From Tranzscheliella williamsii (lineage: Eukaryota; Basidiomycota; Ustilaginomycetes; Ustilaginales; Ustilaginaceae), in assembly GCA_023212725.1 (NCBI GenBank), contig JALBYF010000100.1, positions 1 to 43,707 of the forward strand: a stretch of DNA of 43,707 nucleotides, in the 5' to 3' direction. The translations under genes were made by a program, and so were the position numbers. The notes under the pieces are model-generated. The model made no database searches. It was not told the DNA's origin and worked only from the letters and a program-made list of their open reading frames with translations. Shown one piece after another: positions 1 to 43,707 of the stretch. The stretch's first letter is position 1; the number at the start of each line of letters is the position of its first letter.

Positions 1-41
1 TTGTATTATATAGGAAAGAAAGAATATTATTATACCTATTC

Positions 42-77
42 TTATTTTCGTGCTGCTTTCTCTTTTAAAATTGGTTA
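42..77. repeat. Terminal 36-bp direct repeat, left copy
   Basis: These 36 bases are identical to the last 36 bases of the window (43672-43707). The simplest reading is terminal redundancy of a circular-mapping mitochondrial DNA. The 41 bases before this copy (1-41) do not match the sequence preceding the right copy, so they are either an assembly tail or a second context for a real repeat. Confidence 0.85.
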
Positions 78-336
78 TTTAGTGTAAATGTAATTTTTTA
101 TTTTAGTGCTCTTTTTTCAAGAGCGTGAATAGTTACATTAAATTATTTAACTAATTAATCTAAAAGTGCTGCTTTATATACAATATAGAGAAATAATTAT
201 ATTTCTGTGTTATAAAGTTATTAAAATAAAAATAATTATTTTATTTTAATACTATTTTCTTACTATAATTATAAATAATTATTTAGTAATGATGTAGGGT
301 TAGCAAAGCTATAATTATATATAAATATATTGTAAA
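78..336. other. AT-rich leader of cox2
   Basis: Noncoding, strongly AT-rich, with short inverted A/T runs. I see no tRNA or ORF. Joined through the terminal repeat it continues the trnV-cox2 spacer. Confidence 0.5.
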
Positions 337-1098
337 ATGTTTAATCTATTTCCATTTGCTAATACAGCAATTTTTAATGATGCACCACAACCTTGGCAAC
401 TAGGATTCCAAGATGGGGCATCACCAACACAAGAAGGAATTACAGAACTACATGATTCTATTTTCTTCTACCTAGTAATCATTTGTTTTGGAGTACTATG
501 GGTACTATCATCAGTTATTATTAATTTTAATAGTAATAAATCACAACTAGTATATAAATATGCTAACCATGGAACTCTAATTGAGCTAATTTGGACAATT
601 ACACCAGCTCTAGTACTTATTGCTATTGCTTTTCCTAGTTTCAAACTACTTTACCTTATGGATGAAGTAATTAGTCCTTCTATGACAGTAAAAGTAGCAG
701 GACATCAATGGTATTGGTCATATGAATATTCAGATTTCATTAATGAAGATGGAGAGTCAATCGAATTTGATTCATACATGATCCCTGAAACAGACCTAGA
801 GAACGGACAACTACGACTACTAGATGTAGATAACCGTGTTGTAGTACCAATTGATACACATATTCGATTTATCGTAACAGGAGCAGATGTAATCCACGAT
901 TTTGCTGTACCATCTCTGGGACTAAAAATTGATGCTGTACCTGGTCGACTAAACCAGACATCAGTTCTTATTGAGCGAGAAGGAGTATTCTATGGACAAT
1001 GTTCTGAAATTTGTGGAGTTTACCATGGATTTATGCCTATTGCTGTTGAAGCTGTAACACCAGAAAAATATCTAGCTTGGATTGATAGTCAATCTTAA
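337..1098 (+). CDS. cox2: Cytochrome c oxidase subunit 2
   Basis: Subunit 2 of complex IV in the inner membrane; it carries the CuA centre that takes electrons from cytochrome c. The 253-residue product has two N-terminal membrane helices (about residues 42-64 and 83-107), the aromatic stretch GHQWYWSYEYSD (about 122-133), and the CuA ligands in CSEICGVYHGFM near residues 222-233, so the metal site is intact. There is no intron. A C-rich motif (TTTCCCC, about 1099-1106) begins directly after the TAA, and a hairpin with 15-bp arms follows at 1114-1147. All Trp codons are TGG. I am confident of the identity and of the ATG at 337. Confidence 0.98.
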   Translation: MFNLFPFANTAIFNDAPQPWQLGFQDGASPTQEGITELHDSIFFYLVIICFGVLWVLSSVIINFNSNKSQLVYKYANHGTLIELIWTITPALVLIAIAFPSFKLLYLMDEVISPSMTVKVAGHQWYWSYEYSDFINEDGESIEFDSYMIPETDLENGQLRLLDVDNRVVVPIDTHIRFIVTGADVIHDFAVPSLGLKIDAVPGRLNQTSVLIEREGVFYGQCSEICGVYHGFMPIAVEAVTPEKYLAWIDSQS

Positions 1099-1147
1099 TT
1101 TCCCCTTAAACGACTAAAAATATTAATAGTAATATTAATATTTTTAG
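1099..1147 (+). terminator. C-rich motif plus hairpin behind cox2
   Basis: TTTCCCC directly behind the stop codon is followed by arms CTAAAAATATTAATA / TATTAATATTTTTAG around a GTAA loop (1114-1147). C-rich motifs mark mRNA 3' ends in zygomycete mitochondria, so I infer a 3' processing site. The rest of the spacer to nad1 (1148-1394) is AT-rich with nothing recognisable. Confidence 0.6.
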
Positions 1148-1394
1148 TGACGTTGTAGTAGACAATTATTACTATATATATATAATATATTAAATATAGG
1201 TAATAACGAATTTTGATTTAAACCTGTCTATATTTTATAATAAAATACATAATATTACTTAGTATAAATATATTATAAAATAATAGACTAAATAACGTGT
1301 GTATAGTTGTTTAGTATTATTATAAGTTAATTATTTTATTTTTACTAATACTAAAAAAGAACCTTCACAGATTAACCTAAATTAACTATATAAA

Positions 1395-2390
1395 ATGTTC
1401 TCAGTTCTATACAATCTACTAGAGATTCTAGTAGTACTAGTTCCAATTCTTCTAAGTGTTGCTTTTATGACAGTAATTGAACGAAAGGTGATGGGATCTA
1501 TGCAACGACGAGTTGGACCTAATGTAGTAGGTTACTACGCTCTACTACAACCATTTGCCGATGCTCTAAAACTAGTAATTAAAGAGCAAGTGATTCCATC
1601 ACAAGCTACAAAAAGTCTATTTTTTATAGCACCTATGGTAACTCTAATTTTTAGTCTACTAGGTTGGGGTGTTATTCCTCTAGGGCCAGGACTAGCACTA
1701 AGTGATTTTTCACTAGGTATCCTTTACTCACTAGCTCTATCAAGTATTGGTGTATACGGAATTCTTTTTGCAGGATGGTCAGCAAATTCTAAATATGCAT
1801 TCCTAGGATCTCTACGATCAACAGCACAGATGATTAGTTATGAGCTAATTTATAGCTCTGCAGTACTAGCAGTAATTCTACTTTGTGGTACATTTAATAT
1901 TACAGAAATTATTGAAGCACAACAAAGTATTTGGTATATCGTACCACTATTTCCTATTTTTATTCTATTCTTTATTTCCGCACTTGCTGAAACAAATCGT
2001 ACACCATTTGATCTTCCAGAAGCTGAATCTGAGCTAGTTGCAGGGTTTATGACAGAACACTCTGGTATGATCTTTGTTTTTTTCTTTCTAGCTGAATACG
2101 GTAGTATTGTTCTAATGTCAACATTTACTGCTATTCTTTTCCTAGGTGGATATAATATGTCTCCTCAAGTACTATTTGCAGAAGACTCATTTATTAATCT
2201 ACAAAGTATTGCTCTAGCTATTAAAGCAGTACTATTTATGTTCCTATTTGTATGGATCCGAGCTACACTACCTCGGATGCGATACGATTCCCTTATGGTA
2301 TTCTGTTGGACTGGACTTCTACCTGTTGCTATCGCACTTCTTATTCTTGTGCCTAGCCTACTTGTAGCCTTTGATATTAGTCCATATTAA
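1395..2390 (+). CDS. nad1: NADH dehydrogenase subunit 1
   Basis: Membrane-arm subunit of complex I next to the quinone site. The 331-residue hydrophobic product has the family hallmarks ERKVMGSMQRRVGPN (about 29-43) and the loop AETNRTPFDLPEAESELVAG (about 198-217). The last 30 codons (2301-2390) have a second version at 4005-4094: same length, no indels, only about four residues different, but many third positions changed. A GIY-YIG gene lies between. In the comparable Allomyces atp6 case the active C-terminus came in with the element, so I infer that this end of nad1 may be imported and that the copy at 4005 is the displaced native end. A run of nine C (2411-2419) follows. Confidence 0.97.
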   Translation: MFSVLYNLLEILVVLVPILLSVAFMTVIERKVMGSMQRRVGPNVVGYYALLQPFADALKLVIKEQVIPSQATKSLFFIAPMVTLIFSLLGWGVIPLGPGLALSDFSLGILYSLALSSIGVYGILFAGWSANSKYAFLGSLRSTAQMISYELIYSSAVLAVILLCGTFNITEIIEAQQSIWYIVPLFPIFILFFISALAETNRTPFDLPEAESELVAGFMTEHSGMIFVFFFLAEYGSIVLMSTFTAILFLGGYNMSPQVLFAEDSFINLQSIALAIKAVLFMFLFVWIRATLPRMRYDSLMVFCWTGLLPVAIALLILVPSLLVAFDISPY

Positions 2391-2409
2391 AAATACTATA
2401 TATTTATTT

Positions 2410-2420
2410 ACCCCCCCCCT
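2410..2420 (+). promoter_or_regulatory. C-rich 3' end motif of nad1
   Basis: Nine consecutive C in an AT-rich spacer, between the nad1 stop and the downstream endonuclease gene. It probably marks the nad1 mRNA 3' end, separating it from the inserted gene. Equivalent motifs lie behind cox3 (6883), cob (11256), rns (12969), nad5 (17501), rnpB (18323), rps3 (30459), nad3 (32830), nad4 (34552), atp8 (42359) and atp6 (43388), and on the other strand behind atp9 and nad6. Confidence 0.65.
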
Positions 2421-2515
2421 GTTATAAAAAGAAATTCGTATTAGCAAAAATTAACAATAGAAAATAGCTATTTTCTGTTCTGTTTTGTTCTGTTATGTTA
2501 TGTAATAATATAGGT

Positions 2516-3871
2516 ATGGCCAAACTATTTCTATATCCATTTATTTCACTAGTAGCCATTTCTGTTTTCTCCTACCGAATTACCAAAAAGATCCTTATCT
2601 TTGATCAACAACTATTTCTAATTATTCTAATTTGTATTACTCTATTTTATCAAACAGGTCTACTAATTGATGAACTAGCTTCTGATATAAATGTTAATCT
2701 GAGTATAACTGTTGGAACTTTTGCATGCTATTCTGAGAAAAAGAAGAATATAAATAATATAGATAACAAGGATAGCCAAGAAAGTTTTTGGAAAGAAGTT
2801 TTCGAAAAAGATCTAGGACAAAATACTACTAACCCTCATATTATTGCTCGACGACATATCATTTCCGGTAATAAAACAGATATTAATGTACTAAATAAGA
2901 TTCTTGAGAATAAATTTCAATTTCAAAGTATTATTTCTGAAGAACTAGAGGAACTTCTAAAAATTAAACCTAATACGGTATCTTATTGCTTTCCTGAAAC
3001 ATCAGAAGTAAATAAGAAAAAAATTCTAGAGCTTATTGGTAAACGTAATAAAACTCCTAAATATGCTGGTATCTATATTTGAACTAATAAACTAACTGGG
3101 GAGCAATATGTTGGTAGTAGTATTGAAATAGCAAAACGTGTTGCTAATTATAAACAAGATATTAATAAAAATATAACACGTCCAATTATTACTAATATGA
3201 CTAAGTATGGTATTGAAAACTTTAATCTTACTATTTATCTAGTTGAACTAGTTCAAACAAAAGATACTAAAGATAATAATATTAACCTAATCCGAAAACT
3301 GATTATTCTTGAACAATATCTTATTCTTACTCTTAATCCTTCTCTTAATATTGTTAAAATTGCTAATACTGCACCTTATACAGATCATTCTAATCTATCA
3401 CCAGAAAAATGGAAAAAAATGGTAACAACTATGTCTCAACCCGTTTATCTATACTTTGATGATGTTCTAGTATTTTATGCTCCTAGTACTACTATTGGTG
3501 CATCTCAACTAGGTATTGGTCTAACATCCTTTTTCCGAAATATAAAGAATGGTACTAAACTATTTCGCCGTTATACTGTTTCACGAATTGGACCTATTGA
3601 TAATACTAAAGTATCTCTTATCCCTGCAGAAGCTCTGAAAAAACTGTTTGAGAATTACCGAGTAGAATCTCGTGTTGGTCTTAATACTAATTCTATTCAG
3701 GTTATAATTAAGGATACTATTAACAATAATGAACACATTGCACCTTCTATTACTATAGCATCTACTTATACTTATAATACTAAGGATCGTAGTGTAACTA
3801 TTAAAACACTACGAAAGTCACTTAATACAGGGCGCGTTATCAAAGGTTGAATTTTTACTAAAGGGGGATAA
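2516..3871 (+). CDS. GIY-YIG homing endonuclease inserted behind nad1 (one in-frame TGA)
   Basis: Free-standing homing endonuclease gene. The reading frame is open from ATG 2516 (or 2495) to TAA 3869-3871 only if TGA at 3080 and 3848 is read as Trp. The catalytic module straddles the first TGA: AGIYI, then Trp, then TNKLTGEQYVGSS (about 3065-3120), the usual position of an aromatic residue. A C-terminal DNA-binding-like region (PVYLYFDDVLVFYAPS, about 3439-3486) is shared with the other GIY-YIG genes here. The N-terminus is a chimera: 2543-2585 nearly repeats nad2 bases 30781-30825 (one 3-base gap, one substitution). The gene sits between nad1 and a displaced nad1 end. If TGA is stop here (trnW has anticodon CCA), the gene is split and inactive. 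Confidence 0.82.
2543..2585 (+). repeat. nad2 5'-end fragment embedded in the nad1-linked endonuclease
   Basis: The stretch matches nad2 codons around residues 7-21 (30781-30825) with one codon deleted and one C-to-T change. Both encode VFSYRIT. The following residues still show loose nad2-like spacing, ending LAS. Its presence at the head of a mobile gene implies that the element once sat in or next to nad2. Confidence 0.8.
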
Positions 3872-3881
3872 ATACCCCCTT
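3862..3881 (+). terminator. G5/C5 hairpin at the end of the endonuclease gene
   Basis: GGGGG at the stop codon faces CCCCC seven bases on, then TT. It overlaps the last codons of the GIY-YIG gene and doubles as a C-rich 3' motif. Confidence 0.6.
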
Positions 3882-3900
3882 ATTCTGCCTATTTTTTATA

Positions 3901-3970
3901 ATAACTAAAAAGATTTGAACTTTTATAATTTACATCAGAAGTGTAATACATTACCATTATGATATAGTTA
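3901..3970 (-). tRNA. trnR: tRNA-Arg(UCU)
   Basis: Minus-strand cloverleaf: acceptor TAACTAT with TTAGTTA (last pair mismatched), perfect anticodon stem TTACA/TGTAA, loop CTTCTGA giving anticodon UCU. It has no strong G-C pairs and a T-loop reading TTCAAAT. It lies inside the inserted block between the endonuclease and the displaced nad1 end, so it may have come with the insertion. It would read AGR codons, which the core genes avoid. Confidence 0.78.
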
Positions 3971-4004
3971 TTATTTCTCTATTTTTAGGATATATTTTTT
4001 TACA

Positions 4005-4094
4005 TTCTGTTGGACAGGGATGCTTCCTATTGCTATTGCTCTTCTAATTCTTGTACCAAGTATTCTAATTGCTTTTGATATTAGTCCTTACTAA
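4005..4094 (+). pseudogene. nad1: Displaced 3' end of nad1
   Basis: Thirty codons starting FCWTG and ending DISPY plus TAA line up without gaps with nad1 2301-2390. The protein differs at about four conservative positions while roughly a quarter of the bases differ, mostly at third positions, so it diverged under selection before losing its function. It has no start codon and no upstream nad1 sequence. Its own C-rich motif follows at about 4133-4140. I read it as the original C-terminus pushed downstream by the GIY-YIG insertion. Confidence 0.92.
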
Positions 4095-4231
4095 TAAAAA
4101 TATAACATATATTTTATTCTTAAATAAAATTACCTCCCCTTTTTCAATTAAAATATATATCTTATATATATTTTAATATCTGTAAAGGAATAACTAAGAG
4201 TTTATTTATATATATTATTTCTACAAATAAT

Positions 4232-4304
4232 GGGGGCATAGTATAGTTGGTTAGTATACTTCCTTTGCAAGGATGGGAGACAGGTTCGAGTCCTGTTGCC
4301 TCCA
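4232..4304 (+). tRNA. trnA: tRNA-Ala(UGC)
   Basis: Acceptor GGGGGCA/TGCCTCC, anticodon UGC in loop TTTGCAA, T-loop TTCGAGT, discriminator A. Confidence 0.95.
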
Positions 4305-4387
4305 TATTAAAAAATTACTGTAAAGGGTTATATTATTACTCTATTTTTCATTGTATAGGTACTACTACTGATAAAGTATTTATATAT

Positions 4388-4461
4388 GAGCCTCAATAGC
4401 TTAGATGGTAGAGCATAGAACTGAAGCTTCTAACGGATTGGTTCGATTCCAGTTTGAGGCA
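4388..4461 (+). tRNA. trnF: tRNA-Phe(GAA)
   Basis: Acceptor GCCTCAA/TTGAGGC, anticodon loop CTGAAGC giving GAA, T-loop TTCGATT. Confidence 0.95.
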
Positions 4462-4617
4462 ATATTATTTATAAATAATACAATATAATTATGTGGGATT
4501 AGCTTTACCGTTTATATTCATAATAACTTGTAAAATTAGATATTATTAAATCCACTAATCTAGATATTTTACAAAACGATGTAATGATTTTACCATTAAA
4601 CAAATGTTTTTATTAAC

Positions 4618-4649
4618 TCAAACGAACAATAATATTATTGTTCGTTTGA
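4618..4649. repeat. Perfect 32-bp palindrome, AAACGAACAA family
   Basis: Arms begin TCAAACGAACAA and return TTGTTCGTTTGA with no mismatch. Related elements lie at 21505, 22498, 28491 and 42491. Confidence 0.85.
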
Positions 4650-4855
4650 AATTATAATTGTAATAAAACACTAAAAAAACATCAGTTATAAAACGTCATT
4701 AATTAATATGTAAGAGTTTATATTTATTTTTTAATAAAATAAGTGAAAGATATATTGGTAGTTATATAATAATAGATAGTCTATGACACCAAATTTCTAG
4801 CATGAGATCGAAAGTTTATCCGACTATATATATTATATTGGTTATATAAAATACA

Positions 4856-4877
4856 ACACTCGCCCGGGCGTGAAATA
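4856..4877. repeat. GC-rich palindrome shared with the rnl group II intron
   Basis: The core CACTCGCCCGGGCGTG stands out in AT-rich DNA. The same 22 bases with one change occur at 25234-25255. Confidence 0.75.
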
Positions 4878-5128
4878 TATTTAGTACAAGTTAATTATAC
4901 TATTATACTAAACAATCAATGAATGCTTTGAGCTATTTAATCATATTTAATTTATACGGTATTTTTATTTATAGATAAAATTGTGTCATATACTACCTTT
5001 TATGGTTCAGTTTAATTATAATTATATAATATTAAAGTATCAAAAAAAAATACTTAAGACAAATAGTCCTAATAAAGATCAGGTATATAAATGATATAAC
5101 ATATTCCCCTATATATATAGGTATAGGT

Positions 5129-5160
5129 CAATAGCAAAGTAATAATTTACTTTGCTATTG
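5129..5160. repeat. Hairpin upstream of trnY
   Basis: Arms CAATAGCAAAGTAA / TTACTTTGCTATTG, 14 bp and perfect, loop TAAT. Confidence 0.7.
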
Positions 5161-5167
5161 TCCATAT

Positions 5168-5249
5168 ACAGATATGCTCTATTGGTTAGGGCGGTGCTCT
5201 GTAAAAGCATTGACGTAATGTCATAGTGAGTTCGAATCTCACATCTGTA
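5168..5249 (+). tRNA. trnY: tRNA-Tyr(GUA)
   Basis: Class II tRNA with a long variable arm (TTGACGTAATGTCAT). Anticodon GUA; acceptor ACAGATA/CATCTGT with one mismatch at its base; T-loop TTCGAAT. Confidence 0.93.
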
Positions 5250-5301
5250 AATAATATAAAACATATTGTAGTGTATAAAAGGATATTGATTAAAAATAGT
5301 T

Positions 5302-5388
5302 CGGACGCGGGGAGATTCGAACTCCCGGTTCTCGGGTGAGAACTCCTAGACTCAAGCCAGGTACATTAAACCACTCTGTCACACGTCC
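5302..5388 (-). tRNA. trnS: tRNA-Ser(UGA)
   Basis: Class II tRNA on the minus strand. Anticodon stem CCTGG/CTAGG with loop CTTGAGT giving UGA; long variable arm AGTTCTCACCCGAGAAC; acceptor GGACGTG/CGCGTCC; discriminator G. Confidence 0.94.
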
Positions 5389-6022
5389 ATGATAGTATTT
5401 ATATAATATAAATAGCGTCCACTTTGTTTGAAAATAGTTGTTATTCTAAATAAATAATATTATATATTACCTATATACTATTATTATATAGGAATCGGTA
5501 AGCGTAATTGTATAAAGCTTAGTATTAAGATATTAGTACAACAGAAAGTATAATTTTCTTACCTTATTAAGCATCAACTTTTTATTATCCAACAATATAA
5601 TAAAAATACTAGCTAGTAATTAGCAGAAATTCCTTTTTACAAATAAAATAGTACATCCACCAACAGATAAATGGTTATTTTATTTGTATAAATTATAAAT
5701 ATGTTATATAATATATGGTATATTAATAATAAACTCTTCTACATATTAAAAAGAATATTTTATTACAATAAAATAGTTATATTTTATTTTTGGTAAAGAA
5801 GAGTTATTAAAATTAACGGAGTTTTTTATTTAATTAATTAATTAAATAAGTATCTAGTTGATATATGAAAAGGAGATAAACTTCTTTAAAAGGTAATTTA
5901 ATACTAGAATCATTTTTATAACTTATTGATTGCAATAATGCTGGTCTATTAAAAGGATAGATTATATCATAAAAATAAATGAACATCCTAAATTTTTACA
6001 ATATAATATAACATAAATAACA
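5389..6022. other. Noncoding spacer before cox3
   Basis: No ORF or tRNA. Visible pieces are GGAATCGGTAAGCG near 5492, resembling the GGAATCGATAAC segment just upstream of rnl; an ACAGAAA heptamer (about 5542) considered and dropped as RNase P RNA; a long hairpin between about 5731 and 5809 with CTCTTCT facing AGAAGAG; and a 24-bp AT palindrome of TTAA units near 5828-5851. Confidence 0.45.
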
Positions 6023-6859
6023 ATGAACACACAAAACACATCACTATCACGAACACAATTTCAATTTCAACCATTTCATCTAGTTACGCCTAGTCCATGG
6101 CCACTACTAACATCATTCGCACTGCTAATCCTAACATCCGCAGCTGTAATGTACTTTAACGGTTACGCAAATCCTCTAGGAGGTACTGGAGCACTACTAC
6201 TAGGAATCGGGCTAGCAACAACAGTTGCTGCAATGGCTCTATGGTTCCGAGATGTTGTAGCTGAAGGAACATTCCTAGGAGATCATACATTCCTAGTTCA
6301 AAAAGGAATTACTATGGGTGTAGCTCTATTTATTATTAGTGAGGTATTCTTCTTTATCTCAGTATTCTGGGCATTTTTCCATTCTAGCCTTTCTCCTACA
6401 GTAGAACTTGGAGCTCAATGGCCACCTGTAGGTATTCCTACTATTAACCCATTCGAACTACCTCTACTTAATACTATTCTACTACTATCTTCAGGAGCTA
6501 CAGTTACATATGCTCACCATTCTCTAATTGAAGGTAGTCGGCGAGGAGCTATTCTAGGTACACTGATGACACTAGTATTTGCTATTCTATTTACAATTTG
6601 TCAAGGTATTGAATACGTAAATGCAGGATTTACTATTGCAGATGGTGTATATGGATCAACATTCTTTTTCAGTACAGGATTCCACGGAATTCATGTAATT
6701 ATTGGTACTGCTTTTATTGCTGTTGCTTTCTTCCGGATGATTAGTTACCATCTTACTGATCATCATCATCTAGGATTTGAAGCATCAATTCTGTACTGGC
6801 ACTTTGTTGATGTAGTTTGGCTATTCCTATTTATTTCAGTTTACTGGTGGGGAAGTTAA
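6023..6859 (+). CDS. cox3: Cytochrome c oxidase subunit 3
   Basis: Complex IV subunit 3. The 278 residues include FQPFHLVTPSPWPLL at the start, WFRDVVAEGTFLGDHT (about 74-89), ISEVFFFISVFWAFFHSSL (about 105-123), and a C-terminal FHGIHVIIGT and LYWHFVDVVWLFLF typical of the family, with seven expected membrane helices. The N-terminus is slightly longer than usual; the first ten residues are weakly constrained, but no other start is clearly better. There is no intron. A C-rich motif (TCTCCCCTTTT) lies about 25 bases behind the TAA. Codon use favours CTA, TCA and CGA, like the other core genes. Confidence 0.98.
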   Translation: MNTQNTSLSRTQFQFQPFHLVTPSPWPLLTSFALLILTSAAVMYFNGYANPLGGTGALLLGIGLATTVAAMALWFRDVVAEGTFLGDHTFLVQKGITMGVALFIISEVFFFISVFWAFFHSSLSPTVELGAQWPPVGIPTINPFELPLLNTILLLSSGATVTYAHHSLIEGSRRGAILGTLMTLVFAILFTICQGIEYVNAGFTIADGVYGSTFFFSTGFHGIHVIIGTAFIAVAFFRMISYHLTDHHHLGFEASILYWHFVDVVWLFLFISVYWWGS

Positions 6860-7012
6860 TATTTTAACTATATAAGAATCTATCTCCCCTTTTAGGATTA
6901 TTATATAAAACTCAAATAATTAGATTTTCTTTAAATTTCTATACTGAAAATTTAAATACGCGATTTTTAAAAGTACCTTACAATTATATAAGAATAGAAA
7001 AATATTTTTCTA

Positions 7013-7084
7013 TTGTCCTTAATTCAACGGTTAGAATGTGTTTCCGATAAAGACATTATAGAGGTTCGATTCCTCTAGGACAAA
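7013..7084 (+). tRNA. trnI: tRNA-Ile(GAU)
   Basis: Acceptor TTGTCCT/AGGACAA, anticodon loop CCGATAA giving GAU, T-loop TTCGATT. Confidence 0.94.
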
Positions 7085-7478
7085 TTATAAACATGTGTAA
7101 ATAGTCTAATTTAACTATTATATAGTTAACTATATAATAGTTAAATTATATAGGAGTTGAGATAATTGAATCTTTTTATAATTAAATTATAAAAAATTAT
7201 ATATAAACTATATACTAGTTAATATGTTGAAATAGTAATATACTATATAGCACATGTATATTTACAGAGCTACATAAAAAGTATTTGTGTTATAAATGTA
7301 AAGTGTTAAACTTCTTTATCTATTATCTGCCCGATTTATAAAATTTATAAACCGAATAAGTTTAGTTTTATACTAATATAATAGATATAAAACCTAATCA
7401 TAATATAATTTTATATAAATATATTATTTATATAAATTTATGTTATAAATGATAGGTTAATATAAATAATCTTTTTTA
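7085..7478. other. Noncoding leader of cob
   Basis: It contains a perfect 42-bp palindrome (7107-7148) and a hairpin near 7332-7354 (CGATTTATAAA facing TTTATAAACCG) related to elements at 27760 and 42029. Otherwise it is AT-rich with no gene. Confidence 0.5.
7107..7148. repeat. Perfect 42-bp palindrome
   Basis: Two 21-bp arms meet at GTTAAC without any loop or mismatch. It could extrude as a cruciform or fold as a hairpin in the cob leader. Confidence 0.88.
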
Positions 7479-10400
7479 ATGCGACTACTAAAATCACACC
7501 CTATTCTAGGTCTCGCTAATAGTTATCTAGTAGATAGTCCACAACCAGCAAATATTTCATATATGTGGAATTTTGGATCACTACTGGGAGCTTGTCTAGT
7601 AATTCAAATTCTAACAGGGGTATTTCTAGCTATGCATTATACACCTTCAGTAGATCTTGCATTTATTAGTGTTGAACACATTATGCGAGATGTAAACTAC
7701 GGATGGCTACTCCGATACCTACATGCTAATACAGCATCATTCTTCTTTATTTTTGTATATCTTCATATTGGTCGAGGTCTATATTATGGATCATACAAAT
7801 CTCCACGAACACTTCTATGGTCAATTGGAGTTATTATTCTAGTTCTTATGATGGCTATTGCATTTCTTGGTTTTAATGGCCAAAAATGGATGTATTCTTA
7901 TAATGTCCAGGATCTGGAATTCAGCCTAACCCAGGTAACTACTATTAAATATCTTTCTATTCCAGCTCTTGTAACTCCAAGTGAACGTCTTCAAACCTTT
8001 CTAAATAAAAATAATATTAAGCCTATTCTTCTATTTGAGAATCTTATAAATATAGATACTAAGAAAACAGCTTATCGATCTCTTAAACCTTTTTCAGGTA
8101 TTTATATAGTTGTTAATCTAGTTACAGGTCAGTATTATATAGGTAGTGCTGTAACGGGTAATCTTTATATGCGTTTTCACAAACATCTATTTTCTCTAAT
8201 AGGAAATAAACGAGTAGCTAATGCTGTTACTAAATATGGACTATCTGAGTTTGCATTTCTAGTACTAGAAATTGTACCACAAGAAGATAAAACAGATAGC
8301 ACACTACTTCTTAATCGTGAGGATTATTATCTAAAAACACTTAAACCAGAGTATAATATTTCACCTCTTGCAAGTAATACTATAGGATGGAAACATTCTG
8401 AAGAGTCTCTTGATAAGATGCGTGAAAACTATTCTGAAGAACGTCGACAACGAGTTGGAAATATTAATAAGGGAAAAACACTTTCTCAAGAGACACGAAA
8501 ACTTATTAGTAAAGCAGCACTACTTCGTGAACCTATGTCTATAGAATCACGAATGAAGTGTGCTGTAAATATGCGACCTATCATTATAACAAATATCGAT
8601 GGTTCTAATTCTATCAATTTTGTAAGTATTAAGGAAGCGAGCATTGCTATTTCATGTAGTGAAAAAACTATTCGACGTGCTCTAAATGGTAATGGTATTA
8701 TTAAAAAGAAATATATTGTAAAATTTATTTAATTATTTAATAATTTATTTAATTATTAAATAATAATAAGAAGATATAGGACATACTGCAAAGTTATTAT
8801 ATAAGAATACATTTATAGTCCTATTGTTTTCCCCTTTGAAATCTGTATAGAAAATAGGATAAATAACAATAGAATACCTCGACAGGGGTATTGGAGATAA
8901 TAATATCTCTGGCAATACGAGTGAAAACGGTCAACGGGAGTTATCACCTTTCAAGACCGTCGGTTGTATACACGATCGCTACAGACTGGGTCACTTGTGG
9001 GTGCCTGAAATGGTGCTTAATGTACAGTCGGACATCTAAAATATAAACTGTGTATTTTTCAAGGCCTAAGATGATATAAATAATAGTAATATGATTATTT
9101 ATTGATTAGGTACAACTACTATTAATTGTGATATTATATAATAAATAGATAGAGATGTTGTATGTTCTACCATATGGTCAAATGAGTCTATGGGGAGCAA
9201 CAGTAATTACAAATCTTCTAAGTGCTATTCCTTGGATTGGACAAGATTTCGTTGAATTTATAAAATATCTACTATTTTTTATAACACTTTTTATTATTTA
9301 TTATACTATAAAATGTAATAACAAACTAACAACAATTGGTAAAATTAATGAATCTGCTCTACGAGGACAAAAATGTCGGACAGAACAAGATAAACAATCT
9401 TTTCTATCTATTCCTTATGATTTTATAAGTATGCTTATAGGTTTTATTGATGGTGATGGTTATATTGCTATCACTAAAATTGGGATTGATTATATTAAAA
9501 TTGAACTAGTTATAAGTGTTGATATAAAAGATCTTCATCTACTAGAACATATTAAAAATATTCTAAAAATTGGTCGAATTAATGTGTATCCTAATATTAA
9601 TACAGCAAAACTAATTGTAAATAAAGTAGCGGGCTCTGCCCACTACAAGAAGTACTTATTCCACTAATTATTCACTATAAACTATTTTTTCTAACGAATA
9701 CACGACGTAAACAATTTAATCTATGTATGCATATTCTACATAATAATATTACTAAATTTAGTAATATTCCAAATAGTAATATTATTAAAGATCTATTTAT
9801 TCTACCTCAATTTAGTATTGAATATCTAAAACTACCTTTTTTCAATAATTGGATTGTTGGATTTACTATTGCAGAAGGTTCATTTTTTATTAAAGAGAGT
9901 GGAGAACATATTTTTTCTCTACGACAACGTTCCCATAATCAACTATTTCAAGCTTTTAAACTTGTATTCAAAACAAATCGTAAAATTGAAGATGATGGAA
10001 AATATATAAAATTTAGTGTATCTTCTACTAAAGATCTTATTAATGTTGTTACATTTTTTAGTTATACAGGACTATATAGTCTACAAGGACTAAAAGCTAA
10101 ACAATATGATGTTTGGCTAAAAAGTCTGAAACTAAATAATAAAAAGTTTACTATTTAATAAATAATAGTTATTCTAAGTTCCCTTATATTGTAAAATATA
10201 TTGAATAATCGGGTGAATTGCAAGAAACTCTTCATGTACTCCTTGTTTCTTATAAAAAATAGAATACAAAAGACAATTTGCAGCGAAGCTATTATCAGCA
10301 CCTTATTTAATAAGATTAATAATATAATAAAATAAGATGATAATAGAACGTTCAACGACTAATTGGTGAGCTGTGCTAGCAATAATCCAGATACAAGCGC

Positions 10401-11197
10401 CCGACATCTGTAAATAAGCAGATGATGACATAGTCTAAGCTTATTAGAAATAATAAGAATATACAATTAAATGTTGTATAGATAATAAAACTGTCGTATG
10501 GGGAGGATTTTCAGTTAATAACGCAACACTTAACCGATTTTTCTCACTACATTACCTACTACCATTTGTGCTAGCTGCTCTAGTAGCTATGCATCTACTA
10601 GCTCTACACGAGCATGGTAGTAGTAACCCACTAGGAGTTTCAGGTAATACTGATCGACTACCATTCCATCCTTATTTTACATTTAAAGATCTAGTAACAG
10701 TATTTGTATTTCTTCTAGTTCTATCTCTATTTGTATTCTATATGCCAAATGCTCTAGGACATTCAGATAATTATATCCCAGCTAACCCAATGCAAACACC
10801 ACCATCAATTGTTCCAGAGTGGTACCTACTACCATACTATGCTATTCTACGATCAATTCCTAATAAACTTCTAGGAGTTATTGCAATGTTTATGTCACTT
10901 CTAATCCTTCTAGGAATGCCTTTTCTAGATACATCACGAATCCGAGGTAGTCAATTCCGACCTCTAATGCGATTCTCATTCTGGACATTTGTAGTTTGTT
11001 TCTTTATTCTAATGTTTATTGGTAGTCAACATGTTGAAAGTCCATATGTAGAAATTGGTGCTGCAGCTACTGTATACTATTTCTCATGGTTCCTTGTTGT
11101 AGTACCAGCAATTGGTATTATTGAAAATACTCTAATGGATATTGCACTAACAGAAGAAACAGTTTCCGGGCTTCGCCCACTCCAACCCGTAGGGTAG
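7479..11197 (+). CDS. cob: Apocytochrome b (three exons, two introns)
   Basis: Cytochrome b of complex III. Exons are 7479-7871, 9161-9260 and 10497-11197, joining to 397 residues; the second junction is uncertain by about two bases. Intron 1 follows the codon for Gly131 in FLG/YVLPYGQ and intron 2 splits the codon after VEF, both known fungal insertion sites. Haem-ligand regions ([19 protein letters not shown] in exon 1, [13 protein letters not shown] in exon 3) and the [13 protein letters not shown] segment are intact. The last 11 codons (after EET) lie in a GC-rich double hairpin (11168-11195) and use codons such as CGC, CTC, CCC and GGG that are scarce elsewhere; most fungal cytochromes b end near the preceding LMDIA. 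The insertion therefore seems to have replaced the original stop and extended the protein. Confidence 0.96.
7872..8732 (+). CDS. GIY-YIG homing endonuclease in cob intron 1
   Basis: The ORF continues in frame from cob exon 1 and ends at TAA 8730-8732, about 286 residues of intronic sequence. [18 protein letters not shown] (about 8097-8150) is the GIY-YIG module. RFHKHLF and the following [19 protein letters not shown] contain the conserved Arg region, and [15 protein letters not shown] the Glu-containing segment. The C-terminus has [12 protein letters not shown] and [22 protein letters not shown]3-type DNA-binding repeats, then [19 protein letters not shown], a NUMOD1-like helix-turn-helix region. 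The frame is intact with no internal stop, so this is the best candidate for an active homing enzyme here. Confidence 0.93.
7872..9160 (+). mobile_element. cob intron 1, group I with GIY-YIG ORF
   Basis: Exon 1 ends in T (CTTGGT) and the intron ends in G (GATGTTG), as group I splice sites require. The ribozyme core lies downstream of the ORF at about 8870-9050, including CACGATCGCTACAGACTGGG and GTACAGTCGGACATC, which look like the P7/P3 region. A C-rich motif (8830-8833) lies between the ORF and the core. Confidence 0.85.
9261..10158 (+). pseudogene. LAGLIDADG endonuclease of cob intron 2, broken by a hairpin element
   Basis: The first motif, [15 protein letters not shown] (about 9430-9474), is in frame with cob exon 2. 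The second, [15 protein letters not shown] (about 9850-9894), lies in another frame. The break coincides with a GC-rich hairpin (GTAG-C-GGGC-TCT-GCCC-A-CTAC, 9626-9645). Sequence on both sides reads sensibly as LAGLIDADG protein: AKLIVNK before and [12 protein letters not shown] after. The change of frame is therefore due to the small insertion and not to general decay, and the break looks recent. Confidence 0.9.
9626..9645. mobile_element. GC-rich hairpin element inside the endonuclease
   Basis: Stem GTAG.GGGC / GCCC.CTAC around TCT with a C/A mismatch. It shares the GGGC-NNN-GCCCACT pattern with elements at 11168, 11441 and 35190. Confidence 0.82.
11168..11195 (+). mobile_element. Double-hairpin element forming the cob 3' end
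   Basis: Hairpin 1 is GGGC-TTC-GCCC (11168-11178), the linker is ACTCCA, and hairpin 2 is ACCC-GTA-GGGT (11185-11195). The cob stop TAG begins in the last base of hairpin 2. Double-hairpin elements of this build are known mobile sequences in Allomyces, Rhizopus and Mortierella mitochondria. Confidence 0.85.
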
Positions 11198-11440
11198 GTT
11201 AATACTCAAAAATCACATACACCACTACTATAAAGTAGTGTATAAGAATTCCGTTTTCCCCTCTATCGGGGTGGAAGTTGTAAAATAAAGTTTTGTAAAA
11301 TTATAGTATATAATTTTTTATATTAATAAAAATATAAAAATGTATAAATATAGTATTATAAAGGTATAGATAAGAATGATCACTTAAGGTGTATCCAATA
11401 AATAATCAAATTATAGGCTCCGACCATAGTAATTTTGATT

Positions 11441-11463
11441 GTGAGTGGGCATAGCCCTCACTA
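11441..11463. mobile_element. GC-rich hairpin upstream of rns
   Basis: AGTGGGC-ATA-GCCCTCACT, of the GGGC-NNN-GCCC type, in the AT-rich leader just before the rns 5' domain. The rest of the cob-rns spacer holds the cob C-rich motif (11256) and a short hairpin at 11221-11241 (CACTACT/AGTAGTG). Confidence 0.65.
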
Positions 11464-11469
11464 ATGAAA

Positions 11470-12966
11470 AATTTAGTGTTTAGTAATTGTTTAATCGTGG
11501 CAAAGTTAGAACGTTATCTGGTAGTTTTACTCATGCAAGTTGTATGATATTTATAAATATCATAGCGTACAGGCGAGGATAAATAAGTACGTACCTTTGG
11601 TAGATGATAAAAACATCTAAATTAAGTTAATGAAGGAAATATTCCGACCAAAGATTGGCTTTATATCTAGCAGGTAGTTGGAGTGGTAAATGCGCTCCAA
11701 GCCTATGACGGATAGGAAATAGCGAAAGCTTCAATTCCCGCAATTGGTTTGAGAATAACCAATGGTGTCTTTAAGACATGCTGCAGAGGAGGATCTTGGG
11801 CAATGCTCGAAAGAGTGACCCAGCTAACCAGAACTCGAAAGAGTGTCGTAAGGGAGGATAATGACGTTACCTTACTAATAGTCCAATCTAAGTCTCGTGC
11901 CAGCAGACGCGGTTATACGAACTGGGCAAACGTTTAATAAATTAATAGGTATTAAGGATCCGTAGGCGGTTTAAATTAAATAAACTAGAATCTAATAGAG
12001 GATAGTGGAATGCTAGGAGGAGGGATGATATCCGTTGATATCTAGCGGAACACTAAAGGCGAAAGCAGCTATCCAGCTAAAGATTGACGCTCAGGGATGA
12101 AAGTCTGGGGAGCAAAACAGATTAGATACCTGTGTAGTCCAGACCGTAAACTATTTACATTTCTTATTTGGCTAGTATAAATATTGCATTAATGTCAGAT
12201 AAGCAGCAAACCGCTGTATGTGTAACACCTTGTAAGTACAGTCCCAGGACCGAAAGCAAAAAGATTAGACCATCCTAAAGACCCGGAGTGGAGCATGTTG
12301 TTTAATACGATAATCCGCGTAGAACCTTACCTCTCCTTGAATGGCTTATATAACTTTTGTTTATAAGATCACAGGCGTTGCATGGCTGTCGGCAGTTCGT
12401 GTCGTAAGATGTCAGGTTGAGTCCGCCAACGAACGCAATCCCTATAAGAAGTTGTTTTCAGTTATACTGTTCTTCTTATTTGCATTCAATAAGAAGCATT
12501 TTGGGAATACGATAAGCCTTCATGACCCTTATGGAGTATGGGCTACAGACGTGCTACTTGAACCTAACAAACTGATGCAATACCGCAAGGTGGAGCTAAC
12601 CAGTAAAATATGGTGATACTAGGATCGTAGTCTGAAATTCGACTACGTGAATCAGGAATTCCGAGTAATCGTTGATAAGTACGCAACGGTGAACCTTTAC
12701 ATTTGGGAGATACTAACCGTCTATCAAGTGTTGGTCGTTTATCAAGCTATGAACTAGTGTTTATCTTGATTCTATTTATTATATTAGTATTTACTATAAT
12801 ATAATAGTTAAAGATACTTTAGGGTATATTTTTCTATTTATTATATTGTACGTACTTGTAATTTCTAGTTTCTATAGAAAAACACATGGAATAGCTTACA
12901 ACTCCTAACGCTAAGTTATAGCAAGGTAGCCGTAAGGGAACTTGTGGCTGATTGATACTATACAAT
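11470..12966 (+). rRNA. rns: Small-subunit ribosomal RNA
   Basis: Universal segments appear in order: a 5' domain like TTTAATCGTGGCAAAGTTAGAACG (about 11488), the 530 loop GTGCCAGCAGACGCGGTTA (about 11897), the 690-790 region with AGGAGGAGGGAT, ATTAGATACC...GTAGTCC (about 12120), CGGAGTGGAGCATG (about 12284), the 1050-1100 region with AGGCGTTGCATGGCTGTCGGCAG (about 12373), CAACGAACGCAA, and the decoding-end segments at about 12660 and 12925-12950 (GGTAGCCGTAAGGGAACTTGTGGCTG). Ends are approximate. A C-rich motif (ATCCCCTTA, about 12968) follows. Variable loops near 12440-12500 and 12760-12890 are expanded. No intron is seen. ORFs inside it are spurious. Confidence 0.96.
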
Positions 12967-13121
12967 TATCCCCTTATATTAATATAACTCCTAGTTGTCA
13001 TTTACATTAATATATTATACTCTAAATATTATAGTCTTTTATAAGTAAAATATAATAATTCCACTTTCTTTGAAAAAGTTAAAAGTTTTATATCTTATAT
13101 AATAATATTTTACTTACTACA

Positions 13122-13195
13122 GGGAATCTAGCATAATTGGTTAATGTCCTAAATTGTCAGTTTAGATGATGCCCGTTCGAATCGGGTGATTCTCG
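13122..13195 (+). tRNA. trnD: tRNA-Asp(GUC)
   Basis: Acceptor GGGAATC/GATTCTC, stem CTAAA/TTTAG around TTGTCAG giving GUC, T-loop TTCGAAT. Confidence 0.94.
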
Positions 13196-13479
13196 TATTT
13201 TATGTTATTGTTAGTTAGTTGAAACTTAAATAAAATCTAATAAGACTAACTATAATTTTTACTATTTTATATTGGGATATTTAGATTTACTATTTTTATT
13301 TAATAAAACATTTATTTATTTTATAAAAAAATAGAGGCTCTGTCTATTAACAATAAAAATTTTAATTTTATAAAGATATTTCTTATTTATACCTAATATT
13401 AGGTATTAGAAAATACTTGAACCTAAAAATTACAAATATTTTAACTTAACTATTAAGGTCCTTAAGGAAGCCATAATAT

Positions 13480-13761
13480 ATGGCACTAAATGAAATGAAT
13501 CTTTCAGTAATTCTATTTCTTATTGGGATTCTAGGTTTTGTTCTTAACCGAAAGAATATTATTCTTATGCTAATCTCAATTGAACTAATGCTGCTTGCTG
13601 TAACACTACTAGTACTAGTAAGTTGTTATAGCTTTGATGACATTCTTGGTCAAACATATAGTATTTACATTATTGCAATTGCTGGTGCAGAATCAGCAAT
13701 TGGTCTAGGTATTCTAGTTGCATACTACCGACTACGAGGAAATATTAGTCTTCGACAATAA
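13480..13761 (+). CDS. nad4L: NADH dehydrogenase subunit 4L
   Basis: Small three-helix membrane subunit of complex I, 93 residues. The typical ISIELMLLAVTLLVL (about 31-45) and the C-terminal AGAESAIGLGILVAYYR are present. The TAA stop overlaps the nad5 ATG by one base (TAATG), the common fungal arrangement that implies co-transcription and probably coupled translation. Confidence 0.97.
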   Translation: MALNEMNLSVILFLIGILGFVLNRKNIILMLISIELMLLAVTLLVLVSCYSFDDILGQTYSIYIIAIAGAESAIGLGILVAYYRLRGNISLRQ

Positions 13762-16700
13762 TGTATCTAACACTTCTTCTTCTACCAATGTTTGGATCTG
13801 CTGTTGCAGGTCTACTAGGGCGAAAAATTGGAGTAACAGGAGCGCATATCATTACATGTTCTTGTCTAATTATTTCTGCTATTCTGGCTATTGTAGCATT
13901 CTATGAAGTTGGACTATGTAATAGTCCAGTATCAATTAATCTAACTAGTTGGATTGATTCAGAACTAATGGATGTATCTTGGGGATTCATGTTTGATAGT
14001 CTAACAGTATCAATGCTTCTGCCAGTTCTAGTAGTTTCTAGCCTGGTACATATTTTTTCAGTAGATTATATGAGTTCAGATCCACATAATCAACGATTCT
14101 TTGCGTATCTTAGTATGTTTACATTTTTTATGCTTGTTCTAGTAACTGGAGATAACTATCTAATTATGTTTGTAGGTTGGGAAGGAATTGGTATTTCATC
14201 ATATCTACTAATTAATTTTTGGTTTACACGAATTCAAGCAAACAAAAGTGCAATTAAAGCACTAGTAGTAAATCGAGTTGGAGATATGTTTCTATCTATC
14301 GGATTTTTTGCTATTTTTTTTGTATTTGGTAATCTAGATTATAGTACAGTATTTAGTATTGCTCCTTTTATTAACGAAACAATTATTACTATTATTGGGC
14401 TGCTACTACTACTAGCTGCTATGGGTAAAAGTGCTCAACTAGGTCTACATACGTGGCTACCAGATGCTATGGAAGGACCCACACCAGTTAGTGCTCTAAT
14501 TCATGCTGCTACTCTAGTTACAGCAGGAGTATATCTTCTACTACGGTCATCACCTGTAATTGAATATGGACCTACAACACTTATTGTAATTACTTGGGTT
14601 GGTGCTCTTACAGCATTTTTTGCTGCATCTACAGGACTACTACAAAATGATCTAAAACGGGTTATTGCTTACAGTACATGTTCACAAATGGGTTACCTAT
14701 TTATGGCTTGTGGACTAAGTCAATATAATGTAGCACTATTCCATCTAGTAAATCATGCTTTCTTCAAAGCCCTTCTATTCCTAGCTGCTGGTGCTGTTCT
14801 GCATGCTACATATGATCAACAAGATCAACGTCGACTTGGAGGTCTTATTGGATTTCTACCTTTTACATATACAGCTATTCTAATTGGTAGTCTAAGTCTT
14901 ATGGCTCTACCTTGGCTAACAGGATTCTACAGTAAAGATCTTATTCTAGAGGTTGCTTATGGACAGTATGAATTCTCTGGACAAGTAGCTTACTGGCTTG
15001 GTACACTAAGTGCATGTCTAACAGCTTTCTATAGTCTACGACTTATTAGTCTAACTTTTCTTACATATCCTAATGCAAGTAAATCAATCTATGTACATAC
15101 ACATGATGCGCCTACAATTGTTATGATTCCTCTTATTATTCTATCTCTACTAGCTATTTTCTTTGGATATGTAGCGCGAGATCTATTTGTTGGTATGGGT
15201 TCTGATTTTCTATCACCTAGTCTATTTACACACCCATCACATATCAGTCTTATTGAAGCAGAGTTTGGACTACCTCAAATTATTAAACTTCTTCCTGCTA
15301 TTGGAACTCTAATGGGTGCAGGACTAGCCCTATATCTATATCATATGCTACCTGTATTTACTATTGAGCTAACAAATAACCCTCTAGGACAAAAACTTTA
15401 TCGATTCTTTAATGGTAAATACTATGTTGATGTTATTTATAACCATTACATTATTAATGGTGGACTTCAACTAGGATATATTATTAGTAAAGTTCTAGAT
15501 CGAGGTATTATTGAACTAGTAGGACCTTATGGTCTAGCAAATGGACTTACATCTGGAAGTAAAGATATTGCTAAACTGGATACTGGTAACCTAACTAATT
15601 ATGCTCTATATCTAGCAATTGCTCTAGTGACTCTAGTTATGATTCTTCTAAGTCCTGTACTACTTAATGCAGCACTAATTAATGCTCGACTAATTCTAGT
15701 ACTTCTTGTAGCTATGGTATGTATTCCATATATTAGTAGTAGTTCCAATGATGCTACAGTTAGTCAGAACCGTTCAAGCAAAATTCTAGTAAGCTCTATG
15801 CTTCCCCTTCTATTTATTTATCCTGATACAGGTATGGTTAACGATGTCTATTATTTTGAAGATGTAGTGTTTAGTAGTAGTATTGCAAGTTCAGTTTTTA
15901 TTAGTTCAACTATGGCTAATTACGGGAAGTCCAGTCTAGAATTTATTACTTCAATTCGATATCGACTTTATGCTACAATGCTAAAGCTTTTTATGTCACC
16001 TCTTCTTCATTTCTTTGTTGTACTAGCACTTTCAATGCTAATTAATATCTTCCTTATTGCCGGTCCGGTATATTGTGCAGAAGAAACAATTACTAATTCT
16101 GCTAGTACTTCTACAGCTGCTGCTAGTATTTATATAGATACTCCTACTACGGCTGTTCGTCCTATTTATCTAGAACATAATAATAATGGTATGGTTGACT
16201 TTGCTGCCAAAACTGTATCCGTTGCAACGGATGCAGCTATTCGAGCCACACCTTGGGATACCATTGTGGGAGCATCATCAACAGTTAAAACAACTGTTGA
16301 GGTTTACAAAGCTACACCAGGATCAGTTCGAACTAAATCTATTGCAGGACTAAGTGTGGGCTTTGCAACAGGAGGTTTTGTTTATGCTATGGGACGTGGC
16401 GATTCCATTATAAAGCCTATTACTCCTAAGCGTGAGGATGTTGACAAACACAACCAGTTTATTCCCTCTCCTCTTGAAGAAGGAGATAGTAAACTGAACT
16501 TTCTAGAATCTATCTATCTATTTCTGGTAGATTGGATGTCATCGTCAGCAGATGGTGTTGTCCGACTTGGTAATAGCACAGGTGCGGATATTATTAGTAA
16601 TATGTATGCTAATTTTTCTTTCAGCAGTTTTAATCTACTTGTTTATCTCATGACTACAGTGGCTTGTTACTTTGTATTCTTTGGTTTTACTCTATTCTCG

Positions 16701-17462
16701 CTATACTACTTCAACAATATTAGTACATCAAAACTAGTTAAATCTAACCTAGTTTCTTCAGTAACTGTAGAATACTTTACACGGCTAATCCGGAATATTA
16801 TTGGAATTAACAAAGTAATTCTTATCTTTCTATTTATAATTATCCTAGCATGTAGCACGCTTCTTTATATTTATTATGAAATTACTCCTGATATAGCAAC
16901 TAAATTTTATAATAATGTTGTGCAAAAAGTCTACAATGGACAAACTCACATTATTCTGAAATATCTGTATTATAACGTTGCTATCGAAACTTTCCAAAAA
17001 GCATCTCTAGTAATCACAGCAGTTGTACTTTCGTTTTATCGTTGGTCTATTACGAAACAGCTACTTAAAGATTATCCTTACGCGAAGATTCCATTTGCAT
17101 TTATTATTGTTTTTACTATGCAAATTACTACCAATTTTATTATAAGTATTGTAGCAGTAGAGAACAGTACATTTATTCAAATCCTTACTACGCATAATCT
17201 GTGTACTAAACTAGTATTCTACTCACTTACTTTTATTCTGATCTCAGTTACAATTCAGCATATTCTTTACAATAATTCATCAACTAAAGAAAAACTGAAT
17301 AATTCTAGCCACTCTTCTTACCTGTTTTATAATATTACAATTATTGTACTAAAGATCGTAACATCTGTGGCATTTATGTGTGCATCTCAAGGTATTCTGT
17401 ATCTTTATACACATTACATCCCAGGAGATCTACACCATCTTTGTACTTTATATTCCAGGTAA
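13761..17462 (+). CDS. nad5: NADH dehydrogenase subunit 5 with a ~500-residue foreign C-terminal fusion
   Basis: Residues 1 to about 660 are a normal nad5, the antiporter-like subunit of complex I: GWEGIGISSYLLINFW, the proton-channel helices with AAMGKSAQLGLHTWLPDAMEGPTPVSALIHAAT, HAFFKALLFLAAG, and the lateral-helix end with TNYALYLAIALVTLVMILLSP. The frame then stays open for roughly 570 more residues. A membrane segment ends in PVYC (about 768-771). A low-hydrophobicity Ala/Thr-rich stretch, the motif FIPSPLEEGD, at least five membrane helices and a closing LYTHYIPGD follow. Codons such as CTC, TCG, GCC and CCG become more frequent. The final codons (ACT TTA TAT TCC AGG) are unlike core usage. 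Whether the product is cleaved or made as a fusion cannot be told. Confidence 0.93.
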   Translation: MYLTLLLLPMFGSAVAGLLGRKIGVTGAHIITCSCLIISAILAIVAFYEVGLCNSPVSINLTSWIDSELMDVSWGFMFDSLTVSMLLPVLVVSSLVHIFSVDYMSSDPHNQRFFAYLSMFTFFMLVLVTGDNYLIMFVGWEGIGISSYLLINFWFTRIQANKSAIKALVVNRVGDMFLSIGFFAIFFVFGNLDYSTVFSIAPFINETIITIIGLLLLLAAMGKSAQLGLHTWLPDAMEGPTPVSALIHAATLVTAGVYLLLRSSPVIEYGPTTLIVITWVGALTAFFAASTGLLQNDLKRVIAYSTCSQMGYLFMACGLSQYNVALFHLVNHAFFKALLFLAAGAVLHATYDQQDQRRLGGLIGFLPFTYTAILIGSLSLMALPWLTGFYSKDLILEVAYGQYEFSGQVAYWLGTLSACLTAFYSLRLISLTFLTYPNASKSIYVHTHDAPTIVMIPLIILSLLAIFFGYVARDLFVGMGSDFLSPSLFTHPSHISLIEAEFGLPQIIKLLPAIGTLMGAGLALYLYHMLPVFTIELTNNPLGQKLYRFFNGKYYVDVIYNHYIINGGLQLGYIISKVLDRGIIELVGPYGLANGLTSGSKDIAKLDTGNLTNYALYLAIALVTLVMILLSPVLLNAALINARLILVLLVAMVCIPYISSSSNDATVSQNRSSKILVSSMLPLLFIYPDTGMVNDVYYFEDVVFSSSIASSVFISSTMANYGKSSLEFITSIRYRLYATMLKLFMSPLLHFFVVLALSMLINIFLIAGPVYCAEETITNSASTSTAAASIYIDTPTTAVRPIYLEHNNNGMVDFAAKTVSVATDAAIRATPWDTIVGASSTVKTTVEVYKATPGSVRTKSIAGLSVGFATGGFVYAMGRGDSIIKPITPKREDVDKHNQFIPSPLEEGDSKLNFLESIYLFLVDWMSSSADGVVRLGNSTGADIISNMYANFSFSSFNLLVYLMTTVACYFVFFGFTLFSLYYFNNISTSKLVKSNLVSSVTVEYFTRLIRNIIGINKVILIFLFIIILACSTLLYIYYEITPDIATKFYNNVVQKVYNGQTHIILKYLYYNVAIETFQKASLVITAVVLSFYRWSITKQLLKDYPYAKIPFAFIIVFTMQITTNFIISIVAVENSTFIQILTTHNLCTKLVFYSLTFILISVTIQHILYNNSSTKEKLNNSSHSSYLFYNITIIVLKIVTSVAFMCASQGILYLYTHYIPGDLHHLCTLYSR
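15712..17462 (+). mobile_element. Unknown membrane-protein cargo inserted in the nad5 3' end
   Basis: This is the non-nad5 part of the fused reading frame, beginning with a stretch (15712-15858) duplicated at 17571-17717. I do not recognise the protein. It has an N-terminal membrane helix ending PVYC, a middle region rich in Thr, Ala and Val with one Gly-rich helix (AGLSVGFATGGFVYAMG), the motif FIPSPLEEGD, then five or so hydrophobic helices. The protein in cox1 intron 2 (38802-39731) shows the same order of elements. There are no GIY-YIG, LAGLIDADG, polymerase or reverse-transcriptase motifs. Confidence 0.8.
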
Positions 17463-17570
17463 TACCTATAATATTTATTAAAAATAATAGATTATTTTAT
17501 TCCCCTTTCAATAAATAAATAAAAAGCTTAAATCATCTAAAAACAGGATATCTTTTACTTTCTTTAGATT

Positions 17571-17717
17571 TTCTATCTTATTCTATATATTTTTAATTCT
17601 AATGATACTAATAGTAACCCTGTTCTTTCCAATAAAATCCTAGTCAATTTAATGCTTCGACTTCTATTTATTTGATTAGGTATGAGTAATGATATCTATT
17701 ATTGTTCCGACAAATAG
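17571..17717 (+). pseudogene. nad5: Displaced copy of the nad5 C-terminal region
   Basis: These 49 codons, read with TGA as Trp, give a peptide with LYIFNSND, KILVNLMLRLLFI and MSNDIYY before a TAG. It aligns with nad5-fusion residues around 651-699 (PYISSSSND, KILVSSMLPLLFI, MVNDVYY). It begins 109 bases behind the fusion stop and after a C-rich motif (17501). The relation matches the displaced nad1 and atp9 ends. Because the aligned part runs beyond the usual end of nad5, it may include sequence of the element itself. Confidence 0.78.
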
Positions 17718-17789
17718 TTTAGGTTCTCTTTCAGTTATCATAAAAATACATTTGGATATACTATAGGAATACTATAATAAGTATTTTAA

Positions 17790-17865
17790 GGTAATACTAG
17801 CTTAATTGGTAAAGCGCCAACCTGTGGAGTTGTGTTTATTCCGGTTCAAGTCCGGAGTTTTACCC
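17790..17865 (+). tRNA. trnH: tRNA-His(GUG)
   Basis: Acceptor GGTAATA/TTTTACC with one mismatch, stem CAAC/GTTG around CTGTGGA giving GUG, T-loop TTCAAGT. Confidence 0.9.
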
Positions 17866-17916
17866 TTTCATTTCTTACCCTCACTTTCCCTTTTTATAAT
17901 AAGCTTTGTATAGGTA

Positions 17917-18330
17917 GGACTATATTATATAAGTTATACTTGCATAAAGTAGTAAGGTCCAAGATTATTAATATTAGAAATATTTCCATCTAGGATAGAG
18001 AAAAATTAGAGAAAGTAAGGAAAGAATAGTTTAGTTCAGGTTGTAAAATTTAATTTAGTATAAATTAAATTTATGTTAATAAATCATAGATTTATAAGCC
18101 TCTAGACCTAACTAATATAAATATTTTTTATAATGTAAGTTGTCTCCTAATATAATTCACTATTTAGTAAATAACTAGTAAAATAGATTACTTTTTAATT
18201 ACTTTGGTATAGTATATTATCGTTTTATTTAATGTAATACAATGCTCTATTTTATTATTTCTTTCTTTTTTATAAATTAGAAGCAAATGTATTGAACAAA
18301 ATTTGGCCTATTTATAATTAGTCCCCTTTA
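17917..18330 (+). ncRNA. rnpB: RNase P RNA (candidate)
   Basis: The RNA of mitochondrial RNase P, which trims tRNA 5' ends. P1 is visible: GGACTA-t-ATTATA (17917-17929) pairs with TATAATTAGTCC (18313-18324), 12 pairs with one bulged T. Just inside the 3' strand, ACAAAATTTGGCCTAT (18296-18311) matches the universal ACAGAACCCGGCTTAT. Near the 5' side AGTAAGGTCCAAG (about 17949) corresponds to GGAAAGTCCGGG, and the P4 pairing CCAAG/TTTGG replaces CCGGG/CCCGG by compensating changes. A C-rich motif (CCCC, 18323-18326) closes it, as reported for zygomycete rnpB. The 5' conserved region deviates from GAAAGTC and the interior helices were not folded. Confidence 0.7.
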
Positions 18331-18337
18331 TTTAATA

Positions 18338-18411
18338 GCTGGAATAGGCTAACTGGTTAAACCATACCATTCATACTGGTAAATCGATGGGTTCGAGTCC
18401 CTCTCCCAGCT
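18338..18411 (+). tRNA. trnM: tRNA-Met(CAU)
   Basis: Acceptor GCTGGAA/TCCCAGC, anticodon stem TACCA/TGGTA around TTCATAC giving CAU, T-loop TTCGAGT. One of two CAU tRNAs; I cannot say which is the initiator. Confidence 0.93.
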
Positions 18412-18616
18412 CTTTCTACTTTCAATTTAAGGAGTATAGAATTTGCATTTTATCAAAAATAAAATACTGTTTTTGCATTATAGTTACTAAAGTAGAAATC
18501 CTATTTATTTTAATCTTCTATTTATAGTAAAATACTTTTGAAATATAGATATATATACGCAGTATTTACATTAGTAGACTACTATTCAAAAATAAAATGA
18601 GTTATTTTAATTGTAT

Positions 18617-18690
18617 AGCACACTAGAGGGCTCGAACCCCTACATCTCCTAATCCGAAGTTAGGCGCTTTACCAATTTAGCTAAGTATGC
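18617..18690 (-). tRNA. trnR: tRNA-Arg(UCG)
   Basis: Minus strand. Acceptor GCATACT/AGTGTGC, anticodon stem CCTAA/TTAGG around CTTCGGA giving UCG. It reads CGN codons; CGA is the preferred Arg codon of the core genes. Confidence 0.94.
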
Positions 18691-18893
18691 TTCTTTTCTA
18701 TCGTCTTATATTCTATTATTAAGAAAAAGATCATATTAAATAAATAATATAAATAGTAAAAATGGATACTATAACAGAATAAAACCTATTTAGATCGAAG
18801 GCCATTTAGGTTTCTTATTTATAGAAAAATTTAGCGGAAAAATCAGATAGTAGCTAATTATAGAACTTAAGTAATGCTCTATCTTTTATTTAT

Positions 18894-18976
18894 TGTGAGT
18901 GATAGGACTTGAACCTACACAGTCTAAGACTACCGACTCCTAAGGTCGACTTGGCTACCAATTTCAACACACTCAC
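18894..18976 (-). tRNA. trnL: tRNA-Leu(UAG)
   Basis: Class II tRNA on the minus strand with variable arm TAGTCTTAGACTG. Stem CGAC/GTCG around CTTAGGA giving UAG. It is the only Leu tRNA I find, and CTA is by far the main Leu codon in the core genes. Confidence 0.94.
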
Positions 18977-19228
18977 TTGTTTATATAGCTATCTATATAC
19001 CTATATAAGTTATATATACTAGAGGATCTAAATATCTGTTTTTTTAATGATTTATTCCTTAATTCTATATAAGACTTAATTTAATTTTATAAAGTAAAAA
19101 AATTAAATATTAAATAAATTTAACTTGTTAAAATAAGATAAGTATATTTTTAAGATACGATACTATTAGAGAGTATAAAAGGGGAATCTTTTCCCCGGAT
19201 AGGTTAGGTTATTTTTTATTTATACTTA

Positions 19229-19347
19229 TTATGAGTATTGTAGAAGGAATGAAACCATTAGAGCAAATAGTCCAGTAGTTAAAATTTTATTATTAATAAT
19301 AAAATTTTAACTGATAGAGCGAATCCTAGGATAGTGTAAGTAAATAT
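19229..19347 (-). pseudogene. atp9: Displaced 3' end of atp9, interrupted by a palindrome
   Basis: Reading the minus strand, ILGFAL, then a 36-bp perfect palindrome (19277-19312), then [12 protein letters not shown] and YS plus stop reproduce the end of atp9 exon 2 (20551-20643). About nine bases of coding sequence are replaced by the palindrome. The downstream flank is duplicated too: the G/C hairpin and CCGGATAGGTTA occur near 19182-19207 and again near 20493-20526. It lies behind the GIY-YIG pseudogene, as the displaced nad1 end does. Confidence 0.9.
19277..19312. mobile_element. 36-bp perfect palindrome inserted in the displaced atp9 end
   Basis: Arms AGTTAAAATTTTATTATT / AATAATAAAATTTTAACT with no loop. 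Functional atp9 lacks it, which shows that it is an insertion or replacement. Confidence 0.85.
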
Positions 19348-19354
19348 AAAAGAT

Positions 19355-20440
19355 CTACTTTACTTTAAGATAGTCAAATGGAGGTACTTGTACATGTTTC
19401 ACATATTCTATTACATCAATAAACTTAAAAAAATACTTATCCTTAAGAGGTTTAGTACGGCTAACTGAAATAGAATCGATATTACAACCAATATGTTTAG
19501 CAGTGTCAGCTACAGATTTATAGTAACTCTTTGTATTATCAGTTACATTGGTTACTTCAACACAAATAGGTGAAGTAATACTAGGCTGCAGTGATAGCCA
19601 CTGAATAAACTCTATTAGTTGAATTTCCGATACAGGTAGGAAGAACTGTATTATCTAGAGTTGTCTTAGAAAGGAATAGCTGATGATGATAGAAACCACC
19701 CCGATCAATAATAGTTGCAGCCCACTTACGTCCTTTATTCATTAGATGACTAAGGGCAGATAGACTAGTAAGAGATGACAGGTAATAGTAAGTATTATCA
19801 TTAAGCCAGTAAATGTGAAGATTTTTACCTACTTTTTCAATATGCTTAGTATTATCCATATCTGGATTACTGTAACCAGGAGATGCAACAAAAGCACGAT
19901 TGATAGTTGGTTTAAGTAGGAAAAATAGATATTGTTCTAGAATTAGAACAAATTGTGCTATAGTAATATGTGAGGGTAGTAGGAAAGGGTCTGAAATATA
20001 TACTCGTACCATAGCATTAGATCCTGCAGCTTGTACTAGTTTCCCTGTAGAATTTTGTAGACCTTTAGCATGATCTTTCACTCGTTTCCCTAGATGAATA
20101 GAGTGTCCTACATAAGTACCAAGTTCAGGATGGTTGGGTGAATAGATATAGTAGCAACCAGGTACTTACTTGGTACTATTTTCAGGTCCTACTTGCTCAG
20201 AAAATGTAAAAGCATTTTCTGAGTTAGGTACAGGTAGTGCTAGTTCAATAGTTTTTAGATTTTCACAAATAGATAGTACTTCTTCAGTAACAATACCTGC
20301 CGGTAGATCTAGTGCTGCACTAATATTGTAAACTGTTGGTTTACTATTATTAAGAATTTAGTTTTAACAAGAGCTTCACGTTTAATACGGTTAATCCAGA
20401 CTTCTCGTTTAGAGAAAAGAGTTTGAGAAAATTTAAACAT
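19355..20440 (-). pseudogene. Broken GIY-YIG homing endonuclease behind atp9
   Basis: Read on the minus strand from ATG 20440-20438. MFKFSQTLFSKREVWINRIKRE opens the protein; a frameshift falls near 20355, an in-frame TAA just before the catalytic module (about 20165), and a second frameshift near 19625. The GIY-YIG module is GCYYIYS followed by GTYVGHS (about 20160-20100). The long middle ORF (20081-19581) has ILEQYLFFLLKP and a C-terminal region NLHIYWLNDNTYYYLSS that matches the DNA-binding-like part of the nad1-linked enzyme. The last frame, KSYYKSVADTAKHIGCNID, is NUMOD1-like and ends at TAG 19355. Three lesions make it a pseudogene unless read through. Confidence 0.88.
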
Positions 20441-20492
20441 GATAAAAATGAAAAAAGAAATGTTATTCTATACGTACTGAATTAGTAAAAGG

Positions 20493-20526
20493 TGAAAGGG
20501 GAAGCATTGCTTCCCCCGGATAGGTT
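20493..20526 (-). terminator. Hairpin and C-rich motif behind atp9
   Basis: On the minus strand GGGGAAGC-AAT-GCTTCCCC is a perfect 8-bp hairpin ending in the C-rich motif TTCCCCTTT. A near copy follows the displaced atp9 end (about 19182-19200). Confidence 0.7.
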
Positions 20527-20550
20527 ACGTTCTATTACTTTAGTCGAGAA

Positions 20551-21110
<560 letters not shown>

Positions 21111-21226
21111 TTATAGGTAAACACTAGCTAGTGAACAGATGCTGAATATTTACTCTTTTTATAAAAAATTTTTAAAAAAAAGTAGATGTTTTCAGTTCCT
21201 ATATAATAATACTATAAAAATAAACC

Positions 21227-21295
21227 AAGAATAGCTGGAATCGAACCAACATAAATGACTTTGGAGATCATTGTATTACCATTATACGATATTCT
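21227..21295 (-). tRNA. trnW: tRNA-Trp(CCA)
   Basis: Minus strand. Anticodon stem ATGAT/GTCAT (one T-G pair) around CTCCAAA giving CCA, T-loop TTCGATT, acceptor AGAATAT/CTATTCT with one mismatch. CCA reads TGG, not TGA, so it fits the standard code and conflicts with TGA used as Trp in the mobile ORFs. Confidence 0.9.
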
Positions 21296-21385
21296 TTATT
21301 TATATAGTTAGATATATTGGTTAAAAAAAGTATAAATAGTCATTTTTCATCTACTTTTATGACTTATACTAAAAAACAAAACAAA

Positions 21386-21458
21386 AGAGTCAAGAGGGAA
21401 TTGAACCCTAGATGGTAGAATTTGCAGTTCCCCAACAGAAGCCATCTGTACTCGACTC
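21386..21458 (-). tRNA. trnC: tRNA-Cys(GCA)
   Basis: Minus strand. Acceptor GAGTCGA/TTGACTC, anticodon stem GGAA/TTCT around CTGCAAA giving GCA, T-loop TTCAATT. Confidence 0.9.
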
Positions 21459-21504
21459 ATATATTGGAAAATGAACAGACGTGTCTTAATATATAAAGCT
21501 TTGA

Positions 21505-21556
21505 ACCGTCGCTATAAATAGTACTATTTATAGTTGTTCATTTAATAATATAATTT
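21505..21556 (+). repeat. 52-bp inverted repeat, left copy (beside nad6)
   Basis: Perfect reverse complement of 22498-22549. It contains an inner 22-bp palindrome centred on AGTACT and a GTTGTTCATTT arm related to the AAACGAACAA palindrome family. With its partner it brackets nad6. Confidence 0.9.
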
Positions 21557-21634
21557 AACTATTCTTATAGAATAGTTAATGAATTTAACTATTTAGTTTG
21601 GTTGTACTGGACTCCATCAATATAAAGGGGAAAA

Positions 21635-22297
21635 CTAGTTTGTTTGTGTTTTATTCATAGAAAGAGTAATTGGTCCAACCATTGCTAGAAGAAGAATCAC
21701 ACTAGCAACAATAAGCCATAGAGCACCTGTTGTATAAATACTGTAACCAATACTTTGGATTTGTAGAAAGTTAGCAAATTGTGTATCAGCAGCCATAGCA
21801 TTAAATGTATAATGTACATGACTAATAGGGCTATATTGTGCTGATTCAACACCTAGAAATACAGAGTTAAACCAATTTAGAATACCAAGCTCTGCTTGTG
21901 GTAGAAGACTGGTCACTGTATTAATATTAAAAGAACCATTTACTGAAGCTGTTCCTGTAAATGGAAGAATAGAAACTAGTTCAAATAGGAATAGACTACC
22001 AATAATTGTCCCTAGAGGTAGGTTTTGTGTATATTCTGTACCTACTGCACTCAGTTCAGTTAGTTGTAGATTAAGCATCATAACTACAAATAGAAATAGA
22101 ATAGCAATAGCCCCAACATAAACAATTAGATATGAAATACCAATAAACCCTACACCTAGAAGTACAAGATAACCTGCAACATTAACAAAAACAGAAATTA
22201 GGAATAGTACAGAAATTACTGGATTTTTAGATGTAATAACTAGAATTCCAGAAAGAATAGCACCTAGTGCTAGAAAATCAAGTAGAAAATTATTCAT
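21635..22297 (-). CDS. nad6: NADH dehydrogenase subunit 6
   Basis: Membrane-arm subunit of complex I, 220 residues. Five helices can be drawn; VLFLISVFVNVAGYLVLLGVGFIGISYLIVYVGAIAILFLFVVMMLNLQ, quoted here only by its ends VLFLISVF and VVMMLNLQ, includes the family hallmark YLIVYVGAIAILFLFVVMM with its pi-bulge helix. A long hydrophilic loop follows (about 120-165). It lies on the minus strand with atp9, opposite to most genes, inside a perfect 52-bp inverted repeat. Its C-rich 3' motif is CCCC at 21627-21630 on the minus strand. Confidence 0.97.
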   Translation of the reverse strand: MNNFLLDFLALGAILSGILVITSKNPVISVLFLISVFVNVAGYLVLLGVGFIGISYLIVYVGAIAILFLFVVMMLNLQLTELSAVGTEYTQNLPLGTIIGSLFLFELVSILPFTGTASVNGSFNINTVTSLLPQAELGILNWFNSVFLGVESAQYSPISHVHYTFNAMAADTQFANFLQIQSIGYSIYTTGALWLIVASVILLLAMVGPITLSMNKTQTN

Positions 22298-22497
22298 AAT
22301 AAGAAAAAATATATATTGACCGTATTAGAAAAAATACTATTGATTATAGTACTATTCTCGCATCAACGCATAAAAGGTCTCGTAAATCGCACTATGCGTT
22401 TACTAATAAAATATTGTTTATAATAAATATATTATAGAAATACCTGACAGTAATTTTTACACTATCGTCCTTGTAGGATCTTCCTATACTATATACC

Positions 22498-22549
22498 AAA
22501 TTATATTATTAAATGAACAACTATAAATAGTACTATTTATAGCGACGGT
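22498..22549 (-). repeat. 52-bp inverted repeat, right copy (beside nad6)
   Basis: Perfect partner of 21505-21556, about 940 bases away across nad6. The rest of the nad6-rnl spacer (22298-22687) holds an imperfect hairpin with AACGCATA facing TATGCGTT (about 22358-22401) and GGAATCGATAAC near 22665. No gene is seen. Confidence 0.9.
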
Positions 22550-25127
22550 GTATTTATAATATAATTATAATAAGATATATTTGTTTAACTAATATAATAT
22601 AGACTAAAGTAGTATGTAAAAAACATTTATAATTATAATATAATTTATTTAAAAGTTAATATAGGAATCGATAACAATGTGGAATGTACGGTTAAGTAAT
22701 TAAAGGGATTATTAGGGATGCCTAGCAGATATATTGAAAAGGAAGTATAATACTAAAAGTATAGATACAGTCAGAATATTTATACAATCCTAAGGTAAAC
22801 CGAATAATATAAAACGTTGGGAAGTAAAACATTACAGTACCAATAGGAAAGGAAATCAAAAGAGACTCTGGAAGTAATGGTGAGTGAAACCAGAATAGCC
22901 AAGATTAATAATAACATACATAGTACTTTGGAATAAGTAAACATTAGATAAACTATCTAATCCCATAGAAGGTGAAAGTCCTGTATGTGATGAAATTATT
23001 AATATTAGTAAGTAATATGAGGACGTCAGCCTTGTATGAATAAGGGGGTACCATCCTCCAAGGCTAAGTATAATATATCTAGCGATAGTGAAGAGTAACG
23101 TGAGTGAAAGGTGAAAAGTAAGTAGATGACTAGTGAAATAGAACCTGAACTAGTAATCCTATAAGCAGTTGGAGTTTTTGTAAAAAATGACAACGTACCT
23201 TTTGCATAATGGGTCAGCGAGTTAGTTTATAAAGCAAGATGAATAATCTAAGCGAAAGCGACTGTAATAAGTGGATCAAAAATAGTTTTATGAACTAGAC
23301 CCGAAGCCAAATGATCTTACCATGACCAGGCTAAAAAGGGCCGAACAGGTGAATGTTGCAAAATTCTCTGATGAGTTGTGGTAAGGGGTGAAAGGCCAAT
23401 CTAATTTGGATGATAGCTGGTATTCTGCGAAACCTATTTAGGTAGGGCCTTTATTTACACTTTTATATGTACAGCACTGATCATCATACATTAGCTATTT
23501 TTCCTGTTCCTTTAAAATTTATTGGGACTGGAAAAATAAGGACATTAGTCACTATGTTAAATTGGGGGGTCTCACAACTCTACCATTGATGGTTAACCTC
23601 GGAAGGATAATAGTGAATGATAAGGGCACAGTCTATTCATGATAAGGTGGATAGACAAAAGGGAAACAGCCCAGAGCATGTGTTAAGGTCCCAAAATATT
23701 GTTAAGTGAATATAAGAAAGTTTAACTCCTAATACAACCATGAAGTAGGCTTGGAGGTAGCCATCTTTTAATGATAGTGTAACAACTCAGTGGTCTAATT
23801 TGAGGAGAGAAGCGTCGAAAATTAACGGGTCTAGACAATATACCTACACCATGACTATAGCACTAAATAATTATTTATTACTATAAGGGTAGCAGAACAC
23901 TCAGTATCTGATTGAAGGAAAATGTTTCATTTACTGGACAGTACTGAAGAGAAAATGCTGACATGAGTAACGTAGAAAGGAGTTAAAACACTCCTCGCCG
24001 AATACGAGAGGGTTTCATGGAGAAGTTAATCTGCCATGAGTTATGCGGACTCTAAGGGTTATAGACGAATGTCTATATCTGATGAGAACAATTAGAATTA
24101 CACTGAATTATCTCGAAAGAGATCAAGAAAAATAAGTGTCCTGGCTTCGCCAAGAAAAGTCATAAATCATTGATTTATAGTGAATCCGTACCCTAAACCG
24201 ACACAGGTTCGTAGGTAGAGAATACTAAGGCGTAGAGATAATGCTTGTGAAGGAACTCGGCAAATTGTGCCCGTAAGTTAGACGATAAGGGTAACCAGAA
24301 TAAATAAATTTTATTCTGAGTGACACAAAATCGGGGGCTGCGACTGTTTACCAAAAACACAGCAACTTGCTAAGACTAATAGTACTTGTATAAGTTGTGA
24401 ACTCTGCCCAATGCCATGTCGTGTAAAGAAGGTGATCTTTTAGCTACTATTTATAGTAGCTAAAAGAGTCACTAACTGATGCCATGGTGAATGGCGGTCT
24501 TAACTATAAGGATCTGAAAGTAGCGAAATTCCTTGGCCATTAAATGTGGTCCTGCATGAATGAGGTAACGTGGCCCTGCTGTCTCCACAAGCATCTCAGT
24601 GAAATTGAATTAGCCGTGCAGATGCGGTTTACCTTCAGTTAGACGGGAGTGCGACAAGAAGTCTATAATAGTAATGAGGTGAAAACCCTCCAGATAATCC
24701 ATTATCTGAGCTCAAGTGGTATGCTAAATTAGTAATAATCTAGTGTAAAGCCCACCTAAATCCATCTAAATTAATATAAATAACTTAGATGGTGAGCTAG
24801 ATATCTAAGAATAACATATGTGAATCCACGTTAGAAGCGTAGAACTGAACGACTTTAAAGTGTAAGTCGAATGTTGATTGTAATAAAGTGTTCCCGTACT
24901 TTATTTAATGGATCTAATATCAACCTACGTATAGTGGGATTCTAAGGATATCATAAAGGTACTATTATAGAAACTTGGTAACCCCAATAATATCTATTTG
25001 TCAACTTAATTGAAGACAAATAGAGGTTTTATCGTAAGATTAAATAACTATTAGTGGGTAAAGGATGTTCTAAAAAGCAAAAGGTTTATTGTAATGATAA
25101 ATATAGGTTTATTAACTAACCTGAAAG

Positions 25128-25715
25128 GGTGCCCACTTAGAACAGGCATTTAAATAAATAATTAGCTTATCAAGATTTTATTGTGGAATCTTGTAAAAAT
25201 TTTAAACTGATATATCTATATCAGGGTTATATTACACTCGCCCGGGTGTGAAATAGCACAAAGTAATCATGATATCGCTATTCTAGAAGCTATTAATAAT
25301 TTTATAGATAGTGATATGTAAAACCAAAATTCCATACAAATTCAATTTCGGAAACTTTCAATAGTCGATCAGTATTATATTATGTAACTAATAAAGAAGA
25401 CAATGTAATCAATCTTCTTGATAAATATCTTCTACAAATACAGAAAAAGTGGACTATGAATACTGGAAAGAGCTTATTCAAATGAAATCTAAAGGTTTTC
25501 ATAAAACAATGTCCCACTTTGTTTGAGAAGGATATAAACAAATGGAAAATGTAAAATCAAAAATAAATAGTTATCGAAAGTAATTTAATATTGATAATTA
25601 ATGGGAATACCCTCAAATAAGCTAATTTTTAAATGTTTGAGCTGTATGCGATGAAAGTCGCACGTACAGTTCTTAGAGGGGGAAAGATCCGTGAGGATCC
25701 GACCTATCTCAACAG
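25128..25715 (+). mobile_element. rnl intron 1, group II with decayed LAGLIDADG ORF
   Basis: It interrupts the sequence CCTGAAAG/ACCCTATGCAGC of the peptidyl-transferase loop. Domain V is unmistakable: GAGCTGTATGCGATGAAAG, then TCGCACGTACAGTTC (25638-25671), a 34-nt hairpin with GAAA loop, followed by a domain VI-like helix (GGATCC-containing, 25687-25700). The start GTGCC approximates GTGYG. A GC palindrome (25234-25255) is shared with 4856-4877. The intron is only about 590 bases and has no reverse transcriptase. Confidence 0.85.
25263..25583 (+). pseudogene. Remnant of a LAGLIDADG ORF in the rnl group II intron
   Basis: The last 45 or so codons, read with one TGA as Trp, give DYEYWKELIQMKSKG and then KTMSHFV and GYKQMENVKSKIN, the usual C-terminal helix of LAGLIDADG enzymes. 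Upstream frames are broken, with pieces such as NLLDKYLLQIQKKW. Group II introns with LAGLIDADG ORFs are known from fungal rRNA genes. Confidence 0.7.
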
Positions 25716-26114
25716 ACCCTATGCAGCTTTACTGTAATTTGATATTGTTTTTTCTGTAGCTAGGTGTAGTATACAAGGGAGTATAGATTTTACTATACAT
25801 CAGTGAAATACCTTGACTAGTCTATAGAAAAAACTTACCTTGTTTATTATTTACTTTTTGTAAATATTTTGGGAAAATATCAGGTGGTCAGTTTGACTGG
25901 GACGGTAGCCTCTAATAAAGTATCAGAGGCCTTCAAAGGTATGCATATATTGGTCAGAAACCAATGAACTATGTAAAGTTTAATAAAGCGTAATAGTGTA
26001 AGCATGCTTGACTGAAAGACTGATAAGTCGATCAGATACGCAAGTAGGATATAGTGATCCGGTGATTCATAATGGAATGGTCATCGCTCAAGAAATAAAA
26101 GTTACGCTAGGGAT

Positions 26115-27223
26115 GAGCTGTTGTCCCTTTCTATTTATAAATAGAAAGAAAATTGGGTGAATTGCAAGGATCTCTTATTATTTTAGTAAGACAACTTGCA
26201 GCTAAGCTTAAATCAGTGTATATTTATTTTTTATAATAAGATAGTGATTTAAGAAAGTTCAACGACTAATCGGTGAGTTACACTAACAATAATCCGAACA
26301 CGAGCGCCCAACATTTAATAAACAAAAAACATACTACGAGAAAATAAATAATATATAATGAACAATAAGAATATTACACGAGACATGCTAATTTCTATTA
26401 AAGAAGAACTAGCTAAAAAGGGTAAAACACTAAGTCCTAATTCGAAATATTTTAAGGAATACAAAGAAACTCTAAACGGATTCTCAGAGTCTCAAAAAGA
26501 AAGTGCTATCGGGCATCTTCTTGGAGATGTTCGAATTGAACAAGCTAAGAGTGGTAATGGACATCTTATGAAATTTGAATGGGCTAATAAAGAATACGCT
26601 CAAAATGTATATGAAGAATTTAAATCATATATTATTACACCACCGCGTGAACAAAAACGTATTAACAATGCTGGAAATGAAAATGTTACTTGGTGTTTTC
26701 AAACTATTGTTCATCCAGATATAGATGATCTAGGTAATCTTTTTCTGAAAGACAGTAAAAAAGTTCTTAATGATAAAGTATATGAAAACATTAGTCCTCG
26801 ATCACTTGCTCGTTGGTTAATGGATGATGGTGGAATGAACGGGAGTCATTCACATGGTCTTCAGTTTCATACACAAGGATTTAGCCATTTTGAAGTCATA
26901 AAACTTTGTAATACTCTAAATTCACGTTATCAATTCAATGCTTGGATGGGTACTAATAAATCTAAACCTGTTATTAATATCCCAGCAAATCAATATCAAC
27001 GATTTATTGAAATTACAGGAGAGCATATCTATGATTGTATGAAACATAAATTCAAGATGCGATAGTTTTTAATACCCTTTATACTTTTATTTTCTCTATT
27101 GTATATGCCTACTTAAATAATAATTACTTATTTATTTAATGGTTAATTAAATGATGACATAGTCTAAACTATATAGTGATATATAGAAAAATAGTATTAA
27201 ATGTGCTATTAGTAATAAAAATG
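26115..27223 (+). mobile_element. rnl intron 2, omega-type group I intron
   Basis: The exon junction TAGGGAT / AACAGG is the site of the yeast omega intron, target of I-SceI. The core includes GGGTGAATTGCAAGG and TTCAACGACTAATCGGTGAG (26258-26277); the P7 partner ATGACATAGTCTAAAC lies near 27153, behind the ORF. The intron ends in G. Confidence 0.93.
26358..27065 (+). CDS. LAGLIDADG endonuclease, omega (I-SceI) family
   Basis: Intact 235-residue free-standing intron ORF. It has the two motifs AIGHLLGDVRIEQ (about 51-63) and LARWLMDDGGMNG (about 150-162), with the catalytic Asp in each, and flanking features of the I-SceI family: KFEWANKEYAQNVYEEF, ITPPREQKR, TWCFQTIVHP and LQFHTQGFSHFEV. This and the omega insertion site make it the probable homing enzyme for that site. 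It uses a TTA Leu codon (LARWL), which I do not find in the core genes, suggesting an outside origin. Confidence 0.95.
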   Translation: MNNKNITRDMLISIKEELAKKGKTLSPNSKYFKEYKETLNGFSESQKESAIGHLLGDVRIEQAKSGNGHLMKFEWANKEYAQNVYEEFKSYIITPPREQKRINNAGNENVTWCFQTIVHPDIDDLGNLFLKDSKKVLNDKVYENISPRSLARWLMDDGGMNGSHSHGLQFHTQGFSHFEVIKLCNTLNSRYQFNAWMGTNKSKPVINIPANQYQRFIEITGEHIYDCMKHKFKMR

Positions 27224-27759
27224 AACAGGTTTATCGTTTGCGAGAGTTCATATTGTCCAAACGGTTTGACACCTCGATGTCGACTCATCTCATCCTCCAG
27301 GTGTAGTAGCTTGGAAGGGTTCAGCTGTTCGCTGATTAAAGAGGTACGCGAGTTGGGTTCAATACGACGTGAGTCAGTATGGTCCCTATCTTCTGAAGGA
27401 AAAGTAATCGATTAAGGACCTCCGGTTAGTACGAAAGGACCGCCGGGGATGATTCCATGGTGTACCTATTGTTAACACTTTTTTACTTATATTAAATAAA
27501 GAAATATAGCACCGTAGGGTAGCCACAATCATGACAGATAAGTGCTGAAAGCATCTTAAGCACGAAGCACACCTTATTAGATTACAAGAAATAAGAAGTA
27601 GACTACTTCTTAATTTACGTGGTTATATTATACATTTTTTATATAATATAAGCATAACATATAGGGTGCAAATGTAAGTATAGTAATATATTCAGTTTAG
27701 CACTACTAATTTATTGATTTACTTAACCGTATCACATTGTTGTAATTTAGTTTATTTTA

Positions 27760-27791
27760 GGCTATAAAATTTCTTGAGAAATTTTATGGCC
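27760..27791. repeat. GGCC-TATAAAATTT hairpin element
   Basis: Arms GGCtATAAAATTTC / GAAATTTTATGGCC, followed by ACTAATAA. A sister element followed by the same ACTAATAA lies at 42029-42051. The spacer around it (27731-27897) holds no gene. Confidence 0.7.
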
Positions 27792-27897
27792 CACTAATAA
27801 ATTAGTATTTATTATAAAATAAGAACGTGCCGGACAAACATAAAATCAAATACTATTACAAAGAATAATAGTAGTCGACGCACCTTTAATATAATGA

Positions 27898-27973
27898 TCA
27901 GATTGATGGCCTAATGGTTCAGGGCGATCACTTTGGGAGTGATAGTCGAAAGTTCAAGTCTTTCCAGTCTGAT
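27898..27973 (+). tRNA. trnP: tRNA-Pro(UGG)
   Basis: Acceptor TCAGATT/AGTCTGA, stem ATCAC/GTGAT around TTTGGGA giving UGG, T-loop TTCAAGT. Confidence 0.93.
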
Positions 27974-28228
27974 TATAAAATAACTATATATAATTATATA
28001 GCTATTTTACCTACTTTTACCTACTTTTTTATTTATAGGAATCGATAGCAATGTAGAATATACTTTTATAAAACCAAACTAATAATTCATTATTTATCCA
28101 TTTTTAATATGTTTAAATATTGTGTTTGTATAATAATGAAATTATTATCAATTTATTAGTCAGTGGGAGAATTTATTTATCCCCTTTTATACAGTGTAGC
28201 TGTATCAATAAACTATTTATTATAATAT

Positions 28229-28302
28229 AACTGCTCAGGTAAATAAGTATATTAATAATAATAATTGTGAATATAGGAAGTTCGAGTCTTTTCAGTTATA
28301 AT
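28229..28302 (+). pseudogene. Decayed tRNA, probably a trnP copy
   Basis: Acceptor ATAACTG pairs with CAGTTAT, the total length is that of a tRNA, and the T-arm GGAAGTTCGAGTCTTTT is nearly that of trnP (GAAAGTTCAAGTCTTTC). The anticodon arm is a run of TAA repeats with no credible anticodon. GGAATCGATAGC near 28039 also duplicates the segment before rnl, so a block of rnl-trnP flank may have been copied here. Confidence 0.55.
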
Positions 28303-28490
28303 TGAAATCATTCATTTTATTATGGATATTCAACATCTGTTCACTAGTTAGTGTTAACTGTTTTATATATTTAATATATAGTATACTAGCGTAAAATTTT
28401 ATAATATCAACTTATGAATGGGTTATGCTGATTTCTAATAATAGTTATTATACAAACACAGTAACTAAAGAATTTATTAAAGATGAATAT

Positions 28491-28533
28491 AAACGAGCAA
28501 AAATATATATAGTACTATATATTTTGTTCGTTT
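28491..28533. mobile_element. Palindromic element of the AAACGAACAA family
   Basis: AAACGAGCAAAAATATATAT, then a return to TTTTGTTCGTTT, nearly perfect and centred on AGTACT. It interrupts the GIY-YIG remnant. Confidence 0.75.
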
Positions 28534-28766
28534 GAAAAGTAAGTGAAATGCTAAAAACTCTATTTGGTAAAAAGTTTATGTTTATCTAGTTGAAAATAAT
28601 AAATACACTCTTATTCAAATTTGCTCTAGTCATGCTACTTTTGCTAATATTCTAGGACATTTTTATAAATGGGTAGCTCAAATTATTAATCGAGGAAGAC
28701 TATATCGTAATACAATTTTTTCTATCTGATAAACTATTGAAAATACTCTTGAAAATTGTTTGCCTT

Positions 28767-28808
28767 GTTTTCCCAGAGGGAAAAACATCAGAGTTCTAAG
28801 AATTAGAA
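28767..28808. mobile_element. Double-hairpin element in the GIY-YIG remnant
   Basis: GTTTTCCC-AGA-GGGAAAAAC (28767-28786) and TTCTAA-GAA-TTAGAA (28794-28808), two adjacent hairpins with 3-base loops, the layout of double-hairpin elements. Confidence 0.7.
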
Positions 28809-29045
28809 TTTATTCATAAACTAGCTAAAAATATAATTTATTGTATACCTAGTAAACGTGTTGTACTAATTAATGCTATTATAAATATTCGAAGTGAAAT
28901 CTATCCTAGTAAATATTATATTATTAAACATGTACTACCTAAAGCAAATATGAACGAATTAAACATATAAGCGATAAACCATATCTAGGTTATTATTTTT
29001 GACTTTATTGATAATAATCATGATTTGATTTTTATCCCCTTTTTA

Positions 29046-29324
29046 TTATATAATATCTATTTAAATTATTATTGAAAAATTTTTAATAATACTATTCTAT
29101 TTGTATAGGTTAGAACAGAACAATTTATTATAAAGTTTATATTTTTTATAATTCTTGTTAAGCTTATTTTTATATATAAGTATAATTATTTTTATTGCAG
29201 TCTGATAAAATTATAAAGTGTTTACACATTTTATAAACACTTAGAATATCTCGGTCCATCCTTAAAAATTTTTCAATAAATTATTTTAAACTTTTATAAT
29301 ACGTTGTTATATTCATATTTTATT
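29046..29324. other. AT-rich spacer before trnN
   Basis: A short hairpin (AGTGTTTA / TAAACACT, about 29218-29240). Nothing else is recognisable. Confidence 0.4.
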
Positions 29325-29400
29325 TAGGTACTATAACATAGTGGTAATGTGGCGTACTGTTAATACGTTTAACGAAAGTTCGATTCTTTCTAGTGCCTAA
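29325..29400 (+). tRNA. trnN: tRNA-Asn(GUU)
   Basis: Acceptor TAGGTAC/GTGCCTA, stem GCGTA/TACGT around CTGTTAA giving GUU, T-loop TTCGATT. Confidence 0.92.
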
Positions 29401-29556
29401 TTGTCATTCTTATATAGTAAAGAAAGTTTAACAGCCACTTCTTTTTCATATTTCTATATATATTATTCCTCCTTTCTGGATATTGTACCGTTATAAACGG
29501 GCTTATAAAGTAAATTTACATTTTATACTAAGCACTTCTTTATTTTATTATTAATA

Positions 29557-30423
29557 ATGAACGTTATTCTTCCAACAATCCTTAATGCAAACAAAGTAGG
29601 AGAACAAGGTGCGACAGCTACTAGTAATATTGGTTATTCATTTAATAAACAATCTCTAGGACAAAAGTATGGTCATAGCTCACTTAATAATAATGCTATT
29701 TCTATGATTAATGCTTATTTTGCAGTACTAACAAATAATACTATTATGAATAATAATAAAACATTTAATGATATTTCTAATATGTCAACAAATACACACT
29801 TTATTATTAGTAAACCTTATTTTAGTCATACAAATCATAAAGTAATTATTCAACTCTTTTATTATAGTAGCCCTACGAATATTATTGCAGGTACTGTTTC
29901 ATCAAATAATGAATATGAAACATTTCAAAAAAATCTTTCAGGACTAAGTACAGCACTAGCTCAACTATTTCAAAAGGAAGTTAATCTTATTACTATTCGA
30001 CTACATTATCCATACCTTAATAGTGATATTCTAAGTAAATATCTAGCACATAATGCACCTAGCAATACTTTTATTGATTTCCAAGAAGCAATTCTAACTA
30101 ATCCTAGCCTACACAAAACTAGTCTACCAGCACATATCTGTGGAATTAAAGTACAAGTATCTGGACGTCTTGTAACAGAAACAGTAGTTCCACGAGTAAC
30201 AGTAAAATCTTGCCTAATTGGTTCTTTTAGTGTTAATAATCCTTTTCAATTTATTGATTTCAGTAAATTTACTACAAAAAACGAACTTGGTGCTTTTACA
30301 GTTAAAGTTTGGATTTGTCAACGATCCGTTACACTTCGTTTAATAAACTTATTACGTTTTTTTTTATTTATTATACGTTGTTATTCTCATAAACAAACTG
30401 AATCACTATATCTATATTTCTAA
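29557..30423 (+). CDS. rps3: Ribosomal protein S3
   Basis: Small-subunit ribosomal protein encoded in many fungal mtDNAs. The diagnostic C-terminal domain is present: HICGIKVQVSGRLVTETVVP, then RVTVKSCLIGSFS, and IDFSKFTTKNELGAFTVKVW (about 210-250). The N-terminal half is low-complexity and Asn/Ser/Thr-rich, as usual. The last 35 or so residues after KVWICQ are unlike the family and use TTA codons (four or more), which the core genes lack, so I suspect that the original stop was lost and the tail is read-through. It is free-standing, not inside an rnl intron. A C-rich motif follows at 30459. Confidence 0.92.
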   Translation: MNVILPTILNANKVGEQGATATSNIGYSFNKQSLGQKYGHSSLNNNAISMINAYFAVLTNNTIMNNNKTFNDISNMSTNTHFIISKPYFSHTNHKVIIQLFYYSSPTNIIAGTVSSNNEYETFQKNLSGLSTALAQLFQKEVNLITIRLHYPYLNSDILSKYLAHNAPSNTFIDFQEAILTNPSLHKTSLPAHICGIKVQVSGRLVTETVVPRVTVKSCLIGSFSVNNPFQFIDFSKFTTKNELGAFTVKVWICQRSVTLRLINLLRFFLFIIRCYSHKQTESLYLYF

Positions 30424-30647
30424 AATAATATATTATATATATATAACTTAAAGTAATACCCCCTCTATTTTTGTTTATAAATTTTATGTTATGAGCTATA
30501 AATATTTATATATTAAATTTATATTTTGCCCTGTACAACCATTAAAAACTAACTTTTCAATACTCGTTATTTCTAATATATAGGTATAGGTGTATATTAA
30601 TGACAATATATAGCGTTGGTATGATCCTATAAATCAATTAAAAAGTA

Positions 30648-30718
30648 GCTAGTGTAGTTTAATGGTAAAACTTGGGACTTCCACTCTCACATTTTCGGTT
30701 CGATTCCGAATACTAGTA
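30648..30718 (+). tRNA. trnG: tRNA-Gly(UCC)
   Basis: Acceptor GCTAGTG/TACTAGT, stem TGGGA/TCTCA around CTTCCAC giving UCC, T-loop TTCGATT. Confidence 0.93.
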
Positions 30719-30762
30719 TAAAATGTATAGATATTATATACCCTGTACTGCTAGTAAAAGTA

Positions 30763-32379
30763 ATGCTTTCAATTGGTCTAATTTCACTACTAGTAGCCAT
30801 TCCTGTTTTCTCCTACCGAATTACCCCAAGTCTATTTAATCGAATTACATCTATAGTTCTAATTTATTCCGCTCTACTGGCTTTTAATGGTCTACATGTT
30901 GAGTCACTAGCTTCCGGAGTAGGTATCTATAGTGGACTATTTCATGTAACTACAGTATCACTAGCTGTTGAAGGATTTCTTCTATTCACAGGAGCTCTAA
31001 TTCTACTGGGATGGGGTCCTGTAACTGATAAGACAAATGCACAATCAGCTACGACAGTAGTACCAACTATTAGTGAATATTCTCTAATGGTTCTATTTAC
31101 ATCAATAGGTGCTACACTACTACTAAGTAGTTCAGATCTAGTAAGTATGTATCTAAGTATTGAACTACAAAGTTTTGCTGTTTATATTCTAGCAACACTT
31201 TATCGAGATTCAGAATCAGCAACTAGTGCTGGTCTAAAATATTTTCTACTAGGTGGTCTTTCATCTGCTCTAATTCTTCTAGGTACAGCACTAATTTATA
31301 GTTATACTGGACTTACTCAGTTTGAAAGTATTTATACTCTAGTACAAGTAACAGGATCAGATTCTATTATTACAGATAATACAACAACACTGCCTTATAC
31401 TAGTGGTGTAACATGTGGACTACTTCTAATTGGTATTGGATTCCTATTTAAAGTAGCTGCAGCACCTCTACATAATTGGGCTCCAGATGTTTATGATGGT
31501 GTACCCACTATTGTAACAACTTGGCTAACAACTATGCCAAAAATTTCTATTTTTGTATTTCTTCTAGAACTTCAATCAGGACTAGAAGGTAGTTTTGAAT
31601 CACTAAGTCTACTTCTAGGAGATAATTCTATTAATATTTGGAAAAACCTACTACTTACGGCTAGTATTCTTAGTCTTATTATTGGAACTGTAGTAGGGCT
31701 TAGTCAGTATCGAATTAAGCGACTTCTAGCTTACAGTACTATTAGTCATGTAGGATTTCTACTACTAGCTCTAGCAATCAATACGGAAGAATCAATTGAA
31801 TCCTTCCTATTCTATCTAATTCAATATTCAATTACAAATGTTAATACATTCCTAATTCTACTAGCATTTGGTTATATTATGAGCACAAGTAAGGCATATC
31901 TAGCAAATTCAACAACAGCAGAACGACTATCTGTAAATAGTACGGATATTCAATTTATTGATCAACTTAAAGGACAATTTAAACAAAACCCTCTACTAGG
32001 TCTAAGTCTAGCTCTTTGTCTATTTTCTATGGCAGGTATTCCACCACTAATTGGATTCTTTGCTAAACAAATGGTTCTATATTCAAGTACTCATGGTGGA
32101 TATTATTTCCTATCTGTTATTGCTATTCTAGTAAGTGTTATTAGTGCTTCTTACTATCTAAAAATTATCCGAGTTATTTACTTTGATAATCCTGTGAATG
32201 GTACTGATATTCAAAATATTACAGTAGATTCTAATAATACTGTACCAACATCAACAATTACAAATGTACACAGTCTACTAATTTCTAGCCTAACTATGAT
32301 TATTGGACTATTTGTACTACAACCATCAATCCTACTAAATAGCTGTCACATTCTAGCTCTATCACTATTTTACTACTAA
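30763..32379 (+). CDS. nad2: NADH dehydrogenase subunit 2
   Basis: Antiporter-like membrane subunit of complex I, 538 residues. Typical parts are [21 protein letters not shown], the channel segment [21 protein letters not shown] (quoted by its ends [11 protein letters not shown] and PDVYDGVPT), [19 protein letters not shown] and [16 protein letters not shown]. There is no intron. Its stop overlaps the nad3 start by one base (TAATG), so the two are probably translated from one mRNA. Part of its 5' coding end has been copied into the mobile endonuclease behind nad1 (2543-2585). Confidence 0.97.
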
Positions 32380-32759
32380 TGAATACTATCACACTATTTT
32401 TTCTTTTTGTTCCTATTCTAGCTCTAATTCTACTATGTGCTAACCTGCTTCTAGCTGTACATCGACCTGATTCAGAAAAAGTTACACCATATGAGTGTGG
32501 TTTCAGTCCTGTTTATGGTCAAACACGTAATCCATTCTCTATCCAGTTTTATCTAGTTGGTATTCTATTTCTAGTATTTGATCTAGAAATTCTACTTGTT
32601 TACCCTTTTTCTGTAAATGTTTACCAAACAGGTACTTATGGATTCTGGGTATTTATTATCTTTTTCCTTGTACTGACTATTGGTTTTGTTTATGAGTTTG
32701 GATCAGGAGCTCTATACTTTACTGATAAACGTAGTTCTATTCGAGTTGAAAAATCATAG
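32379..32759 (+). CDS. nad3: NADH dehydrogenase subunit 3
   Basis: Small complex I membrane subunit, 126 residues, three helices. The conserved loop [20 protein letters not shown] with its Cys (about 38-57) and [12 protein letters not shown] are intact. One-base overlap with nad2. A C-rich motif (ATCCCCTG) lies about 70 bases downstream, after a perfect palindrome (32779-32810). Confidence 0.97.
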
Positions 32760-32778
32760 ACTTCACATTGGTATCGGG

Positions 32779-32810
32779 ACAATAAAATTTATAGCTATAA
32801 ATTTTATTGT
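32779..32810. repeat. Perfect 32-bp palindrome behind nad3
   Basis: Arms ACAATAAAATTTATAG / CTATAAATTTTATTGT. It lies between the nad3 stop and its C-rich motif, so it would form a stem-loop in the 3' UTR. Confidence 0.8.
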
Positions 32811-33084
32811 ATATCATTAAATTAAATAATCCCCTGTTTAGTAAAACTAGTGAGATAAATTTTAAATATTTAAAATTTATAATTGAAACTTTATAGAAAA
32901 TATGTTTATATTAATCAAATTACACCGCTTAAATAAAATATAAATAAGTATTAGTAATTTAATATAATATATAGGTATACTTATAAAAATATATAATTTA
33001 TAAAAAGATAAGAGCGGTAAGTAAAAGTAAATGTTTTTACCTTTTACTCCAAAAAATAAGGACGTTACTAAATTATTAGCTATA

Positions 33085-34536
33085 ATGCTTACACTACTAC
33101 TAGTTATTCCACTGCTAGGTGCCCTAATGCTAACACCTATGCAAGGAAATACAATTCAATCAGAAGCACAAATGAAACGAGTAGCACTAGGGACATCTCT
33201 AATTAATTTTGTTCTAAGTATTGTCCTATGGGGTGAGTTTGATTCAAGTACTAGTGAATATCAATTTACACAAGAATTTAATCAAGTAAACTTCTGTCAT
33301 CTACACATTGGAGTAGATGGTATTTCACTATATTTTGTGCTACTAACAACATTTATTACACCAATTTGTATTCTAAGTAATTGGGATAACATTAAGGAAT
33401 CACTAAAATACTTTCTAATGTGTTTCCTAGTACTAGAGACACTACTAATTGCTGTATTTGTAGTACTAGATATTCTACTATTTTATGTATTTTTTGAAAG
33501 TGTACTAATTCCTCTATTCCTAATTGTAGGTATTTGGGGTGGTAGTGCTACACGGGTGCGAGCAGCATTTCTACTCTTCCTTTATACACTATTTGGTTCT
33601 CTATTCATGCTTCTAGCTTTTCTAGTAATCTATTATAATGTTGGTTCAACAGATTTCCAAGTAGTATCACTATCTGAGATTAATCTAGAATCACAAAAAC
33701 TACTATGGCTAGCAGTATTTATTAGTATGGCTATTAAAACACCTCTACTTCCTTTCCATGTATGGCTACCACGAGCTCATGCTGAAGCACCTCTAGCAGG
33801 AAGTGTAATTCTAGCCGGTCTAATTCTAAAACTAGCAACATATGGATATATGCGAATTCTAATTCAATTTCTACCAGATGCTACATCCTACTTTTCTCCG
33901 CTAGTTCAAACTATTGCTGTTATTACTCTAATTTACGCTTCACTAGCTACACTACGACAAACAGATTTTAAAGCTCTAGTTGCTTATTCTTCTATTGGTC
34001 ATATGGCTGTAGTTGTGCTTGGACTATTTAGTAATACTATTCAAGGAATTGATGGTGCTCTACTACTAAGTATTGCTCATGGTGTTGTTAGTCCAGCACT
34101 ATTTATTCTAGTTGGTGGTGTACTATATGATCGATACCATACACGAACGATCCGATATTATCGAGGAATGACAGCTTATATGCCACTATTCTCAACTCTA
34201 TTTTTTGTATTCACAATTTTTAACGCTGCTGTACCTCTAAGTGCTAATTGGGCTGGAGAGTTCCTATGTCTAGCTGGTGCATTCCAACGAAATCCTGTAT
34301 TTGCTGTACTAGGAAGTACTGGTATCGTACTAAGTGCTGCTTATTCTATTTGGCTATACAACCGAATTGCATTTGGTGCTTGGAGTAAATACCTAAATTA
34401 TACTACTGATCTTAGCCGGCGGGAATTTATGCTTCTACTACCTCTACTAGTTGTAGCAGTAGTATTTGGTATTTTTCCAAATGTTATTCTTGATTCTGTT
34501 CATGCTTCAACATCTAGTCTAATTTATTCCATTTAA
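33085..34536 (+). CDS. nad4: NADH dehydrogenase subunit 4
   Basis: Antiporter-like subunit of complex I. I start at ATG 33085 (MLTLLLVIPLLGALML), the usual nad4 beginning; an upstream in-frame ATG at 33031 would add 18 residues, but that stretch is hydrophilic and uses TTA codons absent from core genes. Hallmarks: FFESVLIPLFLIVGIWGG, AIKTPLLPFHVWLPRAHAEA, AGLILKLATYGYMRI and FKALVAYSSIGHMAVVVLG. There is no intron. A C-rich motif (ACCCCCTTA) begins 16 bases behind the TAA. An ATATAGGTATA motif (about 32970) lies in the leader. Confidence 0.96.
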   Translation: MLTLLLVIPLLGALMLTPMQGNTIQSEAQMKRVALGTSLINFVLSIVLWGEFDSSTSEYQFTQEFNQVNFCHLHIGVDGISLYFVLLTTFITPICILSNWDNIKESLKYFLMCFLVLETLLIAVFVVLDILLFYVFFESVLIPLFLIVGIWGGSATRVRAAFLLFLYTLFGSLFMLLAFLVIYYNVGSTDFQVVSLSEINLESQKLLWLAVFISMAIKTPLLPFHVWLPRAHAEAPLAGSVILAGLILKLATYGYMRILIQFLPDATSYFSPLVQTIAVITLIYASLATLRQTDFKALVAYSSIGHMAVVVLGLFSNTIQGIDGALLLSIAHGVVSPALFILVGGVLYDRYHTRTIRYYRGMTAYMPLFSTLFFVFTIFNAAVPLSANWAGEFLCLAGAFQRNPVFAVLGSTGIVLSAAYSIWLYNRIAFGAWSKYLNYTTDLSRREFMLLLPLLVVAVVFGIFPNVILDSVHASTSSLIYSI

Positions 34537-34650
34537 TTATTAAAAATATTTACCCCCTTATAAAAATAAATCCTTCTTTAAAATATATAAATTAATTATT
34601 TGATATTTTAAAATAATTGTAATAATAATATAGGAGTACAAATAATCATA

Positions 34651-34723
34651 AGTACTTTAGTGTAAAGGTGGCACAGCAGATTCATGTCCTGCTAGACCAG
34701 TGTTCGAATCCTGGAATGTACTC
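34651..34723 (+). tRNA. trnM: tRNA-Met(CAU), second
   Basis: Acceptor AGTACTT/ATGTACT with one mismatch, stem GCAGA/CCTGC (inner pair mismatched) around TTCATGT giving CAU, T-loop TTCGAAT. Confidence 0.88.
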
Positions 34724-34783
34724 AAATGCAAAAGTATTTCTTGAAAGTAGTACCTTTATCAAAGAAAATAATATATAGGTATA

Positions 34784-34854
34784 GGTCTCTTAGTTTAAAG
34801 GTAAAACAGTAGATCTTCATTTTACTAATAGGAGTTCGATTCTCCTAGAGATCA
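34784..34854 (+). tRNA. trnE: tRNA-Glu(UUC)
   Basis: Acceptor GGTCTCT/AGAGATC, stem GTAGA/TTTAC around TCTTCAT giving UUC. ATATAGGTATA lies immediately before the acceptor. Confidence 0.92.
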
Positions 34855-34966
34855 TCTTATTTTTGATCTGTTAAAGAATCGAGCTAATGCATAATTTATA
34901 TTATAAGACTCAGCTAGTTATATAAAATTAAAATTTTCTTAAAGTGAATATATAATCCACAAAAAT

Positions 34967-35037
34967 GTCGACTTAGTTTAGTGGTAGAATAGGTAACTTG
35001 TAATTACTTGACACTAGTTCGATTCTAGTAGTCGGCA
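34967..35037 (+). tRNA. trnT: tRNA-Thr(UGU)
   Basis: Acceptor GTCGACT/AGTCGGC, stem GGTAA/TTACT around CTTGTAA giving UGU, T-loop TTCGATT. Confidence 0.92.
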
Positions 35038-35189
35038 ATATATCTATTATTTTAAGAAAAATGTACATAAATATTTATCGCGCCGGTACATATATTTATT
35101 TTTAAATTAAACCTAGTTGAATACGAATAGTATAGTATGAAAATAAAAGTTCTTTTATTTTATATATCTTGTTTACCTTCTAAATAGGA

Positions 35190-35202
35190 TGGGCGTAGCC
35201 CA
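35190..35202. mobile_element. GC-rich hairpin between trnT and trnQ
   Basis: TGGGC-GTA-GCCCA followed by CTAC, matching the GGGC-NNN-GCCCACTAC pattern of the element in cob intron 2. The spacer 35038-35340 holds nothing else apart from AT-rich sequence. Confidence 0.65.
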
Positions 35203-35340
35203 CTACAAATGAAGTTGGTAATGTCCTTATAATAGTATTTTCTTCTTTTAATAATAAAACAGATTATATTTGGGAATTTTGTTATGAGGATATTGTATAT
35301 ATTCTGCAAAAACAAAGTATAAGAATAAAAGTTATATATT

Positions 35341-35409
35341 AGGATGTCGTCTAAAGGAAAGACTTCATTTTTTGGTAATGACAATGATTGTTCGATTCAA
35401 TCCATCCTA
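35341..35409 (+). tRNA. trnQ: tRNA-Gln(UUG)
   Basis: Acceptor AGGATGT/CCATCCT with one mismatch, stem TCATT/AATGA around TTTTGGT giving UUG, T-loop TTCGATT. Confidence 0.9.
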
Positions 35410-35835
35410 GATATTTAATTTAAATAAAGGTAAATTAATTAAGAATATAAGTCAGGATCTATTTAGAAAAATACAAATTTTATATTGCAATAGAATATAA
35501 ACTATTTTAATAACTGTATAAATTGAACCGTTCGGGTGATTAAATATGAAAATATCTTATAAAATTACATCATTAATTTTAGATAGGATTGAAAATATTT
35601 ATAAGATTCTTAGTATAATACTATAGTAAAAGTATATTATTTATATAAAGAAAAGCAGTATAATATTTGTTGTATATAAATACATACAAGAATCTATAAA
35701 TATACTAAGAATACTCTGTAAAAAGTATTTTTATTTAAATAATTTTTATTGGCTGAGTAATTAGATTCAATCTACTGCTAGAAATAAAATAATATTTCTA
35801 CCGTCCCGTACTATTTTTATTCTTATCCGTTTGAT
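35410..35835. other. Noncoding AT-rich spacer between trnQ and trnK
   Basis: About 425 bases without a gene. It contains GAACCGTTCGGGT (about 35525), a small hairpin, and a long imperfect inverted repeat with ATTCTTAGTATA (about 35605) facing TATACTAAGAAT (about 35700). Confidence 0.45.
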
Positions 35836-35909
35836 TGAAGATAGTAGGACTCGAACCTACGACGTCGATATTAAAAGTATCGCACTCTAACCAACTGAGT
35901 TATACCTCC
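35836..35909 (-). tRNA. trnK: tRNA-Lys(UUU)
   Basis: Minus strand. Acceptor GGAGGTA/TATCTTC, perfect stem CGATA/TATCG around CTTTTAA giving UUU, T-loop TTCGAGT. Confidence 0.93.
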
Positions 35910-35926
35910 TTTATATAGGTTACTTA

Positions 35927-36013
35927 GGACAAACCGCTATTGGCGAGGTGTAGGCGATTGCTAATTGTCTGGAAGATAAAAATTCCTTAGGAGTTCGAAT
36001 CTCCTTTTGTCCG
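35927..36013 (+). tRNA. trnS: tRNA-Ser(GCU)
   Basis: Class II tRNA. Acceptor GGACAAA/TTTGTCC, stem GGCGA/TTGTC around TTGCTAA giving GCU, variable arm with GGAA/TTCC. Confidence 0.9.
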
Positions 36014-36110
36014 TTTGTTACACCCTATATACCTATATATATAGGTATATCAACATTGAAAGGCTTTTTATTTTTGTGAAAAACAAGAGGGTAAGTATAT
36101 GGACTAATAG

Positions 36111-41838
<5,728 letters not shown>

Positions 41839-42170
41839 ATTAAAATTAAAATTCCGTTCTTACACGGAATGGTTCTACTATATACCTAAAAAATTTTAAT
41901 TTTATAATAGACTAATATGTAAAAAATTAGTCTTTTGTTTTCTATTTTCTAGATAATAAATGATTTATTTTGTAACTAAGAAAATTAGTAAATAATTATA
42001 ATATCAATACGGCTATAAATTATATGACCGGCCTATAAAATTTATAGGCCGACTAATAATTAAGATATAATAACTAAATTTAATAATAAATAGCTCTAGT
42101 AAATATAAAATTACTATTATATAGTTTTTTTAATTAAGCAACTTGGAGCGAAATTAATAAAAATTAGATA
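41839..42170. other. Noncoding spacer between cox1 and atp8
   Basis: A hairpin directly behind cox1 (ATTCCGT / ACGGAAT, about 41850-41869) stands where other genes have a C-rich motif; I see no CCCC run here. The palindrome 42029-42051 lies in the middle. Confidence 0.5.
42029..42051. repeat. GGCC palindrome element
   Basis: CGGCCTATAAA-A-TTTATAGGCCG, perfect, followed by ACTAATAA as at 27791. A third, less GC-rich relative lies at about 7332. Confidence 0.8.
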
Positions 42171-42317
42171 ATGCCTCAACTACTAGCTTTTTACTTTGTA
42201 AACCAAATTTCATTTGCATTTCTAGGACTATTTGTACTACTATTTGTATTTTCTAAATACATCCTACCAGCTTTTGTAGAACTATTTATTTCTCGAATGT
42301 ACATTACTAAACTCTAA
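42171..42317 (+). CDS. atp8: ATP synthase subunit 8
   Basis: F0 stator subunit, 48 residues. It starts [12 protein letters not shown], the fungal atp8 signature, with one membrane helix (about 14-32) and a positively charged end [10 protein letters not shown]-rich motif (TCCCC, 42358) follows. It lies upstream of atp6 as in most fungi. Confidence 0.96.
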
Positions 42318-42490
42318 TTTATAAATCTTTACAAATTACTAAATTTAAACTATAATGTCCCCATATAAAAGAAAATCATTATGTAAATATATATATTTAA
42401 AATAAACCATTATAAAATTATATTACTATACAATTAAACTTCTATAGGAATAGGATTTTATAATTCAAAATAATAAACCTTGATTAATAA

Positions 42491-42533
42491 TTTCAAACGA
42501 ACAAAAATAGAAATAGTACTATTTTTAGGGACG
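42491..42533. repeat. Degenerate AAACGAACAA palindrome
   Basis: TTTCAAACGAACAAAAATAG, then AAATAGTACTATTTTTAGGG. The left arm and AGTACT centre match the family; the right arm is replaced by GGGACG, recalling the GCGACGG end of the nad6 repeats. Confidence 0.6.
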
Positions 42534-42591
42534 CCACATTTTAAACGTCCGGATATAAATTATAAGTAATAACCCACTATTTTATTATGCA

Positions 42592-43356
42592 ATGGCATTT
42601 CTAATTCACTCACCACTAGAGCAGTTTGAAGTAACAAGTCTTATTTCTCTAAATCTACCTGTACTAGGTTATATTAATCTAAGTCTTACAAATCTAGGTC
42701 TATATACTATTCTAACAGTATATCTAGTACTAGCACTACATATTATGGCAAGTAATAATAAACAACTAATCCCAAGTCGATGGAGTATTTCACTAGAAAG
42801 TAGTTTTGCTTCTGTTCATGGGCTAGTAAAATCACAAATTGGTACTGCTAATGAGATGTATCTACCATTTATTTACTCACTTTTCTTTTTTATTCTAATT
42901 GCTAACCTAAGCGGTAATGTACCATATGGATTTACAGTTGCTACATCAATTATGGTTAGTCTAGGTCTAAGTATGACAATTTTTATCGGTGTTACAATTC
43001 TTGGTCTACGACTGCACAAAGTTCACTTCTTTTCATTCTTTGTACCTTCAGGTACACCTCTAGGACTAGTGCCTCTACTAGTACCAATTGAGCTAATTTC
43101 ATATCTAGCTCGAGCTTTCTCACTTGGAGTACGGCTATTCGCTAATACTGTAGCAGGACATACACTACTTAAAATCCTTTCAGGTTTCCTAGCTCCAATG
43201 TTCACTTCTGGTGCTATTACAGCTATTATTACTCTAATCCCATTTAGTATCTTTATTGCACTAATTGGACTAGAAATTGCTGTTTCATTTATTCAAGCCT
43301 ATGTATTCTGTATCCTAACAGCATCTTACCTGAAAGATGCTATTGATCTACACTAA
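42592..43356 (+). CDS. atp6: ATP synthase subunit 6
   Basis: Subunit a of F0, the proton half-channels. 254 residues. It begins with HSPLEQFE. LVPLLVPIELISYLARAFSLGVRLFAN is quoted by its core ISYLARAFSLGVRLFAN (about 168-184), with the essential Arg; the final helix contains LEIAVSFIQAYVFCILTASYLKDA. There is no intron or duplicated end. A C-rich motif (TTCCCCTC) lies about 30 bases behind the TAA. Confidence 0.98.
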   Translation: MAFLIHSPLEQFEVTSLISLNLPVLGYINLSLTNLGLYTILTVYLVLALHIMASNNKQLIPSRWSISLESSFASVHGLVKSQIGTANEMYLPFIYSLFFFILIANLSGNVPYGFTVATSIMVSLGLSMTIFIGVTILGLRLHKVHFFSFFVPSGTPLGLVPLLVPIELISYLARAFSLGVRLFANTVAGHTLLKILSGFLAPMFTSGAITAIITLIPFSIFIALIGLEIAVSFIQAYVFCILTASYLKDAIDLH

Positions 43357-43558
43357 ATAACCTTATTTTATCTGGTGCTTTTACATTCCCCTCTGAAGAC
43401 TTCATCATATATGTGATAAAGTTACCAAATATTTAGCTCTTATAAATATAAAAATATTTCTAGCAGTACAGTTCGAATAATTCTTTTTATACTACAGATC
43501 GAAATTTAGAATTATTTTTATATAGGCTGTATATATATATATAGGTATACATACATGT

Positions 43559-43629
43559 AAGGATTTAGCTGAGTGGTTTAGCATCGATCTTACACATCGA
43601 GGACAGAGGTTCGATTCCTCTAATTCTTA
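43559..43629 (+). tRNA. trnV: tRNA-Val(UAC)
   Basis: Acceptor AAGGATT/AATTCTT, stem TCGAT/ATCGA around CTTACAC giving UAC, T-loop TTCGATT. ATATAGGTATA lies just upstream (about 43539). Confidence 0.93.
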
Positions 43630-43671
43630 AATTACCTTAGTCGTTATTTAAAATAACCACGGTTAATAAAT

Positions 43672-43707
43672 TTATTTTCGTGCTGCTTTCTCTTTTAAAA
43701 TTGGTTA
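43672..43707. repeat. Terminal 36-bp direct repeat, right copy
   Basis: Perfect copy of 42-77. It reaches the last base of the window and supports circular closure between trnV and cox2. Confidence 0.85.

Follow-up and report, generated by a model that had tools for sequence, protein, structure and literature searches.

Gene hybrids formed through mobile endonuclease ORFs have been described in Glomus sp., where atp6, atp9, cox2, and nad3 are affected, and the atp6 of Allomyces macrogynus is likewise described as a gene hybrid in the same paper; the ORFs involved in these cases are LAGLIDADG or GIY-YIG endonucleases (PMC3630166). In the smut Sporisorium scitamineum, displaced C-termini together with GIY-YIG ORFs are reported at atp9, cox1, nad1, nad5, and nad6 (PMC4466345). 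Extra coding sequence has also been found fused to core genes in Phlebia, where cob and nad6 carry C-terminal extensions (+43 and +122, respectively) that are called putatively non-translated (PMC4019555), and in Austropuccinia, where nad1 (nad2 elsewhere in the same paper) is in phase with orf162 (PMC7951889). The inserts of Tremella fuciformis, which come with duplications of the host gene, are described as introns that carry genes for homing endonucleases, and one of them, nad5-i1, is kept in cDNA (PMC7315562). In Agaricomycete mitogenomes, transmembrane ORFs have been tied to plasmids, and plasmid genes occur within introns of two species (PMC4201751, PMC10234125); two of the plasmid ORFs have predicted signal peptides (PMC4201751, PMC10234125, PMC9744193), and a Lentinula ORF of 350 amino acids has five transmembrane segments (PMC9744193).

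The mitochondrial DNA analyzed here is a stretch of 43,707 nucleotides from Tranzscheliella williamsii (GCA_023212725.1, contig JALBYF010000100.1, positions 1-43,707, forward strand; the window), and its analysis supports a gene-hybrid-type insertion at the nad5 3' end, with a cargo of membrane type and no nuclease domain (Table 1).

Table 1. Features of the nad5 locus and of related loci in the window.
Feature	Position	Strand	Remarks
Displaced nad1 tail, behind GIY-YIG ORF 2495-3871	4004..4114	+	76.6% over 111 nt, 25/29 residues
Resident nad5 core, residues 1-666	13761..15759	+	Pfam, PDB alignment, core-type codon usage
Fused substitute nad5 tail, residues about 647-700	15700..15860	+	Repeated downstream; residues 656-700 with accessory-type codons; probably imported together with the insert
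Extension (membrane-protein cargo), residues 701-1233 and stop, in phase with nad5	15861..17462	+	
Displaced resident nad5 tail, own stop 17715-17717	17556..17717	+	
Displaced atp9 tail, disrupted, behind GIY-YIG-like remnant 19581-20285	19178..19278	-	74.8% over 107 columns to 20495-20600
312-aa ORF of the cox1 interval flanked by the exon parts FWFFG and HPEVY	38802..39740	+	PLYC at residues 55-58

The nad5 Frame and Its Displaced Tail

The nad5 ORF (13761-17462, + strand) comprises 1233 uninterrupted codons, none of them TGA. The Pfam domains Proton_antipo_N, Proton_antipo_M, and NADH5_C cover it as far as residue 628, and among the best 60 of 66 PDB matches none of the solved Nad5 chains aligns beyond residue 663 (Chaetomium 7zm7, query 1-663), in agreement with the original prediction that the frame runs about 570 residues past its normal end. 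The extension itself, of 533 residues, had been taken for a multi-pass membrane protein, and hydropathy bears this out, with hydrophobic segments at residues 748-766, 959-977, 1019-1037, 1115-1133, 1147-1165, and 1188-1206 and a weaker one at 1073-1091 (six or seven in total), the first of them leader-like by the same measure; the motifs PVYC and FIPSPLEEGD, noticed from the letters, occupy residues 769-772 and 900-909, respectively.

Behind the stop lies a second copy of the nad5 3' end, 1.85 kb away on the same strand. The similarity spans 15700-15855 and 17556-17703, which corrects the range first proposed for the displaced copy (17571-17717) and upholds its existence; the comparison of 17571-17717 with 15712-15858, fixed beforehand as the one on which this claim could fail, found the copies similar. 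They reach a Smith-Waterman score of 67, whereas 2000 first-order Markov shuffles gave 39 at most, and no window away from the tail exceeded 32 (50-nt steps, both strands, locus itself excluded); blastn aligns 76 nt at 75% identity (E 6e-6), tblastn gives 20 identical residues out of 38, and two ungapped blocks show 77% over 47 nt and 71% over 45 nt. From 17595 up to its stop, the displaced tail keeps the frame, and the approximately 40 nt preceding 17595 match with gaps only and out of frame. This tail is probably not translated, since TTA makes up two of its seven Leu codons, compared with 3/615 (Fisher p 0.001) across 14 core segments, and it contains one TGA.

These codons and the upstream disruption also speak against the insert being an intron that duplicates the end of its exon, in which case the second copy would end the mature message. 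Such an arrangement would resemble the Tremella fuciformis introns with host-gene duplications, nad5-i1 among them (PMC7315562); nad5-i1 is itself part of the cDNA, and Rfam detected no group I or II core between 15600 and 17900 (E up to 5), in a search of limited sensitivity that also missed the likely core of the cox1 interval. We consider an intron very improbable.

Signs of Translation and Origin of the Fused Tail

Within the extension, TTA occurs once in frame, compared with 64 times in the two remaining forward frames (p 6e-11), and this avoidance indicates, from codon content, that the extension is translated here or formerly was in its donor. A donor sharing the same codon habit might also have left this avoidance behind. 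A chance or dead frame that is never translated is hardly credible: 533 open codons have a probability of 3e-12 at the base composition of the extension, and the strong avoidance of in-frame TTA points the same way, against the precedent of the short Phlebia extensions fused to cob and nad6, considered putatively non-translated (PMC4019555).

Codon usage along nad5 changes from core to accessory type, with the change point after residue 666 and residues 581-678 within two log units of it, and so it coincides with where the duplicated segment starts, not with its end (about residue 700). A weakly constrained Nad5 C-terminus is another factor that could shift this change point. Core-type leaning characterizes 14/14 core segments, and accessory-side leaning all six endonuclease ORFs as well as the extension and the cox1-interval ORF. 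Residues 656-700 score -0.111, an accessory-type value reached by one of 81 core windows; codon class is nevertheless no proof of foreign origin, because the score of residues 701-745 is +0.026 and an ordinary gene, rps3, likewise falls on the accessory side. The displaced nad5 tail, at -0.248, is less core-like than its fused counterpart; nad1 shows the reverse, the in-place tail being accessory-like (-0.099) and the displaced tail core-like (+0.088). Decay may account for the low core score of the displaced nad5 tail.

The nad1 tail copies differ mostly by silent changes, with a pN/pS of 0.10 that no neutral-decay simulation run reached, and those of nad5 have a pN/pS of 0.59, only moderately below neutral (0.019 of runs as low). 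Both pN/pS and codon usage lean toward a possible foreign origin of the fused nad5 tail. They bear at the same time on a purely local event, in which the nad5 3' end would have been duplicated in place, one copy would have decayed, and loss of the stop would have fused the gene to a pre-existing downstream membrane ORF. The short distance between the copies, their common strand, and the fact that nothing points to a donor suit this scenario; against it, the nad5 pair lies below most neutral-decay runs and the nad1 pair far below, the codon switch comes earlier than the end of the duplicated segment, and tail pairs in three genes with similar divergence (75-77% identity) suggest a common mode. 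We judge a local duplication improbable.

The nad1 and atp9 loci had been described as having the same layout as nad5. Displaced tails are indeed present at both (Table 1), but the intervening ORFs are unfused, so that the layouts are similar and not equal. The nad1-linked ORF carries a GIY-YIG domain (Pfam, 6.7e-8); the atp9 remnant matches this ORF in tblastn (E 8e-7) with an internal stop, and its 166-aa ORF, taken by itself, is without a Pfam match.

Candidate Relatives of the Extension

The absence of a nuclease motif from the extension, part of the original prediction, was confirmed: the nad5 frame has no LAGLIDADG or GIY-YIG Pfam match at E up to 1, and the tblastn matches of the GIY-YIG ORFs of this genome (valid query: the nad1 ORF) include none at 15.8-17.8 kb. 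As judged from its sequence, the cargo has no recognizable mobility function of its own. No family was found for it in Pfam, NCBIfam, or PDB (best PDB E by sequence 0.55), PHROGs gave E 0.31 at best, GTDB contigs yielded no relative, and in the 18.2 Mb assembly the locus itself is the only match. IMG/VR yielded no relative either, a negative that says little because the nad5 core is also without a match there. A PLSDB search for plasmid relatives returned no match, in a collection not expected to include fungal plasmids. The plasmid DNA polymerase PolB (PF03175) has no match in the assembly at E up to 1, and the inverted repeats at the insert are only the 14-nt AT-rich pairs 15808/17511 and 15847/17478. 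AlphaFold2 models made without relatives were too poor for a fold search (mean pLDDT 38.5 for the extension and 42.7 for the cox1-interval ORF). A candidate internal repeat of the extension, a two-helix module seemingly present twice, was rejected, since 1062/3000 block shuffles reached the similarity of the two copies.

On sequence comparison, the extension probably has a distant relative in the 312-aa ORF of the cox1 interval, a grading chosen because single segments are weak and the collinear sum of the two halves stands out. This sum is 145, a value reached by 0/4000 shuffles with blocks of 12 and of 25 (maxima 138 and 139) and by 3/4000 with blocks of 6, and the best of 101 control pairs gave 107. 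Blast segments have E 0.027 and 0.049 in one direction and 0.006 and 0.100 in the other, and E 0.001 and 0.002 in a two-sequence comparison; comparable scores against the extension are obtained with a GIY-YIG ORF leader (E 0.044; 4e-4 without composition correction) and with the reversed extension (E 0.041). The whole-length score was reached by 3, 88, and 157 of 1000 local shuffles under three gap settings, the middle parts show no signal (833, 641, and 710/1000 shuffles as high), and MAFFT places the ends of the two proteins differently. The C-terminal two-helix module of the extension matches the ORF (3/3000 shuffles, gap 11/1), and the first module does not (1588/3000 as high). In NCBIfam, the cox1-interval ORF has matches at E 0.11 and 0.28 only. 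Its interval, in which motifs resembling group I R and S lie at 38458 and 38600, lacks Rfam confirmation as an intron and has no other + strand ORF of 100 aa.

The situation of this probable relative, alone in an interval with group I-like motifs, would fit an extension that is the cargo of a homing element for which one of the genome's own GIY-YIG endonucleases does the cutting in trans. The GIY-YIG ORF behind nad1 and the remnant at atp9, in the same layout, and the insertions of this kind at smut nad5 3' ends (PMC4466345) agree with it; the missing endonuclease domain, the absence of GIY-YIG similarity at 15.8-17.8 kb, and the single copy of the cargo in the assembly do not, and cutting in trans likewise appears improbable.

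Proposed Origin and Implications

Given the fusion, the displaced tail, the codon switch near the start of the duplication, and selection for translatability here or in a donor, all documented by the DNA itself, the explanation that we would adopt, with little more than even confidence, is that a foreign nad5 3' end with an in-phase, plasmid-like membrane gene recombined into nad5 and replaced its resident 3' end. The incoming segment would have been a foreign nad5 3' end already joined in phase to a membrane protein gene like those of mitochondrial plasmids; recombination may have proceeded over shared nad5 sequence, the old tail being pushed downstream, as in fungal gene hybrids, and the two tails would then stem from different lineages. 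Nad5 would be made as a fusion, and cleavage might follow close to the first membrane segment of the extension (residues 748-775). The nad1 tail pair and the Glomus and smut precedents count for a foreign tail. The plasmid-type ancestry of the cargo is suggested by analogy; the lack of a PolB gene in the assembly and of clear terminal repeats runs against it.

A wider interpretation, doubtful but conceivable, is that a nuclease-free membrane-protein family moves through fungal mitogenomes in homing-type sites (the nad5 3' hybrid junction, a cox1 intron) and is expressed by fusion to an essential gene, as a Nad5-membrane-protein polyprotein. Such a family would join endonucleases and plasmid polymerases as a further type of mitochondrial cargo. 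Translation of the fusion would mean that one of the core subunits of complex I bears an unrelated membrane protein nearly its own length, so that processing and complex I assembly become directly testable; foreign-tail exchange of the homing-endonuclease type could then bring other genes into an essential frame, a route for keeping and expressing membrane genes of unassigned function in mitochondria.

Comparison with Known Systems

Like the Agaricomycete plasmid-linked ORFs, with which it is compared by description, the extension is multi-pass, of unassigned function, and with its own codon usage, and some of those ORFs are intronic, although the accounts of them cited above contain, in the parts concerned, no report of fusion to a core gene behind a displaced tail, and the setting differs in that this assembly has no PolB gene (PMC4201751, PMC10234125, PMC9744193). 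With the Phlebia and Austropuccinia cases, nad5 shares a core gene running on into extra coding sequence; those extensions are of 43, 122, and 162 residues, a displaced tail being unmentioned in the passages that describe them, whereas the extension here has 533 residues with selection for translatability (PMC4019555, PMC7951889). An insert flanked by a duplicated host-gene end is common to Tremella fuciformis and to this locus, but the Tremella inserts are described as introns, and no intron core was found here (PMC7315562). Sporisorium scitamineum is closer, with nad1, atp9, and nad5 among the affected genes and a tail copy behind the full gene, but there GIY-YIG ORFs lie in between, and behind nad5 here there is none (PMC4466345). 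In common with the Glomus and Allomyces hybrids, nad5 has a substitute C-terminus in phase, an inserted ORF, and a displaced native C-terminus, and the tail copies diverge by 23-25% here and by 19-36% in Glomus (PMC3630166); the cargo is a membrane protein instead of an endonuclease. Thus, the nad5 insert behaves like a gene hybrid, yet falls outside the endonuclease-driven class, because the inserted ORF has no endonuclease match. The type of invasion is already known from Glomus, Allomyces, and Sporisorium scitamineum, and the new part is the cargo.

The nad5 frame and its extension

Gene content marks the window as a fungal mitochondrial genome, placed in an assembly of 135 contigs and 18,183,561 bases, and the identity of 36 nt at its two ends (42-77 and 43672-43707) suggests a circular molecule. 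As originally predicted, the nad5 frame runs far past its usual end: of its Pfam domains, Proton_antipo_N, Proton_antipo_M and NADH5_C, the last reaches residue 628, and among the best 60 of 66 matches to solved Nad5 chains the alignment stops at or before residue 663, the best of them, from Chaetomium, pairing residues 1-663 with 1-674 of its 679. The available part of the Phlebia radiata report gives 668 residues in the table row before atp8, which from the stated gene order is nad5 (PMC4019555).

Features of the nad5 fusion and of the comparable loci
Feature	Position	Size or identity	Remark
nad5 frame	13761-17462	1233 codons	
Extension (residues 701-1233)	15861-17462		forward strand, in nad5 frame
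Displaced nad5 tail	17556-17717		behind the stop
Displaced nad1 tail	4004-4114	76.6%; 25/29 residues	behind GIY-YIG ORF 2495-3871
Displaced atp9 tail, disrupted	19178-19278	74.8%	behind remnant resembling nad1 GIY-YIG ORF
cox1-interval ORF, membrane-type	38802-39740	312 aa	between FWFFG and HPEVY

The extension behaves like a genuine accessory-type gene attached to a core gene, as indicated by its in-frame avoidance of TTA and its codon usage. TTA is nearly missing in every gene class of the window: the 14 core segments use it for 3 of their 615 Leu codons. In four runs ARAGORN called no tRNA-Leu(UAA) in the window, and the mitogenome may have abandoned this codon. A tRNA-Leu(UAG) lies at 18894-18976. 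The extension holds one TTA in frame versus 64 in its two other forward frames (p 6e-11), which contain 28 and 40 stop codons, although a donor that shared this codon habit could be the source of part of the avoidance. Codon-usage scores lean to the core type in 14/14 core segments (0.004 to 0.143) and to the accessory type in 6/6 endonuclease ORFs (-0.018 to -0.132), as well as in the extension (-0.058), the cox1-interval ORF (-0.092), rps3 and a 166-aa ORF.

Displaced tails at nad5, nad1 and atp9

The second copy of the junction region expected behind the nad5 stop is indeed present, 15700-15855 being repeated at 17556-17703 with an alignment score of 67, where the highest of 2000 Markov shuffles reached 39, and with 20/38 residues identical. 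From 17595 onward this displaced tail, out of frame upstream, keeps to the frame; it is shorter by two codons and ends with a stop at 17715-17717. Resident nad5 therefore seems formerly to have ended in ...YYCSDK, about 40 residues past its solved homologues, whereas the fused copy continues open instead of stopping. Since two of its seven Leu codons are TTA (p 0.001 versus the core segments; p 0.036 versus 1/51 in the extension) and it contains one TGA, the displaced tail is probably not translated at present.

The likeness proposed to the insertions behind nad1 and atp9 holds for the displaced tails, found at all three genes with 75-77% identity in each pair, but not for the fusion, as the ORFs behind nad1 and atp9 are not fused to the host gene. 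The former is of the GIY-YIG type (Pfam, 6.7e-8); the remnant behind atp9 resembles it (tblastn E 8e-7) with an internal stop, and its 166-aa ORF by itself has no match in Pfam.

Elsewhere in the window, the leader of the nad1-linked GIY-YIG ORF resembles the start of nad2 (30763-32379) in 20/49 residues, with 37 nt at 97% (2548-2584 versus 30789-30825), as if this element had formerly resided in nad2. The stretch 28574-28762 resembles the GIY-YIG-like ORF behind atp9 (28% over 64 residues, internal stop) and is perhaps another old insertion. A group I intron by atp9 (20761-20918) and another on the opposite strand in rnl (26155-26309) share 83% over 160 columns, and a perfect 52-nt inverted repeat (21505-21556/22498-22549) around nad6 (21635-22297, minus strand) could permit flip-flop inversion.

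Origin of the tails

Low pN/pS relative to simulated neutral decay favors two lineages over a decayed local copy, strongly for nad1, where differences are mainly silent (0.10, with no run that low), and moderately for nad5 (0.59; the simulated median is 1.16, and a fraction of 0.019 of the runs reaches a value this low). By likelihood, codon usage switches from core to accessory type after residue 666 (any point in 581-678 being within two log units), at the start of the duplication and not at its end near residue 700, and the fused tail therefore appears to have arrived together with the insert. Scores of tails and nearby residues rest on short, noisy stretches: residues 656-700 score -0.111, as low as one of 81 core windows, and in nad1 the in-place tail scores -0.099 versus +0.088 for the displaced one, but against a foreign fused tail stand the -0.248 of the displaced nad5 tail, the +0.026 of residues 701-745 and the place of rps3, too, on the accessory side.

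The cargo protein and a probable relative

A membrane-type cargo of no nuclease family, as had been proposed, agrees with the six segments of mean hydropathy at least 1.6, plus one weaker, in residues 701-1233, for which no family was found in Pfam or NCBIfam, no match in PDB (best E 0.55) and only E 0.31 at best in PHROGs. The region of the first segment (748-766), preceded within 15 residues by three basic and no acidic residues and followed within 15 by two acidic and no basic ones, then PVYCAEE, resembles a membrane leader.

The cox1-interval ORF, without a match in Pfam, has in common with the extension PLYC after the leading helix and, close to its end, YIPSD. The summed score of their two halves in order lies above every shuffle at two of the three block sizes and above those of 101 control pairs, and the swapped halves score 29 and 37; single segments are weak, an unrelated leader and reversed sequence matching the score of one, so that kinship is only probable. 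Ahead of this ORF lie group I R- and S-like motifs, and 27 nt there are identical to a stretch in the Rfam-confirmed intron 37323-37634; Rfam confirmed no intron in the cox1 interval.

Proposed route and comparison with known systems

What the sequence itself shows is the fusion, the displacement of the tail, the switch in codon usage and selection for translatability; how the insert arrived and from which donor, and its expression, processing and function, are inferences. Most likely, either a related mitochondrial genome or a plasmid with a captured nad5 end would have recombined with resident nad5 across shared sequence, leading the frame through the foreign tail into the membrane gene, which could then use the promoter and start of nad5; the fusion protein would either be accepted within complex I or undergo cleavage close to the first added helix. 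Hypothetically, the cargo might itself be mobile.

In the available parts of the sources, Glomus has four gene hybrids with native C-termini displaced, the ORF being in phase in atp6 and nad3; the native tail is marked as present in mRNA for atp9 and nad3 but not for atp6 (PMC3630166). A nad5 insert is retained in cDNA in Tremella fuciformis (PMC7315562), extensions of cob and nad6 are described (PMC4019555), and a nad gene is in phase with orf162 (PMC7951889). Agaricomycete mitogenomes carry transmembrane ORFs with a plasmid link, with plasmid genes inside introns in two species and none found in the other basidiomycete classes examined there (PMC4201751, PMC10234125). In Sporisorium scitamineum, tail copies follow atp9, cox1, nad1, nad5 and nad6, with GIY-YIG ORFs between (PMC4466345). 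The literature covered, which included few subscription journals, yielded no description of a nuclease-free membrane protein in fusion behind a displaced-tail junction. In summary, the observation at the nad5 3' end stands, with its long fused frame and displaced tail; the homing-like layout is already known, Sporisorium scitamineum nad5 being the smut precedent, and what is new, as far as seen in these sources, is the membrane-protein cargo together with the sign of its translation.
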